Shown: piece by piece, positions 1 through 52,500 of the stretch
How the letters are laid out: every line of letters begins with the position of its first letter
How positions within the stretch are numbered: the stretch's first letter is position 1
Assembly: GCA_024681875.1 (NCBI GenBank)
Contig: JAILAA010000124.1
Span: 1 to 52,500, forward strand
DNA length: 52,500 nt
Source: Prevotella sp.
GTDB taxonomy: Bacteria; Bacteroidota; Bacteroidia; Bacteroidales; Bacteroidaceae
Reading direction: 5' to 3'
Notes under the pieces: model-generated
The model's database searches: none
What the model was told of the DNA's origin: nothing
Seen by the model: the letters and a program-made list of their open reading frames with translations, nothing else
Made by a program: the position numbers and the translations under genes

Positions 1-135
1 AAGTGCGGTTGGGATGAGCAGGAAGTAAGGAATAATGTCAGAGTAATCTGACCCCAATAGAAATAAAAGCGCTCTTTAACTTAGTGACACAATTTGGAAG
101 TAAGATGTTATCACAAAATGTGATGACAACGTTCA

Positions 136-154
136 AGATGCCAAATTGGCATCT
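136..154. repeat. 19-bp inverted repeat at the stop codon of the ORF6N gene
   Basis: AGATGCCAA and TTGGCATCT are perfect arms around a single A. The last base overlaps the TGA stop of the ORF6N gene. About 22 bases on its right side (through TCTCAAGA) recur at 535-555 inside the same gene with one difference. It could be an operator, part of a 3' hairpin, or a trace of internal rearrangement. Confidence 0.6.
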
Positions 155-735
155 CAAGAATCTTCTTCGTCTTTGGGTTGAATAAAGCCAATGGGACGGC
201 GCTTGTTTAAGGTCGCATTTTGCGACCTTGAAGCTTGCAGTTCTGCTAATGCAGTGCTGATAGCATCAAGTTGGGCACGCGTACTCTCGTTGATGTCGTT
301 CTGATCAGCAAGAATATCGTTGACCTCGTTTCTGAGATCTTCAATTTGCTTTCTCAGGTCGAGATAGGTTGCAGCGAGGGGTAGTTCTGCCAGATGGCGA
401 TAGGCAACGAAAGCTCGCATAATCTTTCGGTTTGCCTTAACGGCAACTTTAGATTTGAGGACTCCGCTTAACATGGCAACTCCAATTTCAGTGAAGGCAA
501 AAGCTCCGTATCTGCTACCACCCCAACTTGAGGTGCCAATTTGGCATCTCAAGAGTTCTTCATGGGTAAGTTCAAACATAAAGTCCTCTCCTTCAAAGCG
601 TTCGATATTGCGTCGAACTTGGCGTTTGAGGTGCGCAGTCTCTACTTCATAGATGCGTGCCAAATCGAAATCGAGCATCACGCGCTGACCTCTTATGAAG
701 TAAATTTTGGATTGGATGTTTTGTAGGTCGTCCAT
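154..735 (-). CDS. ORF6N domain-containing DNA-binding protein
   Basis: This 193-residue protein has an N-terminal ORF6N domain (about residues 8-100), recognisable from the MLDFDLARIYEVET stretch, LKRQVRRNIERF, and the TSSWGG...AFTEIGVAMLSG block. The family (KilA-N/ORF6N/RhuM group) is found in phage and in bacterial accessory regions and is thought to bind DNA. Residues 120-165 look like a coiled coil, followed by a basic tail (NKRRPIGF). It is transcribed divergently from the type III Res gene 98 bp away. In Bacteroidales such genes often accompany restriction loci, which is context and not proof of function. Two palindromes sit inside the coding region and one at the stop, an odd density. 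The ATG at 735 follows a clear promoter. Confidence 0.85.
   Translation of the reverse strand: MDDLQNIQSKIYFIRGQRVMLDFDLARIYEVETAHLKRQVRRNIERFEGEDFMFELTHEELLRCQIGTSSWGGSRYGAFAFTEIGVAMLSGVLKSKVAVKANRKIMRAFVAYRHLAELPLAATYLDLRKQIEDLRNEVNDILADQNDINESTRAQLDAISTALAELQASRSQNATLNKRRPIGFIQPKDEEDS
209..229. repeat. perfect inverted repeat inside the ORF6N gene
   Basis: AAGGTCGCA, a TTT spacer, then TGCGACCTT. It lies in the part of the gene that encodes the C-terminal tail (around SQNATLNKR), a region not conserved in the family, so it may be an inserted palindrome. Confidence 0.55.
527..553. repeat. 27-bp near-perfect inverted repeat within ORF6N coding sequence
   Basis: The arms of CTTGAGGTGCCAA-T-TTGGCATCTCAAG pair along 13 bp with a single mismatch. 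It overlaps the codons for the conserved QIGTSS stretch and shares its core with the palindrome at the gene's stop codon. Confidence 0.55.
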
Positions 736-757
736 GATAGATGTAGTAATTTGAAGA

Positions 758-789
758 CAAAGGTAAAGAGAAATTCTGAAACTTCCAAA
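758..789 (-). promoter_or_regulatory. Bacteroidetes-type promoter of the ORF6N gene
   Basis: On the minus strand a TTTG (789-786) is followed after 20 bp by TACCTTTG (765-758), matching TTTG-N19-21-TAnnTTTG. It lies just upstream of the ATG at 735. Confidence 0.75.
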
Positions 790-853
790 TCTTTAGTAAA
801 AAAGATGATAATGGTGTCACTTATGAGTAGTAATGACTAGAAATGAAATAGAT

Positions 854-3800
854 ATGAAACTGAAGTTTAAACATCAGCAATTCCAGATAGACGCTGCGAG
901 GGCAGTAACAAATGTCTTTCAAGGACAGCCCAACCAGTCGATGCAGGAGTTTACCCACGATATGGGCCGTAGTATGGATGGCACACAGGATATGTTCGAC
1001 GTTGTGGGCTTCCGCAACCAGCCGGTGCGTGTGATGACGCAGCAACTGCTGAACAATATGCGGTCGATACAGATGGACGCCCAGCTGAAGCCCTCGGAAG
1101 AAGTGCTGCTCGGCGACATGCGACTGACCATAGAGATGGAGACGGGTACGGGTAAGACCTATACGTATATCAAGACGATGTTCGAGTTGAACCGTCTGTA
1201 TGGCTGGAGCAAGTTTATCATCGTGGTGCCCAGCATTGCTATCCGCGAGGGTGTCAGTCGTTCGTTCGAGATAATGAGCGAGCACTTTGCAGCAGAATAT
1301 GGAAAGCGCATACAGAGTTTTATCTACGACTCGAAGCAGCTGACAAAGATAGACCAGTTTGCCAGCGATGCCAACATGCACGTGATGATTATCAATACGC
1401 AGGCCTTTGCAGCACGTGGCGAGGATGCACGACGTATCTATATGAAGCTGGATGCCTTCCGCAGTCGCAGGCCTATCGATGTGATAGCTGCCACGAATCC
1501 CATCTTGATTATCGATGAGCCGCAGTCGGTATTGGGTGCTGACCGCAATAACGCCACTCGAACAAAGCTGAAGGAGTTCAAGCCACTCTTTACCTTGTTA
1601 TATAGTGCTACCCACAGGGCAGGCGACATTGTGAATATGGTGTACAGACTGGATGCGATGGATGCCTATAACAAAAAGCTGGTAAAGAAAATCACCGTGA
1701 AGGGTATCGAGCAGAAAGGCACGACTGCCACTAATGGCTATCTGTATCTGGAGAGTATCGAACTGAGCGAGGGTAATCCGCGAGCACGTATCGGCTTCGA
1801 CAAGAAGGGCGCAAGCAGCGTGAAGCAGATGACGCAGTTGGTGGGTGACGGCTTCGACATCTATCAACAGAGTGGGGGATTGGAGGAGTATAAGAATGGC
1901 TATCGTGTGGAGAGCATTGATGGCTACAATCGCACCATCCGTCTGCTGAACGGCACTGTGCTGCATGAGGGTGAGATGACAGGACGCGTGAACGATGTCT
2001 ATGTGCGTCGCCATCAGATTCGTGAGACCATCCTGTCGCATATCCAGAAAGAAAGGAAGCTGTTCAAGATGGGTATCAAGTGCCTGTCGCTGTTCTTTAT
2101 TGACCATGTGGATAATTATAGGGATCCTCACCCCCTAACCCCCTCTCCGAGGGGCGAGGGGGAACCCTGCGGCAAAGGCATCTACGCACAGATGTTTGAA
2201 GAGGAATATACGAATATTGTGGGGCAGTTGCAATTGGAGTTAGCTGATGACCCTGACTACGTGGCTTACCTGAAACGGTTTACGGCAGAACAGGTTCACG
2301 ATGGCTATTTCTCACGCGACAAGAAGAACAATGTGGTGGAGTCGGGTAACAAAGAAGGTGACAATGAGGTGCGTGGCTATCAGCTTATCATGAAGGAGAA
2401 AGAAAAACTATTGTCGTTTGATACACCTGTGCGTTTCATCTTCTCGCACTCTGCCCTAAAGGAAGGATGGGACAATCCCAATGTATTCCAGATATGTACG
2501 CTGAAGGACTCCGACAATCAGACAAAGAAACGCCAGGAGGTGGGGCGTGGTATGCGCCTCTGTGTGAACAGCAAGGGTGAGCGTCAGGACGAGAGTGTGC
2601 TGCATGGAGCCGTATTCGATGTGAACGAACTTACTGTTATTGCCAGCGAGTCGTATCACTCGTTTGCCTCGAAGTTGCAGACGGAGATAGCAGAGGCTGT
2701 GGCAGATCGTCCGCAGAAGGTACAGCCCAGTCTGTTCAAGGATATGCTTGTCACTAACGCACGAGGCGAACAGAAGAAACTGGATGAAGACGATGCGCAA
2801 GACATCCTCTTTAACATGCGCATGAAAGGCTATGTGACCAAGCAAGGCCAGTTGACCCAGCAATACCATGACGACAAGAAGGAAGGTACGTTAGACTTTG
2901 GCGACGACTATAACGACTATAAGGAAGACATCGTGAAGCGTCTCGACAGTATTTTCAATCCAGAGAGCGTTAAGCCAGAGGATGCAAGGCGAGTACGCGA
3001 AGCCAAATTCGACCAGCAGAAGTTTGCACGCAAAGAATTCCAAGACTTGTGGCGAAAAATCAATCAGCAGACGTACTATACTGTTGACTTCAAGACGGAA
3101 GATTTGATTAAACGTGCTGTCATCGAATTGGATGCCAAATTGCAGGTGTCAGAAATAAGAATTCATGTGGTGACTGGTACCATGAATGATATCAAGAGCC
3201 GTCAGCAGTTATTGGAAGGTGGTGCAATGGTAGCCCGTGAGTCTGAAACAGAAAGTGTTCATGAACTGGTGGGTGAAAATGTAAGGTATGATTTGATAGG
3301 GAAACTGGTGGAGGCTACAGGACTGACACGTATCGCTATCGTGAGTATCCTGAAAAAAATCCGCACCATGACCTTCAATAAGTTCAAGGCCAACCCTGAG
3401 GAGTTTATCATCAAGGCTGGTAACATCATCAACCAATGTAAGGCAATTGCTGTGGTAGAACATGTGAAGTATCATAAGCTCAACCAAGAATTTGATTCGG
3501 ATATCTTTAGTGCAGCTACGTTGAAGGGAAAGCTGGGTGTGAATGCATTAGAATCTGCGAAATCGCTCTACGATATCGTGGTGGTTGATTCGAAAGGCAT
3601 TGAGATGAACTTCGCCAAGGAATTGGAGATACAGAACAAGGTGGCAGTCTATACCAAACTGCCAGGTGGATTCTTTATCAATACGCCTGTAGGTCATTAC
3701 AACCCCGACTGGGCCATCGTGTTTAAAGAAGGAACAGACATCAAGCACATCTACTTTGTGGCAGAGACAAAGGGCTATAGCGATGACGAGGTAACTGACT

Positions 3801-3925
3801 ATAGAGAGACGGAGCGCGTGAAGATAGAATGTGCCAAGCGCCATTTTGACACCATCTCCAGTTCTGCTGTCAATTATGGTGTCGTGAAGAACTACGAAGA
3901 ATTATTGAATATTGTGACAAAATGA
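854..3925 (+). CDS. type III restriction-modification enzyme subunit R (Res)
   Basis: This large helicase-nuclease would be the cleavage subunit of a type III restriction system, acting with a Mod methyltransferase. Visible motifs are Walker A ETGTGKTYTY near residue 95, DEPQ near 220, helicase motif VI QEVGRGMRL near 560, and a C-terminal PD-(D/E)XK-like signature (NPDWAIVF then FVAETKG, about 950-975). I chose the ATG at 854 because MKLKFKHQQFQ resembles the usual start; an in-frame ATG at 833 is possible. No Mod gene is in the window, so it is either orphaned or paired with a gene to the left. A G/C-rich palindrome at 2126-2166 adds about 15 residues (PHPLTPSPRGEGE) between two helicase blocks without breaking the frame. 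Confidence 0.9.
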   Translation: MKLKFKHQQFQIDAARAVTNVFQGQPNQSMQEFTHDMGRSMDGTQDMFDVVGFRNQPVRVMTQQLLNNMRSIQMDAQLKPSEEVLLGDMRLTIEMETGTGKTYTYIKTMFELNRLYGWSKFIIVVPSIAIREGVSRSFEIMSEHFAAEYGKRIQSFIYDSKQLTKIDQFASDANMHVMIINTQAFAARGEDARRIYMKLDAFRSRRPIDVIAATNPILIIDEPQSVLGADRNNATRTKLKEFKPLFTLLYSATHRAGDIVNMVYRLDAMDAYNKKLVKKITVKGIEQKGTTATNGYLYLESIELSEGNPRARIGFDKKGASSVKQMTQLVGDGFDIYQQSGGLEEYKNGYRVESIDGYNRTIRLLNGTVLHEGEMTGRVNDVYVRRHQIRETILSHIQKERKLFKMGIKCLSLFFIDHVDNYRDPHPLTPSPRGEGEPCGKGIYAQMFEEEYTNIVGQLQLELADDPDYVAYLKRFTAEQVHDGYFSRDKKNNVVESGNKEGDNEVRGYQLIMKEKEKLLSFDTPVRFIFSHSALKEGWDNPNVFQICTLKDSDNQTKKRQEVGRGMRLCVNSKGERQDESVLHGAVFDVNELTVIASESYHSFASKLQTEIAEAVADRPQKVQPSLFKDMLVTNARGEQKKLDEDDAQDILFNMRMKGYVTKQGQLTQQYHDDKKEGTLDFGDDYNDYKEDIVKRLDSIFNPESVKPEDARRVREAKFDQQKFARKEFQDLWRKINQQTYYTVDFKTEDLIKRAVIELDAKLQVSEIRIHVVTGTMNDIKSRQQLLEGGAMVARESETESVHELVGENVRYDLIGKLVEATGLTRIAIVSILKKIRTMTFNKFKANPEEFIIKAGNIINQCKAIAVVEHVKYHKLNQEFDSDIFSAATLKGKLGVNALESAKSLYDIVVVDSKGIEMNFAKELEIQNKVAVYTKLPGGFFINTPVGHYNPDWAIVFKEGTDIKHIYFVAETKGYSDDEVTDYRETERVKIECAKRHFDTISSSAVNYGVVKNYEELLNIVTK
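2126..2166. repeat. C/G-rich hairpin repeat inserted in frame in res
   Basis: A run of C-rich blocks (CCTCACCCCCTAACCCCC) is followed by the complementary GAGGGGCGAGGGGG, forming a strong hairpin. Read in frame it gives PHPLTPSPRGEGE. The composition contrasts with the flanking DNA. It is the same family as the ends of the DUF559 cassette at 47915-48529 and the pair at 32301-32392. Confidence 0.75.
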
Positions 3926-4000
3926 AATAGATATAGCATACAAACCTTGGGAACTACAAGAAGATCTGTCTTATTTCGTAGAAATACCATCTTTATGTGA

Positions 4001-4031
4001 TTGTATGATTGTTGAAAATCATGTAACTTTG
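4001..4031 (+). promoter_or_regulatory. promoter of the GNAT gene
   Basis: TTG at 4001 and TAACTTTG at 4024-4031 are spaced by 20 bp. Transcription would start near 4038, downstream of which the first ATG is at 4052; this favours 4052 over the TTG at 4040. Confidence 0.65.
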
Positions 4032-4051
4032 CACGCAAATTGTTTCCGTAT

Positions 4052-4513
4052 ATGGTGAGGATAATAACATATAAGCCGCAATACAAACAAGACTTTATCC
4101 GACTCAACCGACAGTGGATAGAGACGTATTTCAAGTCGGAGGAGTCCGACCTGAAGACTTTTGCCCACATAGACGAATACATCATCGGTCGTGACGGACA
4201 GATCTTTCTGGCGATCAATGACGAGGAAACGGTTGTGGGCTGTTGTGCCCTAATTCCACATCCAGAAAAGGACTCCCATGAACTGGCTAAGATGGCCGTC
4301 TCGCCAGATGCACAGGGTAGGGGAATAGGTCGCCAACTTGGCGAGGCACTGTTAGCCTATGCCCGCAGTCACGGTGTCAAGCGTATCTTCCTTGAAGGCA
4401 ACACACATCTTGAGGCATCCATAGCCCTATATCGCAAACTTGGATTCAGAGAAATTCCGCTCATAGGCAATGCCTACAAGCGTTGCGACATTTTGATGGA
4501 AATCGTGTTTTAA
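4052..4513 (+). CDS. GNAT family N-acetyltransferase
   Basis: A 153-residue single-domain acetyltransferase. The acetyl-CoA pyrophosphate-binding loop is the Q-x-x-G-x-G/A type motif AQGRGIGRQL, preceded by the beta strand LAKMAVSPD; the C-terminal IALYRKLGF is the typical strand-helix end of the fold. The substrate cannot be read from sequence. It has its own promoter and ends two bases before the convergent AraC-type gene, with no visible terminator between them. Confidence 0.88.
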   Translation: MVRIITYKPQYKQDFIRLNRQWIETYFKSEESDLKTFAHIDEYIIGRDGQIFLAINDEETVVGCCALIPHPEKDSHELAKMAVSPDAQGRGIGRQLGEALLAYARSHGVKRIFLEGNTHLEASIALYRKLGFREIPLIGNAYKRCDILMEIVF

Positions 4514-4515
4514 GT

Positions 4516-5410
4516 TTACGACTGCGACGGGGCGTACCCGTATTGCTGTTTGAAGATACGGCTGAAATGGGTGGGATTCTCGAAACCGAGGCTATAGGCG
4601 ACGTCGGCCACGGAATAGCTTGACGAGCGCAGCATCTCGTGGGCTTTCGACAGGCGTTTCTCACGAATCCAGCGTGCTGGCGGTTCTCCATAGATGTCCT
4701 GGAATTCGCGCTTGAAGCTTGACAGCGAGCGGCCTGAGAGGTAAGCCAGTTCATCGAGTGAAATGGGCGACGTGTAGTTCTCCTCCACCACGCGGTGGAT
4801 GTCGGTCTTCACGGGCTGGCGCAGTTGCAGCATCTGGCGGAAGATGTTCTTCGAGCAGTCCATCACGTTGTAGAGCAGTTCCATCACCTTCAGACGAAGC
4901 AGACCGGGATTGACTTGAGAGGGATCATTGAAGTAAGGAGCCAGCGACCAGCAATAAGCCACGAGCCGTTCACTCATGGGGCTTACCTGTGTGCCATATT
5001 CCTCGGTCATCGCTGGAATGACTACCTGTTGTGACGTGAGAAAGTCCTTCAGCAGTTCGTCGTTCTTGCGTCCCTAGCGGTAGCAAGCGACCAGAGGTCG
5101 AGCGGATGGCAAAGAGCTGGCTCTCAAAAAGCCCAGTTTCCTCAGAGCCTTGCTTCTCATAACTGACGCTTTGCGCCCGTCGCAGCAGAATCATCTCGTT
5201 CTTGCCGACCGTCCACGACTGCCGTCCACACGTCAGTTTCACTGAACCACCCAGCACCACATAAAGCAAGTGCTGTTCGAGGAAGGATGTGCCTCGCTCG
5301 CCAGCCGTCACGATGCACTGGTCGATGATGCTACCGCCATCCAATACCAGCGATGATGTCGTACAGTCACCGCTAATCAGAGCCGATGGGAATTTCGTTA
5401 TCTTGGCCAT
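4516..5410 (-). pseudogene. AraC family transcriptional regulator, frameshifted
   Basis: Two overlapping reading frames together make one AraC regulator of about 290 residues. The 5' frame (from the ATG at 5410) encodes the cupin-like sensor half, which ends properly at LFAIR and then runs into unrelated residues. The 3' frame encodes the C-terminal double helix-turn-helix (SLDELAYLSGRSLSSFKREF, then SVADVAYSLGFENPTHFSRIF). Sense resumes as NDELLKDFL in the other frame after 37 extra bases (5065-5101), which also put a TAG in the second frame. Since 37 is not divisible by 3, the insertion alone explains the break. An internal start (ATG 5010) might still give a DNA-binding half. A sequencing error is less likely because the extra DNA is a recognisable hairpin repeat. 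It lies 15 bp downstream of the TfoX-N gene and probably shares its transcript. Confidence 0.8.
5065..5101. repeat. 37-nt hairpin insertion that breaks araC
   Basis: The segment contains CTTGC...GCAAG and CGACC-AGA-GGTCG inverted pairs, bounded by LFAIR and NDELL codons that would be contiguous without it. The AAGCGACC...GGTCGAGCGG part matches the layout (AAGCG, variable hairpin, CGAGCGG) of the repeats at 6561-6592, 8170-8234 and 8383-8448. Confidence 0.6.
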
Positions 5411-5425
5411 TCGACAAATTGGAAT

Positions 5426-5746
5426 TTATTTTATTCTCTTAGGCTTGGGGTCAGGAAGAACCTTACATGTTTCTATAACCAACCGAGAAAGGTAGTCGTG
5501 GTCATCTACATCTGCTACGTAAAAGTAATCCCTAGCTCCCTCATAAGGAGGACGTAGTTCTTCTGTCCTAAGCAAAGGACGTACAGCCTCGGTAGGTTTC
5601 AGATAGAACCTGTCATCACAGACGAGGCCGCAAATCTTTCCGTCACAATAGATCCCATAGTCACCGAACATCTTCTTGGCGACTATATTACCAGCTGCAG
5701 AACACTGGTCAACGATATACTGCACATAGTCTACATTACTTGCCAT
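5426..5746 (-). CDS. TfoX/Sxy family N-terminal domain protein
   Basis: A 106-residue protein consisting only of a TfoX N-terminal domain: KKMFGDYGIYCDGKICGLV and the following DRFYLKPTEAV are the family's signature. In Proteobacteria the two-domain TfoX/Sxy controls competence; stand-alone N-domains are common elsewhere and have no settled role, so no function is assigned. It has its own promoter (5782-5789) and precedes the broken AraC gene by 15 bp. Confidence 0.85.
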   Translation of the reverse strand: MASNVDYVQYIVDQCSAAGNIVAKKMFGDYGIYCDGKICGLVCDDRFYLKPTEAVRPLLRTEELRPPYEGARDYFYVADVDDHDYLSRLVIETCKVLPDPKPKRIK

Positions 5747-5781
5747 ATAAATTCCGATTTATCTGTTTCGTTAATCGCCTA

Positions 5782-5789
5782 CAAAGTTA
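5782..5789 (-). promoter_or_regulatory. -7 box upstream of the TfoX-N gene
   Basis: TAACTTTG on the minus strand, 36 bp before the ATG. No clear -33 TTTG is seen at the right distance, so only the -7 element is supported. Confidence 0.5.
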
Positions 5790-5828
5790 CACAATTCCCC
5801 AGAAATACCCTCAGCTTTTAACTATTTT

Positions 5829-5869
5829 AAGGGGCAGACTTGGCTCTAATAACACAAATCTGCCCCCTT
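5829..5869 (-). terminator. probable terminator after the NTF2-like pair
   Basis: GGGGGCAGA and TCTGCCCC arms, followed on the minus strand by TTAAAA. It lies 17 bases beyond the stop of the gene at 5886-6245 and separates that unit from the TfoX-N unit. Confidence 0.55.
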
Positions 5870-5885
5870 CTTTTCGTGATTGCTC

Positions 5886-6245
5886 TTACTTCACGCTGTA
5901 AATCTTGCTCACGATCTTCCACTCACCATCCTGTTCAGCCAGGGTGAACATGTCGTTGAAGGTGGTCAGTTTGCTGAACGATGACGAGATGCGGACGAAA
6001 GCCACGTTGCCTGCAACGGTCACGTCCTCGACGGTATAAGTCACCTCTTCCTCACCCGTCTGCTCCAGCACGTCGAAGAGTGCGTTGATGGGAACGGTGG
6101 TAATCACGCCCTTCTCTACCCACGACATCGTGGCTTCCTTTGTAAAGGCCTTCTCACCCAGTTCACGACTTGCCTTGCGGCCTGCTTCTGCATAAAGTTC
6201 GATGGCATTCAGGATGCCTTGTACAGTTTCATTGTTCTTGTTCAT
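5886..6245 (-). CDS. NTF2/SnoaL-like (lumazine-binding-type) protein
   Basis: 119 residues with the cone-shaped NTF2-like fold pattern: a first helix (VQGILNAIELYAEAGRKAS), a stretch around AFTKEATMSWVEKG, and C-terminal strands ending in FNDMFTLAEQDGEWKIVSKIYS, the usual closing motif of the putative lumazine-binding/SnoaL group. No catalytic residue can be assigned. It begins 2 bp after the stop of a second NTF2-like gene, so the two are co-transcribed and may be paralogues forming a heterodimer; that last point is inference. Confidence 0.75.
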   Translation of the reverse strand: MNKNNETVQGILNAIELYAEAGRKASRELGEKAFTKEATMSWVEKGVITTVPINALFDVLEQTGEEEVTYTVEDVTVAGNVAFVRISSSFSKLTTFNDMFTLAEQDGEWKIVSKIYSVK

Positions 6246-6247
6246 TG

Positions 6248-6562
6248 TTACATTATTTTTATGTCGCCATCGATCTTCAACAGCAGGAGCACGTCGGTGA
6301 AGTCGATGCTGCCACCCCAGCCCTCTTCGAGCACACGGACAACGGCTAGCGTCTCTTCCAGCTCCAGCACATCAATACGGGTCTTAAACTCCTCACCTGC
6401 ACCTACGGTATCCACATTGTGATAGAACTGCTCGATGCTGCCACGCTCCAGCTTGCCGTTCAGGAATCCGAACAGGCAGGCATCCTCAGTGAACAACTCT
6501 TTTGCATACTTGCTGTTGCCCTCGGCAACACTACGTGTAAACTTGCGTCCTTTCAGTAGCAA
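6248..6562 (-). CDS. NTF2/SnoaL-like protein with a disturbed start
   Basis: About 104 residues, similar in layout to the next gene: SVAEGNSKYAKELFTEDACLFGFLNGKLERG, then strands ending in DVLLLLKIDGDIKIM. The only in-frame start is a weak TTG at 6562, with a TGA directly upstream, so the family's N-terminal helix is short. A G/C-rich repeat (6561-6592) sits exactly where the natural start should be. I infer that the repeat insertion removed or displaced the original ATG; the gene may be poorly translated or non-functional. Its promoter (TACCTTTG, 6630-6637) is intact. Confidence 0.65.
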   Translation of the reverse strand: MLLKGRKFTRSVAEGNSKYAKELFTEDACLFGFLNGKLERGSIEQFYHNVDTVGAGEEFKTRIDVLELEETLAVVRVLEEGWGGSIDFTDVLLLLKIDGDIKIM

Positions 6563-6592
6563 GCGTCACCCTTCGGGATGCCGAGCGGCCGA
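6561..6592. repeat. hairpin repeat at the 5' end of the NTF2-like gene
   Basis: AAGCGTCACCC-TTC-GGGATGCCGAGCGG has constant outer words (AAGCG and CGAGCGG) shared with the araC insertion at 5065-5101, around a different central hairpin. The G/C-rich stretch continues to about 6608. Confidence 0.5.
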
Positions 6593-6611
6593 GGCGCCGC
6601 CGAGTTTCGCG

Positions 6612-6637
6612 CTGTGATGAATCACAGTGCAAAGGTA
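6612..6637 (-). promoter_or_regulatory. promoter with Crp/Fnr-like palindrome at the start site
   Basis: TACCTTTG (6637-6630, minus strand) is followed by the perfect palindrome CTGTGAT-GA-ATCACAG (6612-6627), which would overlap the transcription start. The half-sites resemble those of Crp/Fnr regulators but with a shorter spacer than the E. coli Crp consensus. An operator role is inference. Confidence 0.5.
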
Positions 6638-6736
6638 CGACGATTCCGGTAAACAGACTTTTCTATTTAGTTCAACTTTTCTTTCCGTTTAGTCCAAAAA
6701 GCAGACACAAAAAGGATGTGCCACAAAAATAGCACA

Positions 6737-6790
6737 TCAAACGGCTGACAGCATTGCTGTCGCAAAGGCCAGCATCATAATTGTCTTCAT
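6737..6790 (-). CDS. 17-codon leader-like or vestigial signal-peptide ORF
   Basis: ATG at 6790 opens MKTIMMLAFATAMLSAV, then TGA. It looks like the first part of a signal peptide cut short. A -7 box lies 64 bp upstream, giving a plausible transcript. A perfect 15-bp palindrome (6747-6761) lies inside. The rest of the 6563-6912 gap holds only the promoters listed. It could be a decayed secreted-protein gene or a genuine small membrane peptide; there is no way to decide from this copy. Confidence 0.3.
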   Translation of the reverse strand: MKTIMMLAFATAMLSAV

Positions 6791-6853
6791 AAGCTTTTTT
6801 GTTTAGTTACATTAGATCTTGTCTGTAGTTTGTCATTATCCTTATTTTCTTTG

Positions 6854-6861
6854 CAAATATA
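6854..6861 (-). promoter_or_regulatory. -7 box for the short leader-like ORF
   Basis: TATATTTG on the minus strand, back to back with the plus-strand promoter at 6883-6890. Confidence 0.4.
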
Positions 6862-6882
6862 CGGATTTTGCGGGAAAATAAC

Positions 6883-6890
6883 TAAATTTG
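6883..6890 (+). promoter_or_regulatory. -7 box of the flavin-reductase-like gene
   Basis: TAAATTTG followed by CACC, 22 bp before the ATG at 6913; the 5' leader is short, as is usual here. Confidence 0.6.
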
Positions 6891-6912
6891 CACCGTAATT
6901 TTATGATAGTTT

Positions 6913-7503
6913 ATGAAGATTCACCATTTTATCAAGGCAATTCTGGCATCGGCGATGCTGTTTGCAACACTTAATGCGTCTGCTCAGGAGCAGGAGGGTT
7001 TCAAGAAAATCGACGTAAAGGAGAACTTTACGGAGAATGGTTTCCAATGGTTCCGTGATGCCCAGTTGCTCTGTGCAGGCAACAAGGAGAAAAACAACGC
7101 CATGACGATTGGCTGGGGAAGTATAGGAACGCTTTGGGGACGTACAGCCCTGACCGTCTATGTGGCAGAGAAGCGTTACACCAAGGAGTTCATGGATAAC
7201 TCCGAGTACTTCACTGTGATGTCATTCGATGTGGAGGATAGCAAGGTTCTCACCTATATGGGAACGAAGAGCGGACGGGATGAAGACAAGGCTCAGGCTC
7301 TTGGACTGCATACGGCTTATACCGCTAACGGAACGCCATATTACACTGAGGCAACGATGGTCATCGAGTGTAAAACAATGTATGCTGCTCCATTTGATCC
7401 ACAAGGCTTCAAGAGTGACGTTCCCAAGAACATGTACGCTAACTTCCCTGCTGGTATCCACTCAATGTATATCGGTGAAGTGGTTAACGCCTGGAAGAAG
7501 TAA
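6913..7503 (+). CDS. exported flavin reductase-like (split-barrel FMN-binding) protein
   Basis: 196 residues. Residues 1-24 are a signal peptide (basic start, hydrophobic core AILASAMLFATLNA, cleavage after SAQ). The mature part matches flavin reductase-like proteins: NAMTIGWGSIGTLWGRTALTVYV is the FMN-binding strand-loop, then EYFTVMSF. Most relatives are cytoplasmic and use NAD(P)H-reduced flavin, so an exported version suggests periplasmic flavin electron transfer or another ligand; this is inference. It stands alone with its own promoter and ends 62 bp before the convergent winged-helix gene. Confidence 0.8.
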   Translation: MKIHHFIKAILASAMLFATLNASAQEQEGFKKIDVKENFTENGFQWFRDAQLLCAGNKEKNNAMTIGWGSIGTLWGRTALTVYVAEKRYTKEFMDNSEYFTVMSFDVEDSKVLTYMGTKSGRDEDKAQALGLHTAYTANGTPYYTEATMVIECKTMYAAPFDPQGFKSDVPKNMYANFPAGIHSMYIGEVVNAWKK

Positions 7504-7565
7504 CGCTTGCAGATATATGGGTGGCTGCTACTGAGCAGGACTTGGCAACGCTAGGTGTGTAATAT

Positions 7566-8825
7566 TTATTTTCTAAATCTTTGGTACAGAGCCCACGCTT
7601 CTTGTAAGTCCTCCATCTTGTTGCTGCCATCGAAGAAATCCACTTGACAATCATCTTTGAAGGGAGACCAATTGCCGCAGATGATTCCGTCGCGGGCGAT
7701 GATGGGTTGGAAGATACCGCTGTTGTTGTGGGCACGGTGTCGATGTTCAGGAGGCAGCACGATGTCGCGTGTGGTACCCTTCCCAGAAACACTCGTTAGT
7801 TTCTGGGCCTCTCCCTTATAGCCAATGAGATATTCATCGTATGGCGGAATCAAAAGTAGTTTGCCTGTCCTGAAGCCTCGCGTCCTACAGTTATCTGTAA
7901 GATAAAAGTCTCTGTCTTTCCACGTCATTCCCGCTGACGCGCCTACCCGTAGTCTTTCCTTATGGATAGTGTTGCCTAAAAGCGCAATACCCTTCCGGCA
8001 GTCATTGACATTCAGCCCTGACCACCACACAAAATCTTCCAATGTGGCAGGTTGATGGCTCTGGAAGTATTTTCGGGTAAGACGCATAAGTGCTTCATCA
8101 TGGTCAATTTGTAAAGGTCGCGATCCTATCTTTTCTTCTGAGAGCGCATAGGTTGCTTTGAACATCGTTCGAGCCTGCTTACACTCGGCAGAATCCATGC
8201 AAGCTTGGTTCTGCTCTCGCTTAGTCGCAGCCTTCATCGGCAATAGGTCTCCGCTACACAGTACCCCAGACATTTCAGCTATACGGATATGGTATGACAG
8301 GCGATGATCATCCATCTGCATGTTGTTTTCCACCAAAGCCTTCATAAAGTCCTCTTTCGTAGCACTCCATTTGACCTCCGGTCGAGCCTGCTCACGCTCG
8401 GCAGAGTTCAAACCTGTTTGACTCTGTTCTCGCTTCATCGCAGCCTTATCGGCAACCGTCTGTACCAAGATGTCGCGGACTCGATAGAGTTCCTCGTCGG
8501 GAATAGATATCTTATTGCTGCTCATCCATCCCTTAGTGACAGCGATGGCCTTGGAAGCGCAGAGACCTATCATCCACCAGTAGTCCTCTGCAGATACCAG
8601 TTGCCAAGTACCTCGCATCAAGTGCAGACGGATAATCTGCCCGCTGTCGAAGGCTTCCTTGAAGGCTGTGTGCGACGGTTTTGGGGTTCGCATCGCCACC
8701 GCCCATCGCATCATGCGGTATTCCTGAGCCTGCATGGCTCCCATGTGGCTGACCACCTCAGTAGGAGTCTTGAACTGAGGCGCTATCAACTGCTGGTTGA
8801 GAAGTCGGATGGCTACTGGATTCAT
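7566..8825 (-). CDS. winged helix DNA-binding domain protein (HTH_42 type) with repeat insertions
   Basis: About 419 residues of the winged-helix family typified by a start such as NPVAIRLLNQQLI and MGAMQAQEYRMMRWAVAMR; the family includes DNA glycosylase-like relatives (AlkX/YcaQ), so a DNA-repair role is possible but unproven. I start at the ATG at 8825; the ATG at 8852 would overlap the upstream SDR gene by 11 bp. The protein is longer than usual because of three in-frame repeat insertions: two copies of a roughly 66-bp hairpin element (REQ...SAE...QAR peptides, DNA 8170-8234 and 8383-8448) and a 31-bp element (7927-7957). It probably forms an operon with the SDR. Confidence 0.8.
   Translation of the reverse strand: MNPVAIRLLNQQLIAPQFKTPTEVVSHMGAMQAQEYRMMRWAVAMRTPKPSHTAFKEAFDSGQIIRLHLMRGTWQLVSAEDYWWMIGLCASKAIAVTKGWMSSNKISIPDEELYRVRDILVQTVADKAAMKREQSQTGLNSAEREQARPEVKWSATKEDFMKALVENNMQMDDHRLSYHIRIAEMSGVLCSGDLLPMKAATKREQNQACMDSAECKQARTMFKATYALSEEKIGSRPLQIDHDEALMRLTRKYFQSHQPATLEDFVWWSGLNVNDCRKGIALLGNTIHKERLRVGASAGMTWKDRDFYLTDNCRTRGFRTGKLLLIPPYDEYLIGYKGEAQKLTSVSGKGTTRDIVLPPEHRHRAHNNSGIFQPIIARDGIICGNWSPFKDDCQVDFFDGSNKMEDLQEAWALYQRFRK
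7927..7957. repeat. 31-nt repeat shared with truA
   Basis: ATTCCCGCTGACGCGCCTAC and the bases that follow to CTTT match 28290-28320 with two differences. Here it is read on the opposite strand (VGASAG), in frame, so the same DNA encodes different peptides in the two genes. Confidence 0.75.
8170..8234. repeat. 65-bp hairpin element, copy 1 (inside winged-helix gene)
   Basis: Flanks CGAGCCTGCT and CTCGC...CGCAGCC match copy 2; the middle (CAGAATCC...GCTTGGTTCTG) differs in sequence but still folds on itself. On the gene strand it follows the AAGCGA, hairpin, GCCGAG layout. Confidence 0.75.
8383..8448. repeat. 66-bp hairpin element, copy 2 (inside winged-helix gene)
   Basis: Same flanks as copy 1, 213 bp away. 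The central hairpin has the arms CAGAGTTCAAAC and GTTTGACTCTG. Both copies keep the reading frame. Confidence 0.75.
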
Positions 8826-8841
8826 TGGGAATTTCGTCTCT

Positions 8842-9654
8842 CTAAAGGGCATGTCCGCCAGAGACCTTTATGACTTGTCCTGTAAGCATCCGTGCCTGCT
8901 CACTTGACAAGAACAGGATTGTTTCTGCAATATCCTGCGGCTGAATCAACTTACCCATCGGAATGATTGGGATGACCTCTTTTTCGAAATCTTCATCTAT
9001 CCATCCTGTCTGAGTCGGGCCAGGAGCCACACAGTTTACAGTGATACCATACTTTGCCACTTCAAGGGCAATGCTACGGGTAAGGGCTTCCATAGTGGCT
9101 TTGCTGGCTCCGTAAGCAATCTGACCGGCAAACACCTGTGCTGCATCGGTAGAGATATTGATGACTCTGCCATAATCGCCCCGATGGTTAATTAACGCTC
9201 TTGTCATCAGGATGCTACCTCTGACATTGACAGCGAAGGTGTCGTCAATTACTTTCTGGGTAATATTCTCTATGGTATCCAGTCCATCCATATCACCATC
9301 AGCTGCATTATTCACTAAGATGTCAACTTTCCCGTATCGTTCAAGTACTTTAGAGTAAATCTCCTTTACGGCATCTTCATTGGAAATGTCGCTCTCGATG
9401 ATCAGGTAGTCTGCGTTCATTTCTTGGAGTTTGCTCTCAACAATGCTTGCATCCCCTGCGTTTGCTTGGAAATACTTGTCAGTACCGTTCCTTTCGGTCT
9501 TTGTCTTGTCAAAGGGCCTTGGAATTCTCTTATAGACCAAGACAACCTTTGCCCCTTCGCGAGCAAAAGCAAACGCCGTGGTCGCTCCAATTCCTTCTGG
9601 GTTGTTCGCTCCTGTAATCAGGGCCACTCTATCCTTTAATCCGTAATCAATCAT
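8842..9654 (-). CDS. SDR family NAD(P)-dependent oxidoreductase
   Basis: 270 residues of the classical short-chain dehydrogenase type, close to FabG-like and enoyl-reductase-like proteins. The cofactor loop is ITGANNPEGIGATTA near residue 14; NNAADGD near 97; catalytic Ser in VINISTDAA, and Tyr/Lys in YGASKATMEAL. The EGIG variant of the glycine motif is typical of a subgroup annotated as 3-oxoacyl-ACP reductase-like; the substrate is unknown. A promoter lies about 120 bp upstream, and the winged-helix gene follows directly, overlapping if the longer start is used. Confidence 0.88.
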   Translation of the reverse strand: MIDYGLKDRVALITGANNPEGIGATTAFAFAREGAKVVLVYKRIPRPFDKTKTERNGTDKYFQANAGDASIVESKLQEMNADYLIIESDISNEDAVKEIYSKVLERYGKVDILVNNAADGDMDGLDTIENITQKVIDDTFAVNVRGSILMTRALINHRGDYGRVINISTDAAQVFAGQIAYGASKATMEALTRSIALEVAKYGITVNCVAPGPTQTGWIDEDFEKEVIPIIPMGKLIQPQDIAETILFLSSEQARMLTGQVIKVSGGHAL

Positions 9655-9772
9655 ATTCTTATTTGTTTATTCTAAGTAACAAGGTGGCCTCTGATATGCT
9701 AGAACAGCTAAAATTGTTGTTATTGTGTTCATATCTCTTGATAATTCTCTTAAATTTGTTGTAATAACAGCA

Positions 9773-9780
9773 CAAAGATA
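9773..9780 (-). promoter_or_regulatory. -7 box of the SDR gene
   Basis: TATCTTTG on the minus strand; the leader would be about 110 nt, longer than most here. Confidence 0.5.
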
Positions 9781-9802
9781 CTCATTATTCTTCATAATTT
9801 CG

Positions 9803-9810
9803 TAATTTTG
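9803..9810 (+). promoter_or_regulatory. -7 box of the deoxyribosyltransferase-like gene
   Basis: TAATTTTG followed by CAGCC, 84 bp upstream of the ATG at 9895. With the minus-strand box at 9773-9780 it makes a divergent promoter pair. Confidence 0.55.
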
Positions 9811-9894
9811 CAGCCATATTTAACAAATTATTCCAAAAATATGGATATGGCGACATTATATTTATGAGATGTCTACAAAAAACTACATAATAGA

Positions 9895-10209
9895 ATGATT
9901 AAGGATTACAAGATAGTAACGCTTTGCGGAAGCACTCGCTTCAAGGAGCAGTTCATAGAAGCCCAGAAACGACTGACGTTGGATGGCTGCATTGTCATCA
10001 GTGTAGGCCTGTTCGGACATTCTGGTGACGAAGAGGTGTGGAAACCAGGCACGAAGGAAATGCTCGACGACATGCATCTCCGAAAGATAGACCTTGCTGA
10101 TGAGATCTATGTCATCAATGTCGGTGGCTATATCGGTGAGAGTACCAGACGTGAAATAGCCTATGCCGAGAAGACGGGGAAGAAAGTCAATTATTTGGAA
10201 GAGGTATGA
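9895..10209 (+). CDS. nucleoside 2-deoxyribosyltransferase-like protein
   Basis: 104 residues. TLCGSTRFKEQFIEAQKRL near the N-terminus and ADEIYVINVGGYIGESTRREIAYA near the C-terminus are the phosphate and nucleoside-binding patterns of the nucleoside 2-deoxyribosyltransferase / DNPH1 superfamily; the Glu of YIGESTRREI corresponds to the usual catalytic position. It could process modified nucleotides, or hydrolyse deoxynucleoside monophosphates. The short length suggests a minimal member. Confidence 0.8.
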   Translation: MIKDYKIVTLCGSTRFKEQFIEAQKRLTLDGCIVISVGLFGHSGDEEVWKPGTKEMLDDMHLRKIDLADEIYVINVGGYIGESTRREIAYAEKTGKKVNYLEEV

Positions 10210-10273
10210 AGTTTACAGTTACAGACCTGTCTGGAATGAGGACAGCTAAAGGCTTTGTATAGGTAATGGATAA

Positions 10274-10588
10274 ATGCAAATGACACTCCCAAAGTTCATA
10301 ATTACGAAGGATGGCTACTTTCGCCTGGGGATGGTGAATCAGCACAAAGACCTACTAAAACCTGGTGACCAGTGTATAGGTGGGGGCTACTATCACTTTG
10401 ACTATACTTCAAATCGGATAGTCCTGGATCGAGCCTCTTATGACTTCGGCAAACCTAAGTGGCATCTGCTGGAGGTGCTAAAGGTTCCGTCAGTGTATAG
10501 GGGACTTAGGATAGTTTATATGTACGATGATAATTTCCATGATGACTACACCGTGAGTGAGGAATTGAGGATTGAGTATTATAACTGA
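10274..10588 (+). CDS. hypothetical protein
   Basis: 104 residues, not recognised. It is rich in aromatic residues (GGGYYHFDY, the C-terminal RIEYYN) and acidic toward the end (MYDDNFHDDYTVSEE), with no signal peptide or membrane segment. It follows the deoxyribosyltransferase-like gene by 64 bp on the same strand with no promoter seen between them, so they are probably co-transcribed. Codon use looks normal and both ends are clean, which argues for a real gene. Confidence 0.6.
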   Translation: MQMTLPKFIITKDGYFRLGMVNQHKDLLKPGDQCIGGGYYHFDYTSNRIVLDRASYDFGKPKWHLLEVLKVPSVYRGLRIVYMYDDNFHDDYTVSEELRIEYYN

Positions 10589-10608
10589 TTTTTTTGCCGA
10601 AAACATCA

Positions 10609-10636
10609 TTGTTTCCGTTTTTTTTTGCTACATTTG
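10609..10636 (+). promoter_or_regulatory. promoter of the GH43 gene
   Basis: TTG at 10609 and TACATTTG at 10629-10636, followed by CACC; 22 bp before the ATG. Confidence 0.65.
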
Positions 10637-10658
10637 CACCAATCTAAACTAATAGCTC

Positions 10659-13600
10659 ATGAACAGACTATTTTCTTCCTTAGTTGCAGTGCTTGCAATG
10701 ACCCTTTCCATGAAGACATTGGGCCAAACAGGAGTATGCTTTGACTTCACCTCAACCCTCGACACCCAAGGCACCTATCGTGGTAGTTTGAAGAACGGCG
10801 CCCGGCTGTCGCAGCTTGAAGGCATCCCCATCCTTGACTTGGGCGAGGGGAACGGCTACTTTGACTTTGGCACCGAGGTGGGCTCATGGGTACAGACCTT
10901 CGACGACTATACCATAGCGATGGACGTCTTCCTGCCCTTGACGGCCGACCTTTCTGGCAACGGCAACTTCGTCTGGTGCTTTGCCAAGTCATCGTCGCAG
11001 GGCTATCTCTTTGCCAATGCCAAGGATACTCGAATGGCCATCACCGAAACCACGTACTGGGATGAGCAGGGCGTCAACGTGGGCAAGCCGCTTGCCAAGG
11101 GCCAATGGGTAAACCTGCTTTATCGGCAGCAGGGTGACAAAGGGCAGCTATTCCTCGACGGTGTGCTGGCCAAAGAGGGCACCATTACGCTGAAACCCAA
11201 AACCTTGGAGGGGCTGACGCAGAACTATCTGGGGCGTAGCTGCTATTCGGGCGATGCCTACTTGAAGGGAGCTCAGTACCATCATGTGCGGCTCTACGAC
11301 TATGCGCTGCCCACAGACAGCATCAATAAGCTGGTGGCTGATTGTGAGGTACTGAAGAAGATCATTGAAGACCGCAACCTGGAGTACCTGTTACAGAACT
11401 TCACGCTGGGCGACGTGAGTGCGCTCATTTACGACTTGCGCCTGCCTACGCAGTATGAAGGTGGCGTTACCATCCGCTGGACCACGAGTAATGCCGACGT
11501 CATTACAGCCACCGGACACATTACTCGACCAGCAGTGGGCAGCGGCAAGGCCACAGCCACGCTGACGGCCACCATGACAACAGAACGTGGGGTGAAAGTG
11601 GTGCGCCAGTTTGAGGTGGGCGTCTTGCCACTGATGACCGACGACGAGGCTACGCAATATGCTGCCGAGCGACTGATGCTCAAAGGCAATCTGCATAACC
11701 TGTACACCGACCTCCACCTCCCAACGATGGCCGAGGATGGCTGTGTGGTGGTCTGGACCACAAGCGACAGTACCTATCTGACGCAGACGGGCCACATTGT
11801 GCGCTACAGTCAGGATGAGATGGCGCATGTTGTACTGACGGCCCACATTGTGCGTGGCGAGAGCCGGACACTCAAGAATTTTGACATACACCTACATCAG
11901 AACGAGCCCTATACAAACTATCTCTTTGTTTACTTCCCTTCTAACTGGAACGAAAACATTTATTATGCCCTTTCATCCGACGGCTACAACTACACGCCAC
12001 TGAACAACGGCAATATGGTGATTGCGGCCGACAGCATAGCCTTGAAGAAAGGCGTGCGCGACCCCCACATCCTTCGCGGAGAGGATGGCTGGTTCTATAT
12101 GGTCAACACCGACATGCGAAGTGCTGAAGGCTGGGACAGCAACCGGGGCATGGTGCTCATGCGTTCGCGCGACCTGATTAATTGGAGTCACTCCACCGTT
12201 CATTTCCCAACTCGTTTCAAGGGCACCCTGTTTGCCAACGTTACACGTGTTTGGGCGCCCGAAACCATCTGGGATGCCGAGGCCGGCAAGTATATGGTCT
12301 ATTTCTCCATCCTCACCAACGACGGGAAGGTGAAGTACGACAAGGTTTACTACGCCTATGCCAATAGCGACTTCACCGACTTGGAAGACATACCGCAGTT
12401 TTTATACGATCGTGGCTCGGCCACCATCGACATGGACATCGTCTACAACCCCACCGACTCGCTCTACCATGGCTTTTTCAAGAACGAGGGGCAGGGCGGC
12501 ATCTGCCAGGTGACAGCTCGTCGACTGACACCCGAGGAAGGACAGAAACATGGTTCTCAATGGAGCACTCCTTCAGTTACGCTGCAGCAGACCACCGAGG
12601 CAGTGGAGGGAGCGGGCGTATTCAAGCTCATCAACAAAGACTCGTGGATTCTGATGTATGACTGCTACACCAGTGGTCACTACCAGTTCTGTTCCAGCCC
12701 CGACCTCGTGAATTTCACTTTCGAGAAGAATACTGCCACGAGTGGGGCCTTCACTCCTCGGCATGGCACCGTGCTGCCCATTACTATGGCTGAGACTGAG
12801 GCGCTGATGGCTGCTTTCCCCACCAAGTCGCTGCAGGCCACCATCACTGGAGCCACCAACCCGAACATCCGTCAGGAAATGGTTGAGACTGCCTCCACCT
12901 CCATCACACTTCCTGTGGTTACAGGCACAGACCTCACAGCCTTCGACCCGATGTTTACCGTTTCGGCCGGCACAGTTGTAACCCCGCAGGGACTACAAGA
13001 CTTCAGCAAGGGCGCCGTTGTCTTCAAGGCAAAGAACTCGGCTGGCACGAAGACCTATCGCGTCACCGTGAAGGAGACCGGAAATCCCGTTCTCCCAGGC
13101 TTCCATGCTGACCCCGAAGTGCTCTACTCTCAACAAACAGGGCGCTTCTACGTCTATCCCACTACCGACGGCTATCCTGGCTGGGGTGGCTATTCATTCG
13201 ATGTGTTCTCCAGCCCCGACCTTGTCCACTTCACAAATGAAGGCACCCTCCTTGACCTTTCGGCCGGAGCCGATGTGCCTTGGGCCAACGGCAATGCGTG
13301 GGCACCCTGCATTGAGGAGAAAATGATTGATGGCCAGTGGCGCTATTTCTTCTATTTCAGCGGCAACAATCCGTCGCAGGGCAAGAAAACCATCGGCGTG
13401 GCCACCAGCAACTCGCCTACAGGCCCGTTCCTTGCCGAGACACAGCCGCTCATCACTTCGTCAAACGCCTCCCAAATCATCGATGCCGATGTGTTTACCG
13501 ACCCTGTCAGCGGCCAAAGCTACCTCTACTATGGCAACGGTCGTCTGTGCTATCGTCTGCTTGACAATAGTATGACGAAGATGAAGGGTAATGAATACAC

Positions 13601-14216
13601 CATCACTCCCGAAGGGGGGACGCTGGCCACCTATGCCTTCCGTGAAGGCATCTATGTTTTTTATCGCAACGGACTGTACTATTTCCTTTGGAGTGTAGAC
13701 GACACAGGGGCTGCTAACTATCATGTGGCCTACGGCACGTCTAAATCGCCCAAGGGGCCCATTACCGTGGCTGCCGACCCCATTGTCATTATCCAGCAAA
13801 CTGCAGACAAGATTTACGGAACGGGCCACAACTCCGTGGTCAACATTCCTGGCACTGACGACTGGTACATCGTCTATCACCGCATCAACAAGAACTATCT
13901 GAACAATAACCCCGGCATCCATCGCGAGGTATGTATCGACCGTCTGACCTTCAACGACGAGGGCCTTATTCAGCGGGTCACGCCGACGCAAAGGGGCATC
14001 GACCCTGTCACCGTCAATCCAGTGCTCAACGCCCTCATCGATGGCATTGACTCGCCCACAGGCGGACTGTCGGCGTCTACTGTATGCAGCGTGCACTATT
14101 TCCGTCTCGACGGTATTTCGCTGGGCAAGCAGCAGCCAACCGTTCCTGGCCTTTACATCCGTTGCGAGCAACTTGCCAATGGCCATTGCCGCACACAGAA
14201 GATAGTAGTGCGATAG
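10659..14216 (+). CDS. multidomain glycoside hydrolase with two GH43 modules
   Basis: 1185 residues, exported (signal peptide 1-23). In order: a LamG-like jelly-roll domain (about 25-230); two atrophied bacterial Ig domains (about 240-415, each with a WTTS(N/D) strand); a first GH43 five-blade propeller (about 420-705, with RDPHI, IDMDI and VEGAGVF as base, modulator and acid candidates); a small Ig/cadherin-like linker (about 745-808); a second GH43 (about 810-1120, with HADPEV, IIDADVF and FREGIYVF); and a C-terminal tail ending in YIRCEQLANGHCRTQKIVVR, which resembles the sorting tails of exported Bacteroidales proteins. GH43 enzymes cleave arabinans, arabinoxylans and related plant polymers. 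Neighbouring SusC/D genes are absent, so the substrate is open. Confidence 0.88.
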   Translation: MNRLFSSLVAVLAMTLSMKTLGQTGVCFDFTSTLDTQGTYRGSLKNGARLSQLEGIPILDLGEGNGYFDFGTEVGSWVQTFDDYTIAMDVFLPLTADLSGNGNFVWCFAKSSSQGYLFANAKDTRMAITETTYWDEQGVNVGKPLAKGQWVNLLYRQQGDKGQLFLDGVLAKEGTITLKPKTLEGLTQNYLGRSCYSGDAYLKGAQYHHVRLYDYALPTDSINKLVADCEVLKKIIEDRNLEYLLQNFTLGDVSALIYDLRLPTQYEGGVTIRWTTSNADVITATGHITRPAVGSGKATATLTATMTTERGVKVVRQFEVGVLPLMTDDEATQYAAERLMLKGNLHNLYTDLHLPTMAEDGCVVVWTTSDSTYLTQTGHIVRYSQDEMAHVVLTAHIVRGESRTLKNFDIHLHQNEPYTNYLFVYFPSNWNENIYYALSSDGYNYTPLNNGNMVIAADSIALKKGVRDPHILRGEDGWFYMVNTDMRSAEGWDSNRGMVLMRSRDLINWSHSTVHFPTRFKGTLFANVTRVWAPETIWDAEAGKYMVYFSILTNDGKVKYDKVYYAYANSDFTDLEDIPQFLYDRGSATIDMDIVYNPTDSLYHGFFKNEGQGGICQVTARRLTPEEGQKHGSQWSTPSVTLQQTTEAVEGAGVFKLINKDSWILMYDCYTSGHYQFCSSPDLVNFTFEKNTATSGAFTPRHGTVLPITMAETEALMAAFPTKSLQATITGATNPNIRQEMVETASTSITLPVVTGTDLTAFDPMFTVSAGTVVTPQGLQDFSKGAVVFKAKNSAGTKTYRVTVKETGNPVLPGFHADPEVLYSQQTGRFYVYPTTDGYPGWGGYSFDVFSSPDLVHFTNEGTLLDLSAGADVPWANGNAWAPCIEEKMIDGQWRYFFYFSGNNPSQGKKTIGVATSNSPTGPFLAETQPLITSSNASQIIDADVFTDPVSGQSYLYYGNGRLCYRLLDNSMTKMKGNEYTITPEGGTLATYAFREGIYVFYRNGLYYFLWSVDDTGAANYHVAYGTSKSPKGPITVAADPIVIIQQTADKIYGTGHNSVVNIPGTDDWYIVYHRINKNYLNNNPGIHREVCIDRLTFNDEGLIQRVTPTQRGIDPVTVNPVLNALIDGIDSPTGGLSASTVCSVHYFRLDGISLGKQQPTVPGLYIRCEQLANGHCRTQKIVVR

Positions 14217-14285
14217 CTGCCTCCTCCCTTATGAAAAGCAGATAAAAATGCTTTGCAGCTCAGCCTCTACCTTTTTCATGGGGAG

Positions 14286-14370
14286 TTTCGAAAAAGAATA
14301 TAAAGCGCATTAATGGTCTGTCAATCAGCAAGATGACGGACGTCATCTATTTTGCGATATTTTCGAAACG
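14286..14370. terminator. inverted-repeat region between convergent GH43 and rhaM
   Basis: TTTCGAAAA...ATAT...AGCGC on the left pairs imperfectly with GCGATATTTTCGAAA on the right, and AGATGACG-GA-CGTCATCT (14331-14348) lies between. It is placed where both converging transcripts should end; neither has a clean T-run, so the terminator call is moderate. Confidence 0.45.
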
Positions 14371-14382
14371 AATTGTTGGTGG

Positions 14383-14703
14383 CTAATTATCCAAATGAAA
14401 TACCTCATTAAGGGGAATGGTGACGGGTGAATTGTCGGCATTCACCTCCATGATGTCGGCCATCATGTCCCACCAGCGTTGGGTGATGGGATCTACGTTG
14501 TCAGTGTCCTGAGAGTTGCCTTCGCCCGTACATTCCTGATAGGCAAAGAGGATGTTTGTGTCGCGATCCCAGTAGATGCTGTAGTTTTGCACGCCCTGCT
14601 CCTTGATTATCTTTACCAACTCGGGCCAGATGGCAGCGTGACGCTTTTCGTATTCCTCTTCACAGCCAGGCTTGAGGAACATCTTAAATGCAAATCTCTT
14701 CAT
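14383..14703 (-). CDS. rhaM: L-rhamnose mutarotase
   Basis: 106 residues, the usual length. The start RFAFKMFLKPGCEEEYEKRH, then IWPEL, NYSIYWDRD, FAYQE and WWDMMADIM are the RhaM (former DUF718) pattern; the His of YEKRHAAIWPEL is the catalytic candidate. The enzyme interconverts the anomers of L-rhamnose so that the isomerase can use it. No other rhamnose genes are in view. It lies 10 bp after a GT2 gene, an unusual partner that probably reflects shared transcription only. Confidence 0.92.
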   Translation of the reverse strand: MKRFAFKMFLKPGCEEEYEKRHAAIWPELVKIIKEQGVQNYSIYWDRDTNILFAYQECTGEGNSQDTDNVDPITQRWWDMMADIMEVNADNSPVTIPLNEVFHLDN

Positions 14704-14755
14704 TGTTGAGTGTTTATTGTTGAGTGTTGAATGACTTTTGTTGATTATTGAGTGA
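14704..14755 (-). repeat. intercistronic word repeat before rhaM
   Basis: TTGTTGAGTG recurs with drift (GTTGAGTGTTTA, GTTGAGTGTTGAATG, GTTGATTATTGAGTG). It covers the end of the GT2 gene and the gap before the rhaM start. Confidence 0.6.
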
Positions 14756-15619
14756 AAGGAAGTAACCTAATTTGTAGAGCTTGAAGATGCGGAGTGAGGG
14801 ATGCTTGCCGCAGAGATTCTTGCGCTCCAGCCAGCCGAAGAGCCAATGCCACAGGCGGATGAGCCAACGTACAGGTGCCACGTGGATGCCGTCGACGACG
14901 GTGAGCATCTGAGAATAGCCGCGCAGCAGCTGGCGTTTGTCGTGCAGTGTGCGTAATCCTTCCTCCGTCTTGCTGACGAAGTGGACATTGTCTTCGAATG
15001 TGAAGAAACCTGCGGGGTTGTCGATGTGTGTGATGGCGATGCCGGCCTGCTTCAGCTGCTTGCCGAAGAGTACGTCCTCGTAGCCGTAGGTACGGAACTG
15101 TTCGTCGAAAGGATGCTCTTCCATGATGCTGCGCCGTATCATAAAGTTGGAGGTATGAAAGTGCTGATAGGGCCGCTGGCGACGTTGTTCGGTGGTGTGC
15201 ATGTGTGCGTTGGCTTTTTCATAGCGATAGCGCAGATTGTCATCAGAGCCCTCGCCCACTTTATAGCCTCCGTAGACCACATCGCCGCCGGCCAGCAGAT
15301 AATTGATGATAAAGCCTGGGTCAAAGATGGTCATGTCGCAGTCGAGAAACAGTAGCCAGTCTTTTCGGGCTAATGAGCACAACAAATTACGTATACGCGC
15401 GCGCCCGATGTTTTCCTCCAGTGCCATATATCGGCAATGCGGCCACTGGCTGATTTCCCTGCACTGCTCCACAATGGCTGTGTCAGTAGAGCCGTCATCG
15501 ACGACAATTAGCTCAAAGTCCAAGTCCCTGATGGTTTGGGCCTGGCGGCACAGCTCCCTGACCATCGGCCTGGGATCGGCGTTGTACATCGGGATGAGTA
15601 TTGATAGTTCTTTTCTCAT
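14714..15619 (-). CDS. glycosyltransferase family 2
   Basis: About 301 residues of the GT-A fold: LSILIPMYNADPR at the N-terminus, ELIVVDDGSTD, then LLFLDCDMTIFDPGFI (the DxD-type metal site) and YGYEDVLFGKQLKQAG. It transfers a sugar from a nucleotide sugar to an unknown acceptor; no membrane segment is evident. I start at the ATG at 15619 (RKELSILIP): the longer start at 15640 lies upstream of the -7 box at 15628-15635 and could not be on the transcript. Its last codons run into the word repeat shared with the rhaM leader, so its final residues (NNQQKSFNTQQ) may be repeat-derived. Confidence 0.88.
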   Translation of the reverse strand: MRKELSILIPMYNADPRPMVRELCRQAQTIRDLDFELIVVDDGSTDTAIVEQCREISQWPHCRYMALEENIGRARIRNLLCSLARKDWLLFLDCDMTIFDPGFIINYLLAGGDVVYGGYKVGEGSDDNLRYRYEKANAHMHTTEQRRQRPYQHFHTSNFMIRRSIMEEHPFDEQFRTYGYEDVLFGKQLKQAGIAITHIDNPAGFFTFEDNVHFVSKTEEGLRTLHDKRQLLRGYSQMLTVVDGIHVAPVRWLIRLWHWLFGWLERKNLCGKHPSLRIFKLYKLGYFLSLNNQQKSFNTQQ

Positions 15620-15627
15620 TTCAGGCC

Positions 15628-15635
15628 CAAAATTA
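15628..15635 (-). promoter_or_regulatory. -7 box of the GT2 gene (decides the start)
   Basis: TAATTTTG on the minus strand, nine bases before the ATG at 15619. It is back to back with the rpsP promoter. Confidence 0.55.
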
Positions 15636-15675
15636 CACAAAAAACGCTAAATCGAAGAACAAAAGCCCGAAAAAG

Positions 15676-15707
15676 TTTGTCTATCAGGGAAAAAAGCAGT
15701 AATTTTG
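15676..15707 (+). promoter_or_regulatory. promoter of rpsP
   Basis: TTTG (15676-15679), 20 bp, TAATTTTG (15700-15707): a full match to the Bacteroidetes consensus. Confidence 0.75.
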
Positions 15708-15737
15708 CAGCCGCTTTCACGAGATGAGAGCACTAAC

Positions 15738-15769
15738 TAATGTTTAATAGTTTAAAAGTTAAAAGTTAA
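15738..15769 (+). repeat. intercistronic-type word repeat before rpsP
   Basis: TTTAATAGTTTAAAAGTTAA and a further AAGTTAAA directly precede the rpsP ATG. It is A/T-rich and free of Shine-Dalgarno sequence. Confidence 0.55.
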
Positions 15770-15770
15770 A

Positions 15771-16310
15771 ATGGCAACAAAAATCAGATTGCAGCGCGGC
15801 GGTCGCAAAGGCTACGCTTTCTACAGCATCGTTATCGCTGACGCTCGTGCACCACGTGATGGTCGTTTCACTGAGAAGATTGGTTCTTACAATCCCAACA
15901 CCAATCCCGCCACGGTAGACTTGAATTTCGACCGTGCATTGTACTGGGTAGAGGTTGGCGCACAGCCCACCGACACTGTTCGCAACATCCTCAGCCGTGA
16001 GGGCGTTTACCTGATGAAGCACCTCAAGGGTGGCGTGAAGAAGGGCGCTTTCGACGAGGCTGCCGCACAGAAGAAGTTTGATGCATGGAAGGCCGACAAG
16101 CAGAAGGGTCTTGAGTGGGTGGCTGCCGACGAGAAGAAGGCAAAGCTTGATGCCGCCAAGAAGGCTTTGGAGGCTGAGAAGCAGGTTAACGAAGCCATTG
16201 CCAAGAAGGTGGCTGAGAAGAAGGCTGCTGCCCAGGAGGCTGCTGCCGCAGCCGCAGCCGAGAATGCAGCTGAGGCTCCTGCTGCTGAAGAAGCACCCGC
16301 TGAGGCTTAA
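15771..16310 (+). CDS. rpsP: 30S ribosomal protein S16
   Basis: 179 residues. The first 80 or so are S16 ([20 protein letters not shown], then [14 protein letters not shown] and [20 protein letters not shown]), which binds 16S rRNA in the body of the small subunit. The remaining 100 are a charged, Ala/Glu/Lys-rich helical tail ending in EEAPAEA, as usual in Bacteroidales and absent in E. coli. It has a strong promoter, and the LolA-like gene follows after 3 bp. Confidence 0.97.
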
Positions 16311-16313
16311 GAA

Positions 16314-16928
16314 ATGAAAAAGCGCATTTATCTCTTGTTGATAGCGCTATGCGTGAGCGTTGCCTCGTTCTGCGGAGAGTCGCAGGACGAGGCGCGACGC
16401 GTTTTTGAGAAGGCCTACAACCAGGTGTTTGGCCCTCAGGGATGCACCTTGCACTATGATGTAAACTTGGTGGGTGTCTATAAGACCAATGGAACTATCT
16501 GGTACAAGGGCAAAAAGAGCAAGTTCGTTGATGACCGTGCCGACTCATGGAACGACGGTGTGACTATGTACACAGTCTACCGCAAGAAGAAGGTCATTGA
16601 GGTGAACGATGCCACTTCTGACAAGCGTGACAAATACTCGGCTAAGTTCAAGTTTACTCTTGACGACTTTGACTATTCCATGGAGCGCGTTAATGCTGGA
16701 ATAATGATTACACTGAAGCAGCGACGTGGCGCACGTGGCACGGTAAAGCAGGCCAAGGCCCTGATTGATGCTCAGACCTATGCTCCGATTCTCGTCAAGG
16801 TTAAGGTGTCGCTGTTTTGGGCGAACATCAGGATTAGTGACTTCAAGTCGGGTGGCATCAGCGACGATCTCTTCGTCTTTCCTGCTGCCAACTACGGCAG
16901 TGAGTATAAGTACAATGACCGTCGCTGA
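16314..16928 (+). CDS. LolA-like exported protein
   Basis: 204 residues with a signal peptide (about 1-20). The mature part resembles the unclosed beta-barrel of LolA-like lipoprotein carriers: NGTIWYKGKKSKFVDD, VTMYTVYRKKKVIEV, then DFDYSMERVN and a C-terminal YKYNDRR. It may bind acyl chains in the periplasm, but the sequence match is to a broad family. It directly follows rpsP (3 bp) and so depends on that promoter, a pairing kept in many Bacteroidales. It ends 9 bp before the convergent recQ. Confidence 0.72.
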   Translation: MKKRIYLLLIALCVSVASFCGESQDEARRVFEKAYNQVFGPQGCTLHYDVNLVGVYKTNGTIWYKGKKSKFVDDRADSWNDGVTMYTVYRKKKVIEVNDATSDKRDKYSAKFKFTLDDFDYSMERVNAGIMITLKQRRGARGTVKQAKALIDAQTYAPILVKVKVSLFWANIRISDFKSGGISDDLFVFPAANYGSEYKYNDRR

Positions 16929-16937
16929 TGCGGCGGT

Positions 16938-18875
16938 TTATTTTTTTCTGGTGGAGAGCAGTCCGTCGTCGTCTATGATGATTTCCTCGTAGATGAGCAT
17001 TTCCAGTGCATTCTCAATAGCAGGGTAGGGCAAAGCAATACGGTGCAGTTCCGATACGTGATGCTGCTGTCCGTCGGCCAGCAAGTCTACTATCTGGCGT
17101 TGAGCATCCTCCTCTTCCTTTGCCTTACTCAGCGTCTTGCGTCGCTCCAGGCAGACGTCACATTGTTCGCAATCGTGGCTATTGGTTTCTCCAAAATAGC
17201 GCAAGAGCATTCTGCTGCGACATTTGTTCTCGCTGGTAGCATAGGCAATCATTTCCTTGATGCGGTTGCTGTATTGCTTCTTCAAGTCGTCATAGACGGC
17301 AGGCGGCAGTTGCAAGTGTTTAGAGTCTTCGCGTCGCTGTGTGTAGCGGATGAGGGGCGTGTTGCTCTGTGGAATGAAATCGACGATGCCCCTGCGGCCC
17401 AGTTCTTTTAATATAAGGTATACCTGCGGGCGTGTAAGCCCCGTCTGCTGCGCCAGAAACGCTTCGTCAATATAGACGTAGTCATTGAATAGTCCGCTGT
17501 AGTTGCGCAGCAGTGCCACAATAAGTGCGTCGGCCTCGGCGCCGTTGTCGCGCAGGCGGTATAGGTCATCGCGTTCTAGTTGGAAACGTAGGCGTGCCCG
17601 TCCCTCTTCTTCTTCTTGATAGTCGATGTAGCCCGCACGCTGCAGAATCTTCAGCGCTGAAAGCACACGTGTGGGGAAGTGGTGGAAGCTATGGCAGAAC
17701 TTGTCGATGGGAAACTCGAAAACAGCATTGTAGCCTGAACCTACACCAATCTGATAGAAATATGCCAGATGGTCATACACCTCCCTGATTTCGTCTTTTT
17801 CCGGGAAAGTGTCGCTGATACGTTTCATGAGCTTGGTGCTGTCGTTGTCGTTGAAAAGCAGTACGGCGTAGGCCTTCTCGCCGTCGCGGCCTGCACGGCC
17901 AGCCTCCTGAAAGTATGCTTCAATGCTGTCAGGACAATCGACGTGAAGCACCACCCGCACGTCGGGTTTGTCAATGCCCATGCCAAAGGCGTTGGTGGCC
18001 ACCATGATGCGTACCTTGCCCGCCTGCCAGTCCTTTTGTCGCTCGTCCTTGATGTTGGCGTCCAAGCCTGCGTGGAAGAAGGTGGCGCTCATGTCTGCCT
18101 TGGCCAGCATCGATGCGATTTCCTTTGTACGTCGCCTGCTGCGGGTATAGATGATGGCGCTGCCAGGCACGTTCTGCAGGATGTGCCGCATCTGTTCCTC
18201 TTTGTCGCCCACATGCCTAACGACATAGGCCAGATTCTTTCGCTCGAAGCTCATGCGGAAGACTTTAAAGGGGTGAGGGGTGAGGGGTGAGGAGTGAGAG
18301 GATAGCTTGTCGCAGATGTCGTTGATAACCTGCGGTGTGGCTGTGGCTGTGAGAGCCAATATGGGGGCTTCAGGCACGATGTGGCGAATTTTCCCGATGG
18401 CTAGATACGACGGTCGGAAGTCGTAGCCCCACTGGCTGATGCAGTGAGCCTCGTCCACGCAGATAAAGCACACCTTCATGTGGCTGAGCTTCTTCAGGAA
18501 GAGTTCCGACGACAATCGCTCCGGCGAGACGTAGAGCAGCTTGACGCCACCAAAGATCGCGTTCTCCAGTATGCGCAGAATGTCGTCGTGAGTCATGTCT
18601 GAATGAATGGCGGCAGCCCGGATACCAAGGTGGCGAAGGTGTTGCACCTGATCCTTCATCAGCGCGATGAGGGGCGTGATGACGATGCAGACCCCCTCCT
18701 GTGCCAGCGCCGGAACCTGGAAGGTGATGCTCTTGCCGCCGCCTGTCGGCATAAGGCCCAGCGTGTCGTGTCCACTGCCTATCGACTCGATGATGTCGCG
18801 CTGGATGCCGCGGAAATCGTCATAGCCCCAGTATTTCTTGAGTATTTGTCTGTATTTGTCAGTTGTCTGCATCAT
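16938..18875 (-). CDS. recQ: ATP-dependent DNA helicase RecQ
   Basis: 645 residues. Superfamily 2 motifs: TGGGKS Walker A (near residue 45), DEAH box (CVDEAHCISQWG, near 145), TATA motif III, and the VATNAFGMGIDKPDVR and QEAGRAGRDG motifs. A Zn site (CRSRMLLRYFGE...CEQCDVC) and a winged-helix region follow; no HRDC domain is recognised. The true start is the ATG pair at 18870-18875; the open frame upstream is antisense to an outer-membrane gene. A 33-bp repeat (18270-18302) adds SSHSSPLTPHPF in frame between the helicase lobes, next to FRMSFERKNL. It would unwind recombination intermediates. Confidence 0.95.
   Translation of the reverse strand: MMQTTDKYRQILKKYWGYDDFRGIQRDIIESIGSGHDTLGLMPTGGGKSITFQVPALAQEGVCIVITPLIALMKDQVQHLRHLGIRAAAIHSDMTHDDILRILENAIFGGVKLLYVSPERLSSELFLKKLSHMKVCFICVDEAHCISQWGYDFRPSYLAIGKIRHIVPEAPILALTATATPQVINDICDKLSSHSSPLTPHPFKVFRMSFERKNLAYVVRHVGDKEEQMRHILQNVPGSAIIYTRSRRRTKEIASMLAKADMSATFFHAGLDANIKDERQKDWQAGKVRIMVATNAFGMGIDKPDVRVVLHVDCPDSIEAYFQEAGRAGRDGEKAYAVLLFNDNDSTKLMKRISDTFPEKDEIREVYDHLAYFYQIGVGSGYNAVFEFPIDKFCHSFHHFPTRVLSALKILQRAGYIDYQEEEEGRARLRFQLERDDLYRLRDNGAEADALIVALLRNYSGLFNDYVYIDEAFLAQQTGLTRPQVYLILKELGRRGIVDFIPQSNTPLIRYTQRREDSKHLQLPPAVYDDLKKQYSNRIKEMIAYATSENKCRSRMLLRYFGETNSHDCEQCDVCLERRKTLSKAKEEEDAQRQIVDLLADGQQHHVSELHRIALPYPAIENALEMLIYEEIIIDDDGLLSTRKK
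18270..18302. repeat. GAGGGGTGAG tandem word inserted in recQ
   Basis: GGGTGAGG is repeated three times, then GGAGTGAGAG. It is the same CTCACC(C/T)CTC word family as at 33894-33922, 45214-45249 and 45875-45903. Confidence 0.7.
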
Positions 18876-18884
18876 AAAACGTTG

Positions 18885-18892
18885 CAAATATA
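18885..18892 (-). promoter_or_regulatory. -7 box of recQ
   Basis: TATATTTG on the minus strand, nine bases before the start codon at 18875. Confidence 0.55.
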
Positions 18893-18933
18893 CAACTTTT
18901 TTCCCTATCTGCGTTATGAAAGTAGTAAAATCC

Positions 18934-18965
18934 TTTGGCTGTTCGCCAGCTTTTTCGTACTTTTG
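18934..18965 (+). promoter_or_regulatory. promoter of the outer-membrane barrel gene
   Basis: TTTG (18934-18937), 20 bp, TACTTTTG (18958-18965). Confidence 0.7.
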
Positions 18966-18995
18966 CCTCACGAACAGATAAAAGTGATTGATGAG

Positions 18996-19709
18996 ATGAT
19001 GAAAACCACATTCGGGCGTATGTTCGCCATTATGCTTCTGAGCGCAGCGGGTTTGACTGCAGTAGCTCAAAAAACAATGTCCGTTAACCAGTATCGCCGT
19101 GCTTCCTACGACAAGCAAGTGAAGTATAACCCCTATAGCGTGAACTCTCAGCCGAAAAGCAATAGTAGTTTCGGTGTGTTCTATGCTGAGTACAACCCTC
19201 ATTATTGGAACACCTCGGGCAGTGATACACCCAAGAACACAGACCTCTATCATGGCATATCCTTGGGCTTCAGCTATTTTGTTCCCTTTAGCAGTCCGCT
19301 GGGCATTGACGCAGGTCTGAAGATGCAGTACCTGTTTCGCAGTGAGACGGTGACGGGTGTGAAGAATCGCTTTGGTATGCTGGCGGCCACGTTGCCAGTC
19401 AGCCTGGCCTACGACCTGCATGTGTCTGACGGTTTTATCATCCATCCTTATGCCGGCCTGTATGGGCGCTACACGTTCAATGCCAAGACAGAGCAGGAGG
19501 CTGGTGACCGGCGCTACACCCTCGATTGGATGAAGTCTGACCATCCCAACGGTGGAATGAAGCGCTTGCAGACTGGATGGCAGGCAGGTGTCAGCTTCCG
19601 CGTAAGCGAGGTGTTCTTCTTCGGCGGCGGCTATTGGATGGACTTTGGCAAGGTAACCGACTATGACCAGCTCCACGGCTTCAATGTCATGTTGGGTGCC
19701 ACGTTTTGA
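18996..19709 (+). CDS. outer-membrane beta-barrel protein
   Basis: 237 residues. The start is the double ATG at 18996, after the promoter; upstream in-frame sequence is antisense to recQ. Residues 1-24 are a signal peptide (MLLSAAGLTAVAQ). The mature protein has alternating aromatic strands with Gly turns (GVFYAEYNPHYW, LGFSYFVPF, GIDAGLKMQYLF, IHPYAGLYGRYTF, GWQAGVSFRVSE) and ends in GFNVMLGATF with a terminal Phe, the outer-membrane barrel insertion signal. It is about the size of an 8- to 10-strand barrel. Ligand unknown. Confidence 0.8.
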   Translation: MMKTTFGRMFAIMLLSAAGLTAVAQKTMSVNQYRRASYDKQVKYNPYSVNSQPKSNSSFGVFYAEYNPHYWNTSGSDTPKNTDLYHGISLGFSYFVPFSSPLGIDAGLKMQYLFRSETVTGVKNRFGMLAATLPVSLAYDLHVSDGFIIHPYAGLYGRYTFNAKTEQEAGDRRYTLDWMKSDHPNGGMKRLQTGWQAGVSFRVSEVFFFGGGYWMDFGKVTDYDQLHGFNVMLGATF

Positions 19710-19847
19710 ACATCTGTTAACTTGTGCATTATCTGTGTTGTCGGGAAGGCCGTATAGAAAATTTTTCCCTTTTGTTTAAACCAAAGCTTCTTTTGGCCGT
19801 CAAACAAATGAAGAGAAACTACTTTATTCTCCTTTTCCGACCAACAC

Positions 19848-22800
19848 ATGCCGTTTAAATATTATTGTACTGTTGTCTTTCTGCTGTTGAGCCTCCAAAC
19901 GAGTAAAGCTCAGCAGCAGGGATTATTGCGTGGCCATGTGGCCGACAGCGAGAGTCGTATTCCACTGGCCAGCGCAACGCTGCAACTTTACCGCACAGCC
20001 AAGAAAGATACTACTTTTGTTGCTGGTGTGCTGGCCAATCCTCAGGGTGATTTTTCCTTCAGCGGTGTGGCTACAGGCAACTATCTGCTGAAAGCTTCGT
20101 ATCTGGGCTACAAACCGTTAACAAAGGCGGTCAGTGTACAGGAGCATCGCACTATCACTGTGCCTAATCTGCTGTTGGAGGCCGAGAGTGTTCTATTGGA
20201 CGAAGCAGTTGCCATTGCCAATCTGCCTAAGATGGTTATCAAGGATGATACGGTCGTCTATAATGCCGACGCCTTCCGTGTGCCGGAAGGTTCCGTCATT
20301 GAAGCTTTGGTAGAGGTGTTGCCCGGTGCTAAGATTGATGATGACGGGAACATTAGCATCAATGGCAAGAATGTGAGGAAGTTTAAGCTGGATGGACGCG
20401 ATTTCATGACCGGCAATAACGATGCTGTGATGAAAAACCTGCCCAGCTACGTCGTTGACAAGGTGAAGGCCTATGACGAGAAGAGTGACTTGAGCCGCAT
20501 GACTGGCATTGACGACGGTAATGACGACTTCGTGCTGGAGTTTGTTACGAAGAAAAGTGCTCGCCGAGGCTTGCAGGCAAATCCTGATGTGGGCTACGGA
20601 ACTGACCACCGTTACGGCTTCCGCCTCACGGCCATGAAACCATTCGGCGACATGCGCTATACGTTTATGGGAAATGCCAATAACGTGAACGACCGAAATT
20701 TCTCGGGCCGTGGCGGCCGTGGTCGAGGCAACGGTCAGGGACAGCGCGAGACGAAGACGGGTGCTTTGGATATCAGCTATGAGGATGGCAAAAAAGTGAA
20801 GGCCAGTGGTCGCATAACCTGGACACATAGCGACGTGGATAATTGGAGCAGAAACGGCTCGGAGAGTTTCGTCAAAACACGTGGAGGAGCCTTCTCTAAC
20901 AGTGTCAGCCAAAGCTACCAGCGCAACAACAGTTGGACGGGCAACATGAATCTTCAATGGACCATAGACTCTGTTACCAACTTATCGTTCCGTCCTAACA
21001 TCAGCCTCTCAAACAATGATAGCCGTTCAGGCTCTACCTCGGCATCGTTTAATGCCAATCCATTCGACTATGTAAGCGATGCCCTCAGTGCTGCCAGTCG
21101 TACGTTCATGGACGAAAACGGCCTCATCGTGAACGACAGACAGAACAAGTCGCTGGGTTATGGTGAGAGTAAAAACCTCAGTTCGCAGATGCAACTCTAC
21201 CGACGCATCGGCAACAAAGGACGCAATGTGGCTCTAAGCGGTAACATCAATTACAGCAGCGGTGACAACCGCAATGCCAACCTCTCAGCTGTGCGCCTTT
21301 ATCAGACGCCTAACTGGCAAGGGGAAGATTCCACCTACCAGACCAACCGCTACACCAGTTCAGGCAATAACAACATCAGCTACTCTCTCGGTGTTACCTA
21401 CACAGAGCCGTTGCTTACCTTTTCACAAAAGCCAAATCCCGCCGATACGGTGAATAGCGGTTTTCCTGGCGGGAGAAACCGTGGTCCCTTCGGTGGTGAC
21501 CGCAACCAGCGCCGAAGCTTTGGCGCCCAGGGCCTTTTCTTACAGTTGAACTACCGCTATAGTTATAGCCATCAGAAGAACGATCCATCAACCTACGACT
21601 TCCCAGACTACAGCGATGAGGGCTTTCTTGCTGTGCTGAACGACTATAGGGAGTGGGCGGCTCTCTTCGGCTATCTTGACAATCCTTACGAAATGTATCT
21701 CAGCGATAGCCTGAGTCGTTACTCGGAGCGTACAGAATATGGGCAGAACATTGACGTGCAGTTGCGCTATGTGTACGATAAGATGAACATGAACGTAGGC
21801 ATAACGCTACAGCCGCAACGTTCACACTATATTCAGCAGTACCTTGGCAAACCCGTCGATACTGTACGTACTGTGACCAACATGTCGCCAACCTTGAATA
21901 TGCGCTATCGCTTCGACCAGCAGACCAACTTGCAGGTGCAGTTGCGTGGACAAACGCAGCAGCCCAACATTACACAACTGCTTGAAATCTATGACGATAC
22001 TAACCCGTTGAACATCTCTATGGGTAATAGCGGTCTCAAACCGTCGTTCAGCACTAATCTGCAGGTAAACTTTCAGAAGCAGCGCGCGCCGCGTTTTGTG
22101 GAGGATAGCTTGGGCTTCCAGGTGCCGCGTTCACAGCGCCACTGGAGCTTTAGCACGAATGGCAGATGGCAGGTAACAACTAATGCTATCGGCAATATCG
22201 TTAGCTACAATGACACCACCGGCGGGCGCATTACAAGGCCAGAGAATATCAACGGCAATTGGAATGCGAGTGTGGGAGCATCGTTTAATGTGGGGCTCGA
22301 CACACTGAACCGCTGGGACGTGAGCGGTGGCGTTGATGGTAGTTACAACCATCGTATTGGCTATGTCAACTTGAACCGCTCGCCTATTTCAGACCGTAAT
22401 GTCACTCACACCTATAACCTTGCCCCCAATGTTTCGCTCAGCTTCCGCAACAAATGGCTCAGCGTATCACTGAACGGTCGTGCTACCTATGCCCGTACAG
22501 AGAATAGACTGCAGGCCTCTCGCAATCTGACAACGTGGAACTATAATTATGGTGGCAACACGAAAATCACTTTCCCGTGGGGTACTAATCTCAGCACAGA
22601 CTTTCACATCTACAGCAAACGTGGTTACAGTGACGAAACACTGAACACTGACGAGCTGATTTGGAACGCCCAGCTCAGCCAGGGCTTTCTGCGGGGTAAG
22701 CGATTAGTGGTGATGCTGCAGTGGTATGATATCTTGCACGAGCAGACTAATTTCAGCCGTACTGTCAATGCCAATGGCTGGCGCGATACTGAGGTGAACG

Positions 22801-22985
22801 CCATTACTAGCTATGCCATGCTGCATGTGAGCTATCGTCTGAACTTCTTCGGAGGCCGTGGAGGAGGCAACCGAGGTGGTGGCGACCGTGGCTTTGGCGA
22901 GCCTGACTTTGGCGGACGCGGTCCTGGTGGCCGTGGCTTTGGTGGCAGGGAACGAGGTGGACGCGGCGAATGGCGCGATAACTGA
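19848..22985 (+). CDS. outer-membrane beta-barrel protein with carboxypeptidase-regulatory-like domain (TonB-receptor-like)
   Basis: 1045 residues, signal peptide 1-21 (LLLSLQTSKAQ). Residues about 26-110 are a carboxypeptidase-regulatory-like Ig domain (LRGHVADSESRIPLASATL...YKPLTKAVSV). Then comes a plug-like stretch (DTVVYNADAFRVPEGSVIEA; FKLDGRDFMTGN) and a long barrel. The C-terminus is a Gly/Arg-rich tail after a strand (LHVSYRLNFFG) that could be the last barrel strand. This group is usually annotated as an outer-membrane beta-barrel family next to SusC-like receptors. No SusD partner is nearby. Substrate unknown. Confidence 0.82.
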   Translation: MPFKYYCTVVFLLLSLQTSKAQQQGLLRGHVADSESRIPLASATLQLYRTAKKDTTFVAGVLANPQGDFSFSGVATGNYLLKASYLGYKPLTKAVSVQEHRTITVPNLLLEAESVLLDEAVAIANLPKMVIKDDTVVYNADAFRVPEGSVIEALVEVLPGAKIDDDGNISINGKNVRKFKLDGRDFMTGNNDAVMKNLPSYVVDKVKAYDEKSDLSRMTGIDDGNDDFVLEFVTKKSARRGLQANPDVGYGTDHRYGFRLTAMKPFGDMRYTFMGNANNVNDRNFSGRGGRGRGNGQGQRETKTGALDISYEDGKKVKASGRITWTHSDVDNWSRNGSESFVKTRGGAFSNSVSQSYQRNNSWTGNMNLQWTIDSVTNLSFRPNISLSNNDSRSGSTSASFNANPFDYVSDALSAASRTFMDENGLIVNDRQNKSLGYGESKNLSSQMQLYRRIGNKGRNVALSGNINYSSGDNRNANLSAVRLYQTPNWQGEDSTYQTNRYTSSGNNNISYSLGVTYTEPLLTFSQKPNPADTVNSGFPGGRNRGPFGGDRNQRRSFGAQGLFLQLNYRYSYSHQKNDPSTYDFPDYSDEGFLAVLNDYREWAALFGYLDNPYEMYLSDSLSRYSERTEYGQNIDVQLRYVYDKMNMNVGITLQPQRSHYIQQYLGKPVDTVRTVTNMSPTLNMRYRFDQQTNLQVQLRGQTQQPNITQLLEIYDDTNPLNISMGNSGLKPSFSTNLQVNFQKQRAPRFVEDSLGFQVPRSQRHWSFSTNGRWQVTTNAIGNIVSYNDTTGGRITRPENINGNWNASVGASFNVGLDTLNRWDVSGGVDGSYNHRIGYVNLNRSPISDRNVTHTYNLAPNVSLSFRNKWLSVSLNGRATYARTENRLQASRNLTTWNYNYGGNTKITFPWGTNLSTDFHIYSKRGYSDETLNTDELIWNAQLSQGFLRGKRLVVMLQWYDILHEQTNFSRTVNANGWRDTEVNAITSYAMLHVSYRLNFFGGRGGGNRGGGDRGFGEPDFGGRGPGGRGFGGRERGGRGEWRDN

Positions 22986-23013
22986 TAGGTCCCAGAGCGA
23001 TGTTCGCTATTGG

Positions 23014-23053
23014 AAAACGCAGCTTGCTTTATGGAAAAAGCAAGCTGCGTTTT
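23014..23053. terminator. bidirectional terminator
   Basis: Arms AAAACGCAGCTTGCTTT and AAAGCAAGCTGCGTTTT pair perfectly over 17 bp with a 6-nt loop, with A-run and T-run at the ends, placed between two convergent genes. Confidence 0.9.
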
Positions 23054-23076
23054 GCAAAATCTGTGCTATCTTCAGT

Positions 23077-24441
23077 CTATTCTTTAGCTGCGGCCTTTTT
23101 CTTTGGAGCGGCTTTTTGGGGAGTCGCTTTCTTGGCCTCCAGTGCCTCCAGCTTTTCAAGCTTGGCTTTCAGACGTGTGATTTCCTTGTCCTTCATCTCA
23201 ATCTCGTCGCCCTGGTTGCGGATGGTGGTGAGTAGCGAGTTCAGCTCTTCGTTCTCAATCTCTAAAGGATAGAGAGCGTTGACCCTGTTGATGAAGTCGC
23301 CCAGGATGTTCATGTAGTTGGTGAAAGCGTCGAAGGGGCCGCTGTAGATGCCGCGGTCGAGGCCCACGTTGCTGGGCTTCGTGGTCATGAAGCGGAAGTT
23401 GTTCGAGGCCTGCAGATAGTCCCAGTCCTGCATGATGCGTGGGTCATCAGCAATGAGCAGTCGGTCGGCCACGCTGTAGAGTTTCTGGAAAGCCTCTCGC
23501 TGCATAGCGTTGCCGAGCCAGCAGCTGACGTCGCGCTCCTCGTCGACCCATGAAAGGGTGTCGGGCACGTCGAGCTGGCTGACGCTCTTTGTCTTCATGC
23601 AGATTTCGGTAGGAGTGCTGAAGGTGATGCCCTTCTCCTTGGCGCAGATGGGCAATGCCTTGATAAAGTCGAGGATATTCGAGCTGAGCGGTTGGGCGAT
23701 GCCGAGGGCCGAGAGCTCCATGAAGATGTTGATGATCTGTTCTTCCTCAGGCAGACGTGCGATGCGGTCGATGTAGGCGTCGGCGAAGAGGGGATAGCCC
23801 TCCCACTCAGCGTTATTGAAGCGCAGGGAGATATCGTCGGAGAGTTCCACGTCGCGCAGCAACAGCTTCAGGTTGGGTGCCTGATTGCAATGATAGACGT
23901 AGTGAGGCGACTTCCAGCCGAGCACGTGCTTGGCACCCTCGGTCAGCATTCCCTTGAAGCCCAGGGCGGCAATCTGTGCGCCGATGTCATCGCTGTAGAT
24001 GAGCGACGAGTTGCGGGCCACCTTCGGCGTCTGTCCGAAGTATTCCTTGATTTTCTGCGCCTGCTTCTTCATGTCGCGGGCAAAGCTCTCAGGATTGGCC
24101 AACGACGAGAGACCATGGCTGTAGGGCTCGGCGAGGAACTCCACGCAGCCCGTCTCGTTCAGCTGCTGCAGCTTCTCCAACACCTGTGGGGCGTGCATCT
24201 CCAATTGCTCGATGCCAGTGCCACTGAGTGAAAAAGCCACCTTGAAATACTTGCCATTGTCCTTGATCATCTGCTCCAGCGTGCATAGGGCAGGCATGTA
24301 CGAGCGCTCGGCAATGTCGCTGATGCTACGCTCGTTCTCGTAGTCATCATAATAGTAATGGTCGGTACCGATGTCGAAGAAACGGTAGCGCTTCAGATGA
24401 ATAATCTGATGTATCTCAAAATAGATGCAAATTGTTTTCAT
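23077..24441 (-). CDS. glycoside hydrolase family 57 (alpha-amylase-like)
   Basis: 454 residues. The N-terminal half is a GH57 barrel (CIYFEIHQIIHLKRYRFF, KVAFSLSGTGIEQ, EFLAEPYSHGLSSL, PKVARNSSLIYSDDIG). The family acts on alpha-1,4-glucans as amylase, transferase or branching enzyme. The last 60 residues form a heptad coiled coil and then a Lys/Ala-rich tail (KATPQKAAPKKKAAAKE), which may hold it to a partner or to nucleic acid. It is third in the operon after the debranching enzyme and GT4. The gap to the GT4 gene is a GTAAAAAGG-like word repeat. Confidence 0.9.
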   Translation of the reverse strand: MKTICIYFEIHQIIHLKRYRFFDIGTDHYYYDDYENERSISDIAERSYMPALCTLEQMIKDNGKYFKVAFSLSGTGIEQLEMHAPQVLEKLQQLNETGCVEFLAEPYSHGLSSLANPESFARDMKKQAQKIKEYFGQTPKVARNSSLIYSDDIGAQIAALGFKGMLTEGAKHVLGWKSPHYVYHCNQAPNLKLLLRDVELSDDISLRFNNAEWEGYPLFADAYIDRIARLPEEEQIINIFMELSALGIAQPLSSNILDFIKALPICAKEKGITFSTPTEICMKTKSVSQLDVPDTLSWVDEERDVSCWLGNAMQREAFQKLYSVADRLLIADDPRIMQDWDYLQASNNFRFMTTKPSNVGLDRGIYSGPFDAFTNYMNILGDFINRVNALYPLEIENEELNSLLTTIRNQGDEIEMKDKEITRLKAKLEKLEALEAKKATPQKAAPKKKAAAKE

Positions 24442-24477
24442 ATTTTTTACTTTTTTTCCTTTTTACTTTTTTACCTT

Positions 24478-25749
24478 TTACTGTTCCCAGCCGAGTGTTC
24501 TTCTGTAGAGTGTGCGAATCCAGGTGCCCACCTTCTCCCAGGTAATCTGGTCGACTTCCTTCTTGCCCTCATCCTTGAGGTAGTGGAAGAGCGAGTCGTT
24601 GGTGCAGATGCTGTAGATGGCATCGGCGAGGGCGTGGATGTCCCAGTAGTCCACCTTGATGCAGTTGTCGAGAATCTCGGCGCAACCTGACTGCTTGGAG
24701 ATGATCGACGGCGTTCCGCACTGCATGGCCTCCAACGGGGAGATGCCGAAAGGCTCTGAGACAGACGGCATCACGTAGACGTCCGAGTCTTTCAGACACT
24801 CGTACACCTGTTTGCCGCGCATGAAGCCCGGGAAGTGGAAGCGGTCGGCAATGCCGCGCTCGGCTGCCAGATAGATCATGGCGTCCATCATGTCTCCTGA
24901 GCCAGCCATGCAGAAACGCACGTTGCGGGTGCGGTGCAGCACCATGTTGGCGGCCTCGACGAAATATTCGGGACCTTTCTGCATGGTGATGCGTCCGAGG
25001 AAAGTGACCACCTTGTCCTTGCCCGTATGGTCGGGACGCGGGATGGCGTCATATTCAGCAGGCAGTGGATAGACGGCATTGTGCACGGTGTAGCACTTGC
25101 GCGGGTCCTGATGATACTGGTTGATGACCGTCTGACGAGTGAGCTCTGATACGCACATGATACAGTCGGCCCAATCCATACCGTTCTTCTCAATCGAGTA
25201 AACGGTGGGGTTCACCTTGCCGCGAGAGCGGTCGAAGTCGGTGGCGTGGACGTGGATGCAGAGAGGCTTGCCTGATACCTGCTTGGCGTGGATGCCAGCG
25301 GGGAAGGTCAGCCAGTCGTGCGCATGGATGATGTCGAACTCTTCCGTGCGGGCCACCTGTCCGGCGATGATAGAGTAGTTGTTGATTTCCTCGTGCAGAT
25401 TGCCGGGATAGCCGCCAGCAAACTCCATCGCGCCAAGGTCGTTGACGTTCATGTAGTTGAAGTCGGCGTAGATGTGGTCGCGCAGCTTGTAGTAATAGTC
25501 AGGGTCCATGATGTTGCCGACACGCTGTTTCACGTAGTCGTAGTTGACATCGCGCCAGGCAATAGGCACAGCGTTCATGGCAACGATGCGGCAGGCGTGC
25601 TGGCTCTCATCGCCGAAGGGGTGGGGCAGGCAGAGCACCGTCTCGATGTCGCCCTGTGCCTTCAGTCCTTCGGATATTCCATAGTTCGCGGTGGCGAGTC
25701 CACCGAACACGTGAGGAGGATACTCCCATCCAAACATTAATACTTTCAT
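24478..25749 (-). CDS. glycosyltransferase family 4 / glycogen synthase-like
   Basis: 423 residues, GT-B fold: the start MKVLMFGWEYPPHVFGGLAT is the glycogen/starch synthase-like N-terminus. Then come HAHDWLTFPAGIHA, TFLGRITMQKGPEYFVEAA, and the nucleotide-sugar site SEPFGISPLEAMQCGTPSI. Set between a debranching enzyme and a GH57 enzyme, it probably extends an alpha-glucan; GT4 versus GT5 status is not settled from sequence. It starts 16 bp after the debranching-enzyme stop and has a true Shine-Dalgarno, which is rare here. Confidence 0.9.
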   Translation of the reverse strand: MKVLMFGWEYPPHVFGGLATANYGISEGLKAQGDIETVLCLPHPFGDESQHACRIVAMNAVPIAWRDVNYDYVKQRVGNIMDPDYYYKLRDHIYADFNYMNVNDLGAMEFAGGYPGNLHEEINNYSIIAGQVARTEEFDIIHAHDWLTFPAGIHAKQVSGKPLCIHVHATDFDRSRGKVNPTVYSIEKNGMDWADCIMCVSELTRQTVINQYHQDPRKCYTVHNAVYPLPAEYDAIPRPDHTGKDKVVTFLGRITMQKGPEYFVEAANMVLHRTRNVRFCMAGSGDMMDAMIYLAAERGIADRFHFPGFMRGKQVYECLKDSDVYVMPSVSEPFGISPLEAMQCGTPSIISKQSGCAEILDNCIKVDYWDIHALADAIYSICTNDSLFHYLKDEGKKEVDQITWEKVGTWIRTLYRRTLGWEQ

Positions 25750-25756
25750 AGTCGTT

Positions 25757-25762
25757 CCTCCT
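25757..25762 (-). promoter_or_regulatory. canonical Shine-Dalgarno (AGGAGG) of the GT4 gene
   Basis: AGGAGG lies 7 nt before the ATG at 25749. Nearly all other starts in the window lack such a site, so translation of this operon member may be boosted. Confidence 0.7.
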
Positions 25763-25765
25763 TAT

Positions 25766-27715
25766 TTATTTCTGATACGAATATTTCTCCAACAGGCGCA
25801 TGGTGCGCAGAATCTCAGCCACGTTCATGGCAAACGACATGGCGCCGCGGCCGTGGAATGGCGGGTTGCCGTCGAAGAGCTCGGAGATGGTGCCGAGGGC
25901 ATGATAGTCGATCTCGTCCTCGTAGCCCACCATCTGCCGCTCGATGAACGACAGACGTGAGCGCTTGTAGAGCTTCAGGCAGGCTTCCATGTAGAAGCCT
26001 CCGAGCCATGGCCAAGCGGTGCCCTGATGGTAGGCGTAGTCGCGTTGCGTCTGCGGGCCGACGTACATGGGGTTGTAGCCGCCGCTCTTAGGCGAGAGTG
26101 AGCGCAGCCCCTTCGGCGTGAGCAACTCACGCGTACAAATATCCACTACGCTCTTCATCTGTTGCTGAGTCAAAGGCGAATAGTCGAGGGCCACAGCGAA
26201 AATCATGTTCGGACGCACGCTCCAGTCCATCATATTGCCGTCGACATAGTCGAGCAGATAGCCGTATTCGTTGACGAAGGTGTCGACGAAGGACTGCTTG
26301 GCCAATGCGGCACGCTGCTCTAGCTCGTCAACTGCCTCCTGGTCGTTCTGGTCGGCAGCAAGCGAGGCACAGAACTTCAGGGCGTTGTACCATAGTGCGT
26401 TGAACTCTACGATATAGCCTGAGCGCGGAACTACAGGTCTTCCGTTAGCCGTCGAGTTCATCCACGTTACGGCGTGGTCGCGTCCATTTGAGAAGAGCAG
26501 ACCGTTGTCGTCAAGTCGCAGATTGGGATGCTTGCCGGCAATGATGAAGGTCATCATGTGGATGAGCAGGTCGCCGTACATCTCAAAGCATTTTTCGCGG
26601 CCGGCATACTTGGCATACTGCTGGATAGCCCATACGGCCCACAGCATCACGTCAGGCTGTTCTATCTCGTAAATTTTCACAGAAAGCGGATCGCCGTTCA
26701 GAAACTCGCGCAGGCCGCGCTCGGCGGTCTTCATCACCAGCTCAAAGTAGTCTTGTTCTTCAATGGCCAGCGTCAGGCCAGGTAGTGAGATGAACGTGTC
26801 ACGAGCGCGGCATTTGAACCAAGGATAGCCTGCCAGTAGATAGCGGTCGTCGTTGGGCATACGCTTGTGGAACTGGTGAGCTGCGGTAACGAGGCAGTGA
26901 TAGAAGTTGTCGCGCGGTACGCGCTCGTCCACCTCTTCCTGGAACAGCTTCTTCAGCGTGCTCGTCTTGATTTGCGACGTAGAACCGCTGAACACGATGC
27001 TTTCACCCTTTTTGATGCTCATCTCAAAGTAGCCGGGCACGTAGAGGTCTTCATTGCTGGCGTAGCCACGCTCCTGCTCCTTTGGATACTCGATGCCGCG
27101 GTACCAGTCGGGCTGGAACACGAATTCGTTCTTCTTCGAGAACTGCATGAACAGCTCAGGGTAGCCCTGATACATACATGTCTTAATGCCACCGTCGATG
27201 GGGGTGTAGTCGCGGCTGGCCACCATGTTCTCATGTGTGAACTGGCGCACGGATCGGAAAGCCAGGAACGGACGGAAGCGCAGCGTAGTGGCTGAGTGGG
27301 CATCCTCCAGCGTGTAGCGGATAAGGATACGGTCTTCGTAGTGCTGGAACACCACTTCTTTCTTCAGCACTACGCCGCCCACACGATAAACGGTTGTGGG
27401 CACCTTTGAGGCGTCAAACTCACGGATGTACTTGTGTCCCTTAGGACTGAAATTGTTGCCCTGATACTTGTGGAGGCCTAGGTTGAACTCAGCTCCGTGC
27501 TGGATAACCGTACAGTCGAGCGACGACAGCAGAACATGGTTCTCATCGTCAATCTCAGGCACCGGTACAACCAGCAGACCGTGGTACTTACGTGTGTTGC
27601 AGTCGACAATGGTCGACGCGCTGTAGGCACCACTGCGGTTTGTGCGGAGCAGCTCACGACGAAGGCTCTCTTCAAGGTTCGTCATCACGGCTTTTTCAAA
27701 TCGCAAATAACTCAT
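25766..27715 (-). CDS. amylo-alpha-1,6-glucosidase (glycogen debranching enzyme)
   Basis: 649 residues with the bacterial/archaeal debranching-enzyme layout: an N-terminal domain (LRTNRSGAYSASTIVDCNTRKYHGLLV) and a C-terminal (alpha/alpha)6 barrel (LLAGYPWFKCRARDTFISLPGL; GRDHAVTWMNS; RDYAYHQGTAWPWLGGFYM). It removes alpha-1,6 branch stubs from glycogen or related glucan. It is first in the operon, with a full promoter 58-88 bp upstream, and is followed by GT4 and GH57, an arrangement known from other Bacteroidales. The trio suggests turnover of a storage or capsule alpha-glucan. Confidence 0.93.
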   Translation of the reverse strand: MSYLRFEKAVMTNLEESLRRELLRTNRSGAYSASTIVDCNTRKYHGLLVVPVPEIDDENHVLLSSLDCTVIQHGAEFNLGLHKYQGNNFSPKGHKYIREFDASKVPTTVYRVGGVVLKKEVVFQHYEDRILIRYTLEDAHSATTLRFRPFLAFRSVRQFTHENMVASRDYTPIDGGIKTCMYQGYPELFMQFSKKNEFVFQPDWYRGIEYPKEQERGYASNEDLYVPGYFEMSIKKGESIVFSGSTSQIKTSTLKKLFQEEVDERVPRDNFYHCLVTAAHQFHKRMPNDDRYLLAGYPWFKCRARDTFISLPGLTLAIEEQDYFELVMKTAERGLREFLNGDPLSVKIYEIEQPDVMLWAVWAIQQYAKYAGREKCFEMYGDLLIHMMTFIIAGKHPNLRLDDNGLLFSNGRDHAVTWMNSTANGRPVVPRSGYIVEFNALWYNALKFCASLAADQNDQEAVDELEQRAALAKQSFVDTFVNEYGYLLDYVDGNMMDWSVRPNMIFAVALDYSPLTQQQMKSVVDICTRELLTPKGLRSLSPKSGGYNPMYVGPQTQRDYAYHQGTAWPWLGGFYMEACLKLYKRSRLSFIERQMVGYEDEIDYHALGTISELFDGNPPFHGRGAMSFAMNVAEILRTMRLLEKYSYQK

Positions 27716-27772
27716 GGTTGCTTTCTATAGGTTTGTTTTTGTTTGTTTTTTGGCTTTAGGTTATTAAACGCC

Positions 27773-27803
27773 CAAAGTTACAAACTTTTCGTCATCCTGC
27801 AAA
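27773..27803 (-). promoter_or_regulatory. promoter of the alpha-glucan operon
   Basis: Minus strand TTTG (27803-27800), 19 bp, TAACTTTG (27780-27773). Confidence 0.7.
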
Positions 27804-27880
27804 GAAAAAATCATGTTTTTTTAAAAATGCCTTACTTTTTTCCCCTAATGGCCTTTGTCTATGCTATTTCATTCGCCTTG

Positions 27881-28010
27881 AAAAGTAAAACAAGTTGTTT
27901 TACAAAAAAAGTCGTATCACTTTTTTTCATGGGGAGCCCCTTTTTTTAGTAAAACAACTTGTTTTACTTTTGCGAGTCATATCCTGTTATTAAAAAGTGG
28001 TTCACTTTTT
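27881..28010. repeat. nested palindromes between divergent promoters
   Basis: The 364-bp gap between the debranching-enzyme gene and truA holds no gene. It contains two copies of GTAAAACAA-N-TTGTTTTAC (27885-27903 and 27949-27967), each extended by AAAA/TTTT and A7/T7 so that 27881-27910 and 27941-27971 are inverted copies. Inside are AAAAAAAGT-cgtatc-ACTTTTTTT (27904-27927) and GGGGAGCCCC with a T-run (27931-27947). A further palindrome AAAAAGTG-gtt-CACTTTTT lies at 27992-28010. These could be operators, a termination cluster or a small non-coding mobile repeat. Confidence 0.7.
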
Positions 28011-28032
28011 CTGATAAGTGTGCTGTTTTTTG

Positions 28033-28040
28033 TAATTTTG
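28033..28040 (+). promoter_or_regulatory. -7 box of truA
   Basis: TAATTTTG followed by CACC, 40 bp before the ATG at 28080. Confidence 0.6.
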
Positions 28041-28079
28041 CACCCTGAAACAAATGCATGTAATGATAACTGAAGGGAA

Positions 28080-28874
28080 ATGAGGTTTTTTGTGACTTTG
28101 AGCTACGACGGGACGCGCTTCCACGGATGGCAGGTGCAACCCAACGGTATCTCGGTGCAGGAAGAACTGCAACGGGCACTCTCATTGTTGCTTCGTAAAG
28201 ACATCACCGTGACGGGTGCTGGACGTACAGACACGGGCGTTCATGCACGGATGATGGTGGCGCATTTTGATTATGAAAGAGGTGAGGGGATTCCCGCTGA
28301 AGCGCCTACCCGTAGCCTTTGTGAGTTGAGAGGTGAGTGCATCGACTGCCAGCAGCTGGCCTATAAGCTGAATAGAATCCTGCCTCAGGACATCGCTGTT
28401 CAGCGTGTAGAGCTCGTTGCTGACAACATGCACGCACGCTTTTCGGCTGTCGCGCGTACATATTATTATTATATACACACTGTTAAGAATCCCTTCCTTT
28501 GCCATTACTCCTGTGAGCTACACTACGACCTCGATTTTTCGCTGATGAATCAGGCGGCAGCCATCCTGTTAGAGTATGAAGATTTCGGAGCTTTTTGTAA
28601 AAGCCATTCCGACGTGAAGACCACACTTTGTCATGTGATGAAAGCTGAATGGACAGAGACAGAACCTGGCCAGTGGCGTTTTGAAATTGTAGCCAATCGT
28701 TTCCTGCGCAACATGGTCCGTGCCGTGGTTGGTACGCTTATTGAGGTGGGGCGTCATCGTCTGAATCTTGATGATTTCCGACGTGTCATCGAGGGCAAAC
28801 GCCGTACTGATGCAGGTGAGTCAATGCCTGCTAAAGCCTTGTTTCTTCAGAAGATAGAGTACGCTCAGCCATAA
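28080..28874 (+). CDS. truA: tRNA pseudouridine(38-40) synthase TruA
   Basis: 264 residues. The RYFVTLSYDG-type start (RFFVTLSYDGTRFHGWQVQP), the catalytic-Asp motif GAGRTDTGVHARMMVAHFD, and the C-terminal RFLRNMVRAVVGTLIEVG identify TruA, which makes pseudouridine in the anticodon arm. Between HFDYE and QLAYKLNRILPQDI there are about 22 extra residues (including GIPAEAPTRSLCELRGECID) made of a 31-nt repeat (28290-28320) flanked by GAGGTGAG words; relatives have only a few residues there. The site is a surface loop after the catalytic motif, so the enzyme is probably active. Confidence 0.95.
   Translation: MRFFVTLSYDGTRFHGWQVQPNGISVQEELQRALSLLLRKDITVTGAGRTDTGVHARMMVAHFDYERGEGIPAEAPTRSLCELRGECIDCQQLAYKLNRILPQDIAVQRVELVADNMHARFSAVARTYYYYIHTVKNPFLCHYSCELHYDLDFSLMNQAAAILLEYEDFGAFCKSHSDVKTTLCHVMKAEWTETEPGQWRFEIVANRFLRNMVRAVVGTLIEVGRHRLNLDDFRRVIEGKRRTDAGESMPAKALFLQKIEYAQP
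28290..28320. repeat. 31-nt repeat inside truA
   Basis: Matches 7927-7957 in the winged-helix gene at 29 of 31 positions. It is bordered on both sides by GAGGTGAG or GAGAGGTGAG words. Confidence 0.75.
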
Positions 28875-28908
28875 TTGTGAATCGTAAATTGTCAAATTGT
28901 AAATCGAA
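28871..28908 (+). repeat. intercistronic word repeat before the EamA gene
   Basis: ATTGTGAATCGTAAATTGTC followed by AAATTGTAAATCG: the word (A)AATTGTAAATCG is repeated with drift up to the GTG start. Confidence 0.55.
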
Positions 28909-29823
28909 GTGTGGTTAGTCCTTGCATTCCTCTCTGCTGCCTTTCTGGGCGTATATGACTCGCTGAAGAAGAAGTCTCTTAAGGACAATGCTGTCCTGCC
29001 TGTCCTTTTTCTTAATACCCTCTTTTCATCACTTATTTTCCTGCCGTTCATCATCCTAAGTCAGAATGGGCTTTTGTCAGAAGATTCCATTTTTCATGTG
29101 GCTCAGGGAACATGGGAGGAGCAACGCTATATCGTAGGCAAGTCGCTTATCGTCCTCTCCAGTTGGGTGCTGGGCTATTTCGGCATGAAGCACCTGCCTC
29201 TTACCATTGTCGGCCCAATTAACGCTACGCGTCCTGTGATGGTACTCATTGGTGCGCTGCTGCTCTTTGGCGAGCGTCTCAACCTTTGGCAATGGGCAGG
29301 TGTGCTACTTGCCGTAGCCTCGTTCTTTCTGCTTAGCCGTAGCGGTCGCAAGGAGGGTATTGACTTCAAGCACGATCGCTGGATCTACATGATTGTGGGC
29401 GCAGCGATGTTGGGAGCATTGAGTGGTCTTTACGATAAGTTCCTCATGGCGCCTGTGAGCGAGGGCGGGGTAGGGCTTGACCGCATGATGGTTCAGTCGT
29501 GGTATAACATTTACCAATGCTTCATGATGCTTGCTATGCTCTTGCTGCTCTGGTGGCCCAAGCGGAAGCATACAACGCCCTTTCGTTGGGACTGGGCTAT
29601 TATAGGTATCAGTATTTTCCTCTCGACGGCTGACTTCCTCTATTTCTACTCCCTTTCGTTGCCAACGGCTATGATTAGCATCGTGTCAATGATTCGTCGT
29701 GGCTCCGTCGTCGTAAGCTTTGTTTGTGGCGCCCTCTTCTTCCATGAGAAAAACTTACAGGCCAAAGCCATAGACTTGGTTTTGGTGCTTTTGGGCATGT
29801 TGTGCCTCTATATTGGAAGTTAG
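28909..29823 (+). CDS. EamA/DMT family transporter
   Basis: 304 residues, almost wholly hydrophobic with about ten membrane helices and two homologous halves. The second EamA half begins around WIYMIVGAAMLGALSGLYDKFLM; TIVGPINATRPVMVLIGALLLFGERLNLWQW is the typical end of the first. It starts with GTG at 28909 (WLVLAFLSAAFLGVYDSLKK), the usual N-terminus. Family members export or import small metabolites; the substrate is unknown. It follows truA by 34 bp and is likely co-transcribed. Confidence 0.85.
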   Translation: MWLVLAFLSAAFLGVYDSLKKKSLKDNAVLPVLFLNTLFSSLIFLPFIILSQNGLLSEDSIFHVAQGTWEEQRYIVGKSLIVLSSWVLGYFGMKHLPLTIVGPINATRPVMVLIGALLLFGERLNLWQWAGVLLAVASFFLLSRSGRKEGIDFKHDRWIYMIVGAAMLGALSGLYDKFLMAPVSEGGVGLDRMMVQSWYNIYQCFMMLAMLLLLWWPKRKHTTPFRWDWAIIGISIFLSTADFLYFYSLSLPTAMISIVSMIRRGSVVVSFVCGALFFHEKNLQAKAIDLVLVLLGMLCLYIGS

Positions 29824-29847
29824 TGGGTTGTGCAGGAGTAGCTTGTA

Positions 29848-30855
29848 CTACACGTTTTCTACACCACAATATGGGCAGCGTCCCTTATGGTGCAGATGCT
29901 CACCGCAGTTTCCACAAATATAGCGTGTGCGGCTATAGCGTAGATAACGCCAGAGAGCAAAGATGATGTAGGCCAAGAGTAGGGGATAACCTACGTAGTA
30001 GAGGGTTGACACACTGAACAGCACGTAGTCTACTGAGCAGATGGCGGCAAGTCCGAAGAAGTAGAGAATAGCGTCGCCGGTACTGAGGCGGTGGCGCACG
30101 TCGGTAAGGGTGGCTAACACAACAATGGCGATGGCCCACACCATGGCAACGAAGCCCCCCAGATGCTCGGGCAGTGAAAACGGATTGAGAGAGGGGTGAT
30201 AATAGTAATGCCGCCACGACTCGGGATTGAAGAGCTGAATACTGCTATAGATGACGGCGGCTATGGATACAAGGAGCGTTAGCAGCGTGGGATAGAAGGA
30301 GTCAATGTCGCGGAAATGAACGATGTGAGCATGGCGACGGTAAAGGCGGCTGGCCACCAGCAGGGCGATGCATACTACGACAATGCCAAGCATGATGAGC
30401 AGGTGGGTATCGGAGAAAAAGTCGATGAAACGTGATATAAGATTATCTGGTGCCACAGCAATGAGCAGGCGGCTCTCGCGTGTCCAGCCGATGGTCTCCT
30501 CGTCGCGAGCCACCTGTACCCATACAGAATCGATTGTATCGGCAGGCAACATCACGATGTCAGCTACAACAAGGCGGTCATCCTTGCAGACGATGACATC
30601 TCGCTCGCTTTCGCCGACAGCGGGCGTTGGCGTAAGCTCAAGGCTGTCGGTCACAACGATGAAGTTGTAGTTTTGGGAGTAGTGGTGGGTGGTGTAGAAC
30701 GAGATGGAGTCCATCTGCTCCTCGGTGGGCACGAATGCGTCTGGCGTCTGAGACTCACGATGATAGCAGGAGGACAGCACTGTGCATAGTACCACGCTAA
30801 TGAACAGATATAAACGGATGTAGACTGTTATCTTTCGAAACCTCGTTGCCATCAT
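29848..30855 (-). CDS. membrane lipoprotein with C-terminal zinc ribbon, unknown function
   Basis: 335 residues. A signal peptide ends in a lipobox-like LSSC near residue 29. An extracytoplasmic region follows (about 30-140; VGESERDVIVCKDDRL... has an SH3-like strand pattern). Then there are at least four membrane helices (LIMLGIVVVCIALLVA; LLTLLVSIAAVIYSSI; FVAMVWAIAIVVLATL; the last near YPLLLAYIIFALW) and a zinc ribbon at the end (CGNCGEHLHHKGRCPYC). It is co-directional with the U32 gene, 16 bp after it. No function recognised. Confidence 0.7.
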   Translation of the reverse strand: MMATRFRKITVYIRLYLFISVVLCTVLSSCYHRESQTPDAFVPTEEQMDSISFYTTHHYSQNYNFIVVTDSLELTPTPAVGESERDVIVCKDDRLVVADIVMLPADTIDSVWVQVARDEETIGWTRESRLLIAVAPDNLISRFIDFFSDTHLLIMLGIVVVCIALLVASRLYRRHAHIVHFRDIDSFYPTLLTLLVSIAAVIYSSIQLFNPESWRHYYYHPSLNPFSLPEHLGGFVAMVWAIAIVVLATLTDVRHRLSTGDAILYFFGLAAICSVDYVLFSVSTLYYVGYPLLLAYIIFALWRYLRYSRTRYICGNCGEHLHHKGRCPYCGVENV

Positions 30856-30871
30856 TATTTCTTTGCTCTTT

Positions 30872-32689
30872 TTATTTATTCATTAAGTCATCAGCCGCAT
30901 AAACTTCCATTTGGCATCTCTTGCAGTCAAAGCGCAGGCGAAAGCGACGGCCGTCACCTAAGCGCAGGAATAGTGGTTCATGCCATGTTGCTTTCCTGTC
31001 GCCATGTTTCTCGCAATAGCCCAATTCATGGCGTAGACAGTAGCGGCAGAGCATGAGTGGATTAGCCTCGGTCTCTCCACCTACCGCGGAGGATTGTGGA
31101 GCGTTTTTCTCTGTCACGACAGGCTTGCCCTTCCCCTCGTCCGAGTGAGTGGGGATGGGGCTTGTAAGGCTTCTCCTTGCCGCTGCCAGCTGACTGGCGG
31201 GTATAAAGTATGGAAATTCGTTATCTATATTAACGCAGGTGCATTCGTAGGGCGTGCCGCCGAGTTTCCGTAGTTCACGCTCTATCTGTGGGCGTTGTGG
31301 GGTGCGTGCCATCTGATGCGTAGCTTCTATGCGCACTGTAGACTGACAGCTTCCGTCGTCCATCGTGAGTAGGAAATCCTTTCCTTCTGCACAGGGCTGT
31401 AAAGTCATTGTTACGGGAATCTTCCGCTCGGCGCTTGGCTTGGATAAAATGGTATCCATAGCCTGATCGTTGCTGCGGTAGAGCCTGACGCCGGAGCGTA
31501 GGTCTGCCGGCATCTTCAGAGGGAACAAACGGTTGCCCTCCACCCTGTTCACCCGGAAACCCTTGAGCTGCCGTTCATCATCGAAATAGCAGAGACCGTC
31601 GCCATTGACAAACGCCGCCGTTCCTGCTACATTGAATGAGTTCCTGCGTAGTTCCTTCACCGTTCCGACGAATGAACCGATGGCCTTGGGCGTGTCGAAA
31701 GATGCCTGATGGGACTGCCGTCCGTGTACAAAGTAGGTCGTATAGCCACGGTTGAAAGTTCGGTTGAGATCAGGCTGAAACGAGTAGTGCACGCTGCCCT
31801 TCGATGCTCTTGCGTACTGGTTGGGATGTGCGGAAATGTATTGGTTGAGCAGGCGGCTGTAGGCGGCGGTGACGTTCTTCACATAGGATACGTCCTTTAG
31901 GCGTCCCTCAATCTTGAACGACATGGCACCAGCTTCAATCAATTCTGAGAGGTGGGTGCTGAGGTTGAGGTCTTTCAATGAGAGCAAGTGGCGCTGATGC
32001 TCCAGCTCATGGCCGTCGGCGTCGATCAGGTCAAACTTCATCCGGCAGAACTGTGCACACTCGCCACGGTTGGCTGAGCGGCCGAAGCAATATTCTGAGG
32101 CGTAGCAGCGTCCTGAGTAGCTGACGCAAAGGGCACCGTGTACAAAGACCTCCAGTTCCATCTGCGGCACGGCTTCATGGATGGCGCGTATCTCGTCAAT
32201 ACTCAGTTCTCGGGCCAATACGGCGCGACGGAATCCCTGCTGATACAGCCACGCAACCTTGTCGGCGGTGCGGTTGTCTGCCTGAGTGGAAGCGTGGAAA
32301 GCCCCCTCCAACCTCCCCCAACTAGGGGAGGCTGCTGCGCCATTGTCCTCTGCATTGGAAGCCTCCCCCAGTTGGGCGAGGTTGGAGGGGGCTAATCGCA
32401 TGTCCTGTATGAGGATGGCATCAACGCCGGCGTCATATAGCTGATGAATCAGTCTCTGGGCCTGTGTCAGTTCGTTGTCATGCAGTAGCGTGTTGACTGT
32501 GGCGTACACCTTGGCATCGAAGATGTGGGCGTAACGGCAAAGTTCAGCAATGTCATCCATGCTGTTACCAGCCGCAGCGCGCGCTCCGAACTGTGGCGGC
32601 CCGATGTAGACGGCATCTGCACCATGGTCGATGGCGGCCTTCCCACATTCCAAATCTTTGGCCGGAGCCAGCAGCTCTAACGTTTTCAT
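30872..32689 (-). CDS. U32 family peptidase-like protein (RNA-hydroxylation enzyme family)
   Basis: 605 residues. The start ELLAPAKDLECGKAAIDHGADAVYIG, the U32 signature (EVFVHGALCVSYSGRCYAS) and the Cys-rich stretch around GECAQFCRMKFD are clear. Family members TrhP and RlhA hydroxylate tRNA or 23S rRNA, and others act in ubiquinone synthesis; which applies here is not decided. The C-terminus has another Cys group (CRYCLRHELGYC...CKRC), perhaps a metal site. Two insertions are visible: an inverted pair of C/G-rich hairpins (32301-32392, residues around PSNLAQLGEASNAED) between LIQDMRLA and FHAST, and a second C/G-rich stretch near 31080-31170 before the Cys group. Both keep the frame. Confidence 0.88.
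   Translation of the reverse strand: MKTLELLAPAKDLECGKAAIDHGADAVYIGPPQFGARAAAGNSMDDIAELCRYAHIFDAKVYATVNTLLHDNELTQAQRLIHQLYDAGVDAILIQDMRLAPSNLAQLGEASNAEDNGAAASPSWGRLEGAFHASTQADNRTADKVAWLYQQGFRRAVLARELSIDEIRAIHEAVPQMELEVFVHGALCVSYSGRCYASEYCFGRSANRGECAQFCRMKFDLIDADGHELEHQRHLLSLKDLNLSTHLSELIEAGAMSFKIEGRLKDVSYVKNVTAAYSRLLNQYISAHPNQYARASKGSVHYSFQPDLNRTFNRGYTTYFVHGRQSHQASFDTPKAIGSFVGTVKELRRNSFNVAGTAAFVNGDGLCYFDDERQLKGFRVNRVEGNRLFPLKMPADLRSGVRLYRSNDQAMDTILSKPSAERKIPVTMTLQPCAEGKDFLLTMDDGSCQSTVRIEATHQMARTPQRPQIERELRKLGGTPYECTCVNIDNEFPYFIPASQLAAARRSLTSPIPTHSDEGKGKPVVTEKNAPQSSAVGGETEANPLMLCRYCLRHELGYCEKHGDRKATWHEPLFLRLGDGRRFRLRFDCKRCQMEVYAADDLMNK
32301..32392. repeat. inverted pair of C/G-rich repeats inside the U32 gene
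   Basis: Two 32-nt arms (32301-32332 and 32361-32392) are inverted copies with two differences, separated by 28 nt. Each arm (GCCCCCTCCAACCTC...GGGGAGGC) also folds on itself. Together they form a large cruciform or hairpin read through in frame. Confidence 0.85.
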
Positions 32690-32718
32690 TACATTGACCC
32701 CTAATTAACTTCACTTTT

Positions 32719-32960
32719 CATGATTATCCACAATCGTACCACCATCGGCCTGAACGGCCAATACCTCATAGCCCAGGGCAGTGCCCTGGGTACAGGGATG
32801 TGGGTACTTTCGCCCTGTAAGGGCAAAAATAAAAATGTAACGATACGGCTTTTGCCCTTTCAGTGCGAGCATCGGACCATCCGTCAACCCAGGGCGCTGC
32901 CCTGGGCTAAGAGCACTCTGTCCCTTCGGGGCGCTGGTGGTACAATTGCGGATAATCATA
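32719..32960. repeat. 242-bp imperfect palindromic element between metA and the U32 gene
   Basis: The outer 24 bp (TGATTATCCACAATCGTACC plus ACCA, 32721-32744) recur inverted at 32935-32958 with two differences. Inside, an inverted pair of GCCCAGGGCA(G/C)(T/C)GCCCTGGGT blocks (32771-32791 and 32887-32907) and a GGGCAAAA pair follow the same symmetry. No credible protein is encoded. It fits a MITE-like or other non-autonomous repeat; no target duplication is clear. It accounts for the whole 280-bp gap. Confidence 0.75.
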
Positions 32961-32969
32961 TGACCTTTT

Positions 32970-33887
32970 TTAATGGATGGACGTGATGTCGTAGGGTGTC
33001 TCCTGGTAAACGTAGTAATTCACCCAGTTATTATAGAATAGATTCGCGTGCGCGCGCCAAGTGACGAGCGGCGGTAGGTTTGGATTGTCGTCCTTGTAGT
33101 AATTGCGAGGCAGTTCGACATCATTGCGAATGCCCCGGTCGCGACGATATTCGTTATCTAAGGTATTAGGCGCATACTCCAGATGTCCGGTGATGAAAAA
33201 TTCGCGGCCTCCGCGAGCCATAACGATGCTGACGCCGCTATCGGGCGACTCTGCAATGAGGTTCAGCTCAGAATGTTGTAGGATGTCGTTACGGCGTATT
33301 TCGGTGTGGCGGCTGTGTGGCATCATAAACACATCGTCGAATCCGCGAAAAATAGGAAGATGCTTGTCTAAGGAATATTGCGGGAATATGCCGAACATCT
33401 TCTTTTCCAGTGGATATTTAGGTACGCCATAATAATGGTAGAGTCCTGCTTGTGCCGCCCAACAAATGAAGAGTGTGCTGGTTACGTGCGTGCGCGCCCA
33501 GTCAAAGATGTCAGTAATTTCGTCCCAATAGGTCACTTCCTCATATTCCATCTGCTCTACAGGAGCACCGGTAATGATCATGCCGTCGAACTTCTCGCTG
33601 CGCATGTCAGCAAAGTCACGGTAGAACATCATCATGTGCTCTATGGGCGTGTTCTTTGATGTGTGACTGCGCAGCTTCATAAAATTGATGTCCATCTGTA
33701 AAGGCGTATTCGACAGAAGGCGGATGAGGTCAGTCTCGGTTGTGATTTTCAGCGGCATGAGATTGAGTATGGCAATACGCAATGGGCGTATATCCTGAGC
33801 ATGTGCTCTGGTGCTGTCCATCACAAAGATGTTTTCGTTTTTCAGTATGTCGATGGCAGGTAGCCTATCAGGTAGTCGTAGTGGCAT
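32970..33887 (-). CDS. metA: homoserine O-acetyltransferase (MetA family)
   Basis: 305 residues. MetA family motifs are present throughout: the start PLRLPDRLPAIDIL, LNLMPLK, catalytic Cys in LFICWAAQAGLYHYYG, and His/Glu in FFITGHLEYAPNTL. The acyl-specificity site is in GMIITGAPVEQMEYEEV: a Glu follows GAPV, where E. coli MetA has Gly (GAPLG). In characterised members Glu goes with acetyl-CoA and Gly with succinyl-CoA, so acetyltransferase is inferred. It makes the activated homoserine for methionine synthesis. It follows the PP2C gene by 45 bp filled with a CTCACC word repeat, and may be on the kinase-island transcript. Confidence 0.93.
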   Translation of the reverse strand: MPLRLPDRLPAIDILKNENIFVMDSTRAHAQDIRPLRIAILNLMPLKITTETDLIRLLSNTPLQMDINFMKLRSHTSKNTPIEHMMMFYRDFADMRSEKFDGMIITGAPVEQMEYEEVTYWDEITDIFDWARTHVTSTLFICWAAQAGLYHYYGVPKYPLEKKMFGIFPQYSLDKHLPIFRGFDDVFMMPHSRHTEIRRNDILQHSELNLIAESPDSGVSIVMARGGREFFITGHLEYAPNTLDNEYRRDRGIRNDVELPRNYYKDDNPNLPPLVTWRAHANLFYNNWVNYYVYQETPYDITSIH

Positions 33888-33893
33888 TGTTTA

Positions 33894-33922
33894 GAGGTGA
33901 GAGGTGTGAGGTGAGAGGTGAG
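33894..33922. repeat. GAGGTGAGAGGTG tandem word before metA
   Basis: GAGGTGAGAGGTGTGAGGTG and a further AGAGGTGAG, intercistronic. The same word appears inside recQ, the rel gene and the trmH-like gene. Confidence 0.65.
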
Positions 33923-33932
33923 AAAATGGAGA

Positions 33933-34676
33933 TTATTTGATGGTGGCGACGATGGCGGAAACGTTGTCGAAGCCTCCAGCTTTTTCAGCTTCTTTGCAAA
34001 GGTCATTGGCGCTCTTGCCGGCTGCCAGCATTTCGGCTATATCGCTTACAGGTAGCATGTCGGTGAGACCGTCACTGCAGAGCAGGAAAGAGCTTCCTGG
34101 CCTTACGTCGGCCGAGCATTGCACAATGTCGATAAAACTATGTTTGCAGCCACCGCCGATGCAGTTGGTAATAACGTTGGAGTGCGTTGTGTCACCCACC
34201 AGCGTGCTGAGCGAATGGTCTGTGGATAGCTGTGTGAGTTTGCCTTCGTAGAAGCTGTAGATGCGGCTGTCGCCGCAGTTCATCCAGTAGTATTCTCTTC
34301 CGTAGTACGCCAGTGCCACAAGAGTAGTGCCCATTTTGTTGTAGCGTTCATCGTAGGCGCCTTTGCTTTCAATGATGTTGTTCATGCTTGACAGCCATTC
34401 GTAAATCGTCTCGTTGAAGTCGCTGACATTGAGGCCGACTGGAAGGTCAGAGAAGAAGAACTGAAGATTGTGAAGTACGTCGCTGCTGGCCACCTCGCCG
34501 CAGTTATGCCCGCCCATGCCGTCGGCTAGCGCAATGAGATAACGGTCGACGATGTCGGTGTCGACCTCTGTTCTCACCTTACCGTTTCGCACACACCACT
34601 GGTCTACGAGCACCATGTCTTCATTGTTGCTTCTGACGCACCCCATCCTGGAGGATGCAGTAATAGAGATTTTCAT
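33933..34676 (-). CDS. PP2C-type Ser/Thr phosphatase
   Basis: 247 residues with all PPM metal motifs: RSNNEDMVLV near the start, LADGMGGHNCGEVAS, NCGDSRIYSF, LLCSDGLTDML, and the C-terminal GGFDNVSAIVATIK. No membrane segment. It is the last of five signalling genes read from the promoter near 42730 and would reverse phosphorylation by the kinase of the island (38712-41726). The gap to the FHA gene is 24 bp. Confidence 0.9.
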   Translation of the reverse strand: MKISITASSRMGCVRSNNEDMVLVDQWCVRNGKVRTEVDTDIVDRYLIALADGMGGHNCGEVASSDVLHNLQFFFSDLPVGLNVSDFNETIYEWLSSMNNIIESKGAYDERYNKMGTTLVALAYYGREYYWMNCGDSRIYSFYEGKLTQLSTDHSLSTLVGDTTHSNVITNCIGGGCKHSFIDIVQCSADVRPGSSFLLCSDGLTDMLPVSDIAEMLAAGKSANDLCKEAEKAGGFDNVSAIVATIK

Positions 34677-34700
34677 AGAAGCTCCGTGATATGTGGCCTA

Positions 34701-35288
34701 TTAGTTTATGTTCACCTGAAGGTTGATGTTGGCGATGGTGAGGATGTCGCCGTTTTTGAGTGACATGTCTACGTCGGGTACTAACTGGTGGTCGTTCAAT
34801 TTTGTACCATTAGACGAATGTTTGTCGGTGATGCACCATCCCGTGGCGTTGTTATACTTAAGTTGCGCGTGTACGCCCGATACAAACATGTTCTGTTGGA
34901 AGAATTGTGTGTATGGGCCTTGTTTTCGGCCGATGACGGCTCCGTTAACACCTGACAGGCGAATGTTGAGTGAGTCGTTGTGCAATAGGAGCTGGGGAAT
35001 GCCCTGCACACCGCGGAGTTGGCCTGACATTCTGTTGGTGCTCTCGCCCCGGTTGGTTGACATGAACTCCTGAGACACGAATCCTGCCGAGACGGCACTG
35101 CTTAAGTCTTGGCTAACCATCCGCTTCTCGAGTTCTTCGGCCGACAGCATCATGCCGCCGCAACTGGTGCACCGGCGTCCCATGCCCACGCGTCCGCATT
35201 TCTCGCAGTATAGCAATGCTTGTCCGCACTGGTCACAGAAGTGGGAGTCGTCGTCAATCTCTTCTTTACAATTAGGGCAAACTATCAT
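34701..35288 (-). CDS. FHA-domain protein with N-terminal zinc ribbons
   Basis: 195 residues. The N-terminus has paired Cys motifs (CPNCKEEIDDDSHFCDQC and CEKCGRVGMGRRCTSC); residues about 100-193 are an FHA domain (GAVIGRKQG, VSGVHAQLKYN, KHSSNGTKLND), keeping the Arg, Ser and Asn used to bind phosphothreonine. It should read phosphorylated Thr made by the adjacent kinase. Similar zinc ribbons are on the AAA+ and four-ribbon proteins of the same operon, suggesting assembly. Confidence 0.9.
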   Translation of the reverse strand: MIVCPNCKEEIDDDSHFCDQCGQALLYCEKCGRVGMGRRCTSCGGMMLSAEELEKRMVSQDLSSAVSAGFVSQEFMSTNRGESTNRMSGQLRGVQGIPQLLLHNDSLNIRLSGVNGAVIGRKQGPYTQFFQQNMFVSGVHAQLKYNNATGWCITDKHSSNGTKLNDHQLVPDVDMSLKNGDILTIANINLQVNIN

Positions 35289-35333
35289 GGTTATATTATC
35301 TATCAGTTATATTCCTTATTTCGTTCTTCCTGC

Positions 35334-38300
35334 TTAGCTCTTTGCCCGTGGCTCATCGGGGATGTCCTCGGGCTGAATGAGTTGGTAGGTCTCCTTGGTC
35401 ACTTGGTCTGGCGGCATGTTCGACACACGCACCGACAGCTGCTGCACAGTCTCGTCAAGCAAGTTGCGCATTTCGCGGGCGTTGCCGAAGGTCTCATCCT
35501 TCGTCATAATCATCTTGCAGATGACGTTGAGGGCCTTAAACTCGGCCGTGGACGAAAGAATGTAGGCTTCCTTTTGTGCCATTTTCTTATAGATGGCCAG
35601 CAGCTCGTCTTCATTATAGTCGTCGATATGCAGCTTGTGGGTGAAGCGGCTGGCCAGTCCGGCGTTCATCTGAAGAAATTCCTCCATCTTGTCCATATAT
35701 CCCGCAGCGATGACCACGAACTTGCCGCGGTCGTCTTCCATGCGCTTCATCAGTGTGTCAATGGCCTCCTTGCCGTACTGGTCGTTTTGGTCGCTCAAGG
35801 TGTAAGCCTCGTCAATGAATAGAATGCCGCCCATGGCCTTGTCGCACATGGAGTTGACAATCTTCGGCGTCTCGCCCATGTATTTGCCAACGAGAGTGGC
35901 GCGGCTGGCCTCGATGACGCGGCTGGTGGGCAGTATGTCCATGGACTGAAGTATTTCGCCCATTTTGCGGGCGATGGATGTCTTTCCTGTGCCAGGATTA
36001 CCTGTTAGCACAAAGTTCATGGCCAGTTGTTGCACCTTGCCGGCGCCCATGGCGGCACGTTGTTTCATAAACATGCTTTGTACGGCCAGTCGGCGGATGC
36101 TGTTCTTTACCGAGCGCATGCCGATGAACTCATCCAGCTCGTTGAGTACCTCGTCCAGTGGGCGAGCAGCCGTAGCCTGTGCAGCGGGCAGATCGTCGGT
36201 AGTGAGGCGGAACATCTCCTGCTCCGTGAAGCCTGGGGCGTTCATCTGCGCGACAAGGCGCTGGCTCTGCCGCTCCACGGCCTCGTTGAATATGCGGCGT
36301 GCCTCGCGTGCGTTGCCGAAGTTCTTGTCGCGGCGCAGGTAGAGTTGTTCGAACTCGCGGTGGATGGCTCCCTCGGTTTCCTTGTCGATGGTGAAGTTCT
36401 TTCCTTTTGCCAGGGTGAGGAATATCTGTGTGAGTTCGTCTGGTGTGTAGTCATTGAAGTGGATAGTCTGCGTGAAGCGGCTTTTCAGACCAGGATTGGT
36501 GTCGATGAAGTCGTGCATCTGGTCGGTGTAGCCAGCCACAATGCAGATGAATTTGCCGCGGTCGTCTTCCAATCGCTTCAATAGGGTGTCGATGGCCTCG
36601 CTGCCGAAGGAGTCGTTATCGCTCGACTTTAGGGTGTAGGCCTCGTCGATGAAGAGCACGCCGCCCATGGCTGAGTCGATGAGCTGGTTGGTCTTGATAG
36701 CGGTCTGTCCAGAGAAGCCTGCCACGAGTTTTGAGCGGTCGGCCTCTACCAGTTGGCCACGTGTGAGTATGCCTAACGTCTTGAATACATCAGCCATGAT
36801 GCGTGCCACGGTTGTTTTGCCCGTGCCGGGGTTGCCTGTAAAGACGTAGTGCTTGCCCTGGAAGGTGTTACTCTCGCCGCGTTTGATCTGCAGGTTGAGG
36901 AATGCGGCCAGGTTGGTCACCTCCTTCTTCACACTCTCCAGGCCCACCATTCCATCGAACTTCTTCAGGCACTCGGTGTAATCCACCTCCTTGGGTGCCT
37001 CGTAGGGGACGTCAGCCTCGACAATTGTCATCAGCTGTTCATTCGTCATCTGCTGCATGTCGCCGTTCTGCAGGCGGCTGGCCTGATTCTTGCAGATTTG
37101 GTCGAACAGCGAGCGCATCGTACGGCCGTTGGCAAAGTCCTTGTCGCGCTGCTGGTGCATCTCCCTGATCATCTTCTTGGTCAGGGCTTCTGCCTCTGGC
37201 GCGAAAGCATATTTCTTGCCCTTTGCGAAGACTTCCATAATCTGGAAGAGCTCCTCGGGTGAATAGTCGTCGATATTCAGGAAGTAGTTGAAGCGGCTAC
37301 GCATACCAGTATTGACACGGAAGAGGTTGTCCATCTCCGTGCGGTATCCGGCTGCTATAACCACGAACTTGCCGCGGTCGTCCTCCATGCGCTTCATGAG
37401 TGTCTCTAGGGCTTGTGCTCCTTGGTTGTCGCGCTCGCCGCTCTGGCTCAATGGTGCCAGCGTGTAGGCCTCGTCTACAAAGAGTATACCACCCATGGCC
37501 TTGTCGCAGAGGCGGTTTACCACCTTTGGCGTCTCTCCCTGGTAAGGGCTGACCATCTGCGAGCGGTCAACCTCCACCACGTGCCCTGAGTCGAGGTAGC
37601 CGATGGCGGCCAGTATCTCGCCTAGCTTGCGTGCGATAGTGGTCTTGCCGGTGCCGGGGTTGCCCGTCAATACGATGTGCATCGACATCTTCTCCTGCTC
37701 GCCCAGTCCGCGCTCGGCACGCTGTACGCTATTCTGCACGGTAAAGGCTATTTCCTTGACGGCCTGCTTCACTTCATTCATGCCGATAAAGCTATCCAGG
37801 TCATTAAGGATGTCGTCAAGCGAGCGTTCTTCTGGCACATAGCCGCGTATGTCGCTTTTCTCAATGCCTGTGGCCTGTGCGCCGCGGCTGATGAAGCTGG
37901 TGAAGATGTCCTCAGCGGTCTTCATCGCCACATGGGCGTTGCCGAAGGTCTCATCCTTGGTCTTGATCTGGTATTTGAAGAACCGACGCAGCTGTTCGTC
38001 AGCTTCTTCCGTAAACTCGCTGATGCCGTACTTCGTCTTCAGTTCTTGTCTTGCTATGTCGCAGAGCTCGTGGTAATTCGGTGTGGGCAGGCGGAAGGTG
38101 TACTTGAAGCGGTTTTTCACGGCAGGGTTGCTTTCCAGGAAGTCGTCGAGTCCCTTTGGCAGTCCTGCGATGATGACGATGGGGTTGTCGTCCCATTTGT
38201 CCATTTCCACGAACAGCTTGTCTAGTGGATTGACCTGGTTGGAATACTTGTCGGGTAGCAGTTTCTGTACATTGTCGAAAAAGAGTATTCCGCCCTTTGC

Positions 38301-38660
38301 CTTCTTGATGTTGTCGTCCCACTTGTCCACAAAGCGCTGATAGTCTACGGCATCAACCATCGTCAGTTTGGGCTTGTCGATGATTTTGTGCTGGTAGAAG
38401 TAGTCGCGTATGATGGCTGCCAGTGCTGTCTTGCCTGTTCCGGTTTCACCGATGATAATGGCGTTCACCGACAAGCGAACCACGGCGATGTCCTTGCGTG
38501 AGCGCAGATATGTATAGGTGTCGACAATGGTCTTTAGCTGCGCCTTGACGTCGGTCAGACCAACCATCTTGTCCAAAGCGTGGCACACAATAGGCTGTCC
38601 GCACCACTTGCAGAACTTGGCCACGCTTCTGTTTTCCTTATGACAAAAGTCACATGTCAT
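35334..38660 (-). CDS. four-module CbbX/SpoVK-like AAA+ ATPase with zinc ribbon
   Basis: 1108 residues. A zinc ribbon (CDFCHKENRSVAKFCKWC) opens the protein, then four AAA+ modules of the CbbX/CfxQ/EccA type follow, with Walker A at about 71 (GETGTGKT), 333, 610 and 887 (each GNPGTGKT). Walker B is FVDEAYTL or FIDEAYTL in modules 2-4 but FFDNVQKL in module 1 (Asn130 in place of the catalytic Glu). Arg fingers (SRF or NRF) occur in all four. CbbX-type ATPases remodel protein complexes; tandem quadruple forms are unusual. It lies between the kinase and FHA genes (51 and 45 bp gaps). Confidence 0.9.
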   Translation of the reverse strand: MTCDFCHKENRSVAKFCKWCGQPIVCHALDKMVGLTDVKAQLKTIVDTYTYLRSRKDIAVVRLSVNAIIIGETGTGKTALAAIIRDYFYQHKIIDKPKLTMVDAVDYQRFVDKWDDNIKKAKGGILFFDNVQKLLPDKYSNQVNPLDKLFVEMDKWDDNPIVIIAGLPKGLDDFLESNPAVKNRFKYTFRLPTPNYHELCDIARQELKTKYGISEFTEEADEQLRRFFKYQIKTKDETFGNAHVAMKTAEDIFTSFISRGAQATGIEKSDIRGYVPEERSLDDILNDLDSFIGMNEVKQAVKEIAFTVQNSVQRAERGLGEQEKMSMHIVLTGNPGTGKTTIARKLGEILAAIGYLDSGHVVEVDRSQMVSPYQGETPKVVNRLCDKAMGGILFVDEAYTLAPLSQSGERDNQGAQALETLMKRMEDDRGKFVVIAAGYRTEMDNLFRVNTGMRSRFNYFLNIDDYSPEELFQIMEVFAKGKKYAFAPEAEALTKKMIREMHQQRDKDFANGRTMRSLFDQICKNQASRLQNGDMQQMTNEQLMTIVEADVPYEAPKEVDYTECLKKFDGMVGLESVKKEVTNLAAFLNLQIKRGESNTFQGKHYVFTGNPGTGKTTVARIMADVFKTLGILTRGQLVEADRSKLVAGFSGQTAIKTNQLIDSAMGGVLFIDEAYTLKSSDNDSFGSEAIDTLLKRLEDDRGKFICIVAGYTDQMHDFIDTNPGLKSRFTQTIHFNDYTPDELTQIFLTLAKGKNFTIDKETEGAIHREFEQLYLRRDKNFGNAREARRIFNEAVERQSQRLVAQMNAPGFTEQEMFRLTTDDLPAAQATAARPLDEVLNELDEFIGMRSVKNSIRRLAVQSMFMKQRAAMGAGKVQQLAMNFVLTGNPGTGKTSIARKMGEILQSMDILPTSRVIEASRATLVGKYMGETPKIVNSMCDKAMGGILFIDEAYTLSDQNDQYGKEAIDTLMKRMEDDRGKFVVIAAGYMDKMEEFLQMNAGLASRFTHKLHIDDYNEDELLAIYKKMAQKEAYILSSTAEFKALNVICKMIMTKDETFGNAREMRNLLDETVQQLSVRVSNMPPDQVTKETYQLIQPEDIPDEPRAKS

Positions 38661-38711
38661 ATTTTGTGTGTTTTGTATGTTCTCATTATTGTGCTTCCTG
38701 CTGCCGCTGCA

Positions 38712-41700
38712 TTACGAGACGGGGAAGTTGGCGTCGAACAGGCTGGAACTGAAGATGCAGAACTCAAGCACAAGTATCAGCGCCAAAATAGACCACAGCA
38801 CGTAGTGCATGACCGATTCTCCCGATAGTGAGCGCACGTGGTCGCTGATTTCGTCAAGCATTCCGAATTTGGTGCTCTTGAAGCGATTCGACTTTGTCTT
38901 GAACGTGTAGTAGAGCGGCTCAATCAGTGAAGTCTTCACGTCGTCGTTGTTCAGCAGTTCTTTAACGGCATTGGCATCAGCCGCTTTGTCTTCATGGAAT
39001 GCGGTGAAATGACATATTGCCATGTAAATGGCCGTGAGGGCTACAACAACGATGTCGAGTGTCTTTGTACCGGGGCTCGACGACTCCACGGCCTGCATGA
39101 TGTAGATGGGAATGAACGATGTCATGGCGCCGAGCACACCGCATAGGCAAGAGAGCGTTGGGCTGATACCCTTGAAATAGGCACGCACTGCTACGATGAT
39201 GGCACTCATGCCGCCCACGGGCAGTCCAATGGCCAGCAGCTTGTGGCCCATCAGATAATTGCGGCCGGTGATGCCGAAAAGCAGCACTAGCAGTACCCAT
39301 ACTGCACAGACGCTGTAAAAAACATATTTCCAAACTTTTTCTTTAGCACGCGCGCGAATCCACTGATGCCTTACGTTGGCTATGCGACGTTTTGTGTCTT
39401 CACAGGCTTTGGTGAAGCGGCGGTAGTAGGACTGCTGGTTGTCGAGTCTTCCCAATGCCATGATCCATTCTTCCAGTTCGCGCTCGTAGCTGTATTCTTC
39501 TGAGAAGTCACGGGTGGGGTCTTCATGGTAGTATGACGACATCCACTGGGCCAATGCGCCTTCGCGCAGTTCTTGGCGGATGAGTGAGGTGTAGCTGAGG
39601 TCCATGCTGCGACCGTCGTTCAGTATGGTGCCGTTGCTTAGCAAGTAGCTGGGGTTGGTTCCCAGTATGCGGCAGAAGCGGTAGAGTGCTGTTCTCAAGT
39701 CGTAGGCGCTAAGTCTATCGCGGTTTTCGGCCGAATTGAGGTCGAAACATCGTGTGGCATCTGTCATCAGGTCGAACCAGCCGTGCAACTGTGCATAATA
39801 GTAGAAGCGGCCATCAGGATTTGTATAGTCCTGCATTTGTGCTTCGAATTCTTCTGGCGAGAGATGCTCCGTCTGCATGAGATGGTGCGAGAGTTGTTCG
39901 CCGATGCCTTCGGGCGTATGAGCCTCTCGCAGGTCGAAGGCAGCCTCGCGGTCGAGGTTATAGAGCACTTTGTAGGCCAGCTGTCTTGAATACTTCTGGC
40001 CGTGGGTGAGGATGCGCAGCGACTCGCATGCCATCAGGTCTTCATGGCAGTACATCCACGACAGCAGGCGGCCGTCAGTAAGTGACTTCCAATCGTCTTC
40101 GGTGGGGTTGCTGTATCCGAAAGAGTGGGTGATCTCCTGTATGGTCGACGATGGGTGTCTTGCGAGGAATGGCATATCGGGGTCTATTTCATAGACGAGC
40201 CTCAATATTGAAACATGGCCATTTTTTTCGGGCTTGAAATAAGAGCGCAGACGGTTGATGTCGCATCCAGTGTGGCTTTCCAGCCAGAGATAGAGGGCAT
40301 CGTTGGGGCGCTGCAGCATGATGGCATATTTGTCCTGATAGCTGAGCAGCGAGAGTGCGATGCTGTGCACATCGTCGCATGGTGTTCCCTGAATATCCAT
40401 GTAGGGATATGTAGGATCCATTGTGTAGAGGGCACAGGCCAAGCCGGCCTTCTTGTCCACAGGGTATTTGTTGATGACGATGTCCTTGAGCAATTCTGAG
40501 AGTTTGGTGTTGCCGCTGCTCTCAAGCCATGCCACAAGGCGACCGTTGTAGAGGTAGTTGATGGCCAGCTGTTCATTATCGGCCAGTAACGGTACCAGCT
40601 CGTGAACGTTGTCAGCTACGATGTTACGGTCAGGGTCTACGATGAAGCTCTTGTAGCGCAGGAAGGGTGACGACAGGTCTACGGGCACGTTCTCGCCGAG
40701 GAACCAGCGCTCCACCTGCTCATACCCCCAGCGGTTTTGCTGGTTGACGGCGGTAAGACCCTGCACGATGGTTTTTACCTTTTCCGGCAGTTCTGCCAGT
40801 CGTGGCAGTCGTCCCTCATTTTTCTGCTTCATCATGATGCGCTCATTGCTGCTCATGGGGTTCTCGCCCAGCCAGATGGCGAAGAGCGTCATGCCCAAAG
40901 AGTAGTAGTCGGCTGCCTCGGTGATTTCCACTACACCGTCGATGACGTCGGTGTACATCTCTGGTGCGGCATAGATGGGCGTGCGGGCTTGTGTAGTGTG
41001 GTAGGTGCGCGCATTGCTGTCACGCAGGGCTGAGATACCGAAGTCGCCCAGCACAAGTTGTGTCTTCTGTTCGTCGCGAAAAAAGAAGTTGGTGGGCTTA
41101 ATGTCTTTGTGCAGCACGTAGTGATGATGACAGTAGGCCAGAGCTGCGGCAGCCTGCAGGGCAATGCGGCGGAAACGGTTGATGTCGCCCTCGAGCTTCA
41201 AGTCGCGCAACGTGCCGCCCTTGAGGTGCTCCATCAGCTCATAGTAGCGGTGCTTGCCGTCTACGTATGTCTTTCCATAGTCATAGAGCTCAACAATCAT
41301 CTCGAACTGGAAGGAGCGCACCACCTGCATCAGTTTTTTGTTGATGTCGAAGTTGGGGTAGTACACCTTCAGCACAAATTCACTTTCTTCGCCTTTTTTC
41401 TTCACGAGGAACACCTGTGCCTCGCCTGAGTTCTCGCTGAGCATCTGCACCTGCTCGTAAGTGTCGCCCTTCAGGAAGAATACTCTGGGAGCTTTAGGCA
41501 CGTCCGTGGACCCCATCTGCCCGTTAGCGGGGCGCAGTGTGCTGTCCATGGGCATCGGCTTCTTCAGTGCCGAAGGCAGGTCGTTGATATGCATGGTGCG
41601 GTCAGCTTCCGCAGTGGTGTCGGTTTGGGTAGTATCCAGAGTGGCGTCTGCAGCGGGCTGAATAATTTCGGGAGCGTAACTGACGTTGCTGTCTGGGCGC

Positions 41701-41726
41701 ATGGTGCTGTCTGTGTCGTTCTGCAT
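38712..41726 (-). CDS. membrane-anchored Ser/Thr protein kinase
   Basis: 1004 residues. The kinase domain is at about 95-350: Lys in FVLKVYYP, catalytic loop HKDIKPTNFFF near 208 (HKD in place of HRD), LGDFGIS, AAPEMY and DYYSLGMTLFAIWLGE. A long helical region without a recognised domain follows (about 350-790). The last 200 residues contain about four to five membrane helices (VFYSVCAVWVLLVLLFGI; IGLPVGGMSAIIVAV; VVALTAIYMAICHF; YVLWSILALILVLEF). There is no extracellular PASTA sensor, unlike typical PknB. It would phosphorylate partners in the island. Confidence 0.9.
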   Translation of the reverse strand: MQNDTDSTMRPDSNVSYAPEIIQPAADATLDTTQTDTTAEADRTMHINDLPSALKKPMPMDSTLRPANGQMGSTDVPKAPRVFFLKGDTYEQVQMLSENSGEAQVFLVKKKGEESEFVLKVYYPNFDINKKLMQVVRSFQFEMIVELYDYGKTYVDGKHRYYELMEHLKGGTLRDLKLEGDINRFRRIALQAAAALAYCHHHYVLHKDIKPTNFFFRDEQKTQLVLGDFGISALRDSNARTYHTTQARTPIYAAPEMYTDVIDGVVEITEAADYYSLGMTLFAIWLGENPMSSNERIMMKQKNEGRLPRLAELPEKVKTIVQGLTAVNQQNRWGYEQVERWFLGENVPVDLSSPFLRYKSFIVDPDRNIVADNVHELVPLLADNEQLAINYLYNGRLVAWLESSGNTKLSELLKDIVINKYPVDKKAGLACALYTMDPTYPYMDIQGTPCDDVHSIALSLLSYQDKYAIMLQRPNDALYLWLESHTGCDINRLRSYFKPEKNGHVSILRLVYEIDPDMPFLARHPSSTIQEITHSFGYSNPTEDDWKSLTDGRLLSWMYCHEDLMACESLRILTHGQKYSRQLAYKVLYNLDREAAFDLREAHTPEGIGEQLSHHLMQTEHLSPEEFEAQMQDYTNPDGRFYYYAQLHGWFDLMTDATRCFDLNSAENRDRLSAYDLRTALYRFCRILGTNPSYLLSNGTILNDGRSMDLSYTSLIRQELREGALAQWMSSYYHEDPTRDFSEEYSYERELEEWIMALGRLDNQQSYYRRFTKACEDTKRRIANVRHQWIRARAKEKVWKYVFYSVCAVWVLLVLLFGITGRNYLMGHKLLAIGLPVGGMSAIIVAVRAYFKGISPTLSCLCGVLGAMTSFIPIYIMQAVESSSPGTKTLDIVVVALTAIYMAICHFTAFHEDKAADANAVKELLNNDDVKTSLIEPLYYTFKTKSNRFKSTKFGMLDEISDHVRSLSGESVMHYVLWSILALILVLEFCIFSSSLFDANFPVS

Positions 41727-41770
41727 AAGAATCTATCTAACTCTAAACTCTAAAACTCATAACTTTAACC

Positions 41771-42694
41771 TCACTTGTCGTCTTTGATAGTCTGTTTGGA
41801 GTTATGCCCCAATATGACCCATTTCCCTCCCAGCTGGGGCTTGGCGCATCCGCATGGGCTGGAGTGCAACGCATTCTTGTAGTTGCACTGCCATCCCAGT
41901 CGCACGCCGACGGGCTTTTGTGCCATAGCGTAATTGCGTACCTTGGCGGGCGACGGCAGGGGAGGCGTAGCCATCTGGTCGAGCAGGCGTGAGAGCAGGT
42001 CCAGCTTTTGCTTTTTCTTCTCTTCCAGTTCTTCCTTTGTCATGCGGTGGTATCGTGGCTGGGGTATGACAGGCTCGTTGATACCCTCGTCTTGTGCCAA
42101 CAGGCGCAACACACGCTGGCGCAGTTGCAGGCTGGCTTCGTCGTGCATGATGTCGTTGTCGCCGCTATAGGGCAGCTGCATCTGCAGCTCATTGTATTCG
42201 CGGGCCACGAGCATCAGCTCCATATAATCGGGGCGCTGTTTCAGCTGCTGCATGATCTGGCGTGCCTCGTCAGTGAGAGGCTGGCCGCACTGCTTGCAGA
42301 AGGAGAAGTCATTCAGTGTGTGGCAGGTGGGGCAGACGATGCCACCGCGCGGAGAGCCACATTCAGGACAGTAGGGGTCGTTTTCATTGAAATGAGTGCC
42401 GCAGAAAGAGCAGACGCCAGGTCGTACGTAGTGGTGGCAAGCCTCGCAGAAGTCGGCATCCGGGTCCAGTTCGCTGCCACAATTGGGACAGGTGCCGGTG
42501 TCGAGCAGGCTTCCGCATGAAGCACAGTAGCGCGCTTCAGGCTCGTTTACCGTGCCACACTTGGGGCACACATGCCCCTCAGCCTTGTTGAACTGTACCT
42601 GCTGCTGGAATGTAGGTTGCTGGGGCTCAGCGTATTGCATGGGTCCCATGTCAAGTTGTCTGGCTTCCGGTCTCTGGGTTATTTCGTCGTTCAT
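41771..42694 (-). CDS. four-zinc-ribbon protein of the kinase island
   Basis: 307 residues. After a disordered Gln/Pro-rich start (about 1-40) come four consecutive zinc ribbons (CPKC...CASC, CPNC...CEAC, CSFC...CPEC, CPTC...CKQC; about 42-148), then a helical part with a charged stretch (KEELEEKKKQKLDLL). The C-terminus (YAMAQKPVGVRLGWQCNYK...CGCAKPQLGGKW) has further Cys and no known family. It is first in the operon, 39-nt leader from the promoter -7 box. Probably a scaffold or adaptor; inferred from context only. Confidence 0.75.
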   Translation of the reverse strand: MNDEITQRPEARQLDMGPMQYAEPQQPTFQQQVQFNKAEGHVCPKCGTVNEPEARYCASCGSLLDTGTCPNCGSELDPDADFCEACHHYVRPGVCSFCGTHFNENDPYCPECGSPRGGIVCPTCHTLNDFSFCKQCGQPLTDEARQIMQQLKQRPDYMELMLVAREYNELQMQLPYSGDNDIMHDEASLQLRQRVLRLLAQDEGINEPVIPQPRYHRMTKEELEEKKKQKLDLLSRLLDQMATPPLPSPAKVRNYAMAQKPVGVRLGWQCNYKNALHSSPCGCAKPQLGGKWVILGHNSKQTIKDDK

Positions 42695-42728
42695 GTTTAT
42701 TTTAAGAAAGTTTACTTAAATTATAGTG

Positions 42729-42760
42729 CAAAGTTATACTTTTTTTCTGACTGCTGCAAA
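42729..42760 (-). promoter_or_regulatory. promoter of the kinase/AAA+ island
   Basis: Minus strand TTTG (42760-42757), 20 bp, TAACTTTG (42736-42729). It is the only strong promoter found for the five genes 42694 to 33933. Confidence 0.7.
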
Positions 42761-43030
42761 TATCTGACAAATTATTTGTTGAAGTCTGCAAAAAAAACGA
42801 CATTCCCACTTTATAGCCACCGGCCCATTTTGTCAAAAAAAGTTTTCTACTTTCTTTACAAATAAAAAATGCAATCTAGATGCGAATGAAAGACTTTTTA
42901 AGAATTCAGGCAGGAGATAAAATGCTTTTGAGAGACTGAAATTGCGCACTTCCATGTTTTTTGTGCGGTTTTTTAGGCCTAATATAGCGCCTATTTTTGT
43001 TATTTTGAAGCTTTTCTTTGTTCAAAAACA

Positions 43031-43082
43031 GGCTCCGCGTGAAAAAATCTAGGCTGGATTTTTTCACGCGGAGCCCCTTTTT
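43031..43082. other. long perfect hairpin in the 698-bp gap between divergent genes
   Basis: Arms GGCTCCGCGTGAAAAAATC (43031-43049) and its complement (43057-43075) pair over 19 bp with a 7-nt loop, followed by a T-run. This looks like an intrinsic terminator, but no gene reads into it from either side: neighbours at 42694 and 43393 diverge. A TATTTTG box near 43001-43009 and a TAGGC...GCCTA pair upstream leave room for a small RNA. The rest of the gap is A/T-rich with no coding sequence. Confidence 0.6.
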
Positions 43083-43334
43083 AAAAACTTGGAGTGTCGT
43101 AAAAGAACTAAAGTTGGCTTAATAGTATGTAAATCAACGAAATAGCAAAAGTATTCAAATTTGCGATATTTTCGGCCAAAGAAATGTTTGGTGAATTTCA
43201 CGCAATTCTGAGAGGCGTTCAATGAGCTGTTTGTAAAGAAAAACGACAGTTGCCATGTTTCATCTCCGGAGTATGCAACAGGGTTGATAGGAGAGAAAAA
43301 GAATTGCAAAAATATTAAAAATATTAGGCGCAAG

Positions 43335-43366
43335 TTGATCGTTTTACGTTTTTCTTCGTACATTTG
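43335..43366 (+). promoter_or_regulatory. promoter of the RelA/SpoT-type gene
   Basis: TTG (43335-43337), 21 bp, TACATTTG (43359-43366), 26 bp before the ATG. Confidence 0.65.
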
Positions 43367-43392
43367 CAGGAAGAAACAAGCGAAACATAGAC

Positions 43393-45696
43393 ATGACGAC
43401 ACAACACATAGACTTTACCAATGAGGAACGCGAGCTGTCAATACTGCTTTATTCCCAACTGAAAGACAAGATATCTGCATCATTGCAGGAAGGCGACGAG
43501 GAACGTATCAGGCAGCATGTGATGACGGCCATCGAACAGGGTCAGGTACGGCGCGACGCCTTTGGCCTTAACCCAGTGCTGATGAGCCTGCAGGCAGCAC
43601 TCATAGCTGTAGACGAGATAGGCCTGCGGCGCGACGCTGTGCTTGCCATCATGCTGCACCCCTGCGTGGAGGGCGGACAGCTGACTATTGATGAGGCCGA
43701 CTGCGAGTTCGGTACGACGGTGGGACGCATCCTGCATGGGTTGCACCGCATCGAGGAACTGTATGCCGATGACAAGGCCGGTGACAATCCCCTGCAGGCA
43801 TCGACGGCTGCGGAATCGCCCAGCCTTTCGGGTGTGCAGGGCGAGAACTTCCGCAACCTACTGATCTCGCTGGCCGAGGATATGCGCGTCATCCTTATCA
43901 TGATTGCCTCGCGCGTCAACCTCATGCGGCAGATTCGCGATACCGACAATACGGAAGCCCGTCGCGAGGTGAGTCAGGAGGCCGCCTACCTCTATGCGCC
44001 GCTGGCTCACAAGCTGGGACTCTACAAGCTGAAGAGCGAGTTGGAAGACCTCTCGCTGAAGTATCTTGAGACCGAGGCCTACTATCACATCAAGGAGAAA
44101 CTGAACGCCACTAAGGCCGCACGGGACGCTTACATAGAACAATTCATAAAGCCTATCAATGAGAAGCTTACGGCAGCAGGATTAAAGTTTCACATGAAGG
44201 GGCGCACGAAGTCCATCCACTCCATCTGGCAGAAGATGAAAAAGCAGAAATGCGCCTTCGAGGGCGTCTATGACCTCTTTGCCATCCGCATCATCATCGA
44301 CTGTCCGCCGGAGGAGGAGAAACTGCAATGTTGGAAGGTCTTCGCCATCATCACCGATATGTACACTTCGAACCCCAAGCGTATGCGCGACTGGCTCAGC
44401 GTGCCGAAGTCAAACGGCTACGAGAGCCTGCACATTACCGTACTGGGGCCTGAGAAAAAGTGGGTGGAGGTGCAGATACGCACCGAGCGGATGGACGAGG
44501 TGGCCGAGCGCGGCGTGGCTGCCCACTGGCGCTATAAGGGCGTGAAGGCCGACACAGGCGGTATGGACGAGTGGCTGCGCGGCATCCGTCAGATGCTGGA
44601 GAATGCCGACGACGGCCTGCAGGCAATGGACGAGCTGCGTATGGAGCTGCAGGACGAGGAGGTATATGTCTTCACGCCTCGCGGCGACCTGATGAAGTTT
44701 CCGCAGGGTGCCACAGTGCTCGATATGGCCTACTACATCCACTCGAAGGTGGGGTCGGCCTGCACAGGAGCACGCATCCGCTCGGCAGAGGGACGCTCGC
44801 AGGGCGACAACGGACGCATCGTCACCTTCCGCCAGCAACTGCACAGCGGCGACCAGGTGGAAATCCTCACCTCTACGACACAGCGGCCCAAGCAGGAATG
44901 GCTCAACATCGTGAAGACGTCGAGGGCAAAAGCAAAGATCCGATTGGCCCTGAAAGAGACGCAGCAGAAGGAGGCACTACTGGTTAAAGAAATGCTGGAA
45001 CGAAAGTTCCGCAACCGAAAGATAGAGATGGAGGAGTCGGTGATGATGCGCACCATGAAGAAGCTGGGCTACAAGGAAGCCAGCGACTTCTATCGCGACC
45101 TCGCTGCAGAGTCGCTCGATGTGGCCGTCGTCATCGACAAATACGTCGAGCTGCAGCAGGGCGACAAGGCTCCCGTGGGTGACATTCGCTCGGCCGAAGA
45201 GTTCGTATTGGAAACCTCTCACCTCTCACCTCTCTCCTCACGCCTCTCCGAGGACGTGCTCGTCATCGGCAAGGACCTGAAGGGTGTCGACTATCAGCTG
45301 GCGCACTGCTGCAACCCCATCTACGGCGATCAGGTGTTCGGCTTTGTCACCGTCAGCGGAGGCATCAAGATTCACCGCTGCGACTGCCCCAATGCGCCCG
45401 AGATGCGCCGACGCTTCGGCTACCGCATCGTCAAGGCGAAATGGAGCGGCAAGGGCGAGTCGCAATACCAGATCACCCTGCGCGTCATTGGCAACGACGA
45501 CCTGGGCATCGTCAACAACCTCACCAGCATCATCTCGAAGGACGAGAAACTGCTCCTGCGCAGCATAAACATCGACTCACACGACGGCCTGTTCCGTGGC
45601 AACCTGACGGTGATGATGAGCGACACGGCGCGACTGGAAGCACTGATTAAGAAGCTGCGCACCGTGAAAGGCGTAAAGCATGTGGAGAGAATTTGA
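43393..45696 (+). CDS. RelA/SpoT family (p)ppGpp synthetase, hydrolase site degenerate
   Basis: 767 residues: pseudo-HD domain (about 50-190), synthetase (about 240-375, GRTKSIHSIWQKM, DLFAIRIII, SNGYESLHITV, EVQIRTERMD), TGS (about 415-475, VYVFTPRGDLMKFP), a Cys motif (LAHCCNPIYGDQVFGFV) and a C-terminal ACT domain. The hydrolase His-Asp is His-Pro (MLHPCVEGG), and the later LxDRLHNMR motif is ASRVNLMR, so (p)ppGpp breakdown is probably lost and the enzyme is synthesis-only, as in E. coli RelA. Two repeat insertions keep the frame: 43790-43841 (before ENFRNLLIS) and 45214-45249 (TSHLSPLSSRL). Confidence 0.93.
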   Translation: MTTQHIDFTNEERELSILLYSQLKDKISASLQEGDEERIRQHVMTAIEQGQVRRDAFGLNPVLMSLQAALIAVDEIGLRRDAVLAIMLHPCVEGGQLTIDEADCEFGTTVGRILHGLHRIEELYADDKAGDNPLQASTAAESPSLSGVQGENFRNLLISLAEDMRVILIMIASRVNLMRQIRDTDNTEARREVSQEAAYLYAPLAHKLGLYKLKSELEDLSLKYLETEAYYHIKEKLNATKAARDAYIEQFIKPINEKLTAAGLKFHMKGRTKSIHSIWQKMKKQKCAFEGVYDLFAIRIIIDCPPEEEKLQCWKVFAIITDMYTSNPKRMRDWLSVPKSNGYESLHITVLGPEKKWVEVQIRTERMDEVAERGVAAHWRYKGVKADTGGMDEWLRGIRQMLENADDGLQAMDELRMELQDEEVYVFTPRGDLMKFPQGATVLDMAYYIHSKVGSACTGARIRSAEGRSQGDNGRIVTFRQQLHSGDQVEILTSTTQRPKQEWLNIVKTSRAKAKIRLALKETQQKEALLVKEMLERKFRNRKIEMEESVMMRTMKKLGYKEASDFYRDLAAESLDVAVVIDKYVELQQGDKAPVGDIRSAEEFVLETSHLSPLSSRLSEDVLVIGKDLKGVDYQLAHCCNPIYGDQVFGFVTVSGGIKIHRCDCPNAPEMRRRFGYRIVKAKWSGKGESQYQITLRVIGNDDLGIVNNLTSIISKDEKLLLRSINIDSHDGLFRGNLTVMMSDTARLEALIKKLRTVKGVKHVERI
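43790..43841. repeat. 52-nt insertion with inverted ends in the rel gene
   Basis: Begins CCCTGCA and ends TGCAGGG; encodes PLQASTAAESPSLSGVQ between KAGDN and ENFRNLL, where family members are much shorter. Confidence 0.5.
45214..45249. repeat. CTCACCTCTCACC word inserted in the rel gene
   Basis: ACCTCTCACCTCTCACCTCT then CTCCTCACGCCTCTCC, read as TSHLSPLSSRLS just before the DVLVIGKDLKG strand. Confidence 0.7.
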
Positions 45697-45712
45697 AAAT
45701 TGAGAATTGAAG

Positions 45713-46489
45713 ATGATTAGCAAGAACCAAATCAAGTTCGTAAAGCAGCTGGAGATGAAGAAATATCGCCAGCGCGAGGGGTTGTTTGTGGCTGAAGGTC
45801 CAAAGGTAGTGGGCGACTTGCTCGCCGCAGGCTTCGAACCTCACAGTATCTTCGCCACCGAGGAGTGGAACATATCTCTCACCTCTCACCTCTCATCTCT
45901 CACCGCAATAATTACGTCCAACGAGCTACGCAAGCTCAGCTTCCTGCAGCATCCGCAGCAGGTACTGGCTGTCTTCAAAGCCCGTATACCAAGTAATGAA
46001 GGCCCTTCGGGGGCAGTAGGGGAGGGCATCACCCTCGCCCTCGACGGCATTCAGGATCCGGGCAACCTCGGCACTATCATTCGCATTGCCGACTGGTTCG
46101 GTATTGACAGCATCGTCTGCTCACTCGACACCGCCGACGCTTGGAATCCCAAGGTGGTGCAAGCCACGATGGGCAGCATAGCCCGTGTCAGTATCGTTTA
46201 TACTGACTTAAAGGAATACTTGAAGCATGTCAACATACCTATCTGTGGCACATTACTCGATGGAGATAATATCTATGCGCAGGAATTGCCTCCCAAGGCC
46301 GTCATTGTCATGGGTAACGAGGGCAATGGCATCAGCGCAGACATCCGTCAGCTGGTCACCCGCCGCCTGCTCATCCCTCAGTATCGTGAAGGGGCCGAGA
46401 GTCTCAACGTGGCTATTGCCACAGCCATCACTTGCGCCGAGTTTCGCCGCCGCAATGTGTCATCCATCCCCCCTCCCTATGAAGGATAA
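45713..46489 (+). CDS. TrmH/SpoU family RNA methyltransferase
   Basis: 258 residues from the ATG at 45713 (a TTG at 45707 is possible). An N-terminal substrate-binding domain (RQREGLFVAEGPKVV) is followed by the SPOUT knot: LALDGIQDPGNLGTIIRIADWFG, VIVMGNEGNGIS, and IPQYREGAESLNVAIATAI. It methylates 2'-OH of rRNA or tRNA; the target is not known. Three repeat-derived parts are visible: SLTSHLSSLT (45875-45903), SNEGPSGAVGEG (about 45992-46026) and the C-terminal tail SSIPPPYEG. It starts 16 bp after the rel gene, within an AATTGA word repeat. Confidence 0.9.
   Translation: MISKNQIKFVKQLEMKKYRQREGLFVAEGPKVVGDLLAAGFEPHSIFATEEWNISLTSHLSSLTAIITSNELRKLSFLQHPQQVLAVFKARIPSNEGPSGAVGEGITLALDGIQDPGNLGTIIRIADWFGIDSIVCSLDTADAWNPKVVQATMGSIARVSIVYTDLKEYLKHVNIPICGTLLDGDNIYAQELPPKAVIVMGNEGNGISADIRQLVTRRLLIPQYREGAESLNVAIATAITCAEFRRRNVSSIPPPYEG
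45875..45903. repeat. CTCACCTCTCACC word inserted in the TrmH-type gene
   Basis: CTCTCACCTCTCACCTCTCA then TCTCTCACC, encoding SLTSHLSSLT between the strands SIFATEEWN and AIITSNELRK. It lies 660 bp from the copy in rel. Confidence 0.7.
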
Positions 46490-46543
46490 GCTGGGGCTGG
46501 GTAACTTCTGAATAATTTGTTGGGCAGTTTTTGCATCTTTTAC

Positions 46544-46574
46544 TTTGTTAATTCAGAAAGATTTCTTACCTTTG
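46544..46574 (+). promoter_or_regulatory. promoter of the 2-oxoacid oxidoreductase operon
   Basis: TTTG (46544-46547), 19 bp, TACCTTTG (46567-46574). Confidence 0.75.
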
Positions 46575-46615
46575 CCGCACTTTTCGAGAAGTAACAATTT
46601 TTTAACACAAACGAT

Positions 46616-46843
46616 ATGGCAAAAATGAAAGGCGCCATCGTCATCGACACCGCCCGTTGCAAGGGATGCGTGCTCTGCGTGGAAGCATGTCCGCAGAACG
46701 TCATCGCACTCGCCGGCAAAGTCAATGTACATGGCTATCCCTATGTAGAAGCCGTCAACGAGGAGGCCTGCGTGGGCTGCGCTTCCTGCGGCATCGTGTG
46801 TCCCGACGGATGCATCACAGTTTATCGTAAGAAAATCAGTTAG
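46616..46843 (+). CDS. 2-oxoacid:ferredoxin oxidoreductase, ferredoxin-like (delta) subunit
   Basis: 75 residues with two CxxCxxCxxxC[P] sites (CKGCVLCVEACPQ and CVGCASCGIVCPDG) for two [4Fe-4S] clusters. It carries electrons between the TPP centre of the complex and ferredoxin. First gene of the operon; its stop TAG is 2 bp before the ATG of the next subunit. Confidence 0.92.
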   Translation: MAKMKGAIVIDTARCKGCVLCVEACPQNVIALAGKVNVHGYPYVEAVNEEACVGCASCGIVCPDGCITVYRKKIS

Positions 46844-46845
46844 TG

Positions 46846-47958
46846 ATGGAACAGAAAGAAGTCGTATTGATGAAAGGCAACGAGGCCATCGCCCGCGCTG
46901 CCATCCGCTGCGGAGTAGACGGATACTTCGGCTATCCCATCACCCCGCAGAGCGAAGTAATCGAGACGCTGGCTGAGCTGAAGCCCTGGGAGACCACTGG
47001 TATGCAGGTGGTGCAGGCTGAGAGCGAGCTGGCAAGTATCTATATGGTCTATGGCGCTGCCGGAGCCGGCAAGCGCGCTATGACCTCCAGCAGCTCGCCC
47101 GGTGTAGCGCTGATGCAGGAAGGCATCACCTATCTGGCAGGCGCAGAGCTGCCCGCACTCATCGTTAATGTGCAACGTGGCGGTCCCGGTCTGGGCACCA
47201 TCCAGCCCTCTCAGGGCGACTATTTCCAGGCCACACGTGGTGGCGGCAACGGCGACTACAACGTCATCGTGCTGGCGCCCGCTTCCGTACAGGAAATGGC
47301 CGACTTCGTTGACCTTGCCTTCGAGCTGGCCTTTAAGTATCGCAACCCCGCCATGATTCTCAGCGACGGCGTCATAGGCCAGATGATGGAGAAGGTGGTG
47401 TTGCCGCCGTTCAAGCCCCGTCGCACTGACGAGGAGGTCATCGCCCAGTGTCCCTGGGCCTCGACAGGCAAGAAGAAAGGCACCGTACGCCGCGTTGTTA
47501 CCTCTCTGGAGCTGAAGCCAGAGATTATGGAACAGCGCAACCTTGCTCTGCAGGAGAAATACCGCCAGATCAAAGAGAACGAGGTGCGCTACGAGACACA
47601 GCAGCTGGACGACGCCGAGTATATGATTGTGGCCTTCGGTTCTGCCGCCCGCATCGCTGAGAAGAGCGTGGAGCTGGCCCGTGCCGAGGGCATCAAGGTG
47701 GGTCTCTTCCGTCCCATCACGCTGTGGCCATTCCCCACGAAGGAGATTGCCGCAATGGCCCTGGGCAAGAAGGGTGTGCTCGTTGCAGAAATCAACGCCG
47801 GCCAGATGGTGCAGGACGTGCGCCTGAGCATCAACGGCGCTGTGCCTGTGGAGCAGTTCGGCCGTCTCGGCGGCATCGTACCCGACCCTGAAGAAATCGT
47901 AGAAGCGCTAAAACGCCTCACCCCCAACCCCTCCCGCGGAGGGGAGGGGAGTAATTAG
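46846..47958 (+). CDS. vorB: 2-oxoacid:ferredoxin oxidoreductase subunit alpha (VorB type)
   Basis: About 370 residues: VVLMKGNEAIARAAIRCGVDGYFGYPITPQSEV is the usual start of the 2-oxoisovalerate/2-oxoglutarate type alpha subunit; QRGGPGLGTIQPSQGDYFQATRGGGNGDY and the C-terminal FPTKEI...EINAGQMVQDVRLSI follow. The complex makes or uses branched-chain acyl-CoA with reduced ferredoxin; 2-oxoglutarate is an alternative substrate. The start is the ATG at 46846. The last residues (LTPNPSRGGEGSN) and the stop codon are encoded by the left inverted repeat of the DUF559 cassette, so the natural C-terminus has been replaced. Confidence 0.9.
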   Translation: MEQKEVVLMKGNEAIARAAIRCGVDGYFGYPITPQSEVIETLAELKPWETTGMQVVQAESELASIYMVYGAAGAGKRAMTSSSSPGVALMQEGITYLAGAELPALIVNVQRGGPGLGTIQPSQGDYFQATRGGGNGDYNVIVLAPASVQEMADFVDLAFELAFKYRNPAMILSDGVIGQMMEKVVLPPFKPRRTDEEVIAQCPWASTGKKKGTVRRVVTSLELKPEIMEQRNLALQEKYRQIKENEVRYETQQLDDAEYMIVAFGSAARIAEKSVELARAEGIKVGLFRPITLWPFPTKEIAAMALGKKGVLVAEINAGQMVQDVRLSINGAVPVEQFGRLGGIVPDPEEIVEALKRLTPNPSRGGEGSN

Positions 47959-48529
47959 ACTCTTCGCTGAAAGAATTCGCAGAAAGGCCACAGAAAGAAG
48001 GTTATAGAATCTTCGTAGAAAGTAGCCGAAGAAAGTAGGTTAATAGAATCGCTGCAGAAATGTAGAATTGATGGCTGATATAGAACGGAAACACGAGACT
48101 GCATCGCCTGACAGGTATGACTTGCTGAAAGAGTTTGCTAGACATAACCGACGGGAGATGACCAAGAGCGAGACAGTGCTATGGCAGGCTCTACGAAACG
48201 AGTTCAGAGGTATTAAATTCCGCCGTCAGCATCCTATTGGAGATTATATAGCAGACTTTCTCTGTTTGACGGAAAAGCTGGTCATTGAAGTGGACGGTGC
48301 ATATCACAGCGAGCCACAACAGCAGCAGGAAGACCTATGGCGCACAGAGTTCCTTCAAGACAAAGGCTATAAGGTAATCCGCTTTACTAATGAAGAAGTA
48401 AACACCAATGTAAAAGGTGTAATCAGAAGAATAAAAGAAGAACTTTTTAACAATAATGATTATGAATGATAATCAATCTTCAAATGTAACTACTCCCCTC
48501 CCCCCCGAGGGAGGGGCCGGGGGTGAGGC
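47915..48529. mobile_element. putative DUF559 cassette with 42-bp terminal inverted repeats
   Basis: The ends are 47915-47956 and, inverted, 48488-48529; they agree at 37 of 42 positions, beginning GCCTCACCCCC and ending GGGGAGTA(A/G)TT. Each end can also fold on itself. Between them lie about 110 bp of TTCGC(A/T)GAAAG-like degenerate words, one DUF559 nuclease gene, and the start codon of the next operon gene. The unit separates two subunit genes of one enzyme that are otherwise tightly coupled. No target duplication is obvious. Movement is inferred from structure; it has not been shown. Confidence 0.65.
48071..48469 (+). CDS. DUF559 (Vsr/PD-(D/E)XK-like) endonuclease-domain protein
   Basis: 132 residues, nearly all one DUF559 domain: LLKEFARHNRREMTKSETVLWQALR, KFRRQHPIGDYIADFLCL, KLVIEVDGAYH (the D...E-x-D core expected for the nuclease site), and GYKVIRFTNEEV. 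The family is related to the very-short-patch-repair nuclease fold; its biology is little known. The ATG at 48071 is preferred to the TTG at 48068. It has no metabolic link to the flanking oxidoreductase genes and is flanked by inverted repeats. Its stop (48467-48469) overlaps the start of the next subunit, so the two are translationally coupled. Confidence 0.85.
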   Translation: MADIERKHETASPDRYDLLKEFARHNRREMTKSETVLWQALRNEFRGIKFRRQHPIGDYIADFLCLTEKLVIEVDGAYHSEPQQQQEDLWRTEFLQDKGYKVIRFTNEEVNTNVKGVIRRIKEELFNNNDYE

Positions 48530-49274
48530 TTGGTCTCTCGTCTATAAGAAGCCGACGCTCCTGAACGACAATAACATGCACTACTGTCCGGGCTGCTCGC
48601 ACGGTGTGGTGCACAAGCTCATCGCCGAAGTCATCGAGGAGATGGGAATGGAAGAGAAGGCCATTGGCGTGAGCCCCGTGGGTTGTGCCGTTTTCGCCTA
48701 CAACTATATTGATATCGACTGGCAGGAGGCTGCCCACGGACGCGCACCCGCTATTGCCACAGGCATCAAGCGCTGCTGGCCCGACCGCCTCGTGTTCACC
48801 TATCAGGGCGACGGCGACCTGGCTTGTATCGGCACTTGTGAGACCATCCACGCCCTGAACCGCGGCGAGAACATCGTCATCATCTTCGTCAACAATGCCA
48901 TCTACGGCATGACGGGCGGACAGATGGCTCCCACCACGCTGCTCGGCCAGAAAACATCGACCTGTCCTTACGGCCGCGACCCGAAACTGCATGGCTATCC
49001 CCTGAAGATGGCAGATATCGCCGCAGGACTGGAGGGCACTTGTTACGTCACACGCCAGTCGGTGGAGAGCGTCGCCAGCATCCTCAAGGCCAAGAAGGCG
49101 CTGAAGAAGGCGTTCCAGGCCTCGATGGACGGCAAGGGCTCAAGCCTCGTGGAGTTCGTCTCTACCTGCAACAGCGGCTGGAAGCTTACTCCCGCCAAAG
49201 CAAATGAATGGATGAAGGAAAACATGTTCCCATTCTATCCCAAAGGTGACTTAAAAGACACTACAGCATTATGA
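48456..49274 (+). CDS. 2-oxoacid:ferredoxin oxidoreductase TPP-binding (beta) subunit
   Basis: 272 residues. From LVYKKPTLLNDNNMHYCPGCSHG on, it is the TPP-binding subunit: GVSPVGCAVFAYNY, the GDGDLACIGTCETIHALNRGENI...NNAIYGMTGGQ thiamine diphosphate/metal motif. The first 27 or so residues (including TTPLPPEGGAGGEA) come from the right end of the DUF559 cassette and the 3' end of the nuclease gene; relatives usually have a different short start. The ATG at 48456 overlaps the DUF559 stop; the ATG at 48462 is an alternative. The next gene starts 4 bp before its end (ATGA). Confidence 0.92.
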   Translation: MIMNDNQSSNVTTPLPPEGGAGGEAWSLVYKKPTLLNDNNMHYCPGCSHGVVHKLIAEVIEEMGMEEKAIGVSPVGCAVFAYNYIDIDWQEAAHGRAPAIATGIKRCWPDRLVFTYQGDGDLACIGTCETIHALNRGENIVIIFVNNAIYGMTGGQMAPTTLLGQKTSTCPYGRDPKLHGYPLKMADIAAGLEGTCYVTRQSVESVASILKAKKALKKAFQASMDGKGSSLVEFVSTCNSGWKLTPAKANEWMKENMFPFYPKGDLKDTTAL

Positions 49275-49819
49275 AAAAAGAAATCATCATAGCAGGATTC
49301 GGAGGCCAAGGCGTGCTCTCCATGGGAAAGATTTTGGCCTATAGCGGTCTGATGGAAGACAAGGAAGTGACTTGGATGCCCGCCTACGGCCCTGAGCAGC
49401 GCGGCGGCACTGCCAATGTCACCGTCATCGTCAGCGATGAGCGCATCTCGTCGCCCATCCTCAGCAAATACGACATCGCCATCGTGCTCAATCAGCCCTC
49501 GTTGGAGAAGTTTGAGCCGAAACTGAAACCCGGCGGCATCCTCATCTACGACAGCTACGGCATCATCAACCCGCCGACGCGTAAGGACATCACCGTCTAC
49601 AAGATTGACGCAATGGACAAAGCTGCCGAGATGAAGAACGGCAAAATCTTCAACATGATTGTGCTGGGCGGACTCCTGAAGGTGAGCCCCGTTGTGGGCA
49701 CTGGTGGCGTGGAGAAAGCACTGAAGAAGACGCTGCCCGAGCGCCATCATAACCTCATTCCCTTGAATATGCAGGCCATCGAAGAGGGAGGCAAGATCAT
49801 CGAGAAGATTGAGAATTAA
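49271..49819 (+). CDS. 2-oxoacid:ferredoxin oxidoreductase subunit gamma
   Basis: 182 residues: EIIIAGFGGQGVLSMGKILAYSGLMEDKEVTWMPAYGPEQRGG is the family signature (flavin-less gamma domain that completes the alpha/beta/gamma/delta complex), ending with a helical tail (LNMQAIEEGGKIIEKIEN). Overlaps the beta-subunit stop by 4 bp. Last oxidoreductase gene; a word repeat and the aminotransferase follow. Confidence 0.92.
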   Translation: MKKEIIIAGFGGQGVLSMGKILAYSGLMEDKEVTWMPAYGPEQRGGTANVTVIVSDERISSPILSKYDIAIVLNQPSLEKFEPKLKPGGILIYDSYGIINPPTRKDITVYKIDAMDKAAEMKNGKIFNMIVLGGLLKVSPVVGTGGVEKALKKTLPERHHNLIPLNMQAIEEGGKIIEKIEN

Positions 49820-49869
49820 GAATCAAGCATGATGCATTAAGCATGATGCATCAAGCATTAAGCATTAAA
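49812..49869 (+). repeat. AAGCATTA-type word repeat before the aminotransferase
   Basis: Units AAGCATGATGCATT, AAGCATGATGCATC, AAGCATTAAGCATTAAAG stand in tandem and end 4 nt before the ATG at 49874. Confidence 0.7.
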
Positions 49870-49873
49870 GAAA

Positions 49874-51076
49874 ATGCCGGAGATTTCCGTCCGCGGGCTT
49901 GAGATGCCCGAATCGCCTATCCGTAAGTTGGCTCCGCTGGCTGCCGCAGCCAAGAAGCGTGGCACACGCGTCTACCACCTGAATATTGGACAGCCCGACC
50001 TGCCCACACCTAAGGAGGGACTGGACGCGCTGAAGCACATCGACCGCAACATCCTGGAGTATTCACCCTCGCAAGGCTATCTCAGCTACCGCGAGAAACT
50101 TGTCGGCTACTATGCGAAATACAACATCAACGTCACAGCCGACGACATCATCATCACTAGCGGCGGTTCGGAGGCGGTACTCTTCGCCTTCCTCTCTTGC
50201 CTCAATCCGGGTGACGAGATTATCGTGCCCGAGCCGGCCTACGCCAACTATATGGCCTTTGCCATCAGCGCCGGCGCGAAGATTCGCACTATCGCTACCA
50301 CTATCGACGAAGGCTTCTCGCTACCAAAGGTGGAGAAGTTCGAGGAGCTGATCAATGAGCGCACACGCGCCATCATGATCTGTAACCCCAACAACCCCAC
50401 GGGCTATCTATATACCCGTCGCGAGATGAACCAGATTCGCGACCTGGTGAAGAAATACGACCTCTACCTCTTCTCTGACGAAGTCTATCGCGAGTACATC
50501 TACACGGGTTCTCCCTACATCTCAGCCTGTCACTTAGAGGGCATTGAGCAGAACGTCATCCTCATCGACTCTGTGTCGAAGCGCTACTCTGAGTGCGGTA
50601 TCCGCATAGGAGCCCTCATCACTAAGAATGCTGAGGTAAGGAAGGCCGTGATGAAGTTCTGTCAGGCTCGCCTTTCCCCTCCCCTCATCGGACAGATTGT
50701 GGCCGAGGCCTCGCTCGATACTCCCGAGGAGTATCTCCGCGATGTCTACGACGAATATGTGGAGCGCCGTAAGTGTCTTATCGATGGTCTCAACCGCATC
50801 CCAGGCGTCTATTCGCCCATCCCCATGGGAGCCTTCTATACCGTAGCCAAGCTGCCTGTGGACGATGCTGAGAAGTTCTGCCGCTGGTGTCTCAGCGAGT
50901 TCGAATACGAAGGGCAGACGGTGATGATGGCTCCCGCTGCCGGTTTCTACACTACCCCAGGCGCCGGCATCAACCAGGTGCGTATCGCTTACGTTCTGAA
51001 AAAAGACGACTTGGAACGCGCTCTCGTCGTACTACAGAAAGCCCTAGAAGCCTACCCAGGAAGAGTCGAGAGTTAA
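49874..51076 (+). CDS. pyridoxal phosphate-dependent aminotransferase (class I/II)
   Basis: 400 residues of fold type I: NIGQPDLPTP, SQGYLSYREKL, GGSEAVLFAFLSCLNPGDEI, NPNNPTGYLYTRREM, SDEVYREYIYTG, and the PLP Lys in DSVSKRYSECGIRIG. Directly after the 2-oxoacid oxidoreductase genes and on the same strand, it could supply or remove the 2-oxo acid by transamination (branched-chain, aromatic or aspartate type), which is inference. Start ATG at 49874. Confidence 0.92.
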   Translation: MPEISVRGLEMPESPIRKLAPLAAAAKKRGTRVYHLNIGQPDLPTPKEGLDALKHIDRNILEYSPSQGYLSYREKLVGYYAKYNINVTADDIIITSGGSEAVLFAFLSCLNPGDEIIVPEPAYANYMAFAISAGAKIRTIATTIDEGFSLPKVEKFEELINERTRAIMICNPNNPTGYLYTRREMNQIRDLVKKYDLYLFSDEVYREYIYTGSPYISACHLEGIEQNVILIDSVSKRYSECGIRIGALITKNAEVRKAVMKFCQARLSPPLIGQIVAEASLDTPEEYLRDVYDEYVERRKCLIDGLNRIPGVYSPIPMGAFYTVAKLPVDDAEKFCRWCLSEFEYEGQTVMMAPAAGFYTTPGAGINQVRIAYVLKKDDLERALVVLQKALEAYPGRVES

Positions 51077-51079
51077 GAG

Positions 51080-52360
51080 GTGAGTTTTCCCCTATTTATT
51101 GCCCGCCGCATCAATGGCCAGACGGACGACCGCAAGAAAGTGAGCCGTCCAGCTATTCGTATTGCTACGGCAGGCGTAGCCATCGGCCTGGCTGTGATGA
51201 TTGTCACTGTGGCCGTCGTGCTTGGATTCAAGCATACCATTAGCGACAAGGTGGTGGGTTTTGGCAGCCACATACAGGTTATCAACGTCCGCTCCGTAGG
51301 CTCTACCATCGGCCTGCCTGTGGAGATGAATGATAGCCTGATGCAGGAGCTAAAGGGCATCCCTGGCGTATGCCATGTCGAGCGCTTTGCCTTGACACAA
51401 GGCATTCTGAAGACCGATGAAGACTTTCTTGGCGTGATGTTCAAGGGCATCGGACCGGAATACGATATCAGCTTCATCAAGGATTGCATCGTTGAGGGGC
51501 AACTGCCCGCATTCCACGACACCAATCCTTTGAAGGGCGAGGCCAATTCCGCTGAGCATCCCTATGAGCTGGTCATCTCGAAGACCATGGCGCAGAAACT
51601 GAAGCTGAAGTCCGGCGACCTCGTCTATGCCTATTTTATTGGCGAGCACGTCACGCGTCTTGCGTTCCATATCAGCGCTGTCTACCAAACTAATATGAAG
51701 CGCTTCGACGATACGTTCTGTATTGCTGACCTCTTTGTTACGGCACGTCGCAACGGTTGGAAGGGTAATTTGTGCTCAGGTGCCGAGCTACTCGTCGACG
51801 ACTTCTCCAAAGTTGAGGAAACCGATCGCAATATCGTGGACACTTTCCTGAAGAAGGGACGCCTCGACAGTCAGGGCAACACCCTCACCTCTGTTACTGT
51901 ACACCAGCTCTATCCTTCTGTTTTCCAGTGGCTTGATTTGCTTGACATCAATGTGTGGATTATTCTTGCTTTGATGGTAGCGCTTGCAGGCTTTACCATG
52001 ATCAGTGGCCTGCTTATTATCATCCTTGAGCGTACGCAGATGATTGGTATACTGAAGGCCCTCGGTGCGCGAAACGCCACGATACGGCGCACGTTTCTCT
52101 GGTTTGCAGTCTTTATTATAGGCCGCGGGCTACTCTGGGGCAATATCCTCGGCATTGGCATCGTGCTCTTACAGAAGACCACTGGCATCGTCAGCCTTGA
52201 CCCTCAAATCTATTATGTCAGTGAGGCTCCCATGGAGCTGAATCTGCTGTTTGTTGCCATGCTCAACATAGCTACGCTTCTTATCAGCGTCTTCGTCCTT
52301 GTTGGACCCAGCTACCTCGTCTCGCGCATCCATCCTGCACGCTCCATGCGTTATGAATAA
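51080..52360 (+). CDS. ABC transporter permease, LolC/LolE (FtsX) family
   Basis: 426 residues. GTG start at 51080, 3 bp after the aminotransferase stop (SFPLFIARRINGQTDDRKKVSRPA...IATAGVAIGLAVMIVTVAVVLGFKHTI is the typical start and first membrane helix). A large periplasmic part follows, then three helices: VWIILALMVALAGFTMISGLLII, FLWFAVFIIGRGLLWGN, and MLNIATLLISVFVLVGPSYL, ending in SRIHPARSMRYE. LolCE-type permeases help release lipoproteins from the inner membrane; the ATPase partner is not in view. The remaining 140 bp to the window end hold no recognisable gene. Confidence 0.88.
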   Translation: MSFPLFIARRINGQTDDRKKVSRPAIRIATAGVAIGLAVMIVTVAVVLGFKHTISDKVVGFGSHIQVINVRSVGSTIGLPVEMNDSLMQELKGIPGVCHVERFALTQGILKTDEDFLGVMFKGIGPEYDISFIKDCIVEGQLPAFHDTNPLKGEANSAEHPYELVISKTMAQKLKLKSGDLVYAYFIGEHVTRLAFHISAVYQTNMKRFDDTFCIADLFVTARRNGWKGNLCSGAELLVDDFSKVEETDRNIVDTFLKKGRLDSQGNTLTSVTVHQLYPSVFQWLDLLDINVWIILALMVALAGFTMISGLLIIILERTQMIGILKALGARNATIRRTFLWFAVFIIGRGLLWGNILGIGIVLLQKTTGIVSLDPQIYYVSEAPMELNLLFVAMLNIATLLISVFVLVGPSYLVSRIHPARSMRYE

Positions 52361-52500
52361 ACCCAAATCGGTCATTAGCCCCAGCATGTTTGTGAAATAT
52401 CAAAGTTTTCGGTTGTTCTCCAAAGCCCAAGGAATGCTTGCCTTTGGTTCATAGTTCTCACAAGACGTAAAATATTTTTATCACCCTTCTTTTCGAGATA

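What the first reader, a model, noticed from the sequence alone, without database searches (positions are those of the whole stretch)
47915..48529. DUF559 nuclease gene as a cassette with 42-bp inverted ends, spliced into an oxidoreductase operon
Seen: 47915-47956 and the reverse complement of 48488-48529 agree at 37 of 42 positions, and the only gene between them is a DUF559 protein. The left end writes the last residues and stop codon of vorB. The cassette also carries the start codon and N-terminus of the TPP subunit. Known: DUF559 has the Vsr/PD-(D/E)XK-like fold, and some relatives of that fold are homing or nicking nucleases. Inferred: a small selfish element that moves or spreads these hairpin ends and joins operons without blocking downstream expression. 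This is the strongest candidate for an undescribed system here.
Basis: partly seen in the sequence, partly recalled or inferred. Interest (0 to 1): 0.87.

Follow-up and report, generated by a model that had tools for sequence, protein, structure and literature searches.

The report
Nuclease cassettes at operon gene junctions
A small DNA-cutting-enzyme gene with matching hairpin ends appears to be one copy of a widespread, apparently undescribed mobile element that settles between neighbouring bacterial genes, sometimes supplying a new stop for one gene and a new start for the next.

Summary
The inverted repeat is real (37 of 42; score 61 against at most 29 in 2000 shuffles) and encloses a DUF559 nuclease-like gene. 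It is no one-off. Matched inverted hairpin repeats flank 58 of 66 related DUF559 loci, and 21 of 28 Prevotella and 17 of 29 Pseudomonadota genes picked by Pfam score; shuffled flanks of the Pfam-picked sets reach that in 1 of 1720. The repeats also occur alone: 46 of 55 close pairs point head-outward, none head-inward, as in REPINs, though 15 of 23 genomes lack a strong Y1/RAYT match. Seventeen host-gene junctions were named; at the three examined, related genomes have the empty junction. At vor and ior the cassette supplies the upstream stop and the downstream start plus an in-frame leader; two ior relics without detectable nuclease keep the leader. The model resembles I-Bth0305I and Vsr. Best reading: a REP-like mobile element with a Vsr-like nuclease, locked into operons. 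Movement and cleavage are inferred. Against: many DUF559 genes lack such ends, and dN/dS of 0.06-0.09 allows a host role.

The parts
47915..47957 (+). left end: head GCCTCACCCCC (47915-47925), hairpin CCCCTCCC/GGGAGGGG (47928-47949), tail AGTAATTA; also codes the C-terminal tail and stop of the upstream subunit
48487..48529 (-). right end: inverted copy of the left end, head outward; read on the + strand as the linker TPLPPEGGAGGEA of the TPP subunit
48068..48469 (+). DUF559 (PF04480) Vsr-like nuclease gene, 133 aa (alternative start ATG 48071)
48456..48486 (+). inside start of the downstream gene (ATG 48456/48462; 48462 overlaps the DUF559 stop) and leader MNDNQSSNVT
46843..47958 (+). upstream host gene (POR_N/PFOR_II subunit), whose last residues and stop are coded by the left end
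48456..49274 (+). downstream host gene (TPP_enzyme_C subunit), whose N-terminus is coded by the cassette

Best explanation
The cassette is one copy of a REP-like mobile element: a single small Vsr/EDxHD-like nuclease (DUF559) bounded by two inverted hairpin ends, in Prevotella with a conserved head on the outside, together with nuclease-free relatives that keep the ends. Shown: the ends go with the nuclease across many sites; orthologous junctions exist with and without the cassette; the same ends are dispersed in head-outward pairs; the cassettes sit at gene junctions; at some sites the upstream gene stops in the left end and the downstream gene starts in the cassette and reads through the right end as a Pro/Gly-rich linker; relics without a detectable nuclease keep that leader. 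Inferred: the nuclease binds or cuts these hairpin ends (or the target) and so drives copying into junctions, with a small loss of target DNA that can remove the native stop and start; once the host gene starts from the cassette, losing it is costly, so the element is locked in and inherited.
For: Flanking repeats: 58 of 66, 21 of 28, 17 of 29, and 27 of 29 (this last set overlaps the first); shuffled flanks of the three Pfam-picked sets 1 of 1720. Shifted windows in the same loci (three best scores printed per locus) reached 40 or more in only 4 loci. Loci at different sites stop being alike near the ends in the part that was shown. Ends co-vary with the nuclease. 17 distinct downstream genes named. 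Empty junctions: vor 24 of 30, 13 of them tight; ior 15 of 30 tight; acd 8 of 30 with the start overlapping the stop or at most 5 bp behind it. Stop-start exchange at ior: empty MKKDIILCG directly behind iorA; filled iorA ...KTLPQTPPLQGGE* and MNNNQSKLSTPLPTREGSGGGS-DIILCG. Relics L250 and L270 at ior (no DUF559 at E <= 1e-3), L290 at acd. Similar leader before fmt (with DUF559) and before an ABC ATPase gene (without); 120-bp mini cassette L274. Dispersed repeats: up to 79 per genome; 46 of 55 close pairs head-outward, 5 and 4 tandem, 0 head-inward; six of 21 pairs span exactly 239 bp. Repeats in 45 of 61 genomes with a full DUF559 against 17 of 50 without (p 4e-5). Fold: I-Bth0305I E 4e-5, Vsr E 0.014.
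Against: No insertion or excision was seen between near-identical genomes, and no target rule or duplication emerged. Many DUF559 genes lack such ends (12 of 29 Pseudomonadota, E. coli ycjD). Seven genomes carry 5-15 repeats with no DUF559 found (assemblies may be incomplete). dN/dS 0.06-0.09 within site groups suggests use by the host or repeated refreshment. DUF559 distances follow those of the flanking genes at ior only. At asnS the leader looks by eye like the gene's own native start, and the native VorA start resembles the vor leader, so the right end may at times insert separately behind a native start. Outside Bacteroidota the head can lie on the gene side (L054-L056) and the downstream gene was not shown to be co-directional (L054, L056, L057).
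Confidence: 0.68

Rival explanations
1. Passenger: the repeats are REPs moved in trans by a RAYT (Y1 transposase) or another enzyme, and DUF559 is a passenger gene that happens to lie between two of them.
For: Repeats behave like REPINs; 8 of 23 genomes have a strong Y1 match (about 50 bits or more) and 18 of 23 some match; 17 of 50 genomes without DUF559 still have repeats.
Against: Five of 23 genomes have no Y1 match and ten only weak ones; G012 has 13 repeats and none. The flanking repeats follow DUF559 in several phyla and vary with it. GTAG or CTAC occurs in or near 30 of 116 ends only.
Confidence: 0.12
2. Host gene: DUF559 is a domesticated gene kept for the host (repair, defence or RNA processing), and the hairpins are regulatory or RNA-processing sites, so that the transcript loop with the nuclease is cut out as in 23S rRNA intervening sequences.
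For: dN/dS 0.06-0.09 in 8 of 10 site groups, the other two without usable pairs; translation coupling of DUF559 with the downstream gene; a DUF559 protein, VsrA of C. crescentus, has a phenotype (PMC12907096, passages); among the four best fold matches is a mitoribosomal protein of Toxoplasma (E 9.7e-4).
Against: Patchy presence at each site, many unrelated sites, nuclease-free dispersed pairs, relics; no Rfam match.
Confidence: 0.15
3. Passive spread: junctions rich in palindromes are recombination hot spots, and DUF559 with its neighbouring repeats is shuffled by homologous recombination between repeats, without any action of its own.
For: In two related genomes repeats lie at breaks of gene order; IVP cassettes with other ends use the same acd and ior junctions.
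Against: Clean occupied and empty junctions without any repeat in the empty form; matched end pairs of fixed length.
Confidence: 0.05

Closest known systems
REPINs / REP doublets with RAYT (TnpA-REP) transposases
   Same: Short hairpin repeats, dispersed, mostly as inverted pairs of preferred spacing, with one enzyme gene beside such repeats (PMC3116915, passages; PMC8266576, passages).
   Different: The enzyme is a Vsr-like nuclease, not an HUH Y1 transposase; no conserved GTAG; the ends bound the enzyme gene itself; stop-start exchange in operons.
EDxHD homing endonucleases (I-Bth0305I)
   Same: Catalytic domain alike in sequence and predicted fold; one paper already files an intein-associated DUF559 gene under EDxHD (PMC9403480, passages).
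   Different: Free-standing cassette with hairpin ends at many unrelated sites; no additional DNA-binding domain (compare PMC3943268, passages).
Vsr mismatch endonuclease and C. crescentus VsrA
   Same: Vsr fold match E 0.014; VsrA carries a DUF559 domain (PMC12907096, passages).
   Different: A link to a cytosine methylase was not looked for here; cassette ends and junction positions are not described for Vsr in the passages seen.
GTAG- and CGTC-tagged REPs
   Same: Palindromic repeats; the CGTC class is said to have no transposase gene beside it and untagged classes are left open (PMC3733652, passages).
   Different: The head here is CTCACCCC-like; the terms nuclease and DUF gave no such link in that paper's text.
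23S rRNA intervening sequences with the S23/IVP protein
   Same: Small selfish element with one small ORF (PMC4990558, start of abstract in the search listing).
   Different: Lies in rRNA and codes an unrelated protein; yet IVP cassettes with their own inverted repeats were found here at the same acd and ior junctions.
Rickettsia palindromic elements (recalled; one search gave listings only)
   Same: Repeats read in frame as protein segments.
   Different: No nuclease-bearing form recalled; other sequence.
Rpn / PDDEXK family transposases (recalled, from no call)
   Same: Nucleases of the PD-(D/E)XK kind tied to mobility.
   Different: Not compared here.

Membership tests
DUF559 (PF04480) | profile match above the gathering score | tested here: met
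   125.1 bits against 20.6
DUF559 (PF04480) | conserved candidate catalytic residues | tested here: met
   E35, R53 Q54 H55, D63, E74, D76, H80 invariant in 29 sequences; that they are catalytic is recalled from the fold family
RAYT/REPIN | enzyme is an HUH Y1 transposase (PF01797) | tested here: not met
   only PF04480 and PF18741 match the protein; fold is Vsr-like
RAYT/REPIN | GTAG tetranucleotide at the hairpin foot | tested here: not met
   GTAG or CTAC in or near 30 of 116 ends, at no fixed place
RAYT/REPIN | repeats dispersed as inverted doublets | tested here: met
   46 of 55 neighbouring pairs within 400 bp head-outward, 0 head-inward
RAYT/REPIN | enzyme cleaves the single-stranded repeat | not testable with these tools
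   needs purified protein
EDxHD homing endonuclease | catalytic domain homologous to I-Bth0305I | tested here: met
   sequence E 0.0022; Foldseek E 3.9e-5, TM 0.76 by target length
EDxHD homing endonuclease | additional DNA-binding modules for a long site | tested here: not met
   133 aa, of which residues 20-126 are the DUF559 domain
EDxHD homing endonuclease | cuts the cognate empty allele | not testable with these tools
   needs purified protein
Mobile element in general | occupied and empty orthologous sites | tested here: met
   vor, ior and acd junctions
Mobile element in general | target-site duplication or fixed target motif | tested here: inconclusive
   none evident at old sites
Mobile element in general | movement observed | not testable with these tools
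   one genome per species is held

The most novel reading that the evidence does not exclude
A separate class of mobile element, present in several bacterial phyla, made of hairpin ends plus a Vsr-like nuclease, that is at home at operon stop-start junctions: it brings its own stop, its own translation-coupled start and a linker-coding end, so it can settle upstream of essential genes and become hard to delete; the IVP cassettes at the same junctions would be a second, unrelated gene family with the same life style.
Probability: 0.45. Interest if true: 0.92.

Novelty: categorically new. Interest (0 to 1): 0.8.

Why it matters
REP-like repeats without a known enzyme are an open question (PMC3733652, passages); this ties one large class to a concrete, testable nuclease family annotated only as DUF559. 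It would explain the Pro/Gly-rich tails (such as LTPNPSRGGEGS and TPLPPEGGAGG) seen here at protein ends, and shows a way in which an element can make itself hard to lose: by taking over the start codon of a host gene. 'Categorically new' rests on failed membership tests and on open-access searches only; a description in a subscription journal would lower it.

Tried and rejected
Recent insertions between sister flanks: 16 locus pairs gave two repeat-bearing indels, neither a clean insertion. Two related genomes with 66 and 79 repeats, 20 stretches of each: few repeats had both flanks together in the other genome, and no clean rule emerged; the motif pattern was faulty (9 and 27 clusters) and was corrected (38 and 52). 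E. coli ycjD as a system with many strains: no flanking repeat (L135, L143). Congruence of DUF559 with its flanks: inconclusive. Concerted evolution of the two ends within a site: own pairs clearly better than other-locus pairs at acd (0.80 against 0.62), little or no difference at most other sites and the reverse at gpsA and mutB; with an equal search on both sides the own right flank is the best of all in 19 of 66. Sense orientation: the naive p (17 of 17) is not used, because sites were named from genes read in the sense of the nuclease; the longest-open-frame method gave both flanks co-directional in only 31 of 57 and misread the strand at several G+C-rich loci (its last line, saving a file, failed after printing). 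Rfam: nothing. Outputs were cut; only the shown part was used.

Papers searched: DUF559 with repeat (9 papers) and alone, REP + endonuclease + Vsr (13, none), COG2852 (40, 4), palindromic repeat + Vsr name (41, none), REP/RAYT/REPIN (42, 21), the string GGGAGAGGG (45, 501 papers of which 30 listed), I-Bth0305I (92, 5), Rickettsia elements (93, 13 of which 8 listed), 23S intervening sequence (104, 41 of which 8 listed). No listed title or abstract start describes DUF559 with such repeats. The library is open-access only.

Full report
Observation. The two arms are as described: 37 of 42, score 61 against at most 29 in 2000 shuffles. Each arm is itself a hairpin with an outer head and an inner A+T-rich tail; as single-stranded DNA the left arm folds at -11.5 kcal/mol (z -2.47) and the right arm at -11.7 (z -1.55, so not remarkable by itself). 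The enclosed protein is DUF559.

It is a family, not a single case. A scan with the window's protein gave 66 loci, mostly rumen Prevotella and other Bacteroidales assemblies. With 300-bp flanks and one procedure, 58 of 66 loci (window plus 65; L021, cut by a contig end, left out) have an inverted repeat of score 33 or more. Genes picked by Pfam score give 21 of 28 (Prevotella group), 17 of 29 (phylum of the Sideroxydans locus) and 27 of 29 (23 genomes; one more cut; this set overlaps the first). Shuffled flanks of these three sets reach 33 in 1 of 1720. Nine further records (wider flanks): Pseudanabaena 128, Sphingomonas 74, Deinococcus 41 (its controls up to 35), N. gonorrhoeae 36 (controls up to 31, unclear), and 20-29 for E. 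coli (two), Synechocystis, Azospirillum and Picosynechococcus. In L054-L056 (Chloroflexi, Melainabacteria, Sideroxydans) the head lies on the gene side, the opposite of Prevotella; by eye it lies outside in L145 and L149, so both arrangements occur.

The ends go with the nuclease. In the shown part, loci at different sites stop being alike near the ends. Ends of one locus resemble each other more than ends of different loci (0.74 against 0.42; the way ends were picked favours the first number), and end distance follows protein distance (Mantel r 0.67, p <= 0.0005, n 55). With an equal search on both sides own flanks score 58.5 on average against 32.9.

The ends also exist without the nuclease. 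A 20-base pattern occurs in 18 of 23 DUF559 genomes and in none in reversed form. In 120 genomes of the Prevotella group repeats occur in 45 of 61 genomes with a full DUF559 and in 17 of 50 without (p 4e-5); nine genomes with only weak or partial matches were left out of the test, and three of them have repeats. Neighbouring repeats within 400 bp, in the listed parts, are head-outward in 46 of 55, tandem in 9 and head-inward in none. In two related genomes six of 21 pairs span exactly 239 bp and three exactly 262 bp, too short to hold DUF559. This is REPIN- or MITE-like. Y1 transposase matches are strong (about 50 bits or more) in 8 of the 23 genomes, weak in 10 and absent in 5.

Sites. Downstream genes named by NCBIfam (several matches lie below the model cut-off and the name is then the best match): gpsA, gyrB/parE, etfA, fabZ, fabG, thrC, der, mutB, asnS, gmk, rseP, corA, smpB, fmt, acyl-CoA dehydrogenase, iorB, and the TPP subunit of the window, 17 in all. 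They are read in the sense of the nuclease, but they were named from that strand, and fmt was found through its leader, so no test is drawn from it; L054, L056 and L057 looked otherwise. A tree of 57 sequences needs 20 changes of site for 19 groups, 18 being the least possible; acd, vor, fabG, fabZ and etfA are not single clades, and L038 (fabG) lies next to L024 (fabZ) on a starred branch.

Empty sites. vor: of the 30 best-matching loci 24 lack DUF559 (13 tight, 11 with other inserts), 4 have it, 2 cannot be read. ior: of 30, 15 tight, 8 with other short inserts, 3 with DUF559, 2 relics, 2 with a ~500-bp insert that proved IVP-like. acd: of 30, 8 tight, 3 with other spacers, 4 with DUF559, 1 relic, 2 mini elements, 5 with IVP cassettes, 7 unreadable.

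Stop-start exchange. At acd the cassette lies between the native stop and the native start. At ior the empty form has iorB (MKKDIILCG) overlapping or within about 6 bp of the iorA stop; the filled form has iorA running into the left end (...KTLPQTPPLQGGE* in L046) and IorB starting in the cassette (MNNNQSKLSTPLPTREGSGGGS-DIILCG). At vor VorB runs into the left end, and VorA starts inside and reads in frame through the right end in the window and all seven other filled loci; the leader is MNNNQ or close to it in seven of the eight and MSEKG in L005. At vor, ior, fmt and the gyrB-like site the new ATG overlaps the DUF559 stop. The similar leader at unrelated genes speaks for a cassette-borne start. 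Against a simple version of this: at asnS the leader (MKRTKIIDLLN) looks by eye like the native start, and the native VorA start (MDNNQ or MDRNQ) resembles the vor leader. In L250 and L270 no nuclease is found, yet IorB still starts with a leader and the right end; L270 keeps what looks by eye like a DUF559 C-terminus. L274 is a 120-bp version without nuclease: left end, new ATG, leader, right end.

The protein. 29 relatives share invariant E35, R53-Q54-H55, D63, E74, D76 and H80. The model (mean pLDDT 81.9) matches N. gonorrhoeae 3hrl (E 2e-7), the I-Bth0305I catalytic domain (4e-5), a Toxoplasma mitoribosomal protein (9.7e-4) and Vsr (0.014). Median dN/dS is 0.06-0.09 in 8 of 10 site groups, the other two having no usable pair (about 120 codons, few usable pairs, synonymous sites near saturation at vor). 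DUF559 differs more than its neighbours (vor 26% against 6-10% of residues) and its distances follow theirs only at ior.

Reading. The simplest account is a REP-like mobile element whose enzyme is a Vsr-like nuclease, kept at operon junctions because host genes come to depend on it. Shown: association, co-variation, occupied and empty sites, nuclease-free copies, stop and start exchange, relics. Inferred: that the nuclease acts on the ends, that it moves them, and how target bases are lost. Purifying selection at fixed sites is the strongest point for a host role and is not explained by selfishness alone.

Literature. Only passages were seen of PMC3733652, PMC9403480, PMC3943268, PMC12907096, PMC3116915 and PMC8266576; PMC4990558 was seen as a search listing. 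None of the searches listed a paper linking DUF559 to these repeats; subscription journals and preprints are mostly not in the library.

Noticed in passing
L292, L298, L300, L302, L304 (acd junction); L251, L253 (ior junction): Cassettes of about 500 bp at the same junctions carry a 23S_rRNA_IVP-type protein (PF05635, E 1e-34 and 2e-35 for L292 and L300; the others by tblastn, weakly for L251 and L253) between their own, different inverted repeats (scores 37-88).
   Followed up: partly
window 2126-2165: A lone copy of the repeat in frame inside a 1030-aa ORF (833-3925), adding PHPLTPSPRGEGEPC to the protein.
   Followed up: partly
window 32720-32959: Nested palindrome with arms of 41, 36 and 19 nt; possibly another miniature element.
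   Followed up: no
window 136-158 and 527-549: 23-nt inverted repeat, 96% complementary, 368 nt apart, within or at the edge of the 193-aa ORF 154-735 on the minus strand.
   Followed up: no
L201-L240 (two related genomes): Many repeats have their two flanks in different places in the other genome, and some lie inside hairpin loops of other repeat families.
   Followed up: partly
L124, L125, L127, L132, L134 (vor junction without DUF559): Other A+T-rich inserts that look palindromic by eye lie at the same junction.
   Followed up: no
L273: A repeat copy in frame inside a long ORF, by eye a glycoside hydrolase.
   Followed up: no
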